Origin: Armatimonadetes bacterium Uphvl-Ar1
GTDB lineage: Bacteria > Armatimonadota > Fimbriimonadia > Fimbriimonadales > Fimbriimonadaceae
Direction: 5' to 3'
Assembly (NCBI GenBank): GCA_002162075.1
Contig: CP021423.1
Location: 2,666,001 to 2,730,000, forward strand
DNA length: 64,000 nt
This document shows, one piece after another, positions 1-64,000 of this stretch. The notes under the pieces are model-generated. The model had not been told where the DNA came from. It was given only the letters and a program-made list of their open reading frames with translations, and made no database searches. The translations under genes were made by a program, and so were the position numbers. The stretch's first letter is position 1, and each line of letters starts with the position of its first letter.

Positions 1-1417
1 CGGCTGCGGCTGCAGTCTCAATGCTATCGGGGAAGGGAAAGAAAGCATCGCTTCCCAAGGCACATCGCGGTGCCGTCTCACCTGCTTGCTCCAAAGCCAA
101 CCGAACCGACTGAACCCGATTCATCTGGCCCGCACCAACCCCAAGCAACTGCCGATCATCCGTCAGCACAATTGCATTACTCTTTACATGAGGAATCATC
201 CGCCAAGCCAATTTCATCGCCGCAAGTTCGTTGTCCGAAGGCTGACGTTTCGTCACGACTTGCCACTCATGTCCAGGATCCTCATCTGATCCCTGAATCA
301 AAACGCCCCCGCGAATCGACCGAACAGTGAGATAAGACTCGGTAGGAGACGCAGATGCAACGAGCAATCGAACATTCTGGCCCCACCCTTTCCGATTCTT
401 AAAAACCTCAATCGCCTCATTGGTAAACCCAAGTCCGATGACCACCTCCAAGAAGTTATTGGGCTGAGTCATCGCTTCCGCAGCCGCCAAATCAATCACC
501 CCATGAAAAGCCGCTATCCCACCAAATGCAGAAATGGGATCACTCGATTTAGCCGCACTGTAGCTCTCAGCCATCGAGCCCATTTCTGCGGCTCCACAAG
601 GATTCCCGTGCTTGATGATTGCGCAGGAGTTGGGCACCAAATCCATGACCAATTCCCAAGCCCCATCCGCATCAAGCAAGTTGTTGTAACTTAGCTCTTT
701 ACCCCAAAGCTGTTCTGCTTGGGCAATCCCATTTTTTGCTAATGGATCAACATACAGCCCCGCGACCTGATGCGGATTCTCGCCGTACCGCATCGCGAGT
801 TGTTTTCGAACGCCCATCGTCACTGTTCCAGAAAGCGGGTCAACCCCTGCCGCTTCACTAAGATATCGGGCAATAACAGAATCGTAATAAGCAGTGTGAC
901 GGAAGGCTGCCGCACTTAATTCCATCCGGAGAGCATTGATACTTCCTGCACTCAGGGCGTCCCCGACACGGTCGTAGTCCGCCGGATCAACAACGATCGT
1001 CACATTATGAAAATTCTTGGCGGCCGCCCGAACCATTGCCGGTCCACCAATGTCAATCGACTCAATTGCCTCGTCCAAATCATGATCACCGGTGACCGTT
1101 TTTTCAAATGCATAGAGATTCACACAAACCAAGTCAATTCCGACAATGCCCGCTTGATCCATCTGTGTGAGGTGTGACTCCAATCGCCGATCACCCAAAA
1201 TTCCTCCGTGAACCATCGGATGGAGAGTCTTCACTCGGCCATCCAACATCTCAGGAAAGCCCGTGATGTCAGCGACATCAGTGACCGCAATGCCTGCTTC
1301 ACGTAGAGCTTTTGCCGTTCCGCCCGTACTCAGAATGTCAAAACCCAGCGAAACAAGTCGCTGGGCGAAGTCAACTACGCCACTCTTATCGGTCACACTG
1401 ATCAGGGCACGGGCCAT
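1..1417 (-). CDS. purH: Bifunctional IMP cyclohydrolase / AICAR formyltransferase, 3' end cut by the window
   Basis: Catalyses the last two steps of purine synthesis: formylation of AICAR, then ring closure to IMP, in the cytoplasm. The reading frame is open from ATG at 1417 to the window edge (472 codons). The N-terminal MGS-like domain starts MARALISVTDKSG and contains STGGTAKAL and GRVKTLHPMVHGGIL. The transformylase part shows RYGENPHQ, NNLLDADGAWE, KHGNPCG and SDPISAFGG, ending near SDAFFPFPDS, so roughly 40 C-terminal residues are missing. A TAGGAT box lies 6 nt before the ATG and suggests its own leaderless promoter, although the upstream gene ends only 17 bp away. Family assignment is very secure. 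Confidence 0.97.
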   Translation of the reverse strand, partial: MARALISVTDKSGVVDFAQRLVSLGFDILSTGGTAKALREAGIAVTDVADITGFPEMLDGRVKTLHPMVHGGILGDRRLESHLTQMDQAGIVGIDLVCVNLYAFEKTVTGDHDLDEAIESIDIGGPAMVRAAAKNFHNVTIVVDPADYDRVGDALSAGSINALRMELSAAAFRHTAYYDSVIARYLSEAAGVDPLSGTVTMGVRKQLAMRYGENPHQVAGLYVDPLAKNGIAQAEQLWGKELSYNNLLDADGAWELVMDLVPNSCAIIKHGNPCGAAEMGSMAESYSAAKSSDPISAFGGIAAFHGVIDLAAAEAMTQPNNFLEVVIGLGFTNEAIEVFKNRKGWGQNVRLLVASASPTESYLTVRSIRGGVLIQGSDEDPGHEWQVVTKRQPSDNELAAMKLAWRMIPHVKSNAIVLTDDRQLLGVGAGQMNRVQSVRLALEQAGETAPRCALGSDAFFPFPDSIETAAAA

Positions 1418-1423
1418 GCCCCA

Positions 1424-1429
1424 ATCCTA
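1424..1429 (-). promoter_or_regulatory. Candidate -10 box for a leaderless purH transcript
   Basis: Minus-strand TAGGAT ends 6 nt before the purH ATG. A start of transcription 6-8 nt after the box would fall on the ATG itself. There is no Shine-Dalgarno motif and no clear -35. The same arrangement recurs at purS, serC and other genes in this window. Confidence 0.45.
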
Positions 1430-1434
1430 CACCC

Positions 1435-3096
1435 CTAGCGATTCCCGCCGGGCCGACTGGTTCCACCAGTTGTTGCCCCCGTCGAATTTCCCGTTGCACC
1501 GGTTGTCGAACCTGTAGGTTCTCCCGTAGTTCCACCATCCGGATCAACAGTTGGAGGGTTTGGCTCTTCTTCCTTTTTGACTTTGACGGTTAGAGTTTTT
1601 TTCGTTTCCAATCCTTGATCATCAACGGCGGTTAAAGTGAAAACCGTATCTTCGGACACGATAAAGTCGCGCCGATCATCCATTGTCGTCAGCTCGTCCG
1701 TACGGTCACCGTAAGTCAGAGTCAAGCGGGCCGCCCCGGTGACCTGCCACCGGAGAGTCGTTCTGCCGATCAGCGGATCGACCTCCAGCGGATCACCAGA
1801 AAAACGACCGATTTGTGCCTTAGAGTCCTTCACAAATTTGACCGTAATTTTCTCCTTCACTTCCTGTCCTGCAGAATTGCGAACAATAAGGGTGTATTCC
1901 ATCGTCTTGACTCCCTTGCCCGGCAGATCATCCGGCGGAGATGGAACTTGGATACTTGTCGCCTTCGGATCAATTTGCCCAATCGGCTCTAAATAAGCAT
2001 AGACCGCCGCATCATTCAAGCGGTAGTTGAAGACAACCGAGGATCCCAATGGGATCTCCTTTTGGTTCGCCGCGAAGGCCAGTATCTTCGCTTCCGGCAT
2101 CACTGGTGGCTCCTCAACTGTGACCGTCACAACAATGGGCTTACTCTTTACTTTTCCTGAGACTGCAACAAATTCGATCGTATAGTCCCCCGCCGCCTCA
2201 GGTGAAAAAGTCAATTCTCCGTCCGCAGGGAGCCGCTCGTTTAAAGCTCCTCCCGCAGTGATCGTGACCGAATTCGCATGGCTCGAATCCCAAACCAGCG
2301 TCACCGGATCACCGACTGTAATCGTTCTGGGTTGAACCGAGTAACTAACAATCTCGGGCGGCTTGGGAATACTCAAAATCCAGCCAACGAGAACCACCAA
2401 TATAGCCAAGACAGCAATCAGTGGCCCAGGGGAAACAATCGGCCGCACTTCAACATGAACCTGACAGTTCGCTGCTACCGCTGGATTATCCGTGCTCCGA
2501 GTGCTAATCGTGACGGGAGCAATCGCCATTGACTGTAAGGCTTTCACCTTTGTCGCGGTTCCCGCCATCGGAATCAAACGTTGTTGCCCCGGCCCAAGCG
2601 TGATCTGATTCTGCTCAAACTCAAATGCAATCAGATCGTCAACATCACTAGCAAAGAGTTGCAGATTCTCTTCAGTATTCCCCAAATTGATCACGGAGAC
2701 CTCAAAAGCAGTTTCACGACTCATGGAAGTCACGGTTCCCCTTTTTGGATTTGCCTCGATCGAAACATGGCTGAACGAATTGACCGCCAAGGAACTCTGA
2801 ACAGTCTTTGACTCCCCAGTGTCCAAAGATCGAACTCGGATGACAAAGGGATAGATTCCCGCTTTGCTTTCTGATTCTCGGGGAGGCTTGATAAAAATGC
2901 GCTCTACCTTGGTCTCCCCTGATTGAACCCACAGCGTAGGCACAGGAATCGCCGCCCACTCTGGGTCAAGGCCCTCCATTGAAATTTCAAACTCTTCCTC
3001 TTTCGCACCTGCATTGACAATCTCAAATGCAACTGGCACGCTCGAACCTGGTTCAACCGTTGCCTCGTCATTCGCAAGCCGAATTGAGAAACTCAT
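1435..3096 (-). CDS. Membrane protein with Ig-like domains and Gly/Thr-rich tail, unknown function
   Basis: A 553-residue protein I cannot assign to a named family. Residues 1-215 look like beta-sandwich repeats (PGSSVPVAFEIVNAG, then a second similar unit), as in NPQTN/CARDB-type domains. A single membrane segment lies at about 224-244 (GPLIAVLAILVVLVGWILS). It is followed by two or three Ig-like units (SYSVQPRTITVGDPVTLVW; AFAANQKEIPLGSSVVFNY). The last 35 residues are low-complexity Gly/Thr/Ser ending in PGGNR. Start ATG 3096 has a TAAAAT box 6 nt upstream. It precedes purH by 17 bp but shares no evident function with it. Likely a cell-surface or envelope-anchored adhesion or scaffold protein (inference). 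Confidence 0.8.
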   Translation of the reverse strand: MSFSIRLANDEATVEPGSSVPVAFEIVNAGAKEEEFEISMEGLDPEWAAIPVPTLWVQSGETKVERIFIKPPRESESKAGIYPFVIRVRSLDTGESKTVQSSLAVNSFSHVSIEANPKRGTVTSMSRETAFEVSVINLGNTEENLQLFASDVDDLIAFEFEQNQITLGPGQQRLIPMAGTATKVKALQSMAIAPVTISTRSTDNPAVAANCQVHVEVRPIVSPGPLIAVLAILVVLVGWILSIPKPPEIVSYSVQPRTITVGDPVTLVWDSSHANSVTITAGGALNERLPADGELTFSPEAAGDYTIEFVAVSGKVKSKPIVVTVTVEEPPVMPEAKILAFAANQKEIPLGSSVVFNYRLNDAAVYAYLEPIGQIDPKATSIQVPSPPDDLPGKGVKTMEYTLIVRNSAGQEVKEKITVKFVKDSKAQIGRFSGDPLEVDPLIGRTTLRWQVTGAARLTLTYGDRTDELTTMDDRRDFIVSEDTVFTLTAVDDQGLETKKTLTVKVKKEEEPNPPTVDPDGGTTGEPTGSTTGATGNSTGATTGGTSRPGGNR

Positions 3097-3102
3097 AGCT
3101 CA

Positions 3103-3108
3103 ATTTTA
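3103..3108 (-). promoter_or_regulatory. Candidate -10 box (leaderless) for the Ig-like membrane protein
   Basis: Minus-strand TAAAAT followed by TGAGCT and then the ATG at 3096. Spacing is 6 nt, as at purH and serC. No Shine-Dalgarno motif intervenes and no -35 is recognisable. Confidence 0.45.
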
Positions 3109-3161
3109 GCACTCACACCTCTTTCCGACCCTTCCAAAGCCGTAAACTAAACCTAACCCGA

Positions 3162-4364
3162 ATGCTCGCATTCCTTTTCCCCCTTCTTGCTCCTCCCCAA
3201 TTCAACATCCAAACCTATACCCAGGCATTGACCCCACCGGAACTACTTCCCTTGGGTGGATACACCGAACGCGGCGACCACATTGCCGATCCCGGCGGAC
3301 AAGAACTCTTCGCTCGAACCCTGATCATTTCACTAGGGACGCAAAAAGTGGCATTTGTCAGTTTTGAGGGCCTGACTGTCCCCGAAAGCCTTCACTATGA
3401 AGTCCAAAGACGGCTCCCCAACACTCCTGTTTTTCTTGTTGCAACACACACCCATTCCGCGCCCGATACGCAGATGCTGAACGAGAGAATGAAATTCCGA
3501 ATCCCGGGGATTGCACCTTTCAAGCGGGAGTGGCTCGATTGGTACGCCCTCCGGATTGCGGGCGGAATCGCCAAAGCCGAGCAGTCCAAGCCCATCCCCA
3601 CAAATCTCAATATCAGCAACTGGGGCACGAACCTTGCCCGCTCCAGAAGGCCGAAATCGAGTGTAAGCAATATCCTCTATGTCATTCATGGTCAAAACGA
3701 TCAGCCTCTCCTCACAATTTTTGGCGCTCACGCGACTTGTTTAGATGCAGACAACCGAAAAACAAATGGAGATTGGCCCGGCGAATACATGCGTCGCACC
3801 AATGCTCTTGTTTTCCCTGGTGCGATAGGAAATGCCAGCCCCAACTTTGATCAAGCACAGGGTCAGCCGAAGGCAGAAGGCGTTGCCACGGCACTCTTGA
3901 AATATGTTTCAGGTGGTTCAAAAATCAGCGAGAACCTTGCATTTGCGACCGAGCCAATAAAACTCGACCCACCCAAGCCCCACCCCGAATTTGCAAAGCA
4001 GAACGGAGTCAACGAAGCACTTGCGACAATCGCCGTGAGCCGATTCGCTCCCCCAGAAGCAAAGATCACAGTTGCTCTCGTTGGGCGTGTCGCCATCGTC
4101 GGCATCCCTGGTGAGCCGACGAATGACATTGAACGAATCATCAGGGCCCGCGCTGAGCAAGCTGGATTTCAAGGTGTAGTTGTGAGTCACTGCAATGGCT
4201 GGATCGGCTACATCCTCAGCCCCGAAGACTACGATCGCGGAGGCTATGAAGCGACCCTCTCGTTCAACGGTCGAGAAACCGGACTCCGAGTGATCGAAGC
4301 GGCAACAAGGCTCTTCAAAAAGCTCTCTAAATCCGCCACAAACGCATATTCAGTTCAGAAATAA
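3162..4364 (+). CDS. Neutral/alkaline ceramidase-like hydrolase, secreted
   Basis: A 400-residue protein resembling the N-terminal catalytic domain of neutral/alkaline non-lysosomal ceramidases (zinc amidases). An N-terminal hydrophobic stretch (MLAFLFPLLAPP) is a probable signal peptide. Diagnostic motifs are ATHTHSAPD (zinc histidines), FGAHATCLDADN (third His region) and GNASPNFDQ, which matches the GDVSPN nucleophile loop of known ceramidases. Full-length ceramidases are about 650-700 residues, so the C-terminal Ig-like domain is absent. Short forms are often annotated only as domain-containing proteins, and the substrate may not be ceramide. It stands alone on the plus strand. Its last 38 bp overlap the end of the convergent M48 peptidase gene. 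Confidence 0.85.
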   Translation: MLAFLFPLLAPPQFNIQTYTQALTPPELLPLGGYTERGDHIADPGGQELFARTLIISLGTQKVAFVSFEGLTVPESLHYEVQRRLPNTPVFLVATHTHSAPDTQMLNERMKFRIPGIAPFKREWLDWYALRIAGGIAKAEQSKPIPTNLNISNWGTNLARSRRPKSSVSNILYVIHGQNDQPLLTIFGAHATCLDADNRKTNGDWPGEYMRRTNALVFPGAIGNASPNFDQAQGQPKAEGVATALLKYVSGGSKISENLAFATEPIKLDPPKPHPEFAKQNGVNEALATIAVSRFAPPEAKITVALVGRVAIVGIPGEPTNDIERIIRARAEQAGFQGVVVSHCNGWIGYILSPEDYDRGGYEATLSFNGRETGLRVIEAATRLFKKLSKSATNAYSVQK

Positions 4365-5565
4365 CTCTTCGCAAAGAGACTAAGGCATCATCCCGCTCTT
4401 TCTCTACCGATTCACCCTCAGCGAGATCAGTACTTCCAAGCTCTATCAACGCTCGCCCATTTCCTAAAATAGCGTCACCGTCAGTCGTCATCTGAAACAT
4501 TTGAGGAACGGCATCCAAGAACGAATTGAGTCGAATCACGCTTCGCGCCGCGCGATCCTTAGCTCCTTCACCTCGGTAAGTTGCAATCGAGTGATCTCCG
4601 AACCAAATGGTATAGCTCCCATCTGATCCAGGGATTGATCGGGCCGAGAGGGAGGTGGTAGTCGAGCTTCGTTTGATCGGCACTCCAAACTCGTTGAGAG
4701 AGCGAATGATGAATTGTGCTCGTTCATTGGTTGGCGGGTGAGTGCGATAAATCCCCCAATCAATCTGGGGGCTCAAGCGTTCTCGGTATCCAAGTCGCTC
4801 CATAAAAGTCAAAACACCAACCGGGTTGTAGCGACTCTTCCGCAGATACTGAATTCCCCCGTAATCGGCCGAAGTTTCGGCTTGGACACTCCATCCACTC
4901 GAAACCCCCGCTCCGACAAGCTGAGCCGCCATCAGCGCGTTGACCGCATCGCGATTCCCGCCCGACATTGCGGCCGCGATCACTAATGGGAGTGTCGCCA
5001 AACTGAATTTCGCTTGTTCCCGTTGCAATGTCGCGACATGTCGAAATGCCGCATGAGAAATTTCGTGCGCAACAACCCCCGCAAGCTCATCATCTGATTC
5101 AGCGAATTTAAGCAACCCTTCAAAGAAGTAAATCGTTCCGCCTGGCAACGAAAAGGCATTGACATCTTCTCCTTGGACGAGTTTGAATTTGTACTCAAAT
5201 GTACTATGGCGCTGATCGCCCCACAAAACACTCACTGCATCTTGGTTGGCAATTTCCGCAATCTCGGCTCCAATCGCCTGAAGGCGAGCCGTCGCATCGA
5301 GATCGGTACTTGCTTTGAGCTGTTTATCAATCTCCTCCTCAGCCTGCTTACCGAGCTCAATATCACGTTGAATATCATCCTTGAGCCGTTTCTCGGCCTC
5401 TTCTCTTTTCTTCGTTTCTTGCGGATCAACTTCCTTTTCTTGAATTGAAAGAAGAATATCTTCCACAAAAGCGGGCCGACTGGCGCACAGATCACAAGAA
5501 TGACTGACGGGCCGAGCGGGAACCGAAGCTGTGAGAAGGGCCACTGAGGCCAAGAGTGAAAGCAT
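4327..5565 (-). CDS. Secreted M48-family zinc metallopeptidase
   Basis: A 412-residue protein with an N-terminal signal peptide (MLSLLASVALLTASVPA). The M48 zinc site is VVAHEISHAAFRH (HExxH), with the third ligand in QAETSADYGGIQYL. Upstream, VLWGDQR...FSLPGGTIYFFEGLL is the usual M48 beta-strand region. Such periplasmic M48 proteins (BepA/LoiP-like) take part in outer-membrane protein quality control; that role is inferred here. A Glu/Lys-rich helical stretch lies at about 40-80. The C-terminal 120 residues are not recognised. It is the last gene of a four-gene minus-strand set, 28 bp after the cupin gene, and overlaps the convergent ceramidase-like gene by 38 bp. Confidence 0.9.
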   Translation of the reverse strand: MLSLLASVALLTASVPARPVSHSCDLCASRPAFVEDILLSIQEKEVDPQETKKREEAEKRLKDDIQRDIELGKQAEEEIDKQLKASTDLDATARLQAIGAEIAEIANQDAVSVLWGDQRHSTFEYKFKLVQGEDVNAFSLPGGTIYFFEGLLKFAESDDELAGVVAHEISHAAFRHVATLQREQAKFSLATLPLVIAAAMSGGNRDAVNALMAAQLVGAGVSSGWSVQAETSADYGGIQYLRKSRYNPVGVLTFMERLGYRERLSPQIDWGIYRTHPPTNERAQFIIRSLNEFGVPIKRSSTTTSLSARSIPGSDGSYTIWFGDHSIATYRGEGAKDRAARSVIRLNSFLDAVPQMFQMTTDGDAILGNGRALIELGSTDLAEGESVEKERDDALVSLRRVISELNMRLWRI

Positions 5566-5593
5566 TGTCGTATTAGCTCACCATACAAGACGT

Positions 5594-5983
5594 TTAAGGT
5601 TCAAATTCGTTCCCCAAGAGAATAGGTCGGTCGCGATCTTTGTCAACGATGCACAAAATTCCGAACGGCTCGCTCGATTGATTCATAAACTGGTGGGGAA
5701 CCAACGGGCCAACATGAACAACATCCCCGTGACCCAATTCTTGCCAAGTCCCATCAAGCAAGACTCTCCCCGACCCGCGCATAACTACCACACAATGCTC
5801 GTGCTGATGCTTTTCGTGCGACGTATATCCGCCTGGTTCGATTTCAAAATAGCGAGTTTCAAACTTACTGTCCTCAGAGCTAAAAAGAACTCTGCGACTC
5901 ACATCCTGCCATTGTCCTTCTTCATTCTTATAAGTCGTTTTTTCAACCCCTGGCCACTCAAGCCCAACTCCTTTCTCAATCAT
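5594..5983 (-). CDS. Single-domain cupin protein
   Basis: A 129-residue cupin. Motif 1 is visible as SHEKHQHEHCVVVMRGSG (several possible metal-binding His plus the trailing Gly). Motif 2 is GDVVHVGPLVPHQFMN, with the conserved Pro, His and Asn. Cupins of this size are sugar isomerases, dioxygenases or sensors; the reaction cannot be told from sequence. The start ATG overlaps the stop of the upstream dehydrogenase (ATGA), so the two are almost certainly translated from one mRNA. The context of two sugar/polyol-type dehydrogenases suggests a role in carbohydrate oxidation. Confidence 0.85.
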   Translation of the reverse strand: MIEKGVGLEWPGVEKTTYKNEEGQWQDVSRRVLFSSEDSKFETRYFEIEPGGYTSHEKHQHEHCVVVMRGSGRVLLDGTWQELGHGDVVHVGPLVPHQFMNQSSEPFGILCIVDKDRDRPILLGNEFEP

Positions 5984-6966
5984 CCAAACATCACCACTGG
6001 CTTCAAAATGTCCCCTCTCTTCATCTGTTCATACGCCTCCGGGAGGTTACTCAGTGAAATCCGGTGACTGACCACGTGTTCACCCCGAATTCTCCCCGAC
6101 TTCAGCCAGTTCAGTGCAACTTCCGTATCGTTCGGGCCACAACTGTAACTATTGACCAAGATCAAGTCCTGCATGTAAGCCCGTTCAAAGTCAAACCCGA
6201 GTTTTCCCGGCGGAAGCGGAGCGAAAAGCCCAATCCTCGCTCCCGGATTTGCAATCGAGAGGGCGAACTCAAACGCTTCCTCTGAGCCGGGACAAACCAC
6301 AATCACATCAAATTTCTCGCTTGTGTCGGGCAATCGAGCATTCACTCCACTGTTGACTGACCAGTCAATCCGCCCTTGATTGCGCTCAAATGCGACACTT
6401 CCCGGCATCATGAGTGTATGAAGCAATCCCATAACCCCGAGTCCGATCACCGCAGACTTCTCACCTTCCTGGTACCCCAACCGTCGAAGCTGTTTTGCCA
6501 CACAAGCAAGAGGCTCCACCAGCGTTGCCGTGACGTGATCAAGCCCATCTGTGACCCTACAGTCTCCCAAAAGCTCCCGAGAAACCCCGAAGTATTCGGA
6601 CATTCCCCCCGGATCAAGCTTTGTCGTTCGCCACGTTTCACAGTGGACAAACTGACCTTTTCGGCACACTTCGCACTCAAAACACGGTGCATGATGATGG
6701 GGTGAAACCTGAATCCCAACCGGAAACCGATCATCCTGGGATTCAACCACAACACCACAAACTTCATGACCCAAAACATGGGGACCACTCGCTGCCTTGC
6801 GCTCCATGTACCACCCCATCAGTTCACCCGAGCAAAGCCCCGAAGCCAAACTCTGAACCAAAATGCCACCATGCGGGCACTGAGGGATCGGAACTTCATC
6901 AATCCGAATCTCCCCGCCGGAATGGAATCTCGCCGCTCGCATCATGCCCTCACGGATGGAAGACAT
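5980..6966 (-). CDS. Zinc-dependent medium-chain dehydrogenase (second of a tandem pair)
   Basis: A GroES-like zinc dehydrogenase of the sorbitol/threonine dehydrogenase type. Catalytic zinc region: SGLCSGELMGW and VLGHEVCG. Structural zinc cysteines: CFECEVCRKGQFVHC. Rossmann glycines: VIGLGVMG. It acts as an NAD(P)-dependent alcohol or polyol oxidase; the substrate is not predictable. I place the start at ATG 6966, which overlaps the upstream gene by 17 bp. ATG 6945 or 6942 (MRAARFHSGG) is an equally good alternative, since homologues usually begin there. The frame remains open upstream to 7107 but that part reads as non-coding. The linker after the Rossmann motif is short (about 329 residues in total). 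Confidence 0.9.
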   Translation of the reverse strand: MSSIREGMMRAARFHSGGEIRIDEVPIPQCPHGGILVQSLASGLCSGELMGWYMERKAASGPHVLGHEVCGVVVESQDDRFPVGIQVSPHHHAPCFECEVCRKGQFVHCETWRTTKLDPGGMSEYFGVSRELLGDCRVTDGLDHVTATLVEPLACVAKQLRRLGYQEGEKSAVIGLGVMGLLHTLMMPGSVAFERNQGRIDWSVNSGVNARLPDTSEKFDVIVVCPGSEEAFEFALSIANPGARIGLFAPLPPGKLGFDFERAYMQDLILVNSYSCGPNDTEVALNWLKSGRIRGEHVVSHRISLSNLPEAYEQMKRGDILKPVVMFG

Positions 6967-7936
6967 ACTTGATTCCCCGCCCTTGCTCCAAGTCTCGAAA
7001 CACCATCTCGCCGTCCGCCAAATCTCGATCACCCGAAAACAGCGGCGATAAATCAAATTCAGGATGCAACAACCAGCTCCGCGCCATCTTGACCGCCCGT
7101 GTTCCAAAGTGAAATGGCGAAATCACCGAGATGTCATCGTAATGCAATCGCTGCGTATCAAACCGAACTTGAGTCCCGGCTTTGCACCCTCCAAAAAGCA
7201 CTAAGCTCCCCCCGCGGCGAGCAAATTCAAGCGACTTCTCCCAAATTTCAACATTCCCAGTGCACTCAACCACCAAATCAAACTGCCCCTGAACCTGATC
7301 AAGCGGCAAACTTTTTGCTCCGAGCTTTTCGCCAACTTCAAGCCGATTCACATTGCGACCAGCCAAAGTGATGCTCTGGACACCAGCCCGCTTCAGAGCC
7401 GCAACGAACATCAACCCAATTGCCCCCGGTCCAATCACCAAAACCTCCATTTGGGGCTTCGGCTGAATCCTCATCACCCCTTGAGCAACGCAGGCCAGCG
7501 GTTCTAGCAGCGAAGCCTGCTCAAAACTCAAACTATCTGGTTTCGGGAAAACATTCGTGCGAGCTATCCGCTCGGGAATCAACAAAAATTCGGCGTATGT
7601 CCCCAATACTTTTGTCGCCATGATCGATTCACAAAGGTTTTCTTGATCATTCACGCACCAACGACACTCTTGACAGGGCGCAGAGTGAACCCCCATGATG
7701 TCGTCTCCAACAGCGAACGGAGCTCCGTTACCCACTGCAACAACCGTCCCACTGTACTCATGACCAAAAACTCCTGGCATGGGAATCTGAGGATGTCCTC
7801 TCAAAAACGCTTTGAGATCTGTCCCGCAAGTTGTTGCCGCTCGAACTCGGATCACAATATCTCCCGGACCAGGGATCGGAACGGGCACCGAACAATATTC
7901 CAAGCACCCCGGAGCCTGGAGCACCAGTGCCTTCAT
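6950..7936 (-). CDS. Zinc-dependent medium-chain dehydrogenase (first of a tandem pair)
   Basis: A 328-residue sorbitol/threonine-dehydrogenase-like enzyme. Motifs in order: TTCGTDLKAFLRGHP (catalytic Cys), FGHEYSG (His-Glu), CQECRWCVNDQENLC (structural zinc), LLEPLACV, and VIGPGAIG (NAD-binding). Start chosen at ATG 7936 (MKALVLQAPG), where the family usually begins. ATG 7972 adds 12 residues, and the frame is open to 8065, which would run into the divergent SRPBCC gene. It heads a minus-strand set with a second, paralogous dehydrogenase, a cupin and an M48 peptidase. Two adjacent dehydrogenases plus a cupin suggest a short polyol or sugar oxidation route (inference). Confidence 0.9.
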   Translation of the reverse strand: MKALVLQAPGCLEYCSVPVPIPGPGDIVIRVRAATTCGTDLKAFLRGHPQIPMPGVFGHEYSGTVVAVGNGAPFAVGDDIMGVHSAPCQECRWCVNDQENLCESIMATKVLGTYAEFLLIPERIARTNVFPKPDSLSFEQASLLEPLACVAQGVMRIQPKPQMEVLVIGPGAIGLMFVAALKRAGVQSITLAGRNVNRLEVGEKLGAKSLPLDQVQGQFDLVVECTGNVEIWEKSLEFARRGGSLVLFGGCKAGTQVRFDTQRLHYDDISVISPFHFGTRAVKMARSWLLHPEFDLSPLFSGDRDLADGEMVFRDLEQGRGIKYVFHP

Positions 7937-8033
7937 CGTATCAGTTTTCAACTCGTTCTCAATGAGCGCCATTCCAAAAGTCGGCTGGTACACTCCAGCC
8001 ACTCCCAATCGGAGCCTACCAACCCACAACGCT

Positions 8034-8480
8034 ATGCCCAACGTCAAAACGTCCGTTTGGATCAATGCTCCGCTCGATAAAGTCTACGCAATCGCGCGTG
8101 ATAATCGCTCATTTCCCGAGTTTATGGAGGACGTCGACTCACTCGAAGTCACCAGCGAAACCGAAACGACGGTTGTTTCTGACTGGGTCGGCCGAGTCCC
8201 CGCGTTCAATCTCAAAGTGCGCTGGACGCAAGAGGATGTTTGGAATCACGACACCAATACGTGCACTTTTACCCAGGTCAAAGGGGACTACGACAAAATG
8301 GTCGGATCATGGCAATTCACCGCTGAAGATGACGGTACTCGGTTTGACTCCGTACTTGACTACGAATATTCGGTGCCCGGACTTGGCCCCCTTGTCGGAA
8401 AAGTGATCTATGGCCTCGTGGTCAAAAACATGGAAGGCGTTCTCGGAGCAATTAAAAAACGCGCAGAAACTCAGGCTTAA
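8034..8480 (+). CDS. SRPBCC (START/Bet v1-like) ligand-binding protein
   Basis: A 148-residue single-domain protein of the polyketide cyclase/SRPBCC fold. It starts VKTSVWINAPLDKVYAIARD, the typical first strand and helix. NRSFPEFMEDVDSLEV and the C-terminal long helix (GKVIYGLVVKNMEGVLGAIK) complete the fold. Members bind hydrophobic ligands or, as in CoQ10/aromatase-like members, quinones; the ligand here is unknown. Start ATG 8034 is preferred, because the frame upstream overlaps the divergent dehydrogenase. The next gene begins 2 bp after its stop, so the two are probably co-transcribed. Confidence 0.85.
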   Translation: MPNVKTSVWINAPLDKVYAIARDNRSFPEFMEDVDSLEVTSETETTVVSDWVGRVPAFNLKVRWTQEDVWNHDTNTCTFTQVKGDYDKMVGSWQFTAEDDGTRFDSVLDYEYSVPGLGPLVGKVIYGLVVKNMEGVLGAIKKRAETQA

Positions 8481-8482
8481 AC

Positions 8483-9598
8483 GTGGAAATCCATCAAGCC
8501 TATGTCGGCCATCTTATGGTCGGAATTGAATCCGCTGATCACGGCAACAGCCTCGCCGCTGTCAGCACAATGCTGATTGATTACGGTGTTCCAGCGATCC
8601 CCGTGACCAGAGACGGTCTCTATATCGGCCTGATTTTTGAGCATGACATTCTCACGAGCCTGAGCCAAGGTCGCGAACTCAACGCTCCCGCTGATCAGGT
8701 CATGCGGCAGACCCCGGCCATTTCCAACCGCGCTTCTGCTTCCGAAGCCCTTCGAGCAATGGAGGCCGGCAATGTTTCAACCCTTGCCGTTATAGATGAT
8801 CAAGCGCGAGTTTTGGGGGTCATCACTGCATCGCGTCTTATCGCTTCGAACGATCGATACGCTCGCCCTAAGCTTGTCGGCGGCCTTGCGACACCGTTCG
8901 GCGTCAGGCTCTTGGGTGGAGGCGTTACCGGAGGCGCTAATTCCTGGCAGATCCTGGGCACCGGAGCGATTATGTTTCTCACGTTTTTGCTTGGGAGCTA
9001 TCTCGCCCTTGTGGTGTCATGGTTCGTCCCCGTTGATATTCGGGTTACCGATTGGTACACCGCCATTCACTACGGCATGGGACTCCTATTCTTCCTCCTC
9101 CTACTTCGATTTCAACCCCTAAGCGGCTACCATGCGGCAGAACACATGGTTGTCCACGCGATCGAGCAGAGCGAACCATTAGAACCCGACACGGTTTCCC
9201 GAATGCCTCGCGTTCATCCACGTTGTGGAACTAATATTGCCGTTGCCGCCGGGCTGTTCCTCAGCATTTCTGAAACTCCCTTTATTCCCCAATCCGATGT
9301 CAGATTTCTCATTGCGCTGCTTGCAACGATGTTTCTATTCCGACCTCTGGGCGCATTCGTCCAACGTGAATTCACAACTCAACCGCCAAGTAAAAAGCAA
9401 CTCGAAGCGGGAATCAAAGCCGGAAGAGAACTACTCGCCAATTACCAAACGGGATCAAACACTCAAGTATCAATCCCCGTCCGAATCTGGCAAACCGGAA
9501 TGCTTCACGCCATCGCCGGATCGATGGGGGCGGCCCTTGTGGTCTATCAGATTCTTGCAGTCCTTCCTATCCCTGACTACTGGAAGGTAATCTTATGA
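8483..9598 (+). CDS. CBS-pair / DUF1385 membrane fusion protein
   Basis: A 371-residue protein with two parts. Residues 1-130 form a CBS pair (VSTMLIDYGVPAIPVTRDG; ALRAMEAGNVSTLAVIDD), a module that binds adenosyl nucleotides and regulates attached domains. From about 145 to the end is a membrane domain with four or five hydrophobic segments. It carries GYHAAEHMVVHAIE and RVHPRCGTNI, which match the YHGAEHK...HPRCGTS signature of DUF1385 (YqhQ-like) proteins. DUF1385 has no established biochemical role. The fusion suggests nucleotide control of that domain (inference). The GTG start at 8483 follows the previous stop by 2 bp; an ATG at 8515 is possible but out of frame with the CBS start. secG follows 19 bp downstream. 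Confidence 0.8.
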   Translation: MEIHQAYVGHLMVGIESADHGNSLAAVSTMLIDYGVPAIPVTRDGLYIGLIFEHDILTSLSQGRELNAPADQVMRQTPAISNRASASEALRAMEAGNVSTLAVIDDQARVLGVITASRLIASNDRYARPKLVGGLATPFGVRLLGGGVTGGANSWQILGTGAIMFLTFLLGSYLALVVSWFVPVDIRVTDWYTAIHYGMGLLFFLLLLRFQPLSGYHAAEHMVVHAIEQSEPLEPDTVSRMPRVHPRCGTNIAVAAGLFLSISETPFIPQSDVRFLIALLATMFLFRPLGAFVQREFTTQPPSKKQLEAGIKAGRELLANYQTGSNTQVSIPVRIWQTGMLHAIAGSMGAALVVYQILAVLPIPDYWKVIL

Positions 9599-9617
9599 AT
9601 TCGAGGTCATTCGATCA

Positions 9618-9863
9618 GTGGAAACCTTCTACAACATTCTTCTCGTGATTGCCGCTCTCATCGGTATCTCCTTCTCGGCGATCATTTTCTTCACCGGTAA
9701 AGGCGACGCCATGTCCGGTGGCGGCGGCGGTGTCCGCACCAACTTCAAAGGGAAGGCCAGTTTCGATGACCAAATGTACAAGATAGTTCTTACCCTCGGC
9801 GGTTCATTCATGGCTTTGATGCTCATTCTGGACGTGATGGCGACCCGCATTTTTCCAAACTAA
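9618..9863 (+). CDS. secG: Preprotein translocase subunit SecG
   Basis: An 81-residue protein with the SecG pattern: a first membrane segment (ILLVIAALIGISFSAIIFF), a Gly-rich cytoplasmic loop (GDAMSGGGGGVRT), then a second segment (LTLGGSFMALMLILDVMA). SecG associates with SecYE and aids protein export. The start is GTG at 9618 and no better ATG exists. It sits between the CBS-DUF1385 gene and a metallophosphoesterase gene with gaps under 20 bp, so it is probably part of the same transcript. Confidence 0.85.
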   Translation: METFYNILLVIAALIGISFSAIIFFTGKGDAMSGGGGGVRTNFKGKASFDDQMYKIVLTLGGSFMALMLILDVMATRIFPN

Positions 9864-9879
9864 CCCTTGGGGCCACATC

Positions 9880-10593
9880 TTGGCCATAAAAATCCTTCAC
9901 ACAAACGACTTCCACGGCAAACTCACAGAAGATTCTCTGCCGCAGCTTGTCACTTTGCGTGAAAATTGTGATCTTTATTTTGATTGCGGCGACAGCATCA
10001 AATCCGGAAACCTCGCCGTTCCTCTTAAACCAGACCCAGTCTGGCCCCTTCTCCAAAAAGCTGGCGTAACCGCAACCGTTCCAGGGAACCGAGAATCACA
10101 CATTCTCAACTCCGTAGTCCAAACTAAGTTGTCTGGAGCGAGTCATCCCATTCTTTGCTCAAACTGGTTCCGGCGAGATGGAACCCTTTTCCTTCAAAAT
10201 GAACTTCTATTGGAGCAAAACGGCATCAAGATCGGCGTCTTCGGTGTTATGGTGCCCATGGTTACCGACCGAATGACCAGCCGTCACACGAGTCAATTTC
10301 TCTGGACACAACCAATCCCTGCCGCACAGGCCCAGGCTCAAAAAATTCGACCCCAGGTTGACCTTCTCATTTGCTTATCGCACATCGGCCTGACTCAAGA
10401 CCGTCGACTCGCCGAGGCCTGCCCAGAAATTGATCTGATCTTGGGTGGACATTCCCATTCCGTTCTGGCAGAGCCCGAAATCATTGGCAAAACCGCCATT
10501 TGTCAAACGGGATCCCACGCTCGGTTCATGGGGAACTACGTCTGGGACGGTTCACTCCAGTCTTATGAGCTCATTCCGTGGAGGCAAGGATGA
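9880..10593 (+). CDS. Metallophosphoesterase of the 5'-nucleotidase type, catalytic domain only
   Basis: A 237-residue calcineurin-like phosphoesterase resembling the N-terminal half of UshA/5'-nucleotidases. Metal-site motifs are LHTNDFHG, DCGDSIKSG, CLSHIGL and LGGHSHS. The canonical GNHE is GNRE here (PGNRESHI), so the catalytic His of the His-Asp dyad is replaced by Arg; activity may be altered. There is no signal peptide and no C-terminal 5'-nucleotidase domain. A lone C-terminal domain is encoded at 57559-58125. The start is TTG 9880, 16 bp after secG. The stop overlaps the ccmA ATG (ATGA), tying it to the ccm operon. Confidence 0.85.
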   Translation: MAIKILHTNDFHGKLTEDSLPQLVTLRENCDLYFDCGDSIKSGNLAVPLKPDPVWPLLQKAGVTATVPGNRESHILNSVVQTKLSGASHPILCSNWFRRDGTLFLQNELLLEQNGIKIGVFGVMVPMVTDRMTSRHTSQFLWTQPIPAAQAQAQKIRPQVDLLICLSHIGLTQDRRLAEACPEIDLILGGHSHSVLAEPEIIGKTAICQTGSHARFMGNYVWDGSLQSYELIPWRQG

Positions 10594-11147
10594 TCGCTCA
10601 AGTGGACAATTTGGGTCACCGGTTCGATCAAGGGTGGCTGTTCCGCCATGTTGCCTTTGACTTGAATTCTGGTGACCGGCTCCTCATTCAGGGCCGAAAC
10701 GGCAGCGGTAAATCCACTCTATTAAAGTGCCTAGTTGGCCTCATGATCCCGCGAGAAGGAACATTCGTCGTGCCCGAAGCAATTGGATATGCCGCTCTCG
10801 ATCAGAATCTCTACCCAGCCCTCAACGCCATTGAACATCTGGAGCTCTCCGCCGATCTCCGGAATTGTGATCCAAAATCTGAGGCTCTTTTAACTCAAGT
10901 CGGTCTTGCTGACCAAGCCAACAAGCCCTGCCGAACATTTAGTACCGGGATGCGATCTCGGCTCAAGATCGCCCTCGCCCTCCAACAGAATCCATCTTTG
11001 CTGATTCTCGATGAACCCACCGCGGCCCTTGATCAATCAGGGCGCGATCTGATCAATTCAATTATGGAAGTGTTTCCGGGGGCCGTAATCTACGCGTCCA
11101 ACGATGAAGCAGATGCGAGGTGGGCCACCCATGCCCTCACCCTTTAA
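10590..11147 (+). CDS. ccmA: Haem exporter ATP-binding subunit CcmA
   Basis: A 185-residue ABC ATPase with Walker A GRNGSGKST, signature FSTGMRSRLKIA and Walker B LLILDEPTAALD. It is small, as CcmA proteins are. The identification as CcmA rests on the following ccmB, ccmC and ccmD. The CcmAB complex uses ATP to release haem-loaded CcmE during cytochrome c maturation. Start ATG 10590 has GGAGG 5 nt upstream and overlaps the preceding stop by 4 bp; the in-frame GTG at 10578 is less likely. It overlaps ccmB by 17 bp. Confidence 0.9.
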   Translation: MIAQVDNLGHRFDQGWLFRHVAFDLNSGDRLLIQGRNGSGKSTLLKCLVGLMIPREGTFVVPEAIGYAALDQNLYPALNAIEHLELSADLRNCDPKSEALLTQVGLADQANKPCRTFSTGMRSRLKIALALQQNPSLLILDEPTAALDQSGRDLINSIMEVFPGAVIYASNDEADARWATHALTL

Positions 11148-11856
11148 TCGTGCCTGGCGGGCGTGCCTTCGTAAGGAATGGCGCAGTGAAATTCGCAATC
11201 CCCAAGGGCTCTACCTTTCGTTCTTGTTCGGTGCGATGGCAATGGCGTCCATTATGTTTGTCACAGGCACCCAGCGACCGACCGCCGAAATGGCTGGTGG
11301 GCTTTTCACTATCGTGATCCTTTTCAGTGCCCTTCAGGCTGTCCCTCGACTTTTTCTGGCTGAAGAAGAGCAAGGCACATTTGACCTTGTACGACAGTGG
11401 GGGTCGCTCGATGCTCTTTGGCTCGGCAAGGCACTTTTCGCCGGGCTCCAGCAATTCATCACTGCTCTCGTTCTTGGCGTCCTTTTCGCAGGCATCATCC
11501 CATTGCCGATCGTCAGCCCAATTCATTATTGGCTCACAATTCCCCTTCTCGGACTAGCGGTTGCGAATGTGCTCTCACTGACGAGTTCGATTGTCATTAC
11601 CGCCCAAAACCGATGGATTCTTTCCACCGTCATTGCTCTTCCATTGCTTTTCCCATTCATTTTCCTCGGGATTTCCGCTCTCCGGGTTTCGTTCGGAGTT
11701 GGATCATTAGAGGGAGGCTGGCAAGCTATTGTTGCCCTTCTGATGTACGGCATCGCGCCCCTAGCCATCGGGCCAAACCTCGCCCGAACTCTCTGGAACG
11801 AACGTAAGGACCCGATCCAAGCCCCTACTGGTCAACATAATGAGGTCAAGCCATGA
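11131..11856 (+). CDS. ccmB: Haem exporter membrane subunit CcmB
   Basis: A 241-residue integral membrane protein. It begins with a cytoplasmic segment RAWRACLRKEWRSEIRNPQG, typical of CcmB. Hydrophobic segments follow, including TIVILFSALQAVPRLF, FITALVLGVLFAGIIP and ILSTVIALPLLFPFIFLG. Start ATG 11131 is preferred over 11104 because GAGGTGG lies just upstream. It overlaps ccmA by 17 bp and ccmC by 4 bp (ATGA). It partners CcmA in the haem-release ABC transporter. Confidence 0.9.
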   Translation: MPSPFNRAWRACLRKEWRSEIRNPQGLYLSFLFGAMAMASIMFVTGTQRPTAEMAGGLFTIVILFSALQAVPRLFLAEEEQGTFDLVRQWGSLDALWLGKALFAGLQQFITALVLGVLFAGIIPLPIVSPIHYWLTIPLLGLAVANVLSLTSSIVITAQNRWILSTVIALPLLFPFIFLGISALRVSFGVGSLEGGWQAIVALLMYGIAPLAIGPNLARTLWNERKDPIQAPTGQHNEVKP

Positions 11857-12593
11857 AATCAGCTTGGTTCGCCGTACTCGGAATCGCCATGGGGCTCATG
11901 CTGATCGGCACAATGCTTGTACCGGATGCCCAACTTTTCCGCGATCCAACCATGGCCAGGATCATGTTCACGCACGTTCCTTGCGCGATGATCTGCTCCG
12001 GATTCTTGATCGCATCGGCCTGGCACGGGTTCAAGGTTCTCAAAAATTATAACGATACTTCCGCAACCAAGCTCCATTCTGCAGTTGAACTCGGCAGCCT
12101 CTTTGCCGCTTTGACCATGGTTACGGGGATCCTGTTCAGCAAAATAATGTGGGGCGAGTATTGGCACGGTGATCCCAGACAAGTGTCCTTTCTCATCGTC
12201 CTTTTCATCTATGGTGGACTGCTAGCCCTGCGCGCTGCATTTCCGGACCCTATTCGCCGTGATCGGAACACTGCTTCTTATGCCCTTGCCGCAATACTGC
12301 CATCAATTTTTCTCACGTTTGTCTATCCGCGTCTCAAAGCGGTTCAGCAACAATCGTTTCACCCCAGCAATACGATCGTAGAAGGTCAGATGGACATCTA
12401 CTACAGCGTCGGCCTATACGGAAGCCTCATCCTGCTCGCTATCATTGCCATCGTCGTTTTCAAACTCCGAGTTCGCACCGAACTCCTCGCCCGCAAACTA
12501 GAAAATCATGGAAATCTCGAAACTCATCGCGGCGATTCCGCCTCTCCTCGTATGGTTCGGCCTGTGGCTGTATCTCCGGAGCATCGCGACTAA
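11853..12593 (+). CDS. ccmC: Haem-handling membrane protein CcmC
   Basis: A 246-residue protein with six predicted membrane segments. Its tryptophan motif is WGEYWHGDPRQVS, a degenerate form of the WWD haem-handling motif (WGxWWxWDxR). Conserved His on either side include FTHVPCAM and LHSAVELGSLF. CcmC passes haem to the chaperone CcmE on the outer face of the inner membrane. The last 30 residues (from NHGNLETHR) are hydrophilic and share their DNA with the start of ccmD in another frame. CcmE and CcmF are not in the window. Start ATG 11853 overlaps the ccmB stop. Confidence 0.92.
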   Translation: MKSAWFAVLGIAMGLMLIGTMLVPDAQLFRDPTMARIMFTHVPCAMICSGFLIASAWHGFKVLKNYNDTSATKLHSAVELGSLFAALTMVTGILFSKIMWGEYWHGDPRQVSFLIVLFIYGGLLALRAAFPDPIRRDRNTASYALAAILPSIFLTFVYPRLKAVQQQSFHPSNTIVEGQMDIYYSVGLYGSLILLAIIAIVVFKLRVRTELLARKLENHGNLETHRGDSASPRMVRPVAVSPEHRD

Positions 12594-12642
12594 ACAAGCC
12601 GCCTTGGAATCTAAAATCGAAGAACTCAGTCGAGCCGACTAA
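12508..12642 (+). CDS. ccmD: CcmD-like small membrane protein
   Basis: A 44-residue reading frame from ATG 12508 to TAA 12642. It starts MEISKLIAAIPPLLVWFGL, with one hydrophobic helix, followed by a charged helical tail (KQAALESKIEELSRAD). Size, topology and position after ccmC match CcmD, which stabilises CcmE binding to CcmABC. It overlaps the ccmC end by 86 bp in another frame and the convergent isomerase gene by 17 bp. Both overlaps may hide it from standard gene callers. Confidence 0.75.
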   Translation: MEISKLIAAIPPLLVWFGLWLYLRSIATKQAALESKIEELSRAD

Positions 12643-13687
12643 GTTCTTCTTTTAACTGATCTATCGCGACCATGCGCCCGGGGTCGCGACCCGCGAGTGC
12701 CGCCAGATAAAGCGAAACCCAGTCACCGAAATGCGCCAAACTGAGCATCTGGGCCAGCCGAGTTGAACCCATCGCCGTTACATCCAAGAACGAGGTCGCT
12801 TTTCCGATCAGTCGCCGCGTGATTGCAATCCGATCCCGAATCCGCTGGCTCTCATCACCGCCCCAAAGTACAACCGAAACCCACTCATCAACCCCTTGCT
12901 CATGGGAGCCTTCCCAACCCAAAATCTCGTTGTGGCAAAGTTCCGGAAAGAAGTGGGTCACAACCATTTCCTTAGAATTTTCGTTGATTTGCCCGCGCCA
13001 TCGCTGCGCCAAAGCATATTGCCAGCCCCCAGCACCATAAATCGTTGCGAGTTTGCCCGATAGTGCTTGAGCAAGTTTCTTCGCCGGATTCGCCGCCTCC
13101 GGCTGTTCAAACCCGCAGGTCAAAGCAACCGATTCAGTCGCCGAAAAGACATCTTCAAAATTCTGGTCGGGCAGATACCCCAACTGCTCACATGCAACAA
13201 CCAGCGGCATAAACATATATCCCAACGCCGTCCGTGGCGGCTGTCCACCCGGAACTGAGATCACGGAATAACCGGCTTCGACTGCCCACTGACTGAGTTG
13301 ACCCCCGCTCGAAACAACAATAATCGCCGCCCCTCGTGCCTTGGCATCCTGGTAAGCGCTCAGAGTTTCTTCAGTGTTACCCGAGTAGCTTGCAGCGAAG
13401 ACTAGAGTATCAGCATCAACAAACGACGGCATTGTGTACTCACGATTGACCGAGCCCGGCACTGTGCCTTGATCCGCCAACAGAGCCGTCAATAAGTCTC
13501 CTCCCGCCGCACTCCCCCCAAGCCCCGTGACGACAATATTCCGTTTGCCTCTCAGATTTTCATTCAACGAAACAGCGCGAGCAATCGACAACGCTTCTTG
13601 ACATTGATTCAAAAATCCATGAGTAAGAACCGACATCTCCATCGGATCATTCCGATGGAGAAAATCTTTGTCGTCAAGATGACTCAT
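12626..13687 (-). CDS. Bifunctional phosphoglucose/phosphomannose isomerase
   Basis: A 353-residue SIS-fold enzyme of the archaeal/bacterial PGI/PMI type. It interconverts fructose-6-phosphate with glucose-6- and mannose-6-phosphate. Motifs are VTGLGGSAAGGDLLTAL, AASYSGNTEETLSAY and, in the C-terminal half, FFPELCHNEILGWEG, which carries the catalytic Glu and His. The ATG directly follows the ssb stop codon (TAAATG), so translation is probably coupled in the order rpsF-ssb-PGI/PMI. Mannose-6-phosphate from this enzyme could feed the sugar nucleotidyltransferase encoded at 16977-19508 (inference). Confidence 0.93.
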   Translation of the reverse strand: MSHLDDKDFLHRNDPMEMSVLTHGFLNQCQEALSIARAVSLNENLRGKRNIVVTGLGGSAAGGDLLTALLADQGTVPGSVNREYTMPSFVDADTLVFAASYSGNTEETLSAYQDAKARGAAIIVVSSGGQLSQWAVEAGYSVISVPGGQPPRTALGYMFMPLVVACEQLGYLPDQNFEDVFSATESVALTCGFEQPEAANPAKKLAQALSGKLATIYGAGGWQYALAQRWRGQINENSKEMVVTHFFPELCHNEILGWEGSHEQGVDEWVSVVLWGGDESQRIRDRIAITRRLIGKATSFLDVTAMGSTRLAQMLSLAHFGDWVSLYLAALAGRDPGRMVAIDQLKEELSRLD

Positions 13688-14095
13688 TTAGTCAGCGAAT
13701 GGATCATACTCGTCCGCGGCCGGAGCTGACTGCTGGCTGGGTGCATATCCGCCGCCTCCAGATTCGCCACCTTCTCGGGGTCGGTCAAGACCTTGAACAC
13801 TTTCCGCGACAACTTCAACCGATTCTCGGGGATTTCCGTCTTTGTCGTTGTATTTGCTGGTCTGAAGTCTCCCTTCAACGGCAACCAACCGACCTTTGCC
13901 CAAATACTTTCCGACAAAGTCCGCCGAGTTGCCCCAAGCCGTTATCCGGAAAAAGTCAACATCCGTCCCGTCCTGGCCCTTAAACCGACGATCAACGGCA
14001 ATGCTGAAACTGGCGACCTGCTTGCCTGATGTCGTTGTTCGGACATCCGGATCCCGAGTGAGTCGTCCAATGAGTACGACGCTATTCACGCTCAT
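13688..14095 (-). CDS. ssb: Single-stranded DNA-binding protein
   Basis: A 135-residue SSB. The OB-fold starts VNSVVLIGRLTRDPDVR and includes FFRITAWGNSADF and VAVEGRLQT. A Gly/Ser/Gln linker follows, then an acidic tail ending DEYDPFAD. The tail keeps the acidic-Pro-Phe element that binds partner proteins but has two extra residues after PF. It lies 13 bp after rpsF, the common rpsF-ssb order. The usual rpsR and rplI partners are missing and an isomerase gene follows instead. Confidence 0.97.
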   Translation of the reverse strand: MSVNSVVLIGRLTRDPDVRTTTSGKQVASFSIAVDRRFKGQDGTDVDFFRITAWGNSADFVGKYLGKGRLVAVEGRLQTSKYNDKDGNPRESVEVVAESVQGLDRPREGGESGGGGYAPSQQSAPAADEYDPFAD

Positions 14096-14108
14096 GGTGC
14101 TAGCTTAC

Positions 14109-14402
14109 TCAGTTTTCCAACTTGTCAATGCGGTGACGAATAACCGAATCGTTGATCCGCATCAACCGGTTCAACTCGTTGGGAACCGTCGCCGGGGCAC
14201 TAAATTTCATCAAGACGTAGTTGCCGTCTCGGTGTCCGTTGATTTCATACGCCAATTTGCGCTTATCCCATTTGGCAGCCGATTCAACTTCACCGCCGTT
14301 CTTTTCGACGATTTCCTTAAAGTGGTTGGCTACATCCTGAACCTCGCCGTCGTTAAGGCTAGAAGGCACGATGTAGAAGGCTTCGTAATTTCGCTTGTCC
14401 AT
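14109..14402 (-). CDS. rpsF: 30S ribosomal protein S6
   Basis: A 97-residue protein with the S6 pattern: RNYEAFYIVPSSLNDGEV, ESAAKWDKRKLAYEINGHRDG, and a C-terminal RLMRINDSVIRHRI. S6 binds the 16S central domain together with S18. Start ATG 14402 has AAGGAG 14 nt upstream. The frame extends to a GTG at 14456, but those extra residues are not S6-like. First gene of the rpsF-ssb-isomerase set. Confidence 0.96.
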   Translation of the reverse strand: MDKRNYEAFYIVPSSLNDGEVQDVANHFKEIVEKNGGEVESAAKWDKRKLAYEINGHRDGNYVLMKFSAPATVPNELNRLMRINDSVIRHRIDKLEN

Positions 14403-14574
14403 TGAATAAAGATTGCTCCTTTTGGTCTTTCGCTTAGCTTGGGGTGCACTGGGCACAAGGAGGCAAAGCGAACGGAAGGATACCTGCCGCGCCTCTGGGA
14501 CCCAACCCTCAAAAAATTACGGAACCTCTGACTACCCTCAACGGTAACTCAACTCAGGAGAAGTCCTTCAGATT

Positions 14575-15372
14575 ATGAACAAACGCTTCACATCCGCTCT
14601 CGCCGGAACCATCCTCATTGGTGGGGCCCTCGGCGTCGCCGTCGCTCAGAACAAAGCCGTCGCCGAGACGAATGCGCCACTTCCCGCTCCGGCACCGCAG
14701 TCAATGTCAGCCGGAGAGATGATCAACTACCTCAAAGAACAGGACACCAAGTTCATTGTTGAAACCACAAAAGTTGATCCGAACAAGAAGTTTGAAGTCA
14801 ATCTCAAGGGCCTCTCATCGGACGAAGCGGCCAAAGCCATTGCCCAAGCTCTCGACCTCGCCGCATTTAAAGAAGGCAACGTCTGGATCCTCCGCGACGG
14901 AATGCCATTTGGCTTCACCTTCAACGGAATGGACGGATTAGATTTCGATTTCGAGGAGATGAAAGAGCTTCAAGGATTGAGCGAACTCAAGAATCTGAAA
15001 GAACTTGAGAAGATGAATTTTGAGTTCAAAGGACTTTCCGAACAGCAGCGCAAGGAAATGGACAAAGCCATGGAAGAGGTCGAAAAGGCCCTTTCCAAAG
15101 TCAAAATCGAAATCAACGAAGGAGAATTGAAGGGACTCGAAGAGAAGATTCGCAAAGAAGTCGGAGCAGCAACTCGAATCGAGCTCAAGCGGATCGATGA
15201 TCTCATCAAGTCAATCACCTCCGACCAGTGGAAGCTGATGGAAAAACAAGGTCACCTCAAATTATCTGACCTGACTCCTGTCCAAAGGGAACTTCTCGGT
15301 AACCCCAAAGGAGACGATGAGATTTCTATCACAATTGATCGAGACGGCAAAAAGCTCACGATCAAGAACTGA
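14575..15372 (+). CDS. Secreted helical protein of unknown function
   Basis: A 265-residue protein with a clear signal peptide (MNKRFTSALAGTILIGGALGVAVAQ). Residues 45-105 (FIVETTKVDPNKKFEVNLKG, SSDEAAKAIAQALDL) resemble the small STN/secretin N-terminal type domain; this is weak. Residues 120-220 are rich in Glu, Lys and Leu and probably form long helices. The start ATG 14575 has AGGAG 13 nt upstream. It is a single-gene unit between rpsF and a convergent HD gene, closed by a strong hairpin. Confidence 0.75.
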   Translation: MNKRFTSALAGTILIGGALGVAVAQNKAVAETNAPLPAPAPQSMSAGEMINYLKEQDTKFIVETTKVDPNKKFEVNLKGLSSDEAAKAIAQALDLAAFKEGNVWILRDGMPFGFTFNGMDGLDFDFEEMKELQGLSELKNLKELEKMNFEFKGLSEQQRKEMDKAMEEVEKALSKVKIEINEGELKGLEEKIRKEVGAATRIELKRIDDLIKSITSDQWKLMEKQGHLKLSDLTPVQRELLGNPKGDDEISITIDRDGKKLTIKN

Positions 15373-15381
15373 TCAACTCAC

Positions 15382-15418
15382 AGAATCCCCAACCCTAAAT
15401 GCAAGGGCTGGGGATTCT
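15382..15418 (+). terminator. Hairpin terminator between convergent genes
   Basis: AGAATCCCCAACCC pairs with GGGCTGGGGATTCT (14 bp, one mismatch) around a 9-nt loop, just before the end of the convergent HD gene. It may stop transcription from both sides. The T-run is weak. Confidence 0.7.
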
Positions 15419-16108
15419 CTATTCTAAGCTTGTTCCGTTTGTGACCAAAGAGAAGTTGTATCCAAACAGCTTGGACGCCTTCCGGCACATGACCATCCGA
15501 CTTAAAAATATCTCGAAATACTCCATTACCGAAGCAAAGTGAGTGTCAATTTCTAAGACCAGTTGAATTGTCTTTGTCTCATCATCCATCTCTACTCGCG
15601 ACTTTGTGACGGCATAGTTGACACGGTCGTGGATATCAAAAGTCTCCATCATGGGGTTCTGAACGCGAGATCGATGAACATCGCTTTTGTCCGCAACAAT
15701 CACTGCCGCTGACATCACACTGATCGGAGTCCCTGCCAATTCTTCGTGATTCCCAATCGCGCCTAAGATCGGCGCAATCTCTTCCATTGGCATACCCATT
15801 TCACTCAAAAGGGTGAATGCCAATCCCGCCCCGCTAATCGGGTGATCGTGCCGGTTGATCACGTTACCAATATCATGCAGATAGGCGGCGATTTGGGCAA
15901 GCTCGATTTCCCGTTCCGGCATCCCCAATTTCTCCATGATGTGCTTGGTGATTCCGCTGACAATCCCAACATGGCGGTGACCATGCTCGGTGTAACCCAT
16001 GCTGTTCAACAGCTCGTTGGCTCCATCAATCATCGTCATGATCTTAGGATTCGCCTTGATCTCTTTGAGAGTCAAGCGAGGTGCAGTGGGTTCTGTAGGT
16101 TCAATCAT
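15419..16108 (-). CDS. HD-domain phosphohydrolase
   Basis: A 229-residue metal-dependent phosphohydrolase. The HD signature is AYLHDIGNVINRHDHPISG, with an earlier metal His in GHRHVGIVSGI. DKSDVHRSRVQNP lies in the second half. The substrate (nucleotide, polyphosphate or lipid phosphate) is not predictable. The start ATG overlaps the stop of the deacetylase gene by 4 bp (ATGA). It is the last gene of the minus-strand envelope block, so a role in cell-wall precursor or signalling metabolism is possible (inference). Confidence 0.85.
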   Translation of the reverse strand: MIEPTEPTAPRLTLKEIKANPKIMTMIDGANELLNSMGYTEHGHRHVGIVSGITKHIMEKLGMPEREIELAQIAAYLHDIGNVINRHDHPISGAGLAFTLLSEMGMPMEEIAPILGAIGNHEELAGTPISVMSAAVIVADKSDVHRSRVQNPMMETFDIHDRVNYAVTKSRVEMDDETKTIQLVLEIDTHFASVMEYFEIFLSRMVMCRKASKLFGYNFSLVTNGTSLE

Positions 16109-16980
16109 GGTTGCACATAAGTTTTAGTCGGATGTTTCTTGTTGAAATCCAGCCACCAGTTGATTCCCATTTCCCCATCGTACGCTTTCACTCGGGGGAT
16201 TCGGAGTGGATTGAAACTTTTGCTCAGTGGCGAAGGTGCTGGTTCCGAACCAGCTAAGACGACGTTACTGTACCGATAATTCTTACCACCATAGTGAGCC
16301 GACTTGAGAAGATCACGATTCTTGGGCAAGACTCCATACGGCAATGCCAGGGAATCGGGAGTGAACCCGAGCTTTCTCACATATTCAAAGCTCTTGCCAA
16401 ACTCAACGGAGACTTCGGAATCAGTAATTTTATTAAGGGAGCGGTGGGTCATCGTATGAGAACCTATTTCTGATCCCCATTTTTTCAGCAGATTGAGCTT
16501 CTTTGCCGCATCTTTCTGTCGACCAAACGGACCGTTCGGTAGTACAAAAAATGTCCCCTTGACCGGAAAATCAGGGTGCTTTTTCTCAAAACTGCGCCAT
16601 ATTCCGACCATCGAATTCGGATCGGTTGTACCGTCGGATTTCAGCGAGAACTGGCTCGGATCAGAGTCATCAAAAGTCAAAACAACCGGCGATGATCCAC
16701 GCGGCAACTTCATTCTGTTCGAGCCATATTCGGCCAAGGTGACCGGGCGATAGCCCAGCCGATAGAGCCGCTCCAGATCAGCCTTGAAGTTCTTTCGGGA
16801 CCGTACCATGTACTTTTCTTCTGGCCCCGTCCGGTGGTACATCAAAACAAGCACAGTTCCCTGTCGATTTCCTTTCCGGTTGGTCACCCGCGCCGTTGGC
16901 GTAAATGCCGAAGGCTCTTGAATTTTGATTGAACCGGAACGATCTGTCAACACGAATGCTAAAAGGAGATTGAAGATCAC
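16105..16980 (-). CDS. Polysaccharide deacetylase (NodB-type), secreted
   Basis: A 291-residue CE4 esterase-like protein. It has an N-terminal hydrophobic leader ([13 protein letters not shown]), NodB motif 1 VVLTFDDSD, motif 2 [10 protein letters not shown] (metal His pair) and motif 3-like [12 protein letters not shown]4 enzymes remove N- or O-acetyl groups from peptidoglycan or surface glycans. Start and stop both overlap neighbours by 4 bp (ATGA), so it is co-translated with the nucleotidyltransferase fusion upstream and the HD protein downstream. The context supports a role in surface-polysaccharide maturation. Confidence 0.9.
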
Positions 16981-19508
16981 GGACTAGATTTTTGAAACTC
17001 CCTCACTTTCTCGGAGTATTCACGAACGAGAGATTGGCTTTCAAGCAGAGAATGACTTTCAGCGTAGACATGGAATGAAGGTTCATACCCGTCTGGCAAA
17101 ATGAGCACCCAAGATTGTTCGTCATAAAAACGAATTCCCTCAATAAGCTCAACCTTTTGGTTGGGGGGATTAAGTTCTCCCAGTTGCCTCATGACACCAC
17201 CCTTCGCTTCCCATGGGCAGTCTACTGATTGAAAAGCGAGGTGGAAATCGGGGAGATCGGCGACCACTTCACTCAATTTTCTTTCTTCGAGTTGTAAGTA
17301 CTTAGAAAGCAGTACCGTACTGAGTAGACCATCAAATCCCGCATGAAAAGCAGGGAAAATAAACCCACCTTCGTCATTTCCCGCTAAGGATATGGAATCG
17401 CTCACGCTCGCGGCCATCAAGTCTCGAATTCCAGATTTACAGCGTACAACTTCGGCTCCTTGCCGCATTAGGAGTTCTTCCAATCGCTTCGGAGCTGTCA
17501 CACTCATCGCAATCTTTCCCACGTGACCAAATTCTGCCATCAGTTGCGACATTGCGGCAAAGAGGGTGTTCCCACTCAGGACAAGCCCTTGGTCATCAAC
17601 AACAATGACATTCTCACCCTCGTTTAGCATCAAAACCCCCAGTTCGCACTGTACGTTGGCCACAATTTGCTGCAAGTTCGCTAAGTGATCATTGATCTCT
17701 GACGGCTTCCGCGGGGCTGATCGAGCATCGTTATAGGCGTTCAAAGCTAGAGCATCAATTCCTGCCTTGCCGAGAATTCCTGGGAAAATCGGACTGACCG
17801 AACTATATCCATAATCCACCACGATTTTTGGTCTGCGCTCGCCGACGTTCTTTGGAAGCAGCTTGAGCAGACTTCTGGAGTATTGTTCAACTGGTTGGTC
17901 AGCATCCTCAATCATCCCCAGCCGATCCGGATCGGTACGGTGAAAATCTTCTCGGAAAAAAGTCGCTTCAATTTTGCGCTCTTTATTTCGGTCTAGATAA
18001 GCCCCCCGTTCATCTAAGCACTCGATCAAGCTCAAACGGTTATTTCCTGGTGATTTTCGGACGCTTATCCCCGCCACAGCTGATGACTGCCCCAAAGCAT
18101 GGCGGAACACGGGCATTGGCTGCCCATGCATGTCTGTCACCTGACAGCCTGTACTGAGAAGAGCCCCCATGAGGCTCCGCTTTAACATCCGACTGCTGCG
18201 CGCACTGTCCCGAACCACCAAAACCTCCTTGCCTTCTCCCAAAGTCGAACCAAAGGCAAGTCCAAGCCGCGTTGCAAAATCCGGCGTTAGCTCAATATTG
18301 CTCAGTCCCGCAACCCCAAGATCGCGGAAGAGAGCCCCCCGCCACCGATTACCAACGACAAGTGACATCGTCACCGTTGAACCTCGTTCGATCACCTTGT
18401 CAGGCCAGATCTTAACTTTTGACCGAATCGTACTTCCGACATCAATGAGGGTTCGGTCGCCGATGACAGATCCATCTTGAAGGCGGCTATCTCGCTTAAT
18501 CGTCACCCGAGAGCCCACAATTGCGCCGACGATTTCTGTATCAATTCCTGCGTAACTTCGATCCCACATGACACTTCGCCGGATAGACGCACGTTCTTCG
18601 ATCAAGCAGCTGTCACCAATAACTGCACCAGGGCCAATTTTTGCTCCGCGTTTAATCCGAACATTGCTTCCAATGCAAACAGGCTTTTTCAGGACCGCAG
18701 ATTCATCAATGATCGAATTTTCACCAATCCAAACCCCCGGCTCAATCATCTCACCCGGAACATCAAGCTTAGTTTTTCCGTTCAGAAAGTCATCCTGGGC
18801 TTCTCGGTACTGCTCCAAAGTTCCGACATCGCACCAATATCCATCCATAACGTAGCCAAACATCGGAGCATCTTTTGCCAATAACTGCGGAAACACATCC
18901 TGACTCCAATCCGCTTTTGTCCTGGATTCAATCAAATCAAAAACTTCAGGCTCTAAGATGTAGATGCCCGTATTCACCGTATCGCTGAACACCTCGCCCC
19001 AATCCGGCTTTTCCAAAAATCGATCAATCCTTCCGTCCGGCTTTGTCATCACGATGCCAAATTCACGGGGATTCGGCACTCTTGACAAAACTAATGTCGC
19101 GATACTTCCCTTTTCGCGGTGAAATCTAAGCGCATCCGTCAAATCACAATCAGTTAAGGCGTCGCCGCTAATGATGATAAATGTGGAATCACGCAACAAA
19201 ACTTCCGCTTGCTTCACACTTCCGGCAGTTCCTAGTGGAATATCCTCCAGTGAGTGGGTGATATTCACCCCAAGTTCGGAACCATCTCCAAAAGTTGTTT
19301 GGATCTCATCCGCCAAGTAGTGCAGGGTTGTGACAATATCGCTGACGCCGTGCTGTTTCAAAAGCTGAACAATATGCCACATGATTGGCCGGTTCGCAAT
19401 CGGAACTAGCGGCTTGGGTAGGTTCACGGTGATCGGTCGCAGTCGGCTCCCTTCTCCGCCAGCCATCACGACGGCTTTTATCTGATCACCTCCCCCATTT
19501 GTGCTCAT
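16977..19508 (-). CDS. NDP-sugar pyrophosphorylase fused to left-handed beta-helix and phosphomannomutase-like domain
   Basis: An 843-residue three-part protein. Residues 8-240 form a nucleotidyltransferase with [15 protein letters not shown] and [14 protein letters not shown], as in mannose-1-phosphate guanylyltransferases. Residues 260-400 are hexapeptide beta-helix repeats ([20 protein letters not shown]). Residues 410-843 resemble phosphomannomutase. Such fusions are known in cyanobacteria and Thermus/Deinococcus relatives. The mutase part looks inactive: the phosphoserine loop (usually TASHNP) reads [10 protein letters not shown], and the DGDGDR metal loop reads VIVVDDQG. Start ATG 19508 has AAGGA upstream; the frame is open to 19562. 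The stop overlaps the deacetylase start. Confidence 0.88.
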
Positions 19509-19565
19509 ATCACCATATCCTTGTAGATGGGACGTCGAACAGAATCGATTCGCGCCAGACATGGG

Positions 19566-20471
19566 CTAATCGGATCGTTGCTCTTCGTGAAGTTCAACTT
19601 CCGCCCGTTTTATATGCCGGAGATCAGAAAGAAGTGAATCAATTGACTCCCGCCCCAAACTAGTACGAAGCTCCGGAATATCCGTCTTTGCGATGCGCGT
19701 CGATTCTTCCACCTCGTCGGCAAGCGACTTGAGTTGCTCAGCCAAACCTCGCGCCTGGTCAAAAATCAAAGGTGTCTGAGAACTGGAAAATCGATATTCC
19801 TTGGGATGCGTTGCCGTGACTTTTGCCAAACCCCGCAGAGCGTCTTCAATCTCTAACCCAGCAAAATCATCAATTACAGACTGAAAATCGTCTTTGCGAT
19901 TTTTTAGCGGCTCCCCAATGCATTGGCGACAAAGAATGATCAACTCCGCCATCGCAAGATCGGCGGCCTGGCTGGCCCGCTCTCGCAAAGCTGTCCAATG
20001 TTCAGGAATCTCACTGGTATTCCACCGACCATCATCAAATGCGCGGTGAACGCGGCTCCAGTGGTAAGCGGAAGCTTCAATCAGTTGCATCGCAACCGGA
20101 TCCATGTGTTTAGGCAATTTCCGCTCCCGATCCAATTTGCGGAGCTCCATGATGACCCCATACGCTTCGTCGATCAAACGCTCTTCCGGGGTCGCCTTTT
20201 TAGCGGATTGGGTTCCAACTTTTGTACCGTAACTATAAAGCGCAATGAGCGCGGCGAAAAACGAAGCAAACGCAACAAATCCTGCCGGTGGCCCCATAAA
20301 TCGCGCCCCAATCATCCAGACGCCCATTGCAACTACGGGAGCCCCAACCCCCGACGCAAGACAACCCAGATTTTTCACCGCCGAAAGGCGATCCATGATG
20401 GGGTTACTATGGTTGTGGTCGATGTATCCCGCCGCATACGGGAAATCGCGTTTGAGTTTGCTGGACGCCAT
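19566..20471 (-). CDS. Membrane protein with C-terminal helical domain, unknown
   Basis: About 301 residues; not a family I recognise. After a short N-terminus come two adjacent hydrophobic segments (GCLASGVGAPVVAMGVWMIG; PPAGFVAFASFFAALIALYS). These are followed by about 210 residues of charged, mostly helical sequence (MELRKLDRERKLPKHMDP; ARGLAEQLKSLADEVEEST). Topology suggests two membrane helices with a cytoplasmic coiled-coil domain. The start is taken at ATG 20471; the frame is open to 20516. It lies between the LptC/A-like gene and the nucleotidyltransferase fusion and may assist envelope assembly, but that is only context. Confidence 0.7.
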   Translation of the reverse strand: MASSKLKRDFPYAAGYIDHNHSNPIMDRLSAVKNLGCLASGVGAPVVAMGVWMIGARFMGPPAGFVAFASFFAALIALYSYGTKVGTQSAKKATPEERLIDEAYGVIMELRKLDRERKLPKHMDPVAMQLIEASAYHWSRVHRAFDDGRWNTSEIPEHWTALRERASQAADLAMAELIILCRQCIGEPLKNRKDDFQSVIDDFAGLEIEDALRGLAKVTATHPKEYRFSSSQTPLIFDQARGLAEQLKSLADEVEESTRIAKTDIPELRTSLGRESIDSLLSDLRHIKRAEVELHEEQRSD

Positions 20472-20525
20472 AGAGTTGTGAACTAATCCTAACCTATCAC
20501 GTTTTGAGGCCAGCAAGGGTTCCGA

Positions 20526-21932
20526 CTACCGACGAATCGGGCCAGAAAGCCCCCCTCCGCCCGTCGAACCCGTTGTTCCTGTAGAACCGCCCCCACCCGT
20601 CCCTCCACCAGGACGCTCGGGCAACTCGTTTTCATCAATCATCACCGTCCCCTTCAGATTCTCCGCTTCCATGTCGTCTTCGCCTTTCTTGGTCGAGACC
20701 TGGAGGAAAGTAGCCGTCATATCATCTCCAATTGAATTTCTCAATCTCACCAATTGCCCGTTAGCTGACCGGAGCACCAAGACGTCCTTCTCTCCGTCGT
20801 ACTCCGCACGGTGGGCTGTGACTTCTCGCCATCTCATTCCTCCCAAGTCTTGCCGAGCAAAGGGCTGCAGGGTCAAAATTGCTTTTCTCTCACCTTTCCG
20901 GTACCAATATTCAACTTGCCCTGCCGTCATCACTATCGGGTACTGGCGAAGGTTTTCCGACGATCGCTCGGGATTATCGCTCGACCCACTGGGACGGGGT
21001 CTGGTCTGGGCAATTGATTCAGGAACCAAGGGCACAACTGGTGGAATTCCCGTCTCTTTGGGGGCGGAATCTTCCGGCTTGATCAACATATCGACAATGC
21101 GCCCTGTGAGGGTTGCTTTGCCGATCTTCCGCTCAATGACAGCTTTGTCGCATTTGATATTGGCATCGACTCCAAAGTAAGTGACATTGCCCTCGGCCGT
21201 TACAATATCATTCTTACGGTCATAGACCATTTTATCAGCGGTGACAATCGTGTCCTTATCTTCGCCCCGAGCATCGGTGTAAGTCATGATGTCGTTCTTG
21301 ATGCTAGAACGTTTCGCTTCAACTTTCCACGGCGTTCGTGCTTGGCCTTGGACGGCAACCGGCCCCACCCAAGTGATCAACCCTGTTTGGATCTCGTTAG
21401 TTTTGAGGAGGATCGTCACATCCTGACTGGTCAAATTGCCTCCTTCAAGTTTCCCCGTGACCGCTCCATTAACAGCAACAATCTGTCCAGCATGGTCATA
21501 AAGAAAGCCGGCTGACTTCAAGTCAATACGCTTGTTCTTGATCCGAACCCCGCTTTTTGCCAAAAGTGATTTGGAATAGGTGCCGTATTCGGCTTCACCC
21601 GCCTCAAATTGATACTCCCCATTTTCTCGATCATAGAATTTTCCACCTGTGATCTTCTTGAGTTCGATCGTGCTCCGATCAGAAAAAATGCGAGCATCCG
21701 CAACTAGGGCTTCGGTGACCAAGCGATCACCCAGGTACGACTTGATTTGAAAATCCTTAATCAATACGCCATCTTGTTCGGACAGACCAACCTCTTGATC
21801 ACGAAATCCCGCGAGTGCATCGCGCTCGATGACTCCTTCAACGAACTGCCATGCCCCAAACGTTGCCGCAAGGAATGCAATCCATCCGCCCCAGCTCAGG
21901 GCGTCTGCTTTAATTGAGCGTAATTTGAACAC
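20526..21932 (-). CDS. LptC/LptA-like (OstA-fold) envelope protein
   Basis: A 468-residue protein with one N-terminal membrane anchor (WGGWIAFLAATFGAWQFVEGV) and then repeated OstA/LptC-type beta-jellyroll strands. Examples are GVLIKDFQIKSYLGDRLVTE, ADARIFSDRSTIELKKITG, GVRIKNKRIDLKSAGFLYD and KMVYDRKNDIVTAEGNVTYF. LptC and LptA form the periplasmic bridge that carries lipopolysaccharide to the outer membrane. At 468 residues it is about twice the size of LptC, as if LptC and LptA units were joined. The C-terminus is a Gly/Thr-rich tail ending GLSGPIRR. It overlaps the upstream lipoprotein gene by 23 bp. Its presence supports a diderm envelope. Confidence 0.78.
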   Translation of the reverse strand: MFKLRSIKADALSWGGWIAFLAATFGAWQFVEGVIERDALAGFRDQEVGLSEQDGVLIKDFQIKSYLGDRLVTEALVADARIFSDRSTIELKKITGGKFYDRENGEYQFEAGEAEYGTYSKSLLAKSGVRIKNKRIDLKSAGFLYDHAGQIVAVNGAVTGKLEGGNLTSQDVTILLKTNEIQTGLITWVGPVAVQGQARTPWKVEAKRSSIKNDIMTYTDARGEDKDTIVTADKMVYDRKNDIVTAEGNVTYFGVDANIKCDKAVIERKIGKATLTGRIVDMLIKPEDSAPKETGIPPVVPLVPESIAQTRPRPSGSSDNPERSSENLRQYPIVMTAGQVEYWYRKGERKAILTLQPFARQDLGGMRWREVTAHRAEYDGEKDVLVLRSANGQLVRLRNSIGDDMTATFLQVSTKKGEDDMEAENLKGTVMIDENELPERPGGGTGGGGSTGTTGSTGGGGLSGPIRR

Positions 21933-22779
21933 TGGTCAATGAATTGACGTTTGGAACTACCAAGTTGGTTGTGCCACTTTGGGCACCAAGGGTAGCCGTG
22001 ACAGTGTAAGTGCCCGCCGGAACCCAAAATTTGAATGCTCCAAGCCCGTCCGCTGTTCCGGTTCTGATGATCGATGTTCCATCCATTACTCGAACTGTCG
22101 CCCCAGCCCCGCCATTGGTTATGGAACCACTCACATTCGTCGGGAGCGGTGGCGGAGTGGTACTCCCCGTTGGCACCATTGATATTGTGCCAACGTCAAC
22201 AATTCCGCTTGTCGGGCCAGAAGGTGGATTGAAGAAAGAAGTGAAGTAGCTTGCGCGCTCAACTGTTCCTTGGAGGCCAAGAAAAACACTCAACGTGCTT
22301 GACGAAAATGCAACTTGAGTCACCGAGAATCGACCATCCGCACCAGAAGTAGCAAATCTGCCGCCAATCCTCACCGTTCCACCCGCAACCGGAGCAGCAC
22401 TTGTTGAATCGAGCAATCGCCCGGAAACCGTAACTTCTTCCGCCCCAATATAAAGGTCACCCAGGTCAACGTCGGAGCTACTCGAAGGAATTGAGAATGT
22501 TCGCACAATAGGAGACCCACCCGTAGGTGTGTAAGTCACCGTCAACTGGCTGGAACCTGCCGGGACGGTCAAGCTGAAATATCCATCAATCTGGTCAGTC
22601 AAGGCTGAGACATCCCCGATCCGAACGGTTGCCGGAGGCGTGGGAGAAGAGCCCGTTTCAATCAAAACAACATTGCCCACAACGTCGATATTGCCCGCAG
22701 CAGTTCCACCACCACCTCCGCCACAGCCGAGTATGACGGCAATCGCCAAGACGACCAGTCCAATCAGCCAACGATTCAT
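21910..22779 (-). CDS. Lipoprotein with carboxypeptidase-regulatory-like repeats
   Basis: A 289-residue lipoprotein. The signal peptide ends in the lipobox VILGC, followed by a Gly run (GGGGGG), which favours an exposed anchor. Three beta-sandwich units of the CarboxypepD_reg/CnaB type are visible: VTVSGRLLDSTSAAPVAGG, TVRIGGRFATSGADGRFSV, and VSGSITNGGAGATVRVMDG with GLGAFKFWVPAGTYTVTATL. They are linked by Pro/Thr-rich segments. Start ATG 22779 overlaps the upstream stop (ATGA). Probably faces the periplasm or surface and binds or scaffolds; no enzyme motif is seen. Confidence 0.8.
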   Translation of the reverse strand: MNRWLIGLVVLAIAVILGCGGGGGGTAAGNIDVVGNVVLIETGSSPTPPATVRIGDVSALTDQIDGYFSLTVPAGSSQLTVTYTPTGGSPIVRTFSIPSSSSDVDLGDLYIGAEEVTVSGRLLDSTSAAPVAGGTVRIGGRFATSGADGRFSVTQVAFSSSTLSVFLGLQGTVERASYFTSFFNPPSGPTSGIVDVGTISMVPTGSTTPPPLPTNVSGSITNGGAGATVRVMDGTSIIRTGTADGLGAFKFWVPAGTYTVTATLGAQSGTTNLVVPNVNSLTSVQITLN

Positions 22780-25502
22780 CGATTCAACCAACTCATAGTC
22801 ATTTCCGTTGCCGGGGCCGTGAACCAGAACGTTCCGCCGGGTACCAAATTTGTTGCTCCACTCGACCAATTAATCGAGAAAGTCGTCGAGCCAACCAAAG
22901 CCGTGGAGCGAACCGAATACCGCTGGCCCGGAATCAATCCGACTAGTTTAACGGTGTAAGGCGTCATCCGCTGAAGGGGTCGAATATCTCGATAGAGAGG
23001 AGAACCGTTCATGATTGCTGATTGGAATCCTCCGGGACCTGACGGCAATGGTTCGTCCTGCGCATCCGCACCGACCGATGCACCTGAGTTCTGCCCAATT
23101 TCGATGACTGAATAGTGCCCACGATCCGATCCAAATTCTAATCGATTTCGCCACGGGGTGACGGCGGGGAACCAACGATTCCATGGGTTTCGAGTCGGTG
23201 CGACTGATTCCGTTCGGAACTGCCCACCCGCGATCCCTCGGCCCCTTGTACTTGAACCAAAAATCACGACTGCACCTTCATTGGAAAGTGCGCGCATGAA
23301 ATATGCCTGCCCAGGAACCAAAGATGTGACCGGGACAAGTGTTCCCAAATCGGGATTGACAGGATCAGGTGAAAACCCAAAGACAGTTGAACCCACTGTC
23401 ACATTGATGGACTGAGTCCAAGTCGAGATGGCTTGAGTGGTTGTTGTGACGAGCAAGTCGGTGGGTGAAACAGCGGTTGATCCGGGCACCGATATCAAAT
23501 TCCAACCCGGCAACAAACTGACCGCCATAGGCGTTGCTTCACTGGTTCGGCCTCGGATCGAAACCGAAGTGTTTGCACCTGGTCGCATGAAGTAGCCGAG
23601 ACCCTGCCTCGATTCGCCTTCATCCGGAAAGAGAATATATCGACCGTTAAATGGGTTCCATCTTGCAAAAAGAAGCGCCGATGGGGCGATTCCGGTCACC
23701 GTTGATGGATCGGTTCGGTAAGGCTCAATCGGAGTCGAAAAGCCTTGCATTCGTGCCAGCAAATTAGCCGAATAGGTTGAAAATGAACCTGCTGACCGTA
23801 AATCAACGGCGAGGTCACCACGTCCTTTGTTGATCAAGGTTGTTTGGAGAACTTGCTGATTCGTCGAGTTACGAACCTCTAACGTCACTTGCTGTTCGAG
23901 GGCAAAATTGGGGTTCGTGATCGTTCCGCCGAATGCCCGACCGATGACTGGGAACACAACCGAACCTCCGGAATAGGTCAGCCGTATTTGGAGACCCGAC
24001 GGATTGGCGTCAAAACCGACGAGTGTCCCATAAAAGTTGTTTGGACTGGGGTTTGCCCCGGTTGAGTACGCCCCCGCTGGCAAATAGAGCCGAACATTTT
24101 TCCCTTGGAAGGGCAGGTCAACCGCAACGCGGTAGATGGAATTATTGCCTTCATCCGCCAAGAAGTTCGGAACAACGGAGCCATAGCCACCGTTGAGCGG
24201 AATCACATCATCTTGAGCCGAAGTAAAGAAGCGAGAGAAGTCACTCCGCCAGTAGATCGGATAACTCGTTCCGTTCAGGAGCGTTTCATTCCCGAAGCTG
24301 TCTGTTCGGAAGGCGTTGAGAATAACTCCAAAAACGCCGAAGTCGCTTGAAGCGGGTGTTGCATCAAATGGAAATGCTTCGGGAACAATCTTCAGTCCCG
24401 CCCCTCGGCTGGGATCCAAAATGGATTGACGCTGCGCCCACTCGGCAAAAGAGAGCCCCTCAATTGTCGCATTTGAGCTACCGGCGAGAATGTCGAGTAT
24501 TCCTTGACCCAGGCTCAAGAGACCAGATTCTGTTTGATAAATCGCCGGATTCAATTGGTAGTATTGATTGAATAAAGGAATGAAACCGGGATACTGGGTG
24601 AGAACCTTAGCCCAGGCGGTACCCGCCATTTTGTATCGGAGCAGGTAGATACCTCCCGTACTTCCGCCCGCTGGGAGCGGAGCGGTCAGCAAATTGGGCG
24701 CGATGAAAGTCGGCGCACCCAAACCGGGATAGTTACTCCAGTCGTATCCGCGACTATTGTCATATAAACTGTCCAGAGTTTGTTCAACGGAGCTGGCTGT
24801 TGAATTTGGAATGGCTCCGGGAACTCGGGAGACCCTCATGGTTGCCGCTCGAACAAAACCTTCCGAATAGGCATCGAATGCATACTGACGGTCACCCATA
24901 TAAGCAAGAAGAAGAGTGTGGATGAAGTTGACGCCCGCGCTTGTCGCGCTCAGATAGACCGGGAACCTGATCTCCGGACCGTTCACGCCATTTGGAATGT
25001 AAAACCCACCGGAGACGGCTTGCCGGGCCGGAATGTCTGCATCGTAGTTCAGAACGCGAACCACACCTCCCATGTAAGGAGTCCCGAAGACTCCATTCAT
25101 CGCGGATTTTGCCGCAGAGAATGTATTTTCAAGCTGTGTGCGATAGTCGGCAGGAAAGGCGCGGGTACCACTAGATTCAAACTGGAGAGTGATATCGTTT
25201 GCCTCCGGACCTCGGGTTGCAGAGCGACTTCGAACCGGTAGCGCGCGCCCGTTCTGCATCAAAATAACCCGCGTGGGCATCGAAAACGTGACATTTGATT
25301 CTTCAAGATCAAGCCGTTGACGGCTCAATATTGCCATGCGATTGTTATAGTTACGAACCGCATTTTCTGCTAAAACCCCATATTCATCGGTACTGCGCGC
25401 TTGACTCACGTCAACAAACAGATCCGTAGCAAATGCGCTTGGGATCAATCCCCCAAGAAGAAGGGCGACCAAAGTCGCCCTCAATGTCTTTCCAATCATC
25501 AT
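22776..25502 (-). CDS. Large secreted protein, unknown function
   Basis: A 908-residue exported protein. The signal peptide starts MIGKTLRATLVALLLGGLIP. The first 350 residues include a region (NFIHTLLLAYMGDRQYAFDA, YSEGFVRAATMR) that faintly recalls gluzincin peptidase helices, but no HExxH is present. Later parts look like beta-sandwich modules, with PGWNLISVPG and the nearby GQAYFMRAL, motifs common in modular surface proteins. Start ATG 25502 or 25499 lies just after the upstream lipoprotein stop; the frame is open to 25631. The stop overlaps the next lipoprotein start. The two flanking lipoproteins and this gene form a three-gene unit that may act together at the cell surface (inference). 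Confidence 0.75.
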   Translation of the reverse strand: MMIGKTLRATLVALLLGGLIPSAFATDLFVDVSQARSTDEYGVLAENAVRNYNNRMAILSRQRLDLEESNVTFSMPTRVILMQNGRALPVRSRSATRGPEANDITLQFESSGTRAFPADYRTQLENTFSAAKSAMNGVFGTPYMGGVVRVLNYDADIPARQAVSGGFYIPNGVNGPEIRFPVYLSATSAGVNFIHTLLLAYMGDRQYAFDAYSEGFVRAATMRVSRVPGAIPNSTASSVEQTLDSLYDNSRGYDWSNYPGLGAPTFIAPNLLTAPLPAGGSTGGIYLLRYKMAGTAWAKVLTQYPGFIPLFNQYYQLNPAIYQTESGLLSLGQGILDILAGSSNATIEGLSFAEWAQRQSILDPSRGAGLKIVPEAFPFDATPASSDFGVFGVILNAFRTDSFGNETLLNGTSYPIYWRSDFSRFFTSAQDDVIPLNGGYGSVVPNFLADEGNNSIYRVAVDLPFQGKNVRLYLPAGAYSTGANPSPNNFYGTLVGFDANPSGLQIRLTYSGGSVVFPVIGRAFGGTITNPNFALEQQVTLEVRNSTNQQVLQTTLINKGRGDLAVDLRSAGSFSTYSANLLARMQGFSTPIEPYRTDPSTVTGIAPSALLFARWNPFNGRYILFPDEGESRQGLGYFMRPGANTSVSIRGRTSEATPMAVSLLPGWNLISVPGSTAVSPTDLLVTTTTQAISTWTQSINVTVGSTVFGFSPDPVNPDLGTLVPVTSLVPGQAYFMRALSNEGAVVIFGSSTRGRGIAGGQFRTESVAPTRNPWNRWFPAVTPWRNRLEFGSDRGHYSVIEIGQNSGASVGADAQDEPLPSGPGGFQSAIMNGSPLYRDIRPLQRMTPYTVKLVGLIPGQRYSVRSTALVGSTTFSINWSSGATNLVPGGTFWFTAPATEMTMSWLNR

Positions 25503-25509
25503 GAGTGCT

Positions 25510-26802
25510 CTAAGGAACGAACGTTCCAATCTGGCTAATCGTTCGGCTTTCTGCGCCGTTCGCGATTCCCAGAACGATGTAATAGTATGTCCTTCCATTT
25601 TGAAGAGGAGGGCCATCGTACACGTACGCAAGCCCCGTCAGACCAGCCCGGACGAAAATTTCGGATGTTCCGCCCGTTGGGAATCGGTCGAAGACATAGA
25701 CTTCGTACTCGGTGGCTCCGGAACCGCCCTGCCAGCTAAACCTCGGACCAGAGCTAACTGCATTGATATTGAGCAAACCCAGGGTATCCAACACGATTCG
25801 ATTGCTGAGGTTACTTTCGGAATTATTGAAATCAGGATAGAGCGTCGCAACGGTCGAGAACGCGTAGCTATAGGTCGTGAAGGGCTCCAAACCTATATCG
25901 ACGTAATAGTCCGCCAGAGGGTCAAATGAAAGGTCAATCGCACTGACCGAGCCAGATGCCCCGAATCCCCGATAAACGTTGAACCCAAGTAAATCGGGGA
26001 AACGAATCACATTCCATCCAAAGTTTGCCTCGACGATCATATCCGACCGCAATGCTCGAGTTGTGGCTTGAGGAAGAGCTTCCGATCCGCCAAATTTTGA
26101 CTTTGCCCAAGCCAGTGCATTGCCATTTTCTCCTCGAGTTGCATCAGGATGCGAGGTGTACGTATAGGCATAGGTTACCGCGGGGGGATTCATCGACGGG
26201 AGTCCAGGATCGCCCAAAACAAAATTGACTGTTCGATCTTGCCGAACACCAAGCGTAAATCCTGTTTGGTCACTTCTAAACCCGCGACCAGTCGCGCTCA
26301 GGGTCATCGCCCCTGGCGGGACGTCGCGCATGACATACTCACCACTATCATTCGTCACGGCACGGATACTTGAACCAGATCCGACATAAGCAAAAACGCT
26401 CGCTCCTTGCAGTAGAAATCCTTGGCGGTCGCGCACGGTACCACGCAATACGCCCACCTCGTTCTCAGGCGCAACGATTACATTCACATTGTTTTGCTGG
26501 GTATCCGTCAAATTGAAAATTGTTGTTCGCCCAACGTACTTGGTGCCGTTCACAAATGCTTCGGCAACGACCTCGACATCCCCCGCTGGAAGGTTTTCTA
26601 ACGCAAAAGCTCCCGTTGACGTGGTCTGGGTTCGAACCCGATTCGATTCAACGGTCGCATCGCGAAGAGGATTAAACGCTTTGTCGAGCACGGAACCGGT
26701 GACGGTTGAAGTCTTAGGCCCCTGGTCTCCTCCGCATCCAACAAGCCCAACTCCCAACGATCCAACGACCAAGAAAAGCAGTGCATTCAGTCCAAATTTC
26801 AT
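25510..26802 (-). CDS. Lipoprotein with carboxypeptidase-regulatory-like and FnIII-like domains
   Basis: A 430-residue lipoprotein with lipobox VGLVGC. Two CarboxypepD_reg-like units follow: VTGSVLDKAFNPLRDATVES with AFALENLPAGDVEVV, and LRGTVRDRQGFLLQGASVFA with GEYVMRDVPPGAMTLSATG. The C-terminal 200 residues hold FnIII-like units (GFNVYRGFG; ATEYEVYVFDRFPTGG; GRTYYYIVLGI). It is followed by the 908-residue secreted protein after only 7 bp. Role unknown; the domain mix fits glycan or protein binding at the cell surface. Confidence 0.8.
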   Translation of the reverse strand: MKFGLNALLFLVVGSLGVGLVGCGGDQGPKTSTVTGSVLDKAFNPLRDATVESNRVRTQTTSTGAFALENLPAGDVEVVAEAFVNGTKYVGRTTIFNLTDTQQNNVNVIVAPENEVGVLRGTVRDRQGFLLQGASVFAYVGSGSSIRAVTNDSGEYVMRDVPPGAMTLSATGRGFRSDQTGFTLGVRQDRTVNFVLGDPGLPSMNPPAVTYAYTYTSHPDATRGENGNALAWAKSKFGGSEALPQATTRALRSDMIVEANFGWNVIRFPDLLGFNVYRGFGASGSVSAIDLSFDPLADYYVDIGLEPFTTYSYAFSTVATLYPDFNNSESNLSNRIVLDTLGLLNINAVSSGPRFSWQGGSGATEYEVYVFDRFPTGGTSEIFVRAGLTGLAYVYDGPPLQNGRTYYYIVLGIANGAESRTISQIGTFVP

Positions 26803-26846
26803 TGCAAAATCACTCCACCCTATAAACGATTGATAGAACCCCAGCG

Positions 26847-29364
26847 TTACCGACCAAAATTGAACGCAAACTCAAAATCCAAAGTGTTGGCACGGTACGC
26901 CCCACTGGACAGGAACGGATCGCTGTTGCGATTGTTCGCGAACCGGTACCGGACATTCAGCGCCAAGCTCTCCCAAAGTTGATACTGGTACACCAAGCTC
27001 AGATCAAGCTGACTCTGAGGCAAGTATCCCGTGACATTTCCATAATTGGCCGACAAACCGAGCTTTTGCCTCTGCCCCAATTTGTAATCCATAAATAAAT
27101 CAAATGAGACATTGTCTTGGGCAAATTGACTATTCCCCCCGATAGCAAAACACTCGCGCTGCTCCGATAAGCCAGTTTCCCAAATCCACCACTGATAAAA
27201 CCCGTTGCATTGGTTGCTGTACTTTTGAGGCTCGAAACCCCAAATGTCGTCGTGCTCAAGTTCAAATCACCCCCCAAAAAGTGGCCTCCTCCCAAATCGT
27301 AATCCATCCCAAAGCTGGCGCTTTCGGTGCGCGTGTTGCTCGAAACACTTCCGAAAGATCGATAGATCAACCCACTAGCTCGTAGCCCAAGTCGCTCGTT
27401 CGCTTGCCACCTCAAACTGAGGGAAGTATTCTGCCCGTTGGTTGCGCCACCCGTGAACGTTGTCCCCGTTCCCGATGTAAACCCGTTCCCATCGTATCCC
27501 GCGCCGAATCCTGTATTTAAGCCAGGAATGGACGAAACCGATCCCGAGTCGTACTCAGACAAACTCAGCCGAGCGGAGAAATCGTCCGTCGGACGGTAAT
27601 TGATAGCCCCAAGCAAATCTCGCCCTTGACCCGATTGGCCCCCACTCCGGATTTGGTTCAAACCGTAACCCAAACTAAAATCCCATTCCGAACCTGCGCG
27701 ATAAGATGTCTGAATCCGGGCGTTGGTGACCTGAGCGGATTGTGAGCCCGAAACCCTTTGTTCATCTAGCGACAGGCTCGTTGTCAATCCACCTAGAACA
27801 CGGCTTGTAGAAACACCTACTGTATCAATCTGATTTCGAGAAATGCCTGTGTCCGTTTCGTTCCGTCCTGCAGTCAGCGTGAGTGGCCACCCGACTGACG
27901 GATCAACCCCCAGCGTATAGTCCGCTGAAGTCCGAACAAACCGGGTGTTCTGAAATGTCGAATTGCTCGAATTGAACGTTAAAATGCTCGAATTCGAGTT
28001 GTTGAAATTGAACTGGCCATTTTTCCCTGCTTTCAATCCGAGTCGCCAATCTAAAACTCGTTCATTCCGGTTCAAAGTTGCGGATGATGTACTCACGAAA
28101 TCAGCCGGAATATCACGATAGTTACTTGCCAGCGACCATGGTCCAACGCTGTACCGACCGTTCAAGCTACGCGCTGTTCCGCTCCTTGGAGTAGGTGTAT
28201 TCGTCTCTCTGCCGAATGCTTGAGCGTATGTTAAATTCCCTGTTCCGCCAAAATTGATCGAATAATCAATCCCAACAACCTCGCGATCCCCAGTCACATT
28301 CCCGGTCGGAGTCGGCGTGTAAAGCACGTCGATGTTCGACGAAGCTGGCATAAAGCGGTTGAAGTAAAAAATGCTCGGATTGTCGTTGTCGAATCGCCAA
28401 TCGACGTTTTGAGTCTGCAAAACTCCATCTACTCGGATCACAACTGGTTCGGTTAAGAGAGGGCGAAATTGCAAGAAATAAGGCGTACTGGGCGGCCCAA
28501 AACCCTGGAATTTCTCCAAACGGGTTGAGAGCCCCCCGAATTACCGGTGACTTGCCTCGCCCCAGTGAGGCCAATCCGACCTGCCGCGCCAAAGTCATAG
28601 CTGAGTGCTGCACCCTCTAATCGACCTGCCGCACCCGAGAAGTTAAATGACTCGTATGTCGCGACAATGGTGCTTGTTGGCGAAATGATCTTGCTTTCCA
28701 AGGTTTGCCGGTTCAAGAAAGTGATTGCGCCCAGATCGTAGTCAATCGTGTAGTCGTTGCCCAAAGATTGCAGGACACCATCAACCTCCACCCGTTCACT
28801 CCCGCGAATGATCTGGCTGCTTTGAAGATAATAAGGGCCAGCTGAATTGGTTCCTTGAAAGGAAACGGATCGAGGCTCACCCCGAGCTTCTGTCCGAATG
28901 ATTCCCGCCTGAAATCCTTTACTCTTATAACCTGCCGATAGTCCGTTCACCGAGTTTCCAAAAGTGACAAACCGGTTCCGGGTTGGTACTCCAGCTCGAA
29001 TATCGCCGTATTCAGCTGACCACATACGGTTGTCAAACCATAATCGATACCTCGACGCTTGCGGGTCAATAAACCGCGAATCTTGGATATTCGCATCAAA
29101 ATTGAGCCAACCAAGTACGTCTCTGCCTTCTGCTCGTAAGTATCCGAGGTCAGTGATCCTGCGATCACCAAAGCCACCGTCGTTTGTAACGTTATATGCT
29201 TGACGGTCACCGTTTACCTCGCGGAAGTGAACGGTGACCCTCCGTTCTCCAAACAGCTTAATCCGATCAATAATCTTTTTCTTGGTGTATTCGATTGCCT
29301 CGGACTGAGCAAAGCCAGCCGACACTAAGGCGAGTCCCGCAAGAACAAGTGTGGGCTTAGACAC
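26847..29364 (-). pseudogene. Outer-membrane beta-barrel protein gene split by two frameshifts
   Basis: Three overlapping reading frames (28453-29547, 26999-28519, 26847-27092) join into one protein of about 840 residues. A signal peptide follows GTG 29364 (SKPTLVLAGLALVSAGFAQ). Two similar units follow, with GPYYLQSSQIIRGSERVEVD and PYFLQFRPLLTEPVVIRVDG. A long series of alternating beta-strands, rich in aromatic residues and ending FEFAFNFGR, fits an outer-membrane barrel with a C-terminal aromatic. Frame continuity is restored by adding one G in the run at 28532-28537 and one G in the run at 27135-27140. The start overlaps the csaB stop. Whether the gene is truly broken or miscalled is unresolved. 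Confidence 0.8.
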
Positions 29365-30430
29365 CAAGGCAATCTCGCAGTGCTTGAATATTCCCTTCCG
29401 CGGCGGTGCGTAATTCTTCTCGTTTCTTCTCAACCGTTTTCGCATGGGGATCTCGATCACGCATGAATGACTGGAACTGAGCAAAGAGTCGCTCACCCGT
29501 TGCTCCATCAATACTCGGAGGGGTTGGCAACCCAAGGACGTTCGCAAACGCCGTCACTTTCGGGTCATAACTCACCATCATAGGCGGAATTCCCATCGTC
29601 GTCGCCAAAATTCCCGCATGGAGCCTCATCGCAATCACTGCTTCCATCCGCCCAACTCGCTGTTGGAATTGGGCTGGGGTGTTCAAGTTGCGAATATCCG
29701 GCACCTTGCCGCCATGAATCTTTGCGATTGCGTCCACAATTGCGACGTCTTCTTCTGCATCCATCGGCATCAATACAGGCACAAAATTGTTCTGGCTGAG
29801 AAGTCGAGTGAGATCAGCAAAGGCTTGGACAACGGCTTTACTCTTGTCTTTTCCGTAGGGCCGAACAGAGACCCCAACTGTTTTCATGCCCGCAACTCCA
29901 AATGCTCGTTCTGATTCATCCGCGACAACGGGAGGCAAAAGAAACGCCATATCCGCAGTGACTTTTGGTGTGTGTTTAACTCCGAGCGATCGGAGGGCGC
30001 TCACGCTGCTCGGATCTCGAACTGTTATCATATCGGCGGCAGAAAATGCACCCGTTGCCAACCGCTTACCCATAAAGCGATTCAATGGACCAATGCCCTG
30101 AGCAAGCATCACCACTTTTTTATTAGCTTTCTTCGCTTCTTTAACAAGATTTGCGTAATATGCAACGCTCCGAATTGACGTCACATCTTGGAAAACACTT
30201 CCGCCAGGGAAAACGAGGGCATCACATTCAGCAATGGCATTTTTCACGGCGGGAAAATCTGTTTTACCAATGCCTTTGATTCCCATATTGCGCATCAGTC
30301 GCTCTGGTGATCCGCAGAGAGATTGATACTCGAAGCCAAGCCCTTCGATCCCGGTTGTAAAACCTTTCAGGATCGCGTCATCGCCCAAATTGCCCGCACC
30401 AAAATATCCTGCAAGGAGCAGTTTTGCCAT
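29357..30430 (-). CDS. csaB: Polysaccharide pyruvyl transferase CsaB
   Basis: A 357-residue GT-B-like pyruvyl transferase. It begins LLLAGYFGAGNLGDDAIL, the CsaB hallmark, with ALVFPGGSVFQDVTS, VVMLAQGIGPLN and AVIAMRLHAGILA. CsaB adds pyruvate ketals to secondary cell-wall polysaccharide, the ligand of SLH domains. In diderms with SLH-type porins this helps tether the outer membrane. Start ATG 30430; the frame upstream (to 30508) belongs to the DUF5693 gene. It follows DUF5693 by 5 bp, a pairing seen in other phyla, and overlaps the barrel gene start. Confidence 0.93.
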   Translation of the reverse strand: MAKLLLAGYFGAGNLGDDAILKGFTTGIEGLGFEYQSLCGSPERLMRNMGIKGIGKTDFPAVKNAIAECDALVFPGGSVFQDVTSIRSVAYYANLVKEAKKANKKVVMLAQGIGPLNRFMGKRLATGAFSAADMITVRDPSSVSALRSLGVKHTPKVTADMAFLLPPVVADESERAFGVAGMKTVGVSVRPYGKDKSKAVVQAFADLTRLLSQNNFVPVLMPMDAEEDVAIVDAIAKIHGGKVPDIRNLNTPAQFQQRVGRMEAVIAMRLHAGILATTMGIPPMMVSYDPKVTAFANVLGLPTPPSIDGATGERLFAQFQSFMRDRDPHAKTVEKKREELRTAAEGNIQALRDCLGV

Positions 30431-30435
30431 TGAAT

Positions 30436-32274
30436 TCAGTTCTCTTCCCCAGTTGATTGTTTCAAAGATTTGCCCACAATCAACCAGCCCAGGCCCCCAA
30501 GTATACACCCGAAGAGAATCCCGATCCCGATCCTTAATAAGTTCAAATGGATTGGAGTGTGGAGGTGACAGAGGGTGTTAACAATACTGGTTTGTCCGAT
30601 CATACCGACCACGATTAACCCCGCACCTGCGATTTTCAATCGGTCTTTCGACGCGCCGAGAGAAAACAAGGCCATTCCGACAATCATTGCCGGGTGTCCG
30701 ATCATGAACTCCTTTGTTCGGGGGCGAACTCCTAAAACGCGATCCAAAATATCTCGAAACTGGAGTTCTAGTCCGCTGACTGCCGCCGGATTGTCGTTAC
30801 CAGTCCGGAGATACATGAACCCAAGTACACCGATACTGAAAATCGTGAGGAGTGCGGAACCCCAAACAATCGGCTGTTTCATCACCGTCTTCAATTGAAA
30901 GACTTGCCCTAAGAGCAACACGCCAACAATAAAAATTGGCAAGAAGACTGAGACTTTGACCCCGGTGAAGATGTTCTGACCGAGCATGTACGGCAACCCC
31001 ACAAGCAGCCCCGCTACTGGTAGTCCACCCGCCAAACTAATGGCAGAAAATCCGAGGAAACTCGAAGCGACTGGTCGTTGGGGGTTTTCCAAATACCAAA
31101 GGGCACCGATCACGGGAAGCAAAATGGTGATGGCGAGTGCCGAAATTTCCCTCAGTGATGGGATGAAGATGCCGCCAGCAATCCCAAGTGCCCCTAACAA
31201 ACCGATTAATTCAGGGGATTTCAATCTGAGAAGCATAAACGACTTGGAAATACCGAAGAAGAGTGCGGGCAGCAAGAAAATTCCGATCATCCACTGCGCC
31301 GCCTGAATTGGAACTGGAGCAACGAAGGAGCGAGGCTCTTTGACAGTCAAGCCATCAATTTGAATTTGATTCCGAATCCCCTTCACAAGGTCAGCAAAGT
31401 CATCGAGGGGAGAATCACTTGCCGTGATCGCTGGACGGACGAGTAGGATTCGGATATTCCGTTCCCGGGCTGCTTTTGAATATCGCTCTATGATCGCGGG
31501 TTTGGACATGCGAACCAACTCAGCGGCCTGAGCCGCATGGAGTCGAATTGTATTTTCGGGAAACTTCGACCCCATGACTGAATCGCCAACGGTTTTTGAA
31601 AATTCAGCAGTTGTATATGCGATCTTGTTGACTTTGAGGGCATCTCCGGTTTGTACAAGCAAACTCGGATTTCCCAGGGCTTGATCGCCGAGGGGCAAAA
31701 GATACTTCACGCCGTCGCGAGCTAACGCCCGAATAGTTTCGATAACATAGCGATGATTTGTTCCCGTCGGATTTCCGACCCGCGCGAGAATCGGAAGTCC
31801 CGAAGACTGGGCAGCAATCACGTCATTCGGGCTCAAACCAATGGTGAGGCTTCGCAGACGAGTCGGATCCGTATAGAGGACTTCATTTCCAGCAGTATTC
31901 GACGCGCCATAGCGAACTTCAAACGCTCGGCGGACAAGTTCTTGGTCAGTTTGGTTTCCGAGCAACCGATACGAACCATTTGCAACCGGCTTTAAGGCAA
32001 GGACTCCATTGCTGAGAAGCTCACCTGCGGTTCGTTCATTGACTGATAGAACATTGACACCAGCATCTTTGAGCTGAGCCAATCCTTCAGCCAGCGTAAG
32101 GCCCTGACTTGCCGCAAGATCACTTACAACGTCGGCTTCTACCGCCAGACCAACTGCTCGGTTACTCCACTCGGCTTCGTATCTCGGATAAATCGCGATC
32201 AAACTCGCGACCGTCGACAATAGAATTGAAGCGGTTACCCACCAAGTCCACTTAGTCGTCTTCAAAATCTTCAT
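30436..32274 (-). CDS. DUF5693 family membrane protein
   Basis: A 612-residue protein. It has an N-terminal membrane anchor (WTWWVTASILLSTVASLIAI), then the DUF5693-like extracytoplasmic domain (YPRYEAEWSNRAVGLAVEAD; LKDAGVNVLSVNERT). The C-terminal half holds many hydrophobic segments, including LIGLLGALGIAGGIFIP and SVFLPIFIVGVLLLGQVF. The biochemical role of DUF5693 is unknown. Its conserved place beside csaB points to synthesis or export of the pyruvylated wall polysaccharide. Start ATG 32274 has GGAGG close upstream; the in-frame ATG at 32319 would overlap the rhomboid gene by 68 bp. Confidence 0.8.
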   Translation of the reverse strand: MKILKTTKWTWWVTASILLSTVASLIAIYPRYEAEWSNRAVGLAVEADVVSDLAASQGLTLAEGLAQLKDAGVNVLSVNERTAGELLSNGVLALKPVANGSYRLLGNQTDQELVRRAFEVRYGASNTAGNEVLYTDPTRLRSLTIGLSPNDVIAAQSSGLPILARVGNPTGTNHRYVIETIRALARDGVKYLLPLGDQALGNPSLLVQTGDALKVNKIAYTTAEFSKTVGDSVMGSKFPENTIRLHAAQAAELVRMSKPAIIERYSKAARERNIRILLVRPAITASDSPLDDFADLVKGIRNQIQIDGLTVKEPRSFVAPVPIQAAQWMIGIFLLPALFFGISKSFMLLRLKSPELIGLLGALGIAGGIFIPSLREISALAITILLPVIGALWYLENPQRPVASSFLGFSAISLAGGLPVAGLLVGLPYMLGQNIFTGVKVSVFLPIFIVGVLLLGQVFQLKTVMKQPIVWGSALLTIFSIGVLGFMYLRTGNDNPAAVSGLELQFRDILDRVLGVRPRTKEFMIGHPAMIVGMALFSLGASKDRLKIAGAGLIVVGMIGQTSIVNTLCHLHTPIHLNLLRIGIGILFGCILGGLGWLIVGKSLKQSTGEEN

Positions 32275-32941
32275 CTTCCTCCAATTCCGCTTCAGCCAAG
32301 ACAGACTTTCTTCCGCCAATCACGAGGATTGTGACCATTCCCGCTAAGAACCCTCCGACGTGTGCCCAATTTGCTACCCCGGCTTGGGGAATAAAAATTT
32401 GCCACAGAAACCAAATGACGAGCAGCATCCAACTCGTCACCGAGAAAGGAAGAAAGAAGAAGGGGGGAATCACGACCCTGATCTGAGCGCCCGGAAAGAG
32501 GAGAAAATATGCTCCGAGAACGCCTCCAATCGCCCCCGATGCCCCGACTGTAGGGATATCAGAAGTCGGATTGACGAATATATGTGCCGCCGCCGCAAAT
32601 AGCCCCCAAAAAAGATAGTACAGGGCAAATCGAGGAGATTTCAGTGCTTCTTCAACCGATGGCCCAAATGCTGCCAAAAACAATACGTTTCCGACGAGGT
32701 GCATCAAGTTGCCATGAAGAAAGAGACTCGTGAAAACTTTGGCGAGCTCTATCGGATCGCCTTTTGGACTCATGAACAGTAGAACCTGGCTTGGACGCAT
32801 CGCCAAGTCGGCGAAACCGATGTTTGGACCAAACAGTCCTCCGTTGCGATCCCAAAGGTAAATGAGAACATTAAGCGCGACCAGCGTCCAAACGATGATC
32901 GCAGGATTTTTCCGCAAAAGGTTGTCGCGGACAGGAATCAT
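32252..32941 (-). CDS. Rhomboid-family intramembrane serine protease
   Basis: A 229-residue polytopic protein with all rhomboid marks. The loop motif is FLHGNLMHLVGNVLF, the catalytic Ser is in VGASGAIGG and the catalytic His is in AHVGGFLAG. Rhomboids cut membrane proteins near the outer face of the membrane. The C-terminus is strongly acidic (AELEEDEDFEDD). It is the first gene of the DUF5693-csaB set, overlapping DUF5693 by 23 bp. A TAAGAT box lies 9 nt before the ATG and may be its promoter. Confidence 0.93.
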   Translation of the reverse strand: MIPVRDNLLRKNPAIIVWTLVALNVLIYLWDRNGGLFGPNIGFADLAMRPSQVLLFMSPKGDPIELAKVFTSLFLHGNLMHLVGNVLFLAAFGPSVEEALKSPRFALYYLFWGLFAAAAHIFVNPTSDIPTVGASGAIGGVLGAYFLLFPGAQIRVVIPPFFFLPFSVTSWMLLVIWFLWQIFIPQAGVANWAHVGGFLAGMVTILVIGGRKSVLAEAELEEDEDFEDD

Positions 32942-32969
32942 ATAGAGCCTATCTTACACTTGGGAGGAA

Positions 32970-34949
32970 TCATTGATCCCAAAAAACACCGAGAGCCCCC
33001 CGAGAGTTCTCTCCAAGCACTCTTTTTGCCCCATTTCTCACCCCAGAATCGCCCAAATACTGATCATTTCCACCCCCATCATTGAAAATCCCAAGGGTTA
33101 GAGCGTACTTTCTGAGCGAGCCTTCTGGCGATTCAACCGCTTTTCCGAACTGATTTGAGCCTGAAACTTGGTACTGGTCGTTACCAACCAAGTCAAAAAA
33201 TGCACCAAAGCCATTCGCATTTCCTGCCCCTAATGCCAAGCTTCCCGAAGAATATTTGTCATTTCCCGCATGATCAACAAACAATCCTAACGAAAAGTCA
33301 TGACCCGCCCCTTGGGTCATGTTCATTAGCCCTTTGAAATCATCATCTCCCTCTTCGTCTTCCAAAAACCCAATCCCAAAGTGAGCCCCTGCTCCTTGCC
33401 CATACCAAATTGAATCATATCGGTCGTCGCCTTCTCGATCCCAAAGCACCCCCATTCCCATCCAGTAACCGACTCCTTGAGAAAATACTCCAGCCGAGTA
33501 AAAATCAGCACCTCCGAGGTCAAATAACGCCCCAAAACCTCCCGCCAGACTGTTGCCAAAAAGGTAATCAAACCTGAGTCCGTAACCTGCACCCTGACTC
33601 ATTGAAACATTGTGCTCAGCGGACTGAGGCGAAGGAAAGTCGATAACTTTGTCCTCTGCGTGGTACTGATCGTTACCCCCCCGATCAATGAGGAGTCCGA
33701 CTCCTGCCGTCATCCCACACCCTTGGCTTTGAGTGAACGTGCGGTACTCATCATCACCCGCAAGATCGTCTTGGATTCCTATACCGAAGAATCCGAATCC
33801 CAGTGAATTGGAGTAAGTATCGTAGACATCTTTTCCTTGAACATCCAATCCGTAACTAAATCCAAATGTGGCCGATCCAAAGGCTTGTCCGGCTGAGCGA
33901 TAGAGGTCGTCACCGGATTCATCAATTAACACACTCACGCTGAAGAATGCTCTTCCCGGCCCACTTGCAAGTCGGAGATTTTTCCTCGATTCTGCATCGC
34001 GCACGAGTTTTCCTGCATAGCCAGCAGCGCTCAAGTACGAATCGTTACCCGCCCCGTCAATGAGAATGGAGCACCAACTGTCACTACCTTCCAAATAGGT
34101 ATCGTTCCCACCCGAATCGATGACAGCTAGAATGTTCTTGAGGTTCGTCGTCTGCTGACGACTATCCTGGATAACTACATCGCCCCATTTGGTGCCCATT
34201 CTCCATTCAAACTGTCCAATCGCCTGAGCAGACTGGATTAACCCCCGAACTGCATTTGCAGTGGCGACAAGATCTTGACTCGCCGCGCCTAGATAATTTA
34301 AATCCGTGTCTCTCGCCAGATTCAACCATCGACCAAATGATTTGGGGTCGCTGCCATTGAACGCTTCCGACTTAGTTAATCTCTTCAGTTCTGCTAGATC
34401 GTCGGGGTCTGGAAATGTCGTATCGTATAGTCTTCGTTGCGAAAAAATTGCATCTAGCAGAGTGGCAACAGCTCTTTTGAGATCGTCGGGCACCAATCCT
34501 TGCGATTGAGGCTCTTTGGTAATCAGGCCGGCGTCGCGATATTTTTGAATAACGACCGCGAGCGAATCACCACTAGGGTTTCGAGACAAGATTGCGGATG
34601 AGGGGTCACCTAGCAGATCACGGCGAGAGCCATACGGGCTCAAACGAGACATAACGGCCGCCAGCTTGTGAGGTTGATTGGCACTCAGAGTAGCATCGCG
34701 TTGGACTACTCCCATGGCGACCGGAACGTGCCAGGGATTGGCTGATAGGGCCGTTATAACCGGATTTTCCAACTGACCAGTGCGGTAATAGCTCATTGCA
34801 ACTGGGTCAAAAATTGCCGATTGGCGACTCAACCCAACCGCGCCAAGCGAAACAGCGGCGGCATTGTCTAAACTACTTGCATCGGGAAAGGCAGTTGTAG
34901 TGAAAAGAGCGATAAAAGCTAGGGCAATCATTTTCATTCTTGTTCTCAT
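32970..34949 (-). CDS. Secreted protein with about 12 G-(N/D)-D-x-Y repeats, unknown
   Basis: A 659-residue protein with a signal peptide (MKMIALAFIALFTTTAFPDA). Residues 30-250 are mostly helical and unrecognised. Residues 279-632 hold about 12 copies of a unit centred on G-(N/D)-D-x-Y, for example GGNDTY, GDDLY, GDDEY, GDDRY and GNDKY. Copies are spaced mostly 27-28 residues, with QGxG and GxGxLxD elements between them (QGAGAHFGIGFLEDEEGDD). This suggests a solenoid or beta-roll, possibly binding calcium through the Asp clusters (inference). It is not the RTX nonapeptide GGxGxDxLx. Start ATG 34949 or 34937. The 5' end overlaps the divergent hydrolase gene. Confidence 0.8.
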   Translation of the reverse strand: MRTRMKMIALAFIALFTTTAFPDASSLDNAAAVSLGAVGLSRQSAIFDPVAMSYYRTGQLENPVITALSANPWHVPVAMGVVQRDATLSANQPHKLAAVMSRLSPYGSRRDLLGDPSSAILSRNPSGDSLAVVIQKYRDAGLITKEPQSQGLVPDDLKRAVATLLDAIFSQRRLYDTTFPDPDDLAELKRLTKSEAFNGSDPKSFGRWLNLARDTDLNYLGAASQDLVATANAVRGLIQSAQAIGQFEWRMGTKWGDVVIQDSRQQTTNLKNILAVIDSGGNDTYLEGSDSWCSILIDGAGNDSYLSAAGYAGKLVRDAESRKNLRLASGPGRAFFSVSVLIDESGDDLYRSAGQAFGSATFGFSYGLDVQGKDVYDTYSNSLGFGFFGIGIQDDLAGDDEYRTFTQSQGCGMTAGVGLLIDRGGNDQYHAEDKVIDFPSPQSAEHNVSMSQGAGYGLRFDYLFGNSLAGGFGALFDLGGADFYSAGVFSQGVGYWMGMGVLWDREGDDRYDSIWYGQGAGAHFGIGFLEDEEGDDDFKGLMNMTQGAGHDFSLGLFVDHAGNDKYSSGSLALGAGNANGFGAFFDLVGNDQYQVSGSNQFGKAVESPEGSLRKYALTLGIFNDGGGNDQYLGDSGVRNGAKRVLGENSRGALGVFWDQ

Positions 34950-36111
34950 GGTAATGCAAATCGCGTTTCCTCAAGTAGCCGACGTTCGGGTCGCACCTGA
35001 GCGCATTGAATTTGGTGAATGGCGTCAGGTCGGGCGAACGGAACTGTTCTCTGAGTATCGAATGACTTTTCCGTCTGCGGTTCAAACGGATTTCCCAAAA
35101 AATGACTCAATTGAACTTCAGGTGTTTTTACCTGCATCAACATTTGGACGTCCACCCGTCGTGATCTTGCTCCACTTTTGGGGGGCGACCGATAATCTTT
35201 TGGAAAGAGACACGGCCCGCGAGCTAGCGGATCGTGGCATTGCCTCGGTCATAGTGCCATTACCGTTCCACTTGACGAGGACACCCGATGGGTACCGAAG
35301 TGGCGAGCTCGCCATCGTTCCCGACCCCAATCGGCTTCTCCAAACGATGCTCCAATCCGTTTCTGACGTTCGCCGAACGGTAGATTGGATTCAGTCACGT
35401 TCTGAATTCAGTTCCAATGCAATCGGTTTGACCGGAACAAGTCTCGGAGCGATTGTTAGCAGTCTCACTTTTGCGGTGGAACCACGAATCACAGCGGCCA
35501 GTTTTATGCTCGGTGGAGCCGACTTGTCCTACCTCCTTTTGAACTCGTCACGAACAACCGTCCAGCGAAAAATTTTGAGTGATGAAGGTTGGACAGAAGA
35601 AAAGCTCAAGCTTGCACTTGCTCCAATTGAGCCCTTAAACTTTCTAAATCCGTCGGATACCCGTCCGACTTATTTGATCAGTGCTCGCCACGACAACGTC
35701 GTACCGCTCGAATCGAGTTTGAAACTCCAAGCGGCTCTAGGCAATCCTGAATTTCTGCTCCTCGAGACGGGTCACTACGGAGGATTCCTCGTCAAAGATC
35801 GACTCGTTCGATCAATAGCATCGTTTTTTGATTCTTCCCTGCGGGGTCGTCGATTTAATGCGCCAGATAAATTCTATTCACCTACGATCAGGTTCAGTGT
35901 GATGATGGATACAACTACTGGACTGAATCTTGGGGCTGGACTTGACATCTGGAGATCAAATGAGCGAGCGGACATTTTTTTGGCTGGGTATATCACACCG
36001 CGCGGACTCCGGGGCTATTTTGGCTTTCAACTTGGCAATGGCGTATCTTTAGGTGCAATGTTTTCGCGGTCTGGAACGTCTCCTGGATTGGTATGGAGCA
36101 CCATCTTTTAG
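34900..36111 (+). CDS. Secreted alpha/beta hydrolase with C-terminal beta tail
   Basis: A 403-residue protein. The catalytic triad is visible: nucleophile in GLTGTSLGAIV (GxSxG), Asp in ISARHDNVVPLESS and His in ETGHYGGF. It resembles dienelactone hydrolase/acyl-peptidase-type lids. After about residue 320 an 80-residue tail of alternating strands follows (IRFSVMMDTTTGLNLGAGLD; GYFGFQLGNGVSLGAMF), unlike typical hydrolases. I place the start at GTG 34900 because it gives a good signal peptide (KRAIKARAIIFILVLMVMQI) and has a GGGAAAGG motif upstream. ATG 34948/34954 would lack the leader. With GTG, it overlaps the divergent repeat-protein gene by 50 bp. Confidence 0.82.
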   Translation: MKRAIKARAIIFILVLMVMQIAFPQVADVRVAPERIEFGEWRQVGRTELFSEYRMTFPSAVQTDFPKNDSIELQVFLPASTFGRPPVVILLHFWGATDNLLERDTARELADRGIASVIVPLPFHLTRTPDGYRSGELAIVPDPNRLLQTMLQSVSDVRRTVDWIQSRSEFSSNAIGLTGTSLGAIVSSLTFAVEPRITAASFMLGGADLSYLLLNSSRTTVQRKILSDEGWTEEKLKLALAPIEPLNFLNPSDTRPTYLISARHDNVVPLESSLKLQAALGNPEFLLLETGHYGGFLVKDRLVRSIASFFDSSLRGRRFNAPDKFYSPTIRFSVMMDTTTGLNLGAGLDIWRSNERADIFLAGYITPRGLRGYFGFQLGNGVSLGAMFSRSGTSPGLVWSTIF

Positions 36112-36875
36112 ATCAACTCACGGAAGTTGCGCGTGAGAACGTGCTTCAAACTTACTATTCACTTGCTCAAGCACTCCCAGAAACGGAGTTTGAAAAGCGG
36201 GAAGGGTACACCCGAGTACGCGGTTCTTGGCCGCTCTCGTTTTGTCATTTTGCGGGCGAATTTGATTCACGCCGGGACCCTGATGTTTTGGCCCGTGAGC
36301 TGAAATCTGAATCTCAGACCAAGGACGGGCTTTGGGTTTTTGTTATGCCTGGTGATGAACCGGCCGGGCTACGAAATGCTCTCCTGGACAATGGCTTCTC
36401 ACTTCGGCAATGTCTTTGCCTTATGGGGAACAGATCCCCTGGTTCCGACACTCTGCGCATTGAGGCAGCCACCGATGCCGATTCCCGTATGAGAATCGGA
36501 AACTTTATGGCTGAGCAGTTTTTTCCGTTTTCTCCATCGAATTCGCGATCTCTCGTCGCCCGAAGTACTGCACTTTCGGTAAGTGATCTAGTCTATTCAG
36601 GCTCTATTTCTGAACCAGATGCGGCGATGATGTTGAGCCGATCCAAAAGAGGGGTGGGCTTGTACAACTTATGTGTTAGAAAGGATCTTCGAGGAAATGG
36701 ACTCGGCAACAAATTTGTTGGAAGCGCCTTGCGATTGGCTGATCAGTACGGATTGCCGCTCACGCTTCAATGTCACGCGAGCCTCCGAGATTGGTACGGC
36801 TCGATAGGATTTCAACAAATCGGAACTGTTCACGCATTTTTTTCTGGTGGAAAGGGACGATCTGATATATTATAG
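36093..36875 (+). CDS. GNAT-family N-acetyltransferase-like protein
   Basis: A 260-residue protein. The C-terminal 90 residues carry the acetyl-CoA site: GLYNLCVRKDLRGNGLG (RxxGxG) and later DWYGSIGFQQIGTVHAFF, the typical final strands. The N-terminal half may be a second degenerate GNAT fold (DGLWVFVMPGDEPAGLRNAL, LLDNGFSLRQCLCL). Substrate unknown. Start ATG 36093 overlaps the hydrolase gene by 19 bp, so the two are probably co-translated. Confidence 0.8.
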   Translation: MEHHLLDQLTEVARENVLQTYYSLAQALPETEFEKREGYTRVRGSWPLSFCHFAGEFDSRRDPDVLARELKSESQTKDGLWVFVMPGDEPAGLRNALLDNGFSLRQCLCLMGNRSPGSDTLRIEAATDADSRMRIGNFMAEQFFPFSPSNSRSLVARSTALSVSDLVYSGSISEPDAAMMLSRSKRGVGLYNLCVRKDLRGNGLGNKFVGSALRLADQYGLPLTLQCHASLRDWYGSIGFQQIGTVHAFFSGGKGRSDIL

Positions 36876-36898
36876 GGGTTGTACGAACGGGGATCGGA

Positions 36899-37765
36899 AT
36901 GAACCCAAAGCGCGGATTCAGCTTAATTGAGCTTTTGGTGGTGATTGCAATAATTGCCACGATTGCGGCAATTATTCTTCCTGTTTTTTCGCAAGCGAAA
37001 CTGCGGGCGCATCAGTACGCCTGGATCGATTCAGCCCGAAAAGTTAATTTAGCGGTTCAGATTTACACAGACGATTACGACGGATACGCGATGTTGGCTC
37101 GCCAAAACACCGAAGAATCGGCACATTCCGGAAATGATCGGACTTGGGTGCAGTCGCTCATGCCGTATACGAGGGGTATTGAACAGTTCTTTTGCCCGAT
37201 AGATTCAACCCGACCGTCTCAACTGAGTTTGATGGATCCCGATTTAACTCCCAATGATCCGTCGGCGCGTTACTACCAATTGTCGCAACGCTCTAATTTT
37301 GGATACAACTACGCTTACTTTTCGCCGATCTTTCGCCAGGGAGCTTCCTGGACAATTGATCCTCGGTCAAGTTCCTCGATTCAAGCTCCATCCGAAACAT
37401 TGATTTTTGGAGAATCAGCATGGGAAGTTAAGAACGGAGTGCCGTCTGGGGGCGGCAACTACTTGATTCGACCGCCATGTCGGTTTGTCTCGGTCAGTGA
37501 GCAAGTTATTGACAGTTTTGGCTTACCGGGGAAAAACAACAATCAACTTTATCTCGGAGGCGATGTTTGGACGACTAAACATGAGCCTTGGCAAAGTGTT
37601 TCTGGAGGCTTATTCCCGTGGTTCAAAACGAAGATCACAATTGCTTTCGCGGACGGTCATGTCAAGGCAATGAATCCGAAGTCAATACGCAATGGTTGTG
37701 ATGTGCGACCGGAGTGGTCGGGGTTCATTTTTGACCTTAAGAGTTATATTTGGGATTTGAACTAG
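36899..37765 (+). CDS. Prepilin-like protein with H-X9-DG type C-terminal domain
   Basis: A 288-residue type IV pilin-like protein. The N-methylation motif is RGFSLIELLVVIAII, with the conserved Glu at +5 after the cleavage site, then a hydrophobic helix continuing to AAIILPVFSQAKLRA. The distal part ends with FADGHVKAMNPKS, the H-X9-DG-type signature of a large family in Armatimonadota and Planctomycetes. Processed by a prepilin peptidase; the function of these abundant pseudopilins is unknown. Start ATG 36899; a TATATTAT stretch at 36866-36873 may contain a -10 box. It is one of the taxonomic pointers of the window. Confidence 0.92.
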   Translation: MNPKRGFSLIELLVVIAIIATIAAIILPVFSQAKLRAHQYAWIDSARKVNLAVQIYTDDYDGYAMLARQNTEESAHSGNDRTWVQSLMPYTRGIEQFFCPIDSTRPSQLSLMDPDLTPNDPSARYYQLSQRSNFGYNYAYFSPIFRQGASWTIDPRSSSSIQAPSETLIFGESAWEVKNGVPSGGGNYLIRPPCRFVSVSEQVIDSFGLPGKNNNQLYLGGDVWTTKHEPWQSVSGGLFPWFKTKITIAFADGHVKAMNPKSIRNGCDVRPEWSGFIFDLKSYIWDLN

Positions 37766-37826
37766 GTACGGGGGCGGTTCGTCCCGGGCTTTCAAGTCAC
37801 CTCACGAACATAATTCAATTAGCGCT

Positions 37827-38753
37827 ATGAAGGTCAGCATTATAGGTGGCGGTGGTCGAGTCGGTTCAGACGCGGCATTCGCCCTTCAACTCGGTGGAAT
37901 TGTTAAAGAGATTGCTCTCAACGACGTAAATGAGGACTTGGCGGCTGGTGAAGCGCTTGATCTTCGACACGGCTCAAGCCTGCTTAACAACCAAGTGATC
38001 ACGAGTGGTGATTACGGTGTAGTAGACGGGAGCGACTGTGTTGTCATTACGGCGGGACTGCGACGCAAACCCGACGAAAGTCGATTGGATTTGATCAACC
38101 GAAACGTTGGTTTGTTTAATGGGATTCTGGACAATTTGAAGAATGTTAAGCTGAATGATGGAGCCACTATCCTGGTTGTGTCGAACCCGGTTGACATTTT
38201 GACCCACTTGACTGTCCAAGCAGGGTTGGTTCCTGCGGGTCAAGTTCTCGGATTGGGGACAGTTTTGGATACGGCACGCTTCCGAAGTTTGCTCGCAGAT
38301 CACTTCAAGGTTGGAGCGGCCGATGTGAAAGCGCTGATCTTGGGTGAGCATGGTGATTCCATGGTTCCAATTTGGAGCAGCGCAACGATCAATGGTGTGA
38401 GCATGCACTCTATTCCTGGATTCACTTCGGAATTGGGATCTCAAATTTTTGAATCAACGAAGAAATCTGGTGCGACCGTTATTGCCCAAAAGGGTGGAGC
38501 AGGGCGAGCAGTTGGTGTGTCAATCAAAGAAGTGGTTGAAGCGATTGCCCTTGATAACCACAAGTTGCTTCCAGTGAGTGCGGCACAGACAGGGAAATTA
38601 GGGATTTCAGACATTTCCCTTTCGTTGCCAACGGTGGTTGGTCGGCACGGAGTCGTTGATATCTACGAACCAGCTGTAACTGATTCTGAGCGAGAGCTTC
38701 TTCTGAAGAGTGCAGCGGCTCTCAAAGAGACATTTGCCCTCGTACAAGGCTAG
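37827..38753 (+). CDS. mdh: Malate dehydrogenase (LDH-like family)
   Basis: A 308-residue NAD-dependent 2-hydroxyacid dehydrogenase. The Rossmann motif is IIGGGGRVGSDAAF. The substrate loop reads AGLRRKPDESRLDL, with Arg at the position that is Gln in lactate dehydrogenases, which favours malate. The catalytic His region is LGEHGDSMVPIWS, closer to lactate dehydrogenases. The enzyme is thus of the LDH-like malate dehydrogenase type (oxaloacetate/malate, TCA cycle). Start ATG 37827 with CATAAT 12 nt upstream. Closed by a strong hairpin at 38782-38815. Lactate activity cannot be ruled out. Confidence 0.9.
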   Translation: MKVSIIGGGGRVGSDAAFALQLGGIVKEIALNDVNEDLAAGEALDLRHGSSLLNNQVITSGDYGVVDGSDCVVITAGLRRKPDESRLDLINRNVGLFNGILDNLKNVKLNDGATILVVSNPVDILTHLTVQAGLVPAGQVLGLGTVLDTARFRSLLADHFKVGAADVKALILGEHGDSMVPIWSSATINGVSMHSIPGFTSELGSQIFESTKKSGATVIAQKGGAGRAVGVSIKEVVEAIALDNHKLLPVSAAQTGKLGISDISLSLPTVVGRHGVVDIYEPAVTDSERELLLKSAAALKETFALVQG

Positions 38754-38781
38754 ATCGTCGTTCGTTCGGCATTGTAAAGAA

Positions 38782-38815
38782 ATTGAGTCAGGAGACCTGT
38801 TCTTCCTGACTCAAT
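38782..38815 (+). terminator. Hairpin terminator after malate dehydrogenase
   Basis: ATTGAGTCAGGA pairs perfectly with TCCTGACTCAAT (12 bp) around a 10-nt loop. It is followed by GTATTTTATG, a short T stretch. It lies 28 bp after the stop codon. Confidence 0.8.
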
Positions 38816-38864
38816 GTATTTTATGGAACTTCTTAGATTCAACTAGCCCGTAATAACCCTTCGT

Positions 38865-39209
38865 ATGAGGCTAGGGCACATTGAGCTTTTTTGCAAGAAT
38901 TGCGACAAAACTCAAGCGTTTTATGTCGATTCTCTGGGGTTTGAGGTCACCGAAGTGCAGGGTGGCCAATACGTGTGGCTGAGGTCAGATGGGTTCGAAA
39001 TACTGCTTCGTCCAGGGAACGCCGTGCGCGTACATGCAGACTATTCAAGGTCTGGACAAGCATTAGTCATATATTGTAGTGATCTAGAAGAATTATCTGA
39101 ATCACTCAAACGGCAACGTGTGGACTTCGGTACTCCGGATGGTTCGCCAGATTGCATTACTTTTAAGGATCCGGACGGTCGATGGATTCAAGCTGTCGAG
39201 TCCATCTAG
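38865..39209 (+). CDS. VOC-superfamily (glyoxalase-like) protein
   Basis: A 114-residue single-domain vicinal-oxygen-chelate protein. It starts LGHIELFCKNCDKTQAFYVD, with the first metal-ligand His and the typical helix. The second half ends CITFKDPDGRWIQAVE, the standard FxDPdGN strand. Members are glyoxalases, dioxygenases or antibiotic-resistance proteins; none can be chosen here. Single gene after the mdh terminator. Confidence 0.85.
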   Translation: MRLGHIELFCKNCDKTQAFYVDSLGFEVTEVQGGQYVWLRSDGFEILLRPGNAVRVHADYSRSGQALVIYCSDLEELSESLKRQRVDFGTPDGSPDCITFKDPDGRWIQAVESI

Positions 39210-39277
39210 ACCCGATTTGTAGAACATTCGGAACTAATAAACGTCTTTTCCGATACTGGTTGGTACGAGGTGACTCA

Positions 39278-39511
39278 ATGAAGATTCGGGATTTTGAAAG
39301 CGGACGAGCCCTAAATGATGTGGATATCATATTGACTCGTGAGGAAGTGGAAGAGTTGGCAATCTACTTGAACCGACTCCTTCAAAACCCTGAGCTGAAG
39401 TCCGTTCACGTGAGTCGCATAGAAGGGATGACACTTGCCGCAGAGGTTTCGGTGACGTTGGATTTGCAACCAGCTTCGCACCAAGCTACTCATTCGCATC
39501 ACTCGATTTAA
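39278..39511 (+). CDS. Small hypothetical protein
   Basis: A 77-residue protein of unknown family. The core is FESGRALNDVDIILTREEVE and LAIYLNRLLQNPELKSVHVS, a mixed alpha/beta pattern. It ends in a His-rich tail (SHQATHSHHSI). Start ATG 39278 is preceded by GAGGTGA at good spacing; the frame upstream overlaps the VOC gene. The last 26 bp overlap the convergent DUF5107-like gene. Confidence 0.65.
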   Translation: MKIRDFESGRALNDVDIILTREEVEELAIYLNRLLQNPELKSVHVSRIEGMTLAAEVSVTLDLQPASHQATHSHHSI

Positions 39512-41153
39512 CGAGCTTGTTCAGTTGATTGAGCCGATCAGCCTGAGGAAATCGATTTGACAAAGTCGCCACGGCTGATACTTCAATTTTGCGGCTTGGA
39601 AATGGAGGTAACCACGGTTCCTTTTCAGCGAAAGCAACATGTTCCGCGGCTGTTGCCTCCATGCCTGGTCGGTTGAGCAGTGCGTAGGCAAGCAGCAACC
39701 TGATGATTGCGTTCTCCTGATGCCTCAGAAGTTCGTCGGCAAGCCGAGCCATGCCTAAGAGCAAACGATTCTGAAGGTATGTACCGACAACACCCGAAGC
39801 AATTTCTGGTTGCGCGGCGATAGAAGCTAGCAGAGGATTTGGCTCTTTGCCTGCGGCTTGGGGCGTATTCAAAAATGCCTCGGCTTTGAGAAGTGGCTCG
39901 AGAGGAGCCAGGTAGTGAGCGTTTGGCAATTCGATGTCCGAATCCTGAGGTTCTTGCCCGTGTTCTCGACGAAGGGAGGCTTTGAGCCACCAGCCCAAGG
40001 CATCATCAGCAAGGTAAGCAAGATACCGTTCCATCAGGTCGTCGGCTTCTTCGGCTGATTTTGTAAGGAAAGCCTGGTTCTGTAGCCCAAAAGCTTCAGC
40101 GCCAGGGATATGGCGAAACACTTGCCGATCAAAGTTTTCAGAGAGGGTGAGTTGATCAAGAATTTCGTGCGGAAAATCAACCCAGGGTTGTGTTTCGACT
40201 TGCCTCTTATTCGGCCAAGTGAGAATCTGTTGCTTGCTTGCGTCTCGAACAACGACCCCTTCAATTTTTCCGGAAAATTCTGTGACCGAGAACGAAACGG
40301 GCGCGCCAGGTGAAAGAGTGAGTTGAGATTCTAGGGTTTGTCCATCAACGGAAAGAAAAACCTTTGCTCCTTCAATATCTTCGTGAGCCTGGATGGCAAG
40401 CTCAGAATCCGATAAACCGACCGAAAGTTGGGACGAAGCTGCAATGCATGTAGACAGATTCGAGTACGGCAGAATTTCTACACGCCATTCATCCATGCGA
40501 TGACCTGCGAGCCTGCCGCTTTTTGGCATTGTAGAGAATTCCCCGGACTCTTGAACAATAAAACGGTTTTGAGAATCAATAACGGAGAGCCCAAATGAAT
40601 CAGAAGCGTCTTGGCACCAGATTTTGATTCCAGACCGGGCTGGCAAAGATTGCCATCGTCGGTTCTGGATGCGCTGTTCCACTACGATTCCAGCGCGGTG
40701 AGGAGCAAGCGTTATCACTCCGTGCCAGCTCAAGTCTCCAACCCAAGAATGGAGGAAAACCGCGATCTTGCCATCTTTGCCTCCAGATTCTTTGATTCGA
40801 TAGTCAACGTGGGCGAGCGAGTCTAAACGCTCGACTCCAGCAAGAAACTCAATTCCAAACGGTAATTCGACCCCACGGATGCCACCAGGACGGAGCGGGA
40901 GTTGATCAGGAATTGCGATGATGTCTGTATCCGTTCGTAAATCCCTGAGAGCCAGGATTCTTCCCCCGAGAGAAGGTGCAATTGCAAGTTGTGTGAGTTC
41001 ATTGCTCATCCAGATGAGCGGAATTTGGACTTCAGAAATTTGCTCCTCAAGAATGAGGGGAACATAGGGGTAACAGTTCGGTGCATTCAGGGGCATCGAC
41101 TCTGCCCGCACGGTCGGAGACAGCAGATTGACAAAGTCCTCAGTAATTTTCAT
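39486..41153 (-). CDS. DUF5107-like (aldose-epimerase-fold) protein with helical C-terminus
   Basis: A 555-residue protein. The N-terminus YPYVPLILEEQISEVQIPLI and ELTQLAIAPSLGGRILALRD match the DUF5107 pattern (NEYLxxxxLPxLGGRIxxxxD), a galactose-mutarotase-like beta-sandwich. VERLDSLAHVDYRIKES and GIVVEQRIQNRRWQSLPA follow. From about residue 370 on the sequence is helical, with TPR-like pieces (ADDLMERYLAYLADDALGWW; RLLLAYALLNRPGME), as in longer members. Probably acts on or binds carbohydrates. Start ATG 41153 has AAGGA 9 nt upstream. No signal peptide. Confidence 0.75.
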   Translation of the reverse strand: MKITEDFVNLLSPTVRAESMPLNAPNCYPYVPLILEEQISEVQIPLIWMSNELTQLAIAPSLGGRILALRDLRTDTDIIAIPDQLPLRPGGIRGVELPFGIEFLAGVERLDSLAHVDYRIKESGGKDGKIAVFLHSWVGDLSWHGVITLAPHRAGIVVEQRIQNRRWQSLPARSGIKIWCQDASDSFGLSVIDSQNRFIVQESGEFSTMPKSGRLAGHRMDEWRVEILPYSNLSTCIAASSQLSVGLSDSELAIQAHEDIEGAKVFLSVDGQTLESQLTLSPGAPVSFSVTEFSGKIEGVVVRDASKQQILTWPNKRQVETQPWVDFPHEILDQLTLSENFDRQVFRHIPGAEAFGLQNQAFLTKSAEEADDLMERYLAYLADDALGWWLKASLRREHGQEPQDSDIELPNAHYLAPLEPLLKAEAFLNTPQAAGKEPNPLLASIAAQPEIASGVVGTYLQNRLLLGMARLADELLRHQENAIIRLLLAYALLNRPGMEATAAEHVAFAEKEPWLPPFPSRKIEVSAVATLSNRFPQADRLNQLNKLVKSSDANE

Positions 41154-41247
41154 GTGCAGGAATCCTTCAGTTTGGTGAAACGTTGGTCAAAATAGCAGGT
41201 AGGGAAACCTCATTGCCGCTGGTCCCAAGCCGAGCGGTAGGAAAATT

Positions 41248-41655
41248 ATGGCTTCATCGTTCTTGACCTTCGTGACAAAGTGGCTTTGTGTACCTGCCGG
41301 AATGGTGGCAGTTGGCTACTTCGGGCTCGGGCCGCAAATCGGTAACAACGCGGCCTTTCAAGCTCGCGTTGAACCGGTCAAGGAAATTATTGGAGACGCG
41401 GCGGAAGTTTTGCCCCGAGAACAAGAGCCGGCAAAACCGAAAGGCAAGTTTGATAGCGTCAAAGTCAAAGTTGATGTAACGGAAGACGACCGGAAGAAGC
41501 CGGATTCAAATAGCGAAGTTCAGAAGCGACCTGACTATTTCACGCCGGAAGCAGCCGGAGACACCTACGAAGAGATTCCTGAACTTCCAGACACTCCAGA
41601 ATCAACAACTCCGGATCCGACATCTGAGCCAATTCCTGATACCGGCGGCTGGTGA
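41248..41655 (+). CDS. Small anchored protein with acidic/Pro-rich tail
   Basis: A 135-residue protein of unknown family. One N-terminal hydrophobic segment (FLTFVTKWLCVPAGMVAVGY) serves as anchor or uncleaved signal. The rest is hydrophilic and rich in Glu, Pro, Asp and Thr (PELPDTPESTTPDPTSEP), probably disordered, ending TGGW. It lies between two minus-strand genes and its stop is 1 bp from the end of tatD. AGGA occurs just before the ATG. Confidence 0.65.
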   Translation: MASSFLTFVTKWLCVPAGMVAVGYFGLGPQIGNNAAFQARVEPVKEIIGDAAEVLPREQEPAKPKGKFDSVKVKVDVTEDDRKKPDSNSEVQKRPDYFTPEAAGDTYEEIPELPDTPESTTPDPTSEPIPDTGGW

Positions 41656-41656
41656 T

Positions 41657-42412
41657 TTAGATTCGGAAAAAGTCTTGAGCCACTTGAGTAGTTGCCTGCC
41701 CAACTGTATCAGGTGAAACTCCAAAAACCTCGGCAACGCGATCTCTGATATAGCCAAGATATTTGGGGTGGTTTGGCTTTCCTCGGAACGGTACAGGGCT
41801 AAGCCACGGAGCGTCGGTCTCTAGGACGAGTCGATTGAGTCCGATCTTTGGTAAGAGCCTTCGTAAATCATCGGCTTTGTTGTAAGTCACCGGACCATCA
41901 ACGCCAAAGATTGAGTCGAGTGCCAATGCCCGGCTGAGGTCGTCTTCTGTTCCGGCAAAACAATGAAACAAATAAGGCTGGATCGGCCTTGATTCGAGAA
42001 CGTCAAGAAGCGCGGAATATGCTTCACGGCAATGAAATACAACAGGCATGTTGAGCGCATTTGCAAGATCAAGATGGTCAATGAGGCAATCATATTGCTG
42101 CTTGGGAGTGGAGAAATCCCAATGAAAGTCGTACCCAATTTCGCCAATCGCAACTGCTTTTGGGTGAGCAGCTAACACTTCGATGGCCTTGAGCTTGCTC
42201 GAGTCGTATTTAGCGGCTGAAGTAGGGTGCCATCCCACAACTGCGTAGACTTCACGGTGCTTCTCGGCAATCTCAATAGCGATGCGACTCCAATCCTCGT
42301 CAATACCAACGACGATGAGTTTCTCGACTCCAGCTTCGATCGCTTCCCGAATAGCTAAATCTGGGTTGGGGAAAGCTTCTTGATCATTGAGGTGGCAATG
42401 AGTGTCAATCAT
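41657..42412 (-). CDS. tatD: TatD-family metal-dependent hydrolase
   Basis: A 251-residue TIM-barrel deoxyribonuclease-type protein. Metal ligands are visible in order: DTHCHLND, GEIGYDFHW, VVFHCREAY, LFHCFAGTE and VLETDAPWLSP. TatD proteins degrade DNA ends or act in RNA/DNA quality control. Length is normal. Single minus-strand gene flanked by two plus-strand genes. Confidence 0.95.
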   Translation of the reverse strand: MIDTHCHLNDQEAFPNPDLAIREAIEAGVEKLIVVGIDEDWSRIAIEIAEKHREVYAVVGWHPTSAAKYDSSKLKAIEVLAAHPKAVAIGEIGYDFHWDFSTPKQQYDCLIDHLDLANALNMPVVFHCREAYSALLDVLESRPIQPYLFHCFAGTEDDLSRALALDSIFGVDGPVTYNKADDLRRLLPKIGLNRLVLETDAPWLSPVPFRGKPNHPKYLGYIRDRVAEVFGVSPDTVGQATTQVAQDFFRI

Positions 42413-42503
42413 GTGGAATTTGAGTTAAGATTGTGTTGCTGAAGCCAAAAGGAACAAAACCGAGTTGGAGTGAATTCCGTAGAATCGGCAGAAAGCAAAC
42501 GCA

Positions 42504-43094
42504 ATGCTCACACTTTACGTTATCACGGGGATCATTGGACTGGGGCTGATTATCTTTTCAGCAATCGGGGGAATGGGGGATGGTCATGGCGATTTGAGCC
42601 ACGATGCCGATGTTTCACACGATGTTGGCTCTGACCATGGTTTGGAAGCACATGATGTCGCCCATTCCGGAGATTTTTGGCTTCCCTTTTTTAGCTTGAG
42701 ATTCTGGACATACTTTTTTGGAGGATTCGGAGGATTTGGAACACTTCTCACTTTTTTGAAGATCAGTTCTGAGCCAATCCGAATGTTTGCGGCTTTAGGA
42801 GTTGGTTTAGTCGTTGGGACTGCCGCGGCCACGATCATGCGCATTCTGATTCGCAATCAGATCAGCCACTCTATTTCGGATGGAGATTTTGTGGGAGTGA
42901 TCGCCAAAGTTCTTGTAAGCCCCGCCGATAACAACCCGGGCAAAATCCGAGTTGAAGTTAAGGATGAATCGATCGATTTGTTGGCCATTCCAATGGAAGG
43001 TCATCAGATTCGGTCCGGAGACGAAGTCGTGATTGTTTCTGTGGAAGGGTCAACCGTAACCGTGGCCCAGTCAGAACAGTACTTAAATAGTTAG
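42504..43094 (+). CDS. YqiJ/NfeD-like OB-fold membrane protein
   Basis: A 196-residue protein. Its first membrane segment is TLYVITGIIGLGLIIFSAIG. Residues 25-56 form a striking His/Asp-rich loop (DGHGDLSHDADVSHDVGSDH), then two more membrane segments follow (FWTYFFGGFGGFGTLLTF; MFAALGVGLVVGTAAATI). The C-terminal OB fold begins DGDFVGVIAKVLVSPADN. It resembles E. coli YqiJ, the partner of flotillin YqiK, and the NfeD family. It is followed by two flotillin genes at 8-bp and 0-bp spacing. A TAGAAT box lies 18 nt before the ATG. Probably anchors or regulates flotillin assemblies. Confidence 0.85.
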   Translation: MLTLYVITGIIGLGLIIFSAIGGMGDGHGDLSHDADVSHDVGSDHGLEAHDVAHSGDFWLPFFSLRFWTYFFGGFGGFGTLLTFLKISSEPIRMFAALGVGLVVGTAAATIMRILIRNQISHSISDGDFVGVIAKVLVSPADNNPGKIRVEVKDESIDLLAIPMEGHQIRSGDEVVIVSVEGSTVTVAQSEQYLNS

Positions 43095-43101
43095 GAAACA
43101 A

Positions 43102-44361
43102 ATGGAAACCTTAAGCAATGTTGTCGTAGGCGCTGGAATTGGGGCCGGAGCGGTTCTCTTCCTGCTCATTTTCTTCGCATGGCTGGTGCGCTCCTTTCTG
43201 CGCATCGCACCACCGAATGAAGTCCTCGTGATTTCCGGTAAGGGCCGGGGATATGAAACGTACTTCGGTGGAAAGGCATGGTCGCTTCCAATTATCCAAG
43301 ATGTCGAAAAGATGAGCTTGAATACAATGGAAGTTCCGATTACCGTGCGCAACGCATATTCAAGCGGCGGCATCGCAATGAATGTTGAGGCGATTGCCAA
43401 TGTAAAAGTGAGCAGCGACAAGAAGTTCATTAATAACGCTATTGAGCGATTTTTGAATCGGGATGTCAACGAGATTCGACGAGTCGGAAAAGAGACCCTG
43501 GAAGGCCACCTGCGCGGAGTCATCTCTAGCCTAACTCCCGAGCAAGTGAATGAAGACCGGCTTGCTTTCTCGGAAAAGCTGGCCCAAGAAACGGAGCAGG
43601 ATTTAACGAAGCTTGGCCTGCATCTCGATACGTTCAAGATTTTGCACGTCAGCGATGAGGTGGGTTACCTCGACGCTACTGGACGCAAAGCGATTGCCAA
43701 CGTGATTCGAGCGGCAGAGATCGCAGAATCCGATGCCCGAAGAGGGGCCGAGGAGTCGGAGGCTCAGAATATGGGTCGCGCAAAAGTGATGCAGTCTAAT
43801 GTGGACGCCAAACTCGTTGCTCTCCAAAATGACCTCCGCCGAATCCGGGCGGATTTAGACTCCAAAGTAAAAGCCGAAGAAGAGCGAACCATAGCCGCCG
43901 CCCGTGAGGCGAGGGCGAAAGCAGAGCAAGAACTCCAAACAATCCGCGCCGAGCTTGAAACCTTGCGGTTGACCGCAGATAAGGTTCTCCCGGCCGAAGC
44001 AAATAAGATCAGTGCAGAGTACCGAGCCAAAGGAGAAGCCGCCATGATTCGGGAACGCGGTGTAGCCCTCAGCACGGCCCTTGAGCTGATGCACGGAGCT
44101 TGGCAGGAAGCGGGGCCGAATGCTCTCCAAATCAGCCTGATCGAGAATTTGGAATCAATTCTTTCAACTGCGTCAAAGGGAGTTCAGAAGATCAAGATTG
44201 ACTCTCTCAACGTGATTGACAGTGGCGATGGGGAAACTCTGAAAAATTACATCGCGGCGTATCCGGGAATGCTAGATGCCGTCTTCAAGGCAGTAGATAA
44301 TACGGTCGGAATTGATATTCAAGGCAGTATTTCAGGTCGGAAAGAGGAGGGTAAATCGTAA
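43102..44361 (+). CDS. Flotillin-like SPFH-domain protein (first copy)
   Basis: A 419-residue protein. The N-terminal membrane segment is GAGIGAGAVLFLLIFFAWLV. The SPFH/band-7 core runs over about 30-200 (IAPPNEVLVISGKGRG; ITVRNAYSSGGIAMNVEAIA; FLNRDVNEIRRVGKETLEGH). The C-terminal coiled coil covers about 205-320 (KAEEERTIAAAREARAKAEQ). Flotillins oligomerise and organise membrane microdomains. Its paralogue follows directly, and the YqiJ-like gene precedes it. The AGGAAAC upstream is a weak ribosome-binding site. Confidence 0.92.
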   Translation: METLSNVVVGAGIGAGAVLFLLIFFAWLVRSFLRIAPPNEVLVISGKGRGYETYFGGKAWSLPIIQDVEKMSLNTMEVPITVRNAYSSGGIAMNVEAIANVKVSSDKKFINNAIERFLNRDVNEIRRVGKETLEGHLRGVISSLTPEQVNEDRLAFSEKLAQETEQDLTKLGLHLDTFKILHVSDEVGYLDATGRKAIANVIRAAEIAESDARRGAEESEAQNMGRAKVMQSNVDAKLVALQNDLRRIRADLDSKVKAEEERTIAAAREARAKAEQELQTIRAELETLRLTADKVLPAEANKISAEYRAKGEAAMIRERGVALSTALELMHGAWQEAGPNALQISLIENLESILSTASKGVQKIKIDSLNVIDSGDGETLKNYIAAYPGMLDAVFKAVDNTVGIDIQGSISGRKEEGKS

Positions 44362-45701
44362 TGGATCTCGGGTTGATTATTGGACTGGCGATTGGTTTCA
44401 TCGGCATGATCGCCGCGTTGTTCCTCGTGAGCATCAAAGCACTGATCTACATTTGCCAGCCAAATGAAGTTCTGATTTTTAGTGGCAAGAATCGGAATCT
44501 GAACGGACGTGTGCTCCCGTATCGCATCATCAAAGGCGGTCGCGGATATCGAACTCCGTTCTTGGAGCGGGTTGATCAGATCGATTTGACCAACATGATT
44601 ATCGACCTGGAAGCCCGCAATGCCTACACCAAGGGCGGGATTCCCATCTCAATTACGGGAATTGCCAACGTCAAAATCGCCGGTCATGAACCAATGCTCA
44701 ACAACGCGATTGAGCGATTCTTGGGTAAGGGCCGGGCTGAGATTATTGCTATCGCAAAATCCACGTTGGAGGGCTCTCTCCGAGGTGTCCTCGCGACATT
44801 GACTCCAGAGGAATTGAACGAAGACCGGAATCTCTTTGCTGAGAAGTTGGTCGCTGAAGTTGAGCAAGACATGACCTCGCTCGGGCTCGTTGTGGATACC
44901 CTCAAGATTCAGAACATTACCGACGATGTGAAGTATTTGGACAGCATTGGTCGAACGCGAAATGCAGAGCTTTTAAGTTCGGCAAGGATTGCGGAAGCGA
45001 TTGCTCATGCAGACGCGGATGTCCGCTCTGCAGAGAACTATGAGCGTGAGACGATGGCAAAGATTACGGCTGAAATCGCGATGGCGGAAGCCGAAGCGGC
45101 CAAATTGTTAGCCGATGCTCAAAGCCGTCGAGCCGCCGTCGTGGCGGAAGAGCAAGCACAAGTTGCGCAAATGGTTGCGAAAGCTAAAGCCGAGCTGATG
45201 GTTCAGACGGCTCGAATTGAGCAAGTCCGACGTCAGCTTGAAGCCGATGTCATTGCACCCGCCAAGGCTGAATATGAAGCTATGGAGCAACAAGCGCGCG
45301 CGAACGTCGCCCCCATTGTTGAAGATGGAAAAGCGCGTGCGGATGCCTTGCGCCAACTGAGCAAGAGCTGGACAGAAGCCGGTGACAAGGCGCGAGAGAT
45401 TTTCATCTTGCAAAAGATTGAGCCGGTCATCCAGCAGCTGACGGACACGATCAGTGATACTCGGATTGAACGGGTGACCGTGATTGATTCGCCTAGCTCA
45501 GGAAATGGCTCTGGCATGGATCCGCGTAAACTGATTGCTCTCAATGAGCAAGTGAAGGAGCTTTTTGGGATCGATTTGGTGGACAAGCTGGGCAACTTGG
45601 GAGGCTCAAAAAAAAGTGAATCTACACCGGCAATTTCTGCTTCGGTGAACTTCACTCCTGTCACCCCAGAAACCACTCCGCCTCCTGTTCAGGGGCAATA
45701 A
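44361..45701 (+). CDS. Flotillin-like SPFH-domain protein (second copy)
   Basis: A 446-residue paralogue of the preceding protein. It starts LGLIIGLAIGFIGMIAALF (membrane segment), then the SPFH core (YICQPNEVLIFSGKNRN; LEARNAYTKGGIPISITGIA; FLGKGRAEIIAIAKSTLEG). A long Ala/Glu-rich coiled coil follows (ITAEIAMAEAEAAKLLADAQ) with the EA repeats typical of flotillins. The extended C-terminus is Thr/Pro-rich. The ATG begins at the last base of the previous stop (TAATG). A perfect hairpin with a T-run closes the unit, so the three genes 42504-45701 probably form one operon. Confidence 0.92.
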   Translation: MDLGLIIGLAIGFIGMIAALFLVSIKALIYICQPNEVLIFSGKNRNLNGRVLPYRIIKGGRGYRTPFLERVDQIDLTNMIIDLEARNAYTKGGIPISITGIANVKIAGHEPMLNNAIERFLGKGRAEIIAIAKSTLEGSLRGVLATLTPEELNEDRNLFAEKLVAEVEQDMTSLGLVVDTLKIQNITDDVKYLDSIGRTRNAELLSSARIAEAIAHADADVRSAENYERETMAKITAEIAMAEAEAAKLLADAQSRRAAVVAEEQAQVAQMVAKAKAELMVQTARIEQVRRQLEADVIAPAKAEYEAMEQQARANVAPIVEDGKARADALRQLSKSWTEAGDKAREIFILQKIEPVIQQLTDTISDTRIERVTVIDSPSSGNGSGMDPRKLIALNEQVKELFGIDLVDKLGNLGGSKKSESTPAISASVNFTPVTPETTPPPVQGQ

Positions 45702-45708
45702 ATGACTG

Positions 45709-45738
45709 ATCGGCACCCCTACCATGGGTGCCGATTTT
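45709..45738 (+). terminator. Rho-independent terminator after the flotillin operon
   Basis: ATCGGCACCC pairs perfectly with GGGTGCCGAT around a 7-nt loop and is followed directly by TTTCT. It starts 8 bp after the flotillin stop. It also shows that the next gene cannot sensibly start at the in-frame ATG 45702 within this hairpin. Confidence 0.85.
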
Positions 45739-45742
45739 CTAC

Positions 45743-45748
45743 TACAAT
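45743..45748 (+). promoter_or_regulatory. Candidate -10 box (leaderless) for the dipeptide epimerase
   Basis: TACAAT, then 7 nt, then ATG 45756. The box lies directly after the terminator of the preceding operon, where a new promoter is needed. The spacing equals that at purS. Confidence 0.5.
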
Positions 45749-45755
45749 CATGGGG

Positions 45756-46814
45756 ATGTCAACGCTTATGTTCCGCACCTTTGCCTTGGATGTGCCAAAG
45801 CTTTTTCCCCTTACGATCAGCCGAGGGACAAGCGGGACAACTCGCAACATGTTTGTGGAAGTATCGGATGGCGAGCATGTCGGAATTGGTGAAGGGGCTC
45901 CCCCGACTGGCACACCTCCTGAATTGGCGGAGCGACTGGATATTGTGTTAGCCGATCTTTTTGAGATGGCACAGTCTGCGAGTATTGAAGAGGTCTGGCA
46001 GGCAGGATTTGAGCAGAACATCGATCCGGTTGCCCTCGCAGCGCTGGATTGTGCGCTTTGGGATTTGAAGGCGAAGCAAGCGGGGAAGCCTTTATTTGAA
46101 CTCTTGGGAGCCCCTCAGCCCACGTCCGCAACTACCGTGACGATTGGCATCGAACCCGTTGAAGTCGTTCTTGAAAGGGTGCCCAAAATTCTCTCCATTA
46201 GCGGAGGTCGAGCCCTCAAGGTGAAGCTGGGGAGCCCAGCGGGTCGAGATCATGATCGGGGGATTTGGGAGGCGGCGCGAGAAGCGGCTCAGCCATTTGG
46301 CGTCGTGATGAGGGCGGACGCGAACGGAGGATGGTCGGCGGAAGAAACTCTGGACATGGCTGATTGGTTGAGTGAGCGGGGGTGTGAGTACATCGAACAG
46401 CCAATTGAACGCGGAAAAGAGGCGGAATTGGAGAGGGTGATTGGGAAGTGTGCGTTGCCAATTTATTTGGACGAGAGTATTCGAACTGAACGCGAGGTGG
46501 TGGATTTTGCTGGATTATGCGATGGAGTCAACCTAAAATTGATGAAATCGGGGGGGATTTCGGGGGGTTTAGGGGTGATTCGTGCCGCAAAAAGGGCCGG
46601 AAAAGGCACGATGATCGGCTGTATGTGCGAAACCGCAGTTGGCATTGCCCAAAGTGCCGCCCTGAGTGGCTGGTGCGATTTTGTTGATCTCGACACGCAT
46701 TTCAATCACGATCCAGAGCCAGGCGATGGCCTTGACTTTGTAGATGGAATCGTGATGCCCCGGAATATTCCGGGGCATGGCGGCTTTATCAAGCCGGAAT
46801 TCTATCCTCGTTAG
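45756..46814 (+). CDS. L-Ala-D/L-Glu-type dipeptide epimerase (enolase superfamily)
   Basis: A 352-residue muconate-lactonizing-subgroup enzyme. Catalytic elements are RALKVKLGS (KxK lysines), VVMRADANGGWS (metal Asp), YIEQPIE (metal Glu), IYLDESI (metal Asp), and NLKLMKSGG (second general base). It probably epimerises murein-derived dipeptides during peptidoglycan recycling. Upstream in-frame ATGs at 45702 and 45750 are less likely, because of the terminator and the TACAAT box 7 nt before 45756. Runs of seven and six G at 46550-46567 are read through in frame. Its stop is interlocked with that of hisG. Confidence 0.9.
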   Translation: MSTLMFRTFALDVPKLFPLTISRGTSGTTRNMFVEVSDGEHVGIGEGAPPTGTPPELAERLDIVLADLFEMAQSASIEEVWQAGFEQNIDPVALAALDCALWDLKAKQAGKPLFELLGAPQPTSATTVTIGIEPVEVVLERVPKILSISGGRALKVKLGSPAGRDHDRGIWEAAREAAQPFGVVMRADANGGWSAEETLDMADWLSERGCEYIEQPIERGKEAELERVIGKCALPIYLDESIRTEREVVDFAGLCDGVNLKLMKSGGISGGLGVIRAAKRAGKGTMIGCMCETAVGIAQSAALSGWCDFVDLDTHFNHDPEPGDGLDFVDGIVMPRNIPGHGGFIKPEFYPR

Positions 46815-47680
46815 TAGATCACTTTGTTGAGGGGATATTCGACAAGGCCAGTTGCGCCAGCGCGTTTGAGTTGCGGAATCAGGTCTCGCGACTCGTGCTC
46901 GTTGAGGATGACCTCCATTGCGATCCAGTCGGAATCTGCGAGAGGGGAAACCGTCGGATTTTGCAGACTTGGAAGAATTTTGCGCACTTGATCTTCCACG
47001 GATCGCGGGACGTTCATTTTGAGGCCGACGAGTTTGCTCGCGTTCATAGCTCCGACGAGGAGCATGGACATGTTCTCAAGTTTTTCTCGCTTCGTCTGGT
47101 CTGCCCAACTGGTTTTATTTGCTACGAATCTGGTTGTGGATGTTAGGATCGTTTCGATAATCCGGAGATTGTGGGCGCGGAGGCTGGAACCTGTTTCTGT
47201 GTTCACAACAATTGCCTCGACAAGGTCTGGAACTTTGACCTCACATGCACCCCAGCTGAATTCGACCTTGACGTTGATTCCTTGATCACCGAAATATCGT
47301 TGAGCCAGGCGTTGATATTCGGTGGCGATGGTTTTGCCTTCCAGGTCTTTGGCAGTTTGGAAGGGGCTATCGTTATGAACAGCGACAACAACCCGAATTG
47401 GGTTTGACGTTAACTTGCTATAGCGGAGCTCGCAGATTTCTTGGACATCGGCACCCACATCGGTAATCCAATCCAGGCCAGTAAGCCCTGCATCAATCAA
47501 TCCATCTTCGAGGTATCGGGGGATTTCCTGGGGTCTCAAAAGGACGGGTTCTATTTCGGGATCATCGATCACTGGATGGTAGCTTCGGCTGGCGACTTTG
47601 ACATCATAGCCAGCTTTTTGGAACAGGGCGAAGGTTGCATCTTGCAAGCTGCCTTTGGGCAGTCCAATTCGAAGCTTCAT
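46811..47680 (-). CDS. hisG: ATP phosphoribosyltransferase, long form
   Basis: A 289-residue HisG, the first and feedback-controlled enzyme of histidine synthesis. The N-terminus is RIGLPKGSLQDATFALFQKA. GLIDAGLTGLDWITD and the PRPP-site region VEAIVVNTETGSSLRAHNLR follow. The C-terminal 75 residues (LVGLKMNVPRSVEDQVRKIL; WIAMEVILNEHESRDLIPQL) form the PII-like regulatory domain of the long form, which works without HisZ. No other his gene is nearby. The stop shares TTAG with the convergent epimerase. TACCTT lies 9 nt before the ATG. Confidence 0.95.
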   Translation of the reverse strand: MKLRIGLPKGSLQDATFALFQKAGYDVKVASRSYHPVIDDPEIEPVLLRPQEIPRYLEDGLIDAGLTGLDWITDVGADVQEICELRYSKLTSNPIRVVVAVHNDSPFQTAKDLEGKTIATEYQRLAQRYFGDQGINVKVEFSWGACEVKVPDLVEAIVVNTETGSSLRAHNLRIIETILTSTTRFVANKTSWADQTKREKLENMSMLLVGAMNASKLVGLKMNVPRSVEDQVRKILPSLQNPTVSPLADSDWIAMEVILNEHESRDLIPQLKRAGATGLVEYPLNKVIY

Positions 47681-47782
47681 AGATGACCCAAGGTACCGAA
47701 GCGGCGAAACTCGGGTCGGGTCCGGGGTGGATTTTGTCCCTTGTTTTTGAGGGTCGTTCTACCGATAAATGGGGTTGGAGCT

Positions 47783-49447
47783 ATGGTGCAGTCGCAGTTT
47801 GCAAGGGTCGGGGTCGTTTTGGCCAGCGAGGACTGTTATTCAAATTGGTACGGTGAAATTTTTCGTCAGATCGGAATCGTCTGTGAAATTGGAGACGAAA
47901 AACTCCTGGAACAGATCGGAGAATACGATGTTATTGTTCTTTGTGGGAATGGTCAGCTCAGTTTGGATAACAAGGAGCGAGTCCGAAGATGGCTCGGTCG
48001 GATGTCAACTCAGCTCTTGGTCACCGGGAGCTTTTGGGATGGTGAGTTTCTGTTTGATATTGTGGCTTCGGGCGATCGATATTCCAGAAATCGAGTGAAG
48101 CTTGTAGACTCAGAAGAGTCACCCTTGGCTAGTGATACCACTGGCGGCATTTTCATTGGAGGTGAGCAAGCGCGGAAGCTTCCGGGATCAGTTCTAGCCC
48201 AAGATGAAGCTGGGAATCCGCTTTTTTCGACCGGATCTCAGCTGCACTTTTATGGACCTCATCTGGGTAAGACGGCGGCTCTGATTGTTCAAGGTCGGGG
48301 TGTTTCATCCGATGGCATTGGTCCGAACGATTTGAGCTGCTACTTGGAAGATGGCTTCTTGAGGGCCGAGGACGGGATCGCGCTCGAATGGGGGGATCGT
48401 GAGTCGGTAGATGGGGATGAATTTCCGGCATTCTTAACTCCCCACGTGGATATTCTCCGCGATCAGTTCGCCAGACTCACTTTGCATGCAATCGGCCAGA
48501 CGGGACTTGCTCCCGCATTGCTCTGGCACCTTCCTGGCAACGCCGATTCTGCGTTTACGGTTGGAATCGAATGTGATGGTTCGACCTTAGGCGAAATTAA
48601 GGCGGCCGCGGGAATCGTCGCAAAATTTGCCGTTCGACCGGCTTGGTTGGTTTTGCCAAGTGGCTTGAGCAAAGAAATTTACAAGACCTTCACCCAATGG
48701 GGTCATGACATCGGACACCTTTACTTGCCCGAAGATCAGTCGATTGCAGCTGATGCTGTCCGTATCCAGAATTTGGCTCTTTCGCGAAGTGTCGGGAATC
48801 AGCTGACGGTGATCAAAGGAGCCGACGGAGCTTGGTTTGGGCTCACCAGATTTTATGACTTAGCGACGACCAGCGGGGCGTTGACTTCAATGTGTAAGGA
48901 AGGTCGCCAGCCGGGGACTTCTGGCTTTGCTTTCGGTACTTCCCGTCCATTTTGTCCGCAGGCTCGCAAAGGAAAATATGAGTTGATCGAATATCCGGCG
49001 GTTGCTTTTGCTCCTGGTTGGGTAACGAGTAATGCAACTGCTGAGGCCCTGATCGAGCCAGTCAAGCGACACCATGGAGTATATCGCTTTGATTTCAAGA
49101 CATCGTTTGCGCCAGAACGAGGGTTTGAGAATGGGGTGGTACGAACGCTTCTGGCTCTGCGCGAAGCCGGAATGAAGAACTTTAGTCCATCGGAACTTTC
49201 GAAATACGAACGTAACCGCAGGAGCATACGAGCGACGGTTGAGGATGGTCGGCTTGAACTGATGAGCGATCATCCGGTTGCACAGATTACGGTAATGGTG
49301 GGAACACACCTGCCGCTCATTTCTGGAAAGCATGATTCGGCCGAAGAGACAGTTTTGCGCTACGGACAGAGGTGGCGCACGCTTTCGTTGACCCTTGAGA
49401 GCCGGATTCGGTCAGGGGTTGCGATCAAACAACCACAAGTCGCCTAA
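47783..49447 (+). CDS. Hypothetical protein with amidotransferase-like and deacetylase-like regions
   Basis: A 554-residue protein I cannot name. Residues 1-220 (ARVGVVLASEDCYSNWYGEI; DVIVLCGNGQLSLDNKERVR) look like a class I amidotransferase or ThuA-type alpha/beta fold without its catalytic Cys. Residues 265-490 (DSAFTVGIECDGSTLGEIKA; FTQWGHDIGHLYLPEDQ) recall the NodB barrel of polysaccharide deacetylases but lack the TFDDG metal motif. The C-terminus is beta-rich. No signal peptide is visible. Start ATG 47783 is preceded by TTGGAG; the frame is open to 47741. Possibly a non-catalytic carbohydrate-binding protein (inference). Confidence 0.7.
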   Translation: MVQSQFARVGVVLASEDCYSNWYGEIFRQIGIVCEIGDEKLLEQIGEYDVIVLCGNGQLSLDNKERVRRWLGRMSTQLLVTGSFWDGEFLFDIVASGDRYSRNRVKLVDSEESPLASDTTGGIFIGGEQARKLPGSVLAQDEAGNPLFSTGSQLHFYGPHLGKTAALIVQGRGVSSDGIGPNDLSCYLEDGFLRAEDGIALEWGDRESVDGDEFPAFLTPHVDILRDQFARLTLHAIGQTGLAPALLWHLPGNADSAFTVGIECDGSTLGEIKAAAGIVAKFAVRPAWLVLPSGLSKEIYKTFTQWGHDIGHLYLPEDQSIAADAVRIQNLALSRSVGNQLTVIKGADGAWFGLTRFYDLATTSGALTSMCKEGRQPGTSGFAFGTSRPFCPQARKGKYELIEYPAVAFAPGWVTSNATAEALIEPVKRHHGVYRFDFKTSFAPERGFENGVVRTLLALREAGMKNFSPSELSKYERNRRSIRATVEDGRLELMSDHPVAQITVMVGTHLPLISGKHDSAEETVLRYGQRWRTLSLTLESRIRSGVAIKQPQVA

Positions 49448-49468
49448 GTCTGGTTCGGTTGAATCGGT

Positions 49469-49474
49469 TACAAT
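49469..49474 (+). promoter_or_regulatory. Candidate -10 box (leaderless) for purS-purQ
   Basis: TACAAT, then TTTGGAC (7 nt), then the purS ATG. No Shine-Dalgarno motif intervenes. No recognisable -35. Confidence 0.5.
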
Positions 49475-49481
49475 TTTGGAC

Positions 49482-49715
49482 ATGGTCACCGTTCGGGTCA
49501 ATGTCACACTCAAGCCTTCTCTTCTCGATTCCGCAGGTCGAACTGTGGCGAAATCACTTCAAGATTTGAGCTTTGGCGAAGTCGAAGATGTACGGATCGG
49601 GAAAACAATCACATTACAAGTTTCCGAATTTGATGAAGCCCGGGTTAAAGCGATGTGTGACAAATTGCTCGCGAACCCAGTCATTGAGAACTATACGTTT
49701 GAGGTGGTCGATTGA
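49482..49715 (+). CDS. purS: Phosphoribosylformylglycinamidine synthase subunit PurS
   Basis: A 77-residue protein: TVRVNVTLKPSLLDSAGRTV, KSLQDLSFGEVEDVRIGKTI, LLANPVIENYTFEVV, all typical of PurS. It bridges PurL and PurQ in the FGAM synthase complex (fourth step of purine synthesis). Start ATG 49482; the frame upstream overlaps the preceding gene. Its stop overlaps the TTG start of purQ by 4 bp. Confidence 0.95.
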   Translation: MVTVRVNVTLKPSLLDSAGRTVAKSLQDLSFGEVEDVRIGKTITLQVSEFDEARVKAMCDKLLANPVIENYTFEVVD

Positions 49716-50401
49716 AAATTGCGGTGATCCAGTTCCCTGGTTCGAATTGCGACCAAGACGCGTTGTGGAGCTTGCGAAGTGATTTGGGGGTTAAAGCCGA
49801 GTACGTTTGGCACAGTGAGCGTTCGCTCGACGGATTTGATGGAGCCTTTATTCCGGGTGGATTCACTTACGGCGATTATTTGCGATGCGGAGCGATTGCG
49901 GGCCAATCGCAAGTGATGCAGGCCATTCGAGAGATGGCGGATTCGGGACGACCTGTTTTGGGAGCGTGCAACGGCTTTCAAATCCTTTGCGAGACGGGGA
50001 TATTGCCGGGGGCACTGGTGCAGAACATAGATCAGAGATTTGTTTGCACGACAGTTCATTTGCGAACTGAGAATCGGGACTCAGCATGGACGACAAAGTG
50101 CCCAGATGTTTTGCCGATTCCAGTGGCACACGGGGAGGGTCGATTTGTTGCTGACGAAGAGACCTTGCGCAAGCTGAATGGCGATGGGCGAGTGGCCTTT
50201 CGGTATTGCGATGAAACGGGTGGTTTAACTGATGAAGCGAACTTTAATGGGTCGGTGGAGAGCATTGCAGGAGTTTTGAATGAGCGGGGAAATGTCTTAG
50301 GGATGATGCCGCATCCGGAGCGCGTAACAAGCAAAAAAATCGGCTCTGAAGCGGGACTACCGATCATTTCTGGGTTTTTGAGCGTCTTGGCGAATGCATA
50401 G
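49712..50401 (+). CDS. purQ: Phosphoribosylformylglycinamidine synthase subunit PurQ
   Basis: A 229-residue class I glutamine amidotransferase. It starts KIAVIQFPGSNCDQDAL. FIPGGFTYGDYLRCGAIA follows. The catalytic Cys is in LGACNGFQIL, and the His-Glu pair in MMPHPERVTS. It supplies ammonia for FGAM synthesis. The start is TTG, overlapping the purS stop. PurL, the third subunit, is not downstream. With purH at the other end of the window, purine genes are scattered. Confidence 0.96.
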   Translation: MKIAVIQFPGSNCDQDALWSLRSDLGVKAEYVWHSERSLDGFDGAFIPGGFTYGDYLRCGAIAGQSQVMQAIREMADSGRPVLGACNGFQILCETGILPGALVQNIDQRFVCTTVHLRTENRDSAWTTKCPDVLPIPVAHGEGRFVADEETLRKLNGDGRVAFRYCDETGGLTDEANFNGSVESIAGVLNERGNVLGMMPHPERVTSKKIGSEAGLPIISGFLSVLANA

Positions 50402-50404
50402 GGG

Positions 50405-50433
50405 TTCAAATGGGTTCAATTTGGACCTATAAT
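50405..50433 (+). promoter_or_regulatory. Sigma70-like promoter before the NlpC/P60 gene
   Basis: A perfect TATAAT at 50428-50433 with TTCAAA 17 bp upstream (50405-50410). The ATG at 50444 is only 10 nt after the -10 box, so the transcript would have almost no leader. Confidence 0.55.
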
Positions 50434-50443
50434 AAGGATTCGG

Positions 50444-51261
50444 ATGGTTGGGCGAATGAATCAGTTGGTACGGAGCGTGGTTTTGGTTGGGGCATTGGTT
50501 CTCAGTGCGTTTGCTTTTGGGCAAGCTCAAACCAATGAAGGCAATCAACCAAGCGATCCAAACATGGTGAAGGTTGGACGGCTGGGTCAGTCAGTCGCTG
50601 AGACCAAAATTTATTCAAACATGAATACCAAGGCTACGGTTCTTTGGAGTCTGAAGCCTTATCAGTATTTGGTTGTTAATGATGCCAAGTACGACAAGTG
50701 GTTGGCGGTTTTGCTTCAAAATGGTCGGACGGGATACATTTTGAAGGAGGCGGTTGCACAGCTTCCTTATGACGTCGAGTTGCCAAAGGATTTCAAATTT
50801 AGTGCGAGCCGGAATTCGGGTGTGTCGAGTCGAGGGGATCAGTTGGTTCGAGTGGTCGGATCACGGGTGACCCCAAATCGAAGCAAGAAATGCTTGATTA
50901 CAGCTTTAGATATGTAGGAACGAAGTATGTTTGGGGTGGGAATAGCCTCACAAAGGGGATTGACTGTTCTGGGTTTGTTCAACAGCTTTTTGGGAAGATC
51001 GGGGTTGATTTGCCACGGACAGCCGCTGAGCAAGCGAAAGTCGGAATGAAAATAGACCGGTTGGAAGATTTGCAACCGGGTGATCGGCTTTATTTCTGGG
51101 ATAAGAAACGCGGGAAGATTGGTCACACGGGGATATTTTTGGGGTACTTCCAGGATGGCGGCGCGTATTTTATTCACAGTAGTAGTAACAACAAGGGCGT
51201 AGATACGGACGATTTGCGCAACCAGAAATGGTTGAATATGTTGGTTTCGGCAAGGCGCTAA
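50444..51261 (+). pseudogene. Secreted NlpC/P60 peptidoglycan hydrolase gene with one frameshift
   Basis: Two overlapping frames (50444-50917 and 50890-51261) together encode a standard cell-wall peptidase. The first half has a signal peptide (SVVLVGALVLSAFAFGQAQ) and an SH3-like domain (IYSNMNTKATVLWSLKPYQY). The second half holds the NlpC/P60 domain: YVWGGNSLTKGIDCSGFVQ (catalytic Cys), GHTGIFLGYF (His) and YFIHSSS (third residue). Adding one G to the four-G run at 50834-50837 joins the frames with a plausible linker (SSRG then GSVGSSGRITGDPKSK). Such enzymes cut D-Glu-diaminopimelate bonds. Whether the gene is intact in the cell is unclear. Confidence 0.82.
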
Positions 51262-51279
51262 AGTCACAGGCCCGCAGTG

Positions 51280-51308
51280 GAAAATCCACCACTTAGTGGT
51301 GGATTTTC
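51280..51308 (+). terminator. Hairpin terminator after the NlpC/P60 gene
   Basis: GAAAATCCACCAC pairs perfectly with GTGGTGGATTTTC (13 bp) around TTA. It lies 18 bp after the stop and just before the promoter region of the next gene. Confidence 0.8.
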
Positions 51309-51337
51309 TCATTATGAGGTATATTTTTTGAGTCAAA

Positions 51338-52516
51338 ATGGAGAATTTCGTCGAGCGAGGGATTGCTGGCCGATTACGAGAGGCGTTAGCAGATACACCA
51401 GTTGTGATTGTGCAGGGGCCGAGACAATGCGGGAAAAGCACTTTGGTTCAGCGAGTCTGCGATTTACCTTATGTGACTCTTGATGATACGTTTACGTTGA
51501 GTAACGCACTGGCTTCCCCCGAGGGGTGGTTGAAGTCGTTTAAGGAGGGCGCGATTATTGATGAAATTCAACGGGCTCCGCAACTGATGCGCAGTGTGAA
51601 GGCAGTTGTGGACGCAGATCGGCGACCGGGGCGATTTGTTTTGACGGGATCGGCGAACGTGCTGTTGTTGCCGAAACTGAGCGATTCGTTGGCGGGGCGG
51701 ATGGAAGTGCTGACTTTGTATCCTTTTTCGCAATCCGAGTTGTCGGGTCAGCTGAGACCGTTCTTGGATCGGTGGACGGCGGGGGAATTGAAAGGTGGGA
51801 TGGAGAGCAGTGTGGCGTGGGGCGGGTTTCCGGAGCCGCTCAAGCGCAATTCGGATAGTCGGAAACGGGCGTGGTTTCAAGCCTATGTGCGGGCATTGAT
51901 GGACCGCGATGTGCGCGACTTGGCTCAGATCGAGGGTTTAAACGCATTGCCCAATTTGCTACAGGTTTTGGCGAATGCTCCTTATGAGGTTCAGAATGTG
52001 ACCCAGATCAGCCGAGAGACGGGAATCCCGGCTACGAGTTTGTCTCGATATATTAGTTTGTTGCAGGCGGTTTACTTGATCCACCCGGTTCCCGCTTGGT
52101 CAGCATTGCAGAATGGAAAAGCAGCGAAAACGGCGCGGTTGGCTTTTTCTGATTTGGGGGTATGGAACTATTTTCAGCCAAGAACTCACGATGAGAATTG
52201 CTCGGCTATGCATGTTGCAATGGAGCTAGTGAAGGAGGCTGGTTGGGCGGAGGAGCCATATGAAGTGCTGCATTTCCGATCAACCCGGCATCATTCTGTC
52301 CCAATCGTATTAGGTTTACCAAATGGTCAGATTTATGGCATTAACGTTGTTGATCGAGAATTGATCAATGATGGAGACTTTGCCGGTCTCAGATTTTTGC
52401 GGGATGTTGCGGGGGATGCATTTGTGGCAGGAATTGTCTTGAGTCGGCGGACTGAAGTAGGGTTTGTGGATGAGCAATTGAGCTATGCGCCGAAGAGTTC
52501 GCTTTGGGCGGTTTAG
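51338..52516 (+). CDS. AAA ATPase with C-terminal DUF4143 domain
   Basis: A 392-residue protein of the widespread AAA_14-DUF4143 family. Walker A is IVQGPRQCGKSTLV, Walker B GAIIDEIQRAP, sensor RFVLTGSANV. GRMEVLTLYPFSQSEL and WGGFPEPLK follow. The C-terminal DUF4143 region (VYLIHPVPAWS) ends with a partly degenerate nuclease-like part. The family is often mobile and patchily distributed; its function is unknown, though a restriction/defence-like or toxin role has been suspected. A TATATT box lies 12 nt before the ATG. The stop interlocks with the convergent gene (TTAG). Confidence 0.9.
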   Translation: MENFVERGIAGRLREALADTPVVIVQGPRQCGKSTLVQRVCDLPYVTLDDTFTLSNALASPEGWLKSFKEGAIIDEIQRAPQLMRSVKAVVDADRRPGRFVLTGSANVLLLPKLSDSLAGRMEVLTLYPFSQSELSGQLRPFLDRWTAGELKGGMESSVAWGGFPEPLKRNSDSRKRAWFQAYVRALMDRDVRDLAQIEGLNALPNLLQVLANAPYEVQNVTQISRETGIPATSLSRYISLLQAVYLIHPVPAWSALQNGKAAKTARLAFSDLGVWNYFQPRTHDENCSAMHVAMELVKEAGWAEEPYEVLHFRSTRHHSVPIVLGLPNGQIYGINVVDRELINDGDFAGLRFLRDVAGDAFVAGIVLSRRTEVGFVDEQLSYAPKSSLWAV

Positions 52517-53241
52517 TCATTGGGGAGGGGGCCCAGTTCTGATTCGAGTTCTTGCTCTGCTTCTACCAAAGTGTTGAGTCTTTGTCGGACAAGTTGAGTG
52601 CGGAGGTCGCTCTGATCGCTGGCGGCAATGGCGGAGGTACGAAGGGGGCGGACTTCGTCGCGAATCTGGCGAATTCCTTGGAGGGCGTGGGCACCAAATG
52701 TGGGGTCTTGGCACCGCTGGCGAAAGGTGGCTTCTCGCTGACCTTTGCTACGGAAGAGGTGACGCCCGATGAAAAGGGCGTCATAGAGGGCTTCTTGAAG
52801 AACGGCTTCGATATCGCGTTGCGTTTGTTGTCCCTCGGGAGTCTTGGCTCTTTCGCGCCAGGGAGCAGAGTGAAAAGAGTCAAGGACTGCGCGGCGATCT
52901 TCGGCGAGTTCTTCGAGGAGAGTGCGGAGTTCGGGATGGGTACGCTCGTTGAGTTGTCGTCGCTGGCCGATCCAGAAAATCAACTCCCAGATTTCGTCAA
53001 TTTCGGGAGGGGGTTTGAGGATGACTTTATCTTGGTACTTTCGGTGGAGTCGGTCGTTGATTACGGGGCCAAGAAAAAAGAGGGCGATCAGCGATAGTCC
53101 GAGGGGCCATACAAAAGGCAGAAGAAAGAGACTTGCAAAAATACCGAAACAGCCGAATCCCCAGACGAGCTCGCTTGACTTATTGCGCTGGGGTTGGTGC
53201 TCGTTGAGAAATCTAACAAAATAGTTGAACGGCTTTGACAT
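52513..53241 (-). CDS. Membrane protein with helical cytoplasmic domain, unknown
   Basis: A 242-residue protein, family not recognised. Two close hydrophobic segments occur near the N-terminus (LVWGFGCFGIFASLFLLPFV; GLSLIALFFLGPVIND). About 160 residues of charged helices follow (LRTLLEELAEDRRAVLDS; LNTLVEAEQELESELG). Architecture resembles that of the 19566-20471 protein: two N-terminal helices, then a long helical domain. Start ATG 53241 lies 2 bp after the rimO stop; the frame upstream runs inside rimO and is not used. Confidence 0.7.
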   Translation of the reverse strand: MSKPFNYFVRFLNEHQPQRNKSSELVWGFGCFGIFASLFLLPFVWPLGLSLIALFFLGPVINDRLHRKYQDKVILKPPPEIDEIWELIFWIGQRRQLNERTHPELRTLLEELAEDRRAVLDSFHSAPWRERAKTPEGQQTQRDIEAVLQEALYDALFIGRHLFRSKGQREATFRQRCQDPTFGAHALQGIRQIRDEVRPLRTSAIAASDQSDLRTQLVRQRLNTLVEAEQELESELGPLPND

Positions 53242-53243
53242 GA

Positions 53244-54620
53244 TTAGAGAGGTTCGCGGGTGGCCATTTGGAGTGGCACCATTCGTGATCGGGCGGGGGT
53301 GTGGCCTTCGAGGACACCGATGAGATCGTGTTCTTTGGCTTCGGTGATTTGGATTTGCGCAAACGAGCCAGGTTCGGCGGTGCCCTGAGCGTAGACCCAT
53401 CCGTCGATTTCGGGAGCATCGCGGTAGCTTCTTCCCGCAATCCATCCGTCTTTGGCTTCGTCGATGAGGACTTGTAGGGTTTGTCCAACGAGTGCTTTGT
53501 TTTTCGCGAGTGAGATGGAGGACTGGGCGCGCATGAGTCGGTCGTACCGTTCCTTTTTGAGTTGCTTCTTGATTTGACCAGGCATTTCGAAGCTCGGGGT
53601 TCCCGGTTCTCGTGAGAATTCGAAGGCTCCAACGCGGTCGAGTTTGGCTTCTTGGACAAAATCGACCAAATAGTCGAACTCTGCATTGGTTTCGCCGGGG
53701 AAACCAACGATAAATGTGGTACGAATTGCAACGTTGGGAATTCGCACACGGACCTTATCGAAGATTTTGAGATACCGCTCACCATCCCAGGGGCGCTTCA
53801 TCCGTCGGAGGGTATCGGGATGAGCATGTTGAAGCGGGATATCGATGTAATTGCAGACTTTGTCGAGCCCGGCAATAGCATCAATGACTTCGTCAGTAAG
53901 GCGATTTGGGTAGAAGTAGAGAATTCTGATCCATTCGATCCGGTCGACTTCCGCCAAGTGGTGGAGAAGTTTGGGGAGGGTGAATTCTTTGTATAAATCA
54001 TAACCGTACTGGGTGACATCTTGGGCGATGAGGTTGATTTCTTTGCAGCCCGTTCGGGCAAGGTGTTGGGCTTCTTGGATAACGCGCTCTATTGGTTTAC
54101 TGGCGTGACCTCCACGGAAACTGGGAATGGTGCAGAAGGTACAGCGGTGATCGCACCCTTCACTCACTTTGAGATAGGCACTCCAGGGTCGTCCGGTGCG
54201 GGCTCGGGTGGTGATGTCAGCCCATCGGTGGTGAGGTGGATCGACGTCGATGAAGGGTTCATGATGAGAAAACGTATGCTCAACCACTTGGTCGAATCGT
54301 CCCATTTGGCCGACCCCGACATAAGCATCAGCTCCCGGGGCGAGGCGGGCGAGCTCGGTTCCGAGGCGTTGGGCGAGGCACCCGGCAACGATTACTTTTC
54401 CATTTCCCTTTTCGGCGACGGCCTGGCGGATGGCTGCAATTGATTCGTGTTTGGCGGACTCAAGGAAGCCGCAGGTGTTGATGATAGTGACTTCGGCGGT
54501 TTGTGATCCGTCTACGGTGTGTCCTGAGTTACGGAGGACGCCAGCGATTTCTTCGCTATCGACTTCGTTTTTCGCGCATCCGAGGGTGATGATGCGGACG
54601 TTTCCTTTAGAATCAGGCAC
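53244..54620 (-). CDS. rimO: Ribosomal protein S12 methylthiotransferase RimO
   Basis: A 458-residue radical-SAM methylthiotransferase. The N-terminal UPF0004 domain has LGCAKNEVDSEE and NTCGFLESAKHESI (cluster cysteines, with AGCLAQR). The radical-SAM motif is CDHRCTFCTIPSFRG. The C-terminal TRAM domain starts near LVGQTLQVLIDEAKDG. YVGVGQMGRFDQVV and FIVGFPGETNAEFDYLVDF favour RimO over MiaB. It adds a methylthio group to an Asp of ribosomal protein S12. The start is GTG 54620. Followed closely by a small membrane protein gene. Confidence 0.94.
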   Translation of the reverse strand: MPDSKGNVRIITLGCAKNEVDSEEIAGVLRNSGHTVDGSQTAEVTIINTCGFLESAKHESIAAIRQAVAEKGNGKVIVAGCLAQRLGTELARLAPGADAYVGVGQMGRFDQVVEHTFSHHEPFIDVDPPHHRWADITTRARTGRPWSAYLKVSEGCDHRCTFCTIPSFRGGHASKPIERVIQEAQHLARTGCKEINLIAQDVTQYGYDLYKEFTLPKLLHHLAEVDRIEWIRILYFYPNRLTDEVIDAIAGLDKVCNYIDIPLQHAHPDTLRRMKRPWDGERYLKIFDKVRVRIPNVAIRTTFIVGFPGETNAEFDYLVDFVQEAKLDRVGAFEFSREPGTPSFEMPGQIKKQLKKERYDRLMRAQSSISLAKNKALVGQTLQVLIDEAKDGWIAGRSYRDAPEIDGWVYAQGTAEPGSFAQIQITEAKEHDLIGVLEGHTPARSRMVPLQMATREPL

Positions 54621-54708
54621 GATTGCTATTTTGGCAGATGATCAGAGGAGATGCCGGGCGACGGACAAGAGTTTAATCGGGTGACCCTAGTCCGTCCGTC
54701 AGGTTGCT

Positions 54709-56787
54709 TTAGTAGTGCCAGTCGAGGTCTTCGGCGTCTTTGGCGTGGGACATGATGAAATCGCGTCGGGGTTCGACTTTGTCACCCATGAGTCGCATGA
54801 ACATCTGCTCCACGTCGGAGTCGAATTCCTTCTCGTAACCGACTTTGATGAGGCGGCGAAGTTCGGGATTCATCGTAGTTTCTTCAAGCTCCTCAGCGTT
54901 CATTTCTCCAAGACCTTTGAATCGGGTGACGGTGACATTTTTACGTTTGAGATCTTTGACGATGCGATCGCGTTCTTCTTCATCCATTGCATAGAATCGC
55001 TCGTCCTTGCCAGCGCGGATGACGAAAAGCGGGGGTTGGGCGAAGTAAAGGAACCCTTCGGTGACCAGGGGCTTCATGTAGCGATAGAAAAACGTGAGAA
55101 GGAGGGTGCGGATGTGTTCGCCATCTACGTCCGCGTCAGTCATGATAATGATTTTGTGGTAGCGGAGCTTTTCGATATTGAAGTGCTCGCTGGCCTTTTG
55201 CTCATCGGCAGGTTGCTCGCCGTCGAGGGCGGCTTCCTGGTGGCGCGAGGTATGAATGTCCACGCCTGCTCCGAGGGCAGCAATGAGAGATTTGATTTCT
55301 TCGTTATCGAGAGCTTTGTCAATACGTGCTCTTTCGACGTTGAGGATTTTTCCTCGGAGGGGAAGAAGAGCCTGAGTCATCCGGTCGCGGGCTTGCTTCA
55401 CTGTTCCGCCGGCTGAGTCACCTTCAACGAGGAAAAGTTCGCAGTCTGCGGCGTTGCGACTCACACAGTCGCTGAGCTTACCGGGCAGTCCAAACGCTTC
55501 CATTGCCGAGGAACGCTTAACGGCTTCGGCGGCTTTGCGAGCGGCTTCTCGGGCTTGCTGAGCAAGTTGAGCTTTTTCGACAATACGTTTGCCAACGGCG
55601 GGGTTTTCCTCCAAATATGTGGCGAGTCCGTCCCCAACGAGGGAGTTTGTGGCCCCTTGAACTTCTGGAGTCACGAGTTTGACTTTGTCCTGAGAGTTGT
55701 AGCTGGGATTTTGGATTTTGAGTGAGATAACGGCGGTGACCCCTTCGGCAGCATCATCGGCGGTGAAGTTCCGGTCTTTCTCCTTGAGCAAGTTCATTTT
55801 GCGAGCGTAACTGTTAATCACGCGGGTGAGAGCTTGGCCAAACCCGGAAACGTGAGTCCCACCATCTGGTTGATGAATATTGTTGCAATAGGCCAGGGTG
55901 TTGGTGTGGAAGCCAGTGTTGTATTGAAGGCAGACCTCTAGCTCCATGTCTTCCCGGACACGGTGGAAGTAAATGGGCTTGTGGATTACGGTTTCGGCGT
56001 CATTGACATCTTCGACCAATTGGATGATTCCTCGCTCGAAGAAGTACTCTTCCATTGGTTCTTCGGATGTTTCGATGGTAAAAGTGAATCGCACGCTGGG
56101 GTTCAAGTAAGCAAGTTCTTTGAGTCGGCGGCGGATGATGGTGGGGTCATGCTCGACATGGGTCAGGGCCGTTGGGTCGGGCTTCCAGTGTTGTTTGGTA
56201 CCGGTTTTGTTTGATTTCCCAACGACTTCAACTTCTGTTACCGGCGTACCGGCTTCGAATCGCTGTTGGAAGATTTCGCCTTTTTGTTGGACGGTTGTGA
56301 TCATCCATTCTGAGAGAGCGTTGGTGCATGAGATTCCAACACCGTGCAGGCCACCGGAGACTTTGTAGCCGCCTCCATCGCCAAACTTTCCACCGGCGTG
56401 GAGTTTGGTCATGACGACGGTGAGAGCGGAGATGCCTTCTTTCTCGTGCATTCCGGTGGGGATGCCCCGTCCGTTATCCTCTACGGAGATGGAGCCGTCG
56501 GCATAGAGCACGACATCGATTTGGTCGGCGTGTCCGGCCATGGCCTCGTCAACTCCGTTGTCGAGAGCTTCGCGGAACATTTGGTGAAGACCTTTCTTGC
56601 CGTTATCTCCGACATACATTCCGGGGCGTTTTCGGACAGCTTCGAGTCCTTCAAGGACAGTGATTGAGCTGGCATCGTAGGTGGATTCGACTTTTTTTGT
56701 GAGCTTGTCTTCAGCGGTTGCCTCTCGAGAAGAGACTTCTTGGTCCTGTTGGTTCTCGATGGGTTGATCTTCGGGTTTTTCGCTCAT
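54709..56787 (-). CDS. gyrB: DNA gyrase subunit B
   Basis: A 692-residue type IIA topoisomerase B subunit. The GHKL ATPase has VRKRPGMYVG, EDNGRGIPTGMHEKEG and GGGYKVSGGLHGVG. The TOPRIM domain has EGDSAGG at about 455-461 and MTDADVDGEHIRTLLLTF. The C-terminus ends ANDLDWHY-like (DAEDLDWHY). An acidic N-terminal extension of about 35 residues precedes the ATPase. The QTK loop reads SQDKVKL instead of QTKTKL. Without gyrA or parC nearby, ParE cannot be fully excluded, but a single B subunit of this form is normally GyrB. Confidence 0.94.
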   Translation of the reverse strand: MSEKPEDQPIENQQDQEVSSREATAEDKLTKKVESTYDASSITVLEGLEAVRKRPGMYVGDNGKKGLHQMFREALDNGVDEAMAGHADQIDVVLYADGSISVEDNGRGIPTGMHEKEGISALTVVMTKLHAGGKFGDGGGYKVSGGLHGVGISCTNALSEWMITTVQQKGEIFQQRFEAGTPVTEVEVVGKSNKTGTKQHWKPDPTALTHVEHDPTIIRRRLKELAYLNPSVRFTFTIETSEEPMEEYFFERGIIQLVEDVNDAETVIHKPIYFHRVREDMELEVCLQYNTGFHTNTLAYCNNIHQPDGGTHVSGFGQALTRVINSYARKMNLLKEKDRNFTADDAAEGVTAVISLKIQNPSYNSQDKVKLVTPEVQGATNSLVGDGLATYLEENPAVGKRIVEKAQLAQQAREAARKAAEAVKRSSAMEAFGLPGKLSDCVSRNAADCELFLVEGDSAGGTVKQARDRMTQALLPLRGKILNVERARIDKALDNEEIKSLIAALGAGVDIHTSRHQEAALDGEQPADEQKASEHFNIEKLRYHKIIIMTDADVDGEHIRTLLLTFFYRYMKPLVTEGFLYFAQPPLFVIRAGKDERFYAMDEEERDRIVKDLKRKNVTVTRFKGLGEMNAEELEETTMNPELRRLIKVGYEKEFDSDVEQMFMRLMGDKVEPRRDFIMSHAKDAEDLDWHY

Positions 56788-56898
56788 GGATGGGTACCGT
56801 TCTTTCGGGCCTGAACTCAGGTTGAAATGAACCTAGATTTTACCAGGTTCTGACGCATGGATAAGGACGAATTGAGGTGGTGAAAGGGTGCTCGTTAA

Positions 56899-57516
56899 TC
56901 AGGGCGCAGTGGGGGGTTCTACGGGCAAAGATTCAAATAGTGAGTTCATTTTTTCGACGTATGCGCGGGGCCAATTGGGCTCAATCACGCGGGCACCTGG
57001 TTTGAATTGCCCAAAGAGTTCGGCATAGGGATTGAACCATTTGCCGGACTCGACCGTTGCGTGCACATATTGCAATTCGCGGTAATGCTCGAAAGTTCTA
57101 GGATCCAAGTTGTCGCCTTGCCACTTTCCTCGTACGAAGTCATGAATTCCGGCGAAGACCACTTGGTGAGTTCCCGGGGCAACGGCACGACTGGGAAAAG
57201 TGAAGTGAGAAATGTGAGGTTTTGCTTTGATCAAACCACCAAGGCCATTCAAGTTGGTTCGCATTTGAGAATAGGAAAATTCTGGAAATCTCGTTCCACC
57301 ATCGGGTTCTGGGATGTTGTCACGAGAATCAAGAACGACGTACCACCGGCTATGAATATGGAGGAAATCGTTGACTCCGGCAAGGAACGTGTTTGTATCC
57401 CGAAATGGAAGTGTGCGCGCGTCGATGATCCTCTTGAGGCCGTTCTGGATTGAAGGCGGACTTTCTTGGATTGGGAGAGTTGTCAGGCTTGCAAGTAAAA
57501 GTGCAGGACTAATCAT
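56899..57516 (-). CDS. Secreted hypothetical protein
   Basis: A 205-residue protein of unknown family with a short signal peptide (MISPALLLASLTTLP). The middle part holds His/Trp/Tyr-rich strands (FLAGVNDFLHIHSRWYVVLD; HYRELQYVHATVESGKWF). No catalytic motif is evident. Start ATG 57516 has a TACACT box exactly 7 nt upstream and a TTGTTT 17 bp further, so it probably has its own promoter. Confidence 0.65.
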   Translation of the reverse strand: MISPALLLASLTTLPIQESPPSIQNGLKRIIDARTLPFRDTNTFLAGVNDFLHIHSRWYVVLDSRDNIPEPDGGTRFPEFSYSQMRTNLNGLGGLIKAKPHISHFTFPSRAVAPGTHQVVFAGIHDFVRGKWQGDNLDPRTFEHYRELQYVHATVESGKWFNPYAELFGQFKPGARVIEPNWPRAYVEKMNSLFESLPVEPPTAP

Positions 57517-57523
57517 TCACTAC

Positions 57524-57552
57524 AGTGTAATCGCATTCCTGTTCAAAAACAA
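57524..57552 (-). promoter_or_regulatory. Candidate promoter giving a leaderless transcript of the 205-residue protein
   Basis: On the minus strand TTGTTT (57552-57547), 17 bp, TACACT (57529-57524), 7 nt, then ATG 57516. This is the best -35/-10 pair among the candidate leaderless genes of the window. Confidence 0.5.
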
Positions 57553-57558
57553 ATAGAT

Positions 57559-58125
57559 TTATTGAACGGGTTTCCAACGAGCAGTGCGGGCAAATCCGGA
57601 CTTGCCTTTAAGAAGGGTTTCTAAAGTGATGTTTTCGAGCGTTCTGACGATGTCGGTTTTCTTCCAAACGGTGAAGTAGCCCAGCCCTCCTCGGGCGATT
57701 GTGATGGGCATGGCGACTTCGTAAGTGGCTTTGGGGTTCAGTTCAGCCCCATCGACGAGCACGGTTCGAATGCGTGAATCGGCGGGTGCTGATTTGGAGA
57801 ACGAAATTTCGAGTCCACTGACTTGGAGAAAGCTTGGATTGGGGGTCGGATAGAGGCTGATGGATCGTTCAAGCGCGGTTTTGATTTGTTCCCCGGTCAA
57901 CTTGACGACAGAGATTTCGTCGGTGCCAAATTTCAGGTAGGAACTGAGGTCGCCCTTGGCTTCGTCTTCGAGCATTGCTCCAGGGATCCAGGCGATAGTT
58001 GTGCCGGCAGCGGCCCGAATTTCGTCTGCGATGGCTTGACCGTGACCTGACGATTCATTGTCTGGACTGCCAAAAGCGGTGCAGGCCAGACTCAGGAGAA
58101 TCGCGGCGAGGAACGGTGTGCGCAT
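57559..58125 (-). CDS. Secreted stand-alone 5'-nucleotidase C-terminal domain protein
   Basis: A 188-residue exported protein (signal MRTPFLAAILLSLACTAFG). The body matches the substrate-binding C-terminal domain of UshA-type 5'-nucleotidases: HGQAIADEIRAAAGTTIAWI, ISVVKLTGEQIKTALERSIS, SFLQVSGLEISFSKSAPADS and LNPKATYEVAMPIT. The metallophosphatase half that normally precedes it is missing. A separate catalytic half, without signal peptide, is at 9880-10593. It may bind nucleotides or partner another phosphatase (inference). It is preceded by rplK and its terminator. Confidence 0.85.
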   Translation of the reverse strand: MRTPFLAAILLSLACTAFGSPDNESSGHGQAIADEIRAAAGTTIAWIPGAMLEDEAKGDLSSYLKFGTDEISVVKLTGEQIKTALERSISLYPTPNPSFLQVSGLEISFSKSAPADSRIRTVLVDGAELNPKATYEVAMPITIARGGLGYFTVWKKTDIVRTLENITLETLLKGKSGFARTARWKPVQ

Positions 58126-58132
58126 TGTCGTG

Positions 58133-58183
58133 AAGAAAAAAATCCTTGCTCTTTCATCATATTGGATGTTTGAGCAAGGATTT
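58133..58183 (-). terminator. Rho-independent terminator after rplK
   Basis: Read on the minus strand, AAATCCTTGCTC and GAGCAAGGATTT pair over 12 bp with a 20-nt loop, followed by a run of seven T. It lies 31 bp after the rplK stop. Confidence 0.85.
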
Positions 58184-58214
58184 GGTTATATTTGATAGGA
58201 CTTTTTTGTCGAAT

Positions 58215-58640
58215 TTAGAAGTTTGTGTCGATGCCCATTGATCGTGCGGTTCCAGCAACGACCTTGATTGCTTCTTCAACATCATCGGTGTTAAGGTCAG
58301 GCATCTTGGCTTTTGCTACTTCGATTGCCTTTTCTCGTGTGAGAACACCGGCCACTTCTTTGCTCGGATTGCTGCTTCCTTTGGGGATACCAACGGCGTT
58401 TTTGATCAACGCGCTCATCAGCGGTTGTTTGACGACGAAGGTGTAGGATCGATCTTCGAAGACGGTGATTTCAACTGGGAGTTTGAAGCCCATTTGCTTC
58501 GCGGTCATTTCGTTAAACTTTTTGAGAAACTCCATCATGTTGATCCCGGCTTGACCGAGGGCGGGTCCGACCGGAGGAGCGGGGTTTCCTTTTCCTGCGT
58601 CGATGTTCAACTTGATGACAGATGCAACTTTCTTTGCCAT
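58215..58640 (-). CDS. rplK: 50S ribosomal protein L11
   Basis: A 141-residue L11. It starts KVASVIKLNIDAGKGNPAPP with VGPALGQAGINMMEFLKKFN. The C-terminal RNA-binding domain includes VGIPKGSSNPSKEVAGVLT and ends TARSMGIDTNF. It forms the stalk base that recruits GTPase factors. The usual partners nusG (upstream) and rplA (downstream) are absent, and the gene ends at its own terminator. AAGGAAAA lies 8 nt before the ATG. Confidence 0.97.
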   Translation of the reverse strand: MAKKVASVIKLNIDAGKGNPAPPVGPALGQAGINMMEFLKKFNEMTAKQMGFKLPVEITVFEDRSYTFVVKQPLMSALIKNAVGIPKGSSNPSKEVAGVLTREKAIEVAKAKMPDLNTDDVEEAIKVVAGTARSMGIDTNF

Positions 58641-58777
58641 GGCAATTTTCCTTACTGATTTCCGCGGGATAGAGGGGGCCGTACTGTGGAAGCGTCAGTT
58701 TGGTCGCCGGTAAATGCGGGTGAGAAGTGAATTATGGCGGGGATTGTATTGAGTTCGCGGGACCTTGGAAAGTTCTA

Positions 58778-59482
58778 TTAAGTTCCGCGAGTATCTCCGA
58801 ATAGATCTATTTGAAGGCGTGGGGCGAGGCGGTATCCCGTTTTGTGGCAGATGGGAACGAGGAGCTTGAGGCGCTCGTTGAGGGTGGCTTGGTCGCGGCC
58901 TTCGGGCATGAGGAAGATTTTCTCAGGGGGGATTGTATGATCAATTGCCGTGAGCATGGATTGGATTTCTTCAATGCTTCCGGGTTCTTCTGGCTTCACG
59001 ACGAATTTGAATTGGTAGTCGTGGTGGGCGACGAGATGGCGGATGGTCTCAGGTTGGAATCGGGTGGATTCATGGCGTTGGTACCAGTCCCCGGGTGTAT
59101 CTTTGGGCGGGGCGGAATGAGCGGGTTTGGGGCTGATACTCATGAAGCAGCCGGGAAGGGTACGGGAGATCGTCCCCGCGGTTTCTATAGTGATGAAATG
59201 ACCTTTTGCTTGAAGATGTTTTGCTAGCTCTTCGATCGGATCAAAGAGCATCGGTTCGCCGCCGGTCAGCACAACATGTTGGTTTTTGAGATCTTGACAT
59301 TCAGAGACGATTTGGTCAATTGACATCATCGGCCCTTCGGGGCTCCATGATGCGTAGGGAGTGTCGCACCAGACGCACCGCAGGTTGCACCCGGAGGTGC
59401 GGACAAATGTGCTGGGCACTCCGAGAAATTGTCCCTCGCCTTGAACGCTGCTAAATATTTCGCTGATACGGAGATTGCTCAT
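58778..59482 (-). CDS. queE: 7-carboxy-7-deazaguanine synthase QueE
   Basis: A 234-residue radical-SAM enzyme. N-terminus [20 protein letters not shown], cluster motif [15 protein letters not shown], then [12 protein letters not shown]. It converts carboxy-tetrahydropterin to CDG, the second committed step toward preQ0/queuosine. It overlaps the queC stop by 4 bp (ATGA), so the two are co-translated. A gap of 137 bp separates it from rplK. Confidence 0.95.
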
Positions 59483-60159
59483 TTGAGGAGGGCGGGGTCG
59501 GTCATGCCGAGTTCGGCGAAGGCTTTGATGCGGATCAGGCAGGAATCACAGTGTTCGCACGGGCGTCCGTTGACGGGATCGTAGCAGGAGTGAGTCATTC
59601 CATAGTCAACTCCGAGCTTAAGTCCTGTTTGGATGATTTCCGGTTTTGTCATTTGGATCAAAGGTGCGTGGATGGTCAATGAGTTCCCCTCAACGCCGGC
59701 TTTGGTCGCGACTTGAGCGAGGTTTTGGAATGCAGCAATGAATTCTGGTCGGCAGTCCGGGTAACCGCTGTAATCTACTGCATTGACGCCGACGAAAATG
59801 TCGTTCGCTTGGCGAGTCTCCGCATAGGCAAGTGCGAGGCTGAGCATCACTGTATTCCGAGCGGGGACGTAAGTAACGGGGATATCGGTTGTGGGGCTAT
59901 CTTTGGGGACTTCAATGTTGTCGGTCAGAGCACTACCGCCGAACAGAGTGAGATCAACCGGGAGAATTTTGTGTTCAGTAACTTGGAATTTTTCTGCGAT
60001 AGATCGAGCGGCGTCAAGCTCAATGTAGTGGCGCTGACCATATTGGATTGTGAGGCAGTACGGATCGAAGCCTTGCGATTGAGCGATGGCTAGGCAGGTA
60101 ACGGAATCGAGTCCGCCGCTCAGGAGAATGACCGCACGGGGGTTCATTTGAATGAGCAT
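59479..60159 (-). CDS. queC: 7-cyano-7-deazaguanine synthase QueC
   Basis: A 226-residue ATP-dependent preQ0 synthase. The PP-loop is [35 protein letters not shown] and [15 protein letters not shown] follow. The zinc cysteines are in [17 protein letters not shown]. It turns CDG into preQ0 for queuosine in tRNA. Start ATG 60159 (ATG 60147 also possible). First gene of the queC-queE pair; queD and queF are not in the window. Confidence 0.95.
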
Positions 60160-60211
60160 ACGGTACCAGGAGCGTTGTTTCGGTCGGGGGATATTGTGCG
60201 TCTAGTGAGAT

Positions 60212-61063
60212 GTGGTGACAGGAATTTTGGCGATGGTGATCAGTCAACCAGCGGGGATTTTTCCGCTTGCGGTGGAGCGAGTTCGCCCGGAAGGCGGGCG
60301 TCAGGTCTACTGGGTGAGGGGCCCAAAAGATGGCGGCGAATTGAAAGGTGTGGGGAGCATGGTGACCCAAATCCCATGGGGTGGCTTTCTATTCGTGCCG
60401 AGTGGAGAATTGGCGCGACTGAAAGGATTTGACGGGGACGGAAGAGAGATTTTGAACCTGGCGAAACCGGGGTTTTCGGCGGTGGGCCGGCCATCGGTGG
60501 ACTGGGGAGGAAATTTTGCCGTCGTGGAATTTGTCGGGGATGGGGAGTCGGAGATTTGGCGGATTCCGTTGCGGGGAAAAGGTCCAGAAGTTCAAATAGC
60601 GACAGTGCGCGGGAATCCGGGGCTTGTGAATCCGGCGATTGAGATGCGTGGATCGGGATTGTGGTTGAACTTTGGGGGGAGTTGGTCGATTCAGGACATG
60701 ACCACGGCGGCTACCCAACGGGTGGATACGCGGGCGTTATCAGACGGATTGCCGGTGGGGACGAGGGTTATTGAAGTGCGTCCGAGCCCGGTGATTCCAA
60801 AACAGGTGGCGGTAGGAATTGAACTTGCAAACGAGTCGAAATCGAGGTGGGTGATGGTATGGGATCGGCAAAGCAACCGGGTGAGTCGGGTCAGCCCGAT
60901 TGGGAGTGACGGATTTCAGGTGGATTGGTCGCGCGATGGTCGAACGGTACTGTTTCATTCGCGGGAATTAGAAACGGGGCGAGTGACATTGCGGGGGGTT
61001 GCGCCGACAGGGGGTGAAACGGTTGAGATTGCGGTCGTGGAAGAAGCGAAAGGGGCTGGTTAA
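60212..61063 (+). CDS. TolB/WD40-like beta-propeller fragment protein
   Basis: A 283-residue protein of short beta-strand repeats. WSRDGRTVLFHSRELETGR near the C-terminus is the TolB/PD40-type strand (W-S-x-D-G). DWGGNFAVVEFVGDGESEIW looks like another blade. An N-terminal hydrophobic stretch may be an export signal. Start GTG 60212 or ATG 60233 (AGGAA upstream). It lies 30 bp before serC but shares no obvious function. Codon use is more G-rich than in its neighbours. Confidence 0.65.
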   Translation: MVTGILAMVISQPAGIFPLAVERVRPEGGRQVYWVRGPKDGGELKGVGSMVTQIPWGGFLFVPSGELARLKGFDGDGREILNLAKPGFSAVGRPSVDWGGNFAVVEFVGDGESEIWRIPLRGKGPEVQIATVRGNPGLVNPAIEMRGSGLWLNFGGSWSIQDMTTAATQRVDTRALSDGLPVGTRVIEVRPSPVIPKQVAVGIELANESKSRWVMVWDRQSNRVSRVSPIGSDGFQVDWSRDGRTVLFHSRELETGRVTLRGVAPTGGETVEIAVVEEAKGAG

Positions 61064-61080
61064 GAAGGGTTCTGTTTGGC

Positions 61081-61086
61081 TAGACT
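61081..61086 (+). promoter_or_regulatory. Candidate -10 box (leaderless) for serC
   Basis: TAGACT, then 6 nt (AGAGGC), then the serC ATG at 61093. AGAGG is too close to the ATG to serve as a ribosome-binding site. Confidence 0.45.
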
Positions 61087-61092
61087 AGAGGC

Positions 61093-62184
61093 ATGAGCTT
61101 GCCTTACGATCGCGTTTACAACTTCTCGGCGGGTCCGGGAGTGATCCCGGTTCCGGTTTTGGAAGAAGCCCGAGACAATATGTTGAATTGGAAGGGTTCG
61201 GGAGTTGGGGTGATGGAGATGAGTCACCGGGGCAAGCATTATGAGAAAATCGCGGCGGCAGCCGATGCGGATTGCCGAGAGTTTTTGGGAGTTCCTGACA
61301 ACTACAAAGTGTTGTACCTGCAAGGTGGGGCGAGTCTGCAGTTCACGATGCTGGCAATGAACTTTTTGAATGGAGGTTCAGCGGATTACTTGCGGACTGG
61401 GACATGGGGCGAGAAAGCGGTTTCGGCGGGGAAATTGCATGGGACGGTGCACTTGGCCCACGATGCAAAGGGGTCGAATTATGATGTCGCCGGCTATGAT
61501 TTGGCGACCTATTCGGATGAAGCGAAGTTTGTGCATTTCACAATGAACGAGACAATTCAGGGTGTGGACTTTTTGGGTGATCCTCCGGCGGATGGTCGGG
61601 ATTGGATTTGCGATATGAGTTCTTGTATTGGGAGTCGCCCGTTTGATGTCAGCCGGTACGCGATGATTTATGCGGGTGCGCAAAAGAATATGGGGCCGAG
61701 CGGGGTGGCCTTGGTTTTGCTGCGAGAGGATTTGCTGGAGCGGATTCCGGAGGGTTTGCCGCCGATGCTGGACTACAAGGTTATGGTGGAAAACGAATGG
61801 ATGTACAACACACCGAATACGTGGGGGGCTTATGTGATGAGCCTGGTTTTCCGGCATTGGATTGATTTTGGTGGGCTCGAGGCGGTCGGTCGCTACAACG
61901 ATGAAAAAGCGGGGCATATTTATTCGGCAATTGATGAGTCTGGTGGGTTCTTTAAGGTTCATGCTCAGCCGCAAAATCGGTCGCGTATGAATATTTCGTT
62001 TACTCTGCCGGATGAAGATTTGACGACGAAATTTTTGGCGGAGTCGAAGGCGGCAGGTTTCCATGAGTTGAAAGGTCACCGCTCAGTTGGTGGATGTCGA
62101 GCGAGTATTTACAATGCCTTTCCGGCGGAAGGGTGTGTTGCTTTGGGCGGGTTTATGCGTGAGTTCGCGTCGGCGAATGGGTAG
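61093..62184 (+). CDS. serC: Phosphoserine aminotransferase
   Basis: A 363-residue PLP enzyme making phosphoserine (serine synthesis, also the PLP pathway). It starts YNFSAGPGVIPVPVLEEARD with GVGVMEMSHRGKHYEKI. VLYLQGGASLQFTMLAMNF follows. The Schiff-base Lys is in YAGAQKNMGPSG. The end reads GGCRASIYNAFPAEGCVALG and FMREFASANG. Length is standard, so the gene is complete. Degenerate second and third copies of its 3' end follow downstream. Confidence 0.96.
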   Translation: MSLPYDRVYNFSAGPGVIPVPVLEEARDNMLNWKGSGVGVMEMSHRGKHYEKIAAAADADCREFLGVPDNYKVLYLQGGASLQFTMLAMNFLNGGSADYLRTGTWGEKAVSAGKLHGTVHLAHDAKGSNYDVAGYDLATYSDEAKFVHFTMNETIQGVDFLGDPPADGRDWICDMSSCIGSRPFDVSRYAMIYAGAQKNMGPSGVALVLLREDLLERIPEGLPPMLDYKVMVENEWMYNTPNTWGAYVMSLVFRHWIDFGGLEAVGRYNDEKAGHIYSAIDESGGFFKVHAQPQNRSRMNISFTLPDEDLTTKFLAESKAAGFHELKGHRSVGGCRASIYNAFPAEGCVALGGFMREFASANG

Positions 62185-62235
62185 GTGACCTTTCCCCTCC
62201 CTCAATCCCTCCCCAGAGGGGAGGGAAGTTCGCTC
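62185..62235 (+). repeat. serC 3' UTR unit, copy 1 (CT-rich hairpin)
   Basis: Begins directly after the serC stop. CCCTCCCC (62207-62214) pairs with GGGGAGGG (62218-62225) across 3 nt. The 51-bp unit recurs at 62431-62481 with 45 of 51 identical bases. It could act as terminator, although no T-run follows. Confidence 0.75.
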
Positions 62236-62241
62236 GATTAG

Positions 62242-62334
62242 GGCTGTCGGGCGAGTATTTATAATGCTTTTCCGGCGGAGGGGTGTGTTGCTTTAGGTGG
62301 GTTTATGCGTGAGTTTGCGAAAATGAGTAAATAG
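62242..62334 (+). pseudogene. Relic second copy of the serC 3' end
   Basis: Positions 62242-62319 match 62092-62169 inside serC at 70 of 78 bases. All eight differences are synonymous in the serC frame (Gly, Arg, Tyr, Ala, Glu, Leu, Gly and Phe codons). The copy then reads KMSK and stop at 62334, a different tail from serC's own SANG. It has no upstream coding sequence. The substitution pattern shows that the copy came from a serC that had diverged under selection. Confidence 0.85.
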
Positions 62335-62360
62335 TTCCTTCTTAATCAACCCCACCCCTG

Positions 62361-62389
62361 CCCCTCCCCAAACGTGGGGAGGGGATTTT
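62361..62389 (+). terminator. GC-rich hairpin downstream of the serC relic
   Basis: CCCCTCCCC (62361-62369) pairs perfectly with GGGGAGGGG (62376-62384) and is followed by ATTTT. It looks like the terminator that once belonged to the second serC tail. Confidence 0.6.
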
Positions 62390-62401
62390 CCGCCAGTATG
62401 A

Positions 62402-62433
62402 TTTATGCGTGAGTTTGCCGGTTCAAACGGGTG
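62402..62433 (+). pseudogene. Relic third copy of the last codons of serC
   Basis: TTTATGCGTGAGTTTGC followed by codons for GSNG and a TGA stop. It corresponds to FMREFASANG of serC. Only about ten codons remain. Confidence 0.65.
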
Positions 62434-62481
62434 ACCGTTCCCCTCCCTCTTTCCCTCCCCAGCAGGAAGGGAAGTTCGCTC
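62431..62481 (+). repeat. serC 3' UTR unit, copy 2
   Basis: Matches 62185-62235 at 45 of 51 positions, starting GTGACC and ending AAGTTCGCTC, without length change. It follows the third serC tail exactly as copy 1 follows the true serC stop. Confidence 0.75.
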
Positions 62482-62747
62482 ACAATGTCAATCACCCAGA
62501 ATCAAGGGCCTACCTTGCCTCAATCTTTCCACACTCCGGAGGGAAAAACTGACCCCAGAGGCTGATCTAGAGTTTCTGGAACTCAAGGTGAAAAAGCAAT
62601 CTCTGATTTGCCAACGGATTAAGTCTGAGGCATGCTTTCCCCAAATGGAAGCAAGGCTCGATTGTTTAGGTTGAGACATGTGAGTTTACAAGTTCAGACT
62701 GATCTCCGATTCAGTGTCGGAATGCTGATTGATTGATCGGGGTGTGA
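62482..62747. other. Intergenic stretch without a convincing gene
   Basis: This completes a 577-bp gap between serC and the acyltransferase. A plus-strand frame around 62525-62673 reads like a helical protein remnant (LRREKLTPEADLEFLELKVK) with no start. A 63-codon minus-strand frame (62488-62679) lacks support. I see no RNA gene. Confidence 0.4.
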
Positions 62748-62753
62748 TATTCT
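62748..62753 (+). promoter_or_regulatory. Candidate -10 box for the acyltransferase gene
   Basis: TATTCT, then 8 nt of C-rich sequence, then ATG 62762. No Shine-Dalgarno motif is present. Confidence 0.4.
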
Positions 62754-62761
62754 CGCCCCCT

Positions 62762-63894
62762 ATGGGTGGAACCACGCAATCAAGTGAGCTTATCCGCCCG
62801 CTCGCGGGATTTCGTGCGATTGCTGCTTTGTGGGTTGTGGTGGTTCATACGGAGAGCCTGCATCCTGGGAACATCCCGGAATCGGCACAGATGTTTCTGC
62901 GGGGGTACGGAACACTTCCGGTTGTGTTCTTTTTTGTCCTATCGGGGTTTATCCTTAGTCTTGTTTATTCTGAGCGCATTGGCGAATCCGGATTTCAACC
63001 GAATGAACTCAAGACGTACGCTTGGGCAAGGATTGCTCGGGTTGTCCCTCTTTACTTTTTCACATTGATTGTTCCGATCGGGTTTCACATAGCATGGACA
63101 AATCGGGGGGGAACCGTTCCGATGCCTTTCACCGAACACACTGTGATAGGATCGCTTGGGTTTTCGACGGATGGATGGGCATTTAATTCGCTTTTCCGGA
63201 GCAATGTTCCCGCTTGGACATTGACGGCGGAATTGATTTTTACTCTCTTTTTCCATTTATCTTTCCTCGGATTGCTCGGCAAGACCGAACCACTTTGCTT
63301 CGGGGCCTCTACTTCTCGATGGGTACCTATGGGGTCATCCAGTTGGGTTTGGGGATAGCTCAGATTTATGGAGATGACTGGTGGAGACCGGTGGGATATG
63401 GCTTGGGTCACTTTGGTCCGCCGCTGTTTGTGCCCGTTTTTCTGGTTGGAATCTATATGGGAGTTCTCGCGCGCAGAGGGGGGCTGTCGAAATGGACTGA
63501 AACCCACGCTGATGCGATCTATGCGGCCTTTATGATTGGAGTTGTGCTGCTGGTAACTCTGCCTACTCCTCCGCTCCCTCCGTCCCTTGTGACTGCGTTG
63601 CTTTGCCCATTAATTTGCCTTTCGATTGTTGCCGGGCATGGTCAAATGGGGTTAACGAACCGGGTTCTTTCTTGGCCAGTGGTTCAGCTTTTTGGTTCAG
63701 CCAGCTACGCGATATACATCACTCATTGGCCGGTCAAGGAGCTTTTGCAGTTCTACTTCCACCCTAAAGGTTGGCCCGAATTTTCGAAGGGCTTTGTTGT
63801 TCTGGGGATTGTCATTGTGGTAGGGCTTGTTTGTCATTTCTGGGTGGAGAAGCCACTCTACCGATGGGTGCGTCGGATGTCGGGGGTCGGTTAA
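62762..63894 (+). pseudogene. Acyltransferase 3 family (OafA-like) gene with one frameshift
   Basis: Two overlapping frames (62729-63358 and 63214-63894) make one polytopic O-acyltransferase. The first part has the family start IRPLAGFRAIAALWVVVVHT (catalytic His after the first helix), FFVLSGFILSLVY and ARIARVVPLY. The second part continues the helices (FGPPLFVPVFLVGIYMGVLA) and ends with FGSASYAIYITHWPVKELL and a terminal WVEKPLYRWVRR. Adding one G to the run at 63302-63305 joins them as LCFGGLYFSMGTYGV. Such enzymes acetylate O-antigen, peptidoglycan or exopolysaccharide. Its stop interlocks with the convergent permease gene (TTAA). Confidence 0.85.
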
Positions 63895-64000
63895 CGTTCG
63901 CCGGGGAGGACGATGCCGCGCATGATGACATTTTGGGCAAAGAAGAAAACGACCAGAGTTGGCAGGGCGGCGAGGGTGACAGCGGCCATAACGATAGCTT
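63891..64000 (-). CDS. Carbohydrate ABC transporter permease (MalG type), 5' part outside the window
   Basis: Only the last 36 codons are present. They read VTLAALPTLVVFFFAQNVIM and RGIVLPGER, the final membrane helix and tail typical of MalG/binding-protein-dependent sugar permeases (usually FxxQRxxxxGxxxGxxKG). The rest of the transporter should lie beyond the right edge on the minus strand. The family assignment is fairly good; the substrate is unknown. Confidence 0.75.
   Translation of the reverse strand, partial: AIVMAAVTLAALPTLVVFFFAQNVIMRGIVLPGER

Follow-up and report, generated by a model that had tools for sequence, protein, structure and literature searches.

Integrative elements that target the 3' ends of protein-coding genes restore those ends with synonymous versions, as lambdoid phages do at icd. 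Displacement scars are described mainly at toxin/immunity loci under diversifying selection: for the C-terminal tips of Rhs proteins, displacement with a circular intermediate has been proposed (Jackson et al. 2009, PMC2935791), and effector displacement by the same logic has been proposed for the immunity-gene arrays of the Vibrio T6SS (Kirchberger et al. 2017, PMC5361080). Homology-facilitated illegitimate recombination has been proposed to account for variable segments in E. coli (PMC2884548).

An array of partial gene ends follows serC in Armatimonadetes bacterium Uphvl-Ar1 (G000), an uncultured Fimbriimonadaceae species of the Armatimonadota whose nearest relatives with named records are also Fimbriimonadaceae. 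The genome is one closed contig of 2.985 Mb, and the window, the whole stretch of 64,000 nucleotides that was analyzed, spans C1:2666001-2730000. It contains an intact serC, and the parts of the locus are as follows, in window coordinates.

61093-62184, + strand: serC (phosphoserine aminotransferase), 363 aa, tip SANG; an open reading frame with an Aminotran_5 match and 97% to SerC of the sister species G006
62092-62169, + strand: copy 1, the 78-bp stretch of serC with a repeat downstream (repeat search)
62184-62235, + strand: UTR unit after the present serC stop, which includes a dispersed GC palindrome (repeat search, genome matches, folding)
62242-62334, + strand: copy 2, the repeat of those 78 bp (8 differences, all synonymous), followed by KMSK and a stop (repeat search, codon comparison)
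62345-62391, + strand: hairpin B, one of the dispersed GC palindromes, located between copies 2 and 3; folding energy ∼-22 kcal/mol (genome matches, folding)
62402-62434, + strand: copy 3, a 17-bp remnant of the serC body that runs into GSNG and a stop (repeat search)
62430-62481, + strand: second UTR unit, 88% identical to 62184-62235, with a decayed hairpin (repeat search, folding)
62653-63894, + strand: right flank common to G006, with an acyltransferase gene (Acyl_transf_3 in G006; blastn, domain match)

The sequence-only reading had described a 78-bp match at an offset of 150, a third tail with a second UTR unit, and three different tips each with its own stop, and all of these are present as it placed them. 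A repeat search pairs 62092-62169 with 62242-62319 (78 nt, 90%, spacing 150; 70/78 positions identical, with 8/8 differences at synonymous third positions) and 62184-62235 with 62430-62481 (52 nt, 88%, spacing 246). The 17-mer TTTATGCGTGAGTTTGC occurs at 62302 and 62402, with a 16/17 match at 62152. The present end of serC reads EFA-SANG with a TAG stop (62182-62184), copy 2 reads EFA-KMSK, also with TAG (62332-62334), and copy 3 reads EFA-GSNG with TGA (62432-62434). The copies are spaced by only 66-83 bp, and the downstream junctions of the array are abrupt. Copies 2 and 3 have different truncation points and different hairpins, and thus derive from separate events. Within the assembly the array is genuine, and it is exceptional in the part of the genome that was sampled: when the last 90 nt of each of 396 genes, from a 400-kb genome sample and the window, were compared with the 500 nt that follow, the score was 57.5 for serC and 18.5 for the second-best real pair, and permuted tail/downstream pairs all scored <13. 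Early matches of the gene-tail scan that turned out to be paralogous neighbors or low-complexity stretches were discarded; the scan also took in samples of ∼400-480 kb from G006 and G003.

Like integrative elements such as the lambdoid phages at icd, the serC locus would have had its 3' end replaced by a synonymous version and the old end displaced, but no element, integrase, or attP was found there. As at Rhs loci (PMC2935791), the gene body is conserved and the 3' tip would have been exchanged, with former tips, each attached to a body piece of variable length, lying in order downstream; however, serC codes for a housekeeping enzyme with tips of four residues, and its body pieces differ synonymously, in contrast to rhs cores at one locus, which are reported to be identical (PMC2935791). 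The resemblance to the T6SS arrays (PMC5361080) would lie in upstream anchor homology, illegitimate joining downstream, and older pieces pushed downstream, although those arrays keep whole immunity genes, probably under selection, and serC is followed only by dead stubs. Dimorphic variable segments and homology-facilitated illegitimate recombination (PMC2884548, PMC3240628) would match it in having one homologous and one illegitimate end, and the former are short and lie beside conserved genes; they are described for replaced segments, however, and serial stubs of old ends as at serC are not the usual outcome.

We favor, with a probability of about 0.55, a history in which the 3' end of serC was displaced serially by homology-facilitated illegitimate recombination and the array is the resulting scar. 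On one side, incoming DNA from a relative would pair with homologous serC sequence; on the other, it would be joined illegitimately within the resident tail. The gene would thereby have its 3' end, tip, and UTR hairpin renewed, while the truncated old end persists downstream as a dead stub. The oldest resident end would then be copy 3 (GSNG), followed by copy 2 (KMSK), with the present end (SANG) the latest to arrive, and the GC hairpins after the stop may favor junctions; the one-sided joining, this succession, and the part played by the hairpins are our inference. The sequence-only reading had proposed that the serC end was partly replaced more than once, each time with the old tail remaining, and that copy 2 comes from a serC allele under selection rather than from a drifting tandem duplicate; the former is the best-fitting mechanism, and the latter is most likely, with all changes in copy 2 being synonymous.

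Until recently, copy 2 probably formed the end of a functional serC, as its private changes are all synonymous and its divergence is like that of a sister species; that it once belonged to a functional allele is fairly secure. Copies 1 and 2 differ at 8 positions per 78 bp, copy 1 and G006 serC at 9, and copy 2 and G006 serC at 11, with every difference among the three falling at a third position; the distance of copy 2 to G006 serC (11/78) is therefore about that between the two living genes (9/78). Four changes are private to copy 2 and two to copy 1, and two further sites are three-state. A random mutation in the 78-bp stretch is synonymous with a probability of ∼0.26 (kappa 2), and the chance that all changes would be synonymous under neutrality is P ∼0.004 for 4 changes and 0.0003 for 6, the 4 to 6 changes being all that these statistics rest on; copy 3 is too short for the same test. 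In contrast, drifting relic tails of an enoyl-CoA hydratase gene have synonymous/non-synonymous counts of 2/15 in G007 and 2/13 in Uphvl-Ar1, although the Fisher values for copy 2 against these relics (4e-5 and 9e-5) overstate the contrast because the relic changes are partly shared and not independent. Displacement would leave an old end of independent allelic origin downstream of an intact gene, and copy 2 answers to this description. Translation of copy 2 on its own at present was considered and rejected: an in-frame TAG (62239-62241) lies immediately 5' of it, and its first ATG/GTG/TTG is codon 22, an ATG near the end.

The same boundary is altered in the sister species, in agreement with the earlier suggestion that the serC 3' end is prone to recombination. 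Identity between G006 and Uphvl-Ar1 DNA is ∼91% on both sides, to position 62173 on the left and from 62653 to beyond the start of the acyltransferase gene, which it spans, on the right, and blastn detects nothing common to the two genomes between these points. In G006, SerC has a different tip (AGRS), and its stop overlaps the start of an inserted accessory gene of 437 aa with CBS and DUF7662 domains (L065:3317-4630; C1:768316-769626 of G006). A search of the other 84 family genomes gave no match to this gene, and its only PADLOC match, to a CARF-HEPN model, is weak (E 0.01). The Uphvl-Ar1 array and the G006 insertion both start in the last serC codons. SerC tips in the genus usually end in NG, and KMSK and AGRS are therefore departures. 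In G003, G004, G005, and G007 the locus reads as serC followed by the same acyltransferase gene with a shorter gap. None of the six genus relatives with a SerC match has convincing relic serC tails, and the array itself was found in no relative examined; since the insert is likewise found only in G006, both are lineage-specific. G001, of the same genus, has no SerC match although it is listed as 99% complete. Relative to G006, the acyltransferase gene is broken into two frames by the loss of 1 nt from a run of T at window position 63237; this loss is either a sequencing error or a real frameshift.

The hairpins of the array are not peculiar to serC. What the sequence-only reading called a UTR unit is a real repeat, and the two units are homologous to each other, but it is not purely serC UTR: its inner part (∼62189-62225), like the hairpin between copies 2 and 3, is a GC-rich palindrome dispersed in Uphvl-Ar1 and its relatives, and the outer parts (GGTGACC and most of GTTCGCTC) lie outside most dispersed-palindrome matches. 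Folding gives -21.2 kcal/mol for the copy 1 hairpin (z -1.2), -22.4 for hairpin B (z -2.2), and -14.1 for the copy 3 hairpin (z -0.1); the decay of the last fits with copy 3 being the oldest, although this is weak evidence by itself. A scan for terminator-like structures is uninformative, with 4 matches against 1.0 (sd 1.4) in shuffles, 3 of the 4 being in the serC repeats or junctions. Palindromes are not generally flanked by direct repeats; only 2/31 sampled sites, excluding serC and the hydratase array, exceed 99% of the null, and the direct repeats at these two are themselves palindrome-like.

Hairpins and gene-end duplication can go together elsewhere in the genus. The enoyl-CoA hydratase tail is duplicated beside hairpins in both Uphvl-Ar1 and G007, and these relics look like local tandem duplication with drift. 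In G007 (C286, L168), tandem units of ∼108 bp, each with the last codons and a GC palindrome, lie 3' of the hydratase gene, and the last unit is without a stop. A 5' end is duplicated in Uphvl-Ar1 at C1:313.9-314.5 kb (L176:1924-2513), where 118-bp tandem units carry the gene's 5' end and a palindrome; the relic starts (MTQPL.., MTPPL.., and MTSPL..) are in frame, and the start of the gene itself, presumably a kynureninase gene, appears one C short. In G003 (L146:5700-6010), a gene tail with its hairpin is duplicated once, ∼80 bp downstream of the stop. Palindromes or hairpins at such gene-end duplications may fix the junctions, but the association is not a general one, given the 2/31 palindrome sites noted above.

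These hairpin-linked duplications are the source of the main rival to displacement, namely that slippage or template switching assisted by the hairpins duplicated the serC tail and hairpin in tandem, followed by drift and perhaps by conversion by other serC alleles. Precedents at the G007 hydratase, at C1:313.9-314.5 kb of Uphvl-Ar1, and in G003, in each of which a gene end and palindrome form the unit, make this a possible if rather unlikely history, as does the homology of the two serC UTR units, but a simple duplicate is expected to change at all codon positions. Copy 2 has 0/8 non-synonymous differences, with its own 4 to 6 changes all synonymous at the P values given above, and neither the hairpins after copies 1 and 2 nor the truncation points agree. 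Displacement has its own difficulties: the codon statistics draw on few changes, a mosaic boundary was sought inside serC and none is visible, so the seamless side of the junction is not locatable, and at other loci of the genus the gene ends duplicated next to hairpins have the look of ordinary tandem duplications. No remnant of an older tail lies behind the G006 insertion, and there is no donor allele or intermediate among the 8 genus genomes compared, a weak absence with one genome per species.

Two further explanations are less probable. Elements carrying a replacement serC 3' end may have integrated site-specifically and then been lost, leaving attachment-site remnants; this accords with the synonymous restoration known for elements at 3' gene ends, with the identity of the 17-bp block in copies 2 and 3, and with the accessory gene positioned exactly at the serC boundary in G006. 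It is unlikely, however, and the earlier proposal of an integration site, taken in the site-specific sense, is not supported: no further copy of the serC tail is present in the Uphvl-Ar1 genome, no degenerate one was found in viral contigs, the nearest of 7 integrase-family genes is ∼176 kb from serC, 0/6 relatives have relic tails, the G006 insertion consists of one gene with no repeat of the serC end, and the space between copies is no greater than 66-83 bp. Thirteen viral-contig matches to the 17-mer were set aside, their upstream translations being unlike SerC. That an assembler joined two strain haplotypes is very improbable; the relatives are largely metagenome assemblies, copy 2 resembles the allele of another strain, and the 1-nt acyltransferase deletion suggests imperfect sequence, but the genome is closed in one contig, and a haplotype join gives no structure with three tails, different truncations, and different hairpins. 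Homopolymer indels also hint at long reads, which would presumably span the 400 bp.

As what is probably a small scar of a known kind of recombination, the serC array is of modest novelty. If displacement is the correct reading, a housekeeping gene as its site suggests that the process also acts where there is no obvious gain, and the codon-position pattern in a stub separates an imported end from a duplicated one. If the link to hairpins is true, past recombination would be countable from single genomes of uncultured bacteria. A broader idea, which we regard as doubtful, is that throughout the genus the GC palindromes beside gene ends are preferred end points for incoming homologous DNA, with alleles of ordinary genes swapped end by end and old ends, whether 3' or 5', piling up beside hairpins as a record of allele exchange.

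A check for REP/RAYT systems finds Y1_Tnp genes in Uphvl-Ar1, G003, and G005 and a fragment in G007, with none in the palindrome-rich G006. The Uphvl-Ar1 genome, in which GC palindromes are many, has two Y1-transposase (RAYT-type) genes, at C1:447815-448150 and 959031-959282.
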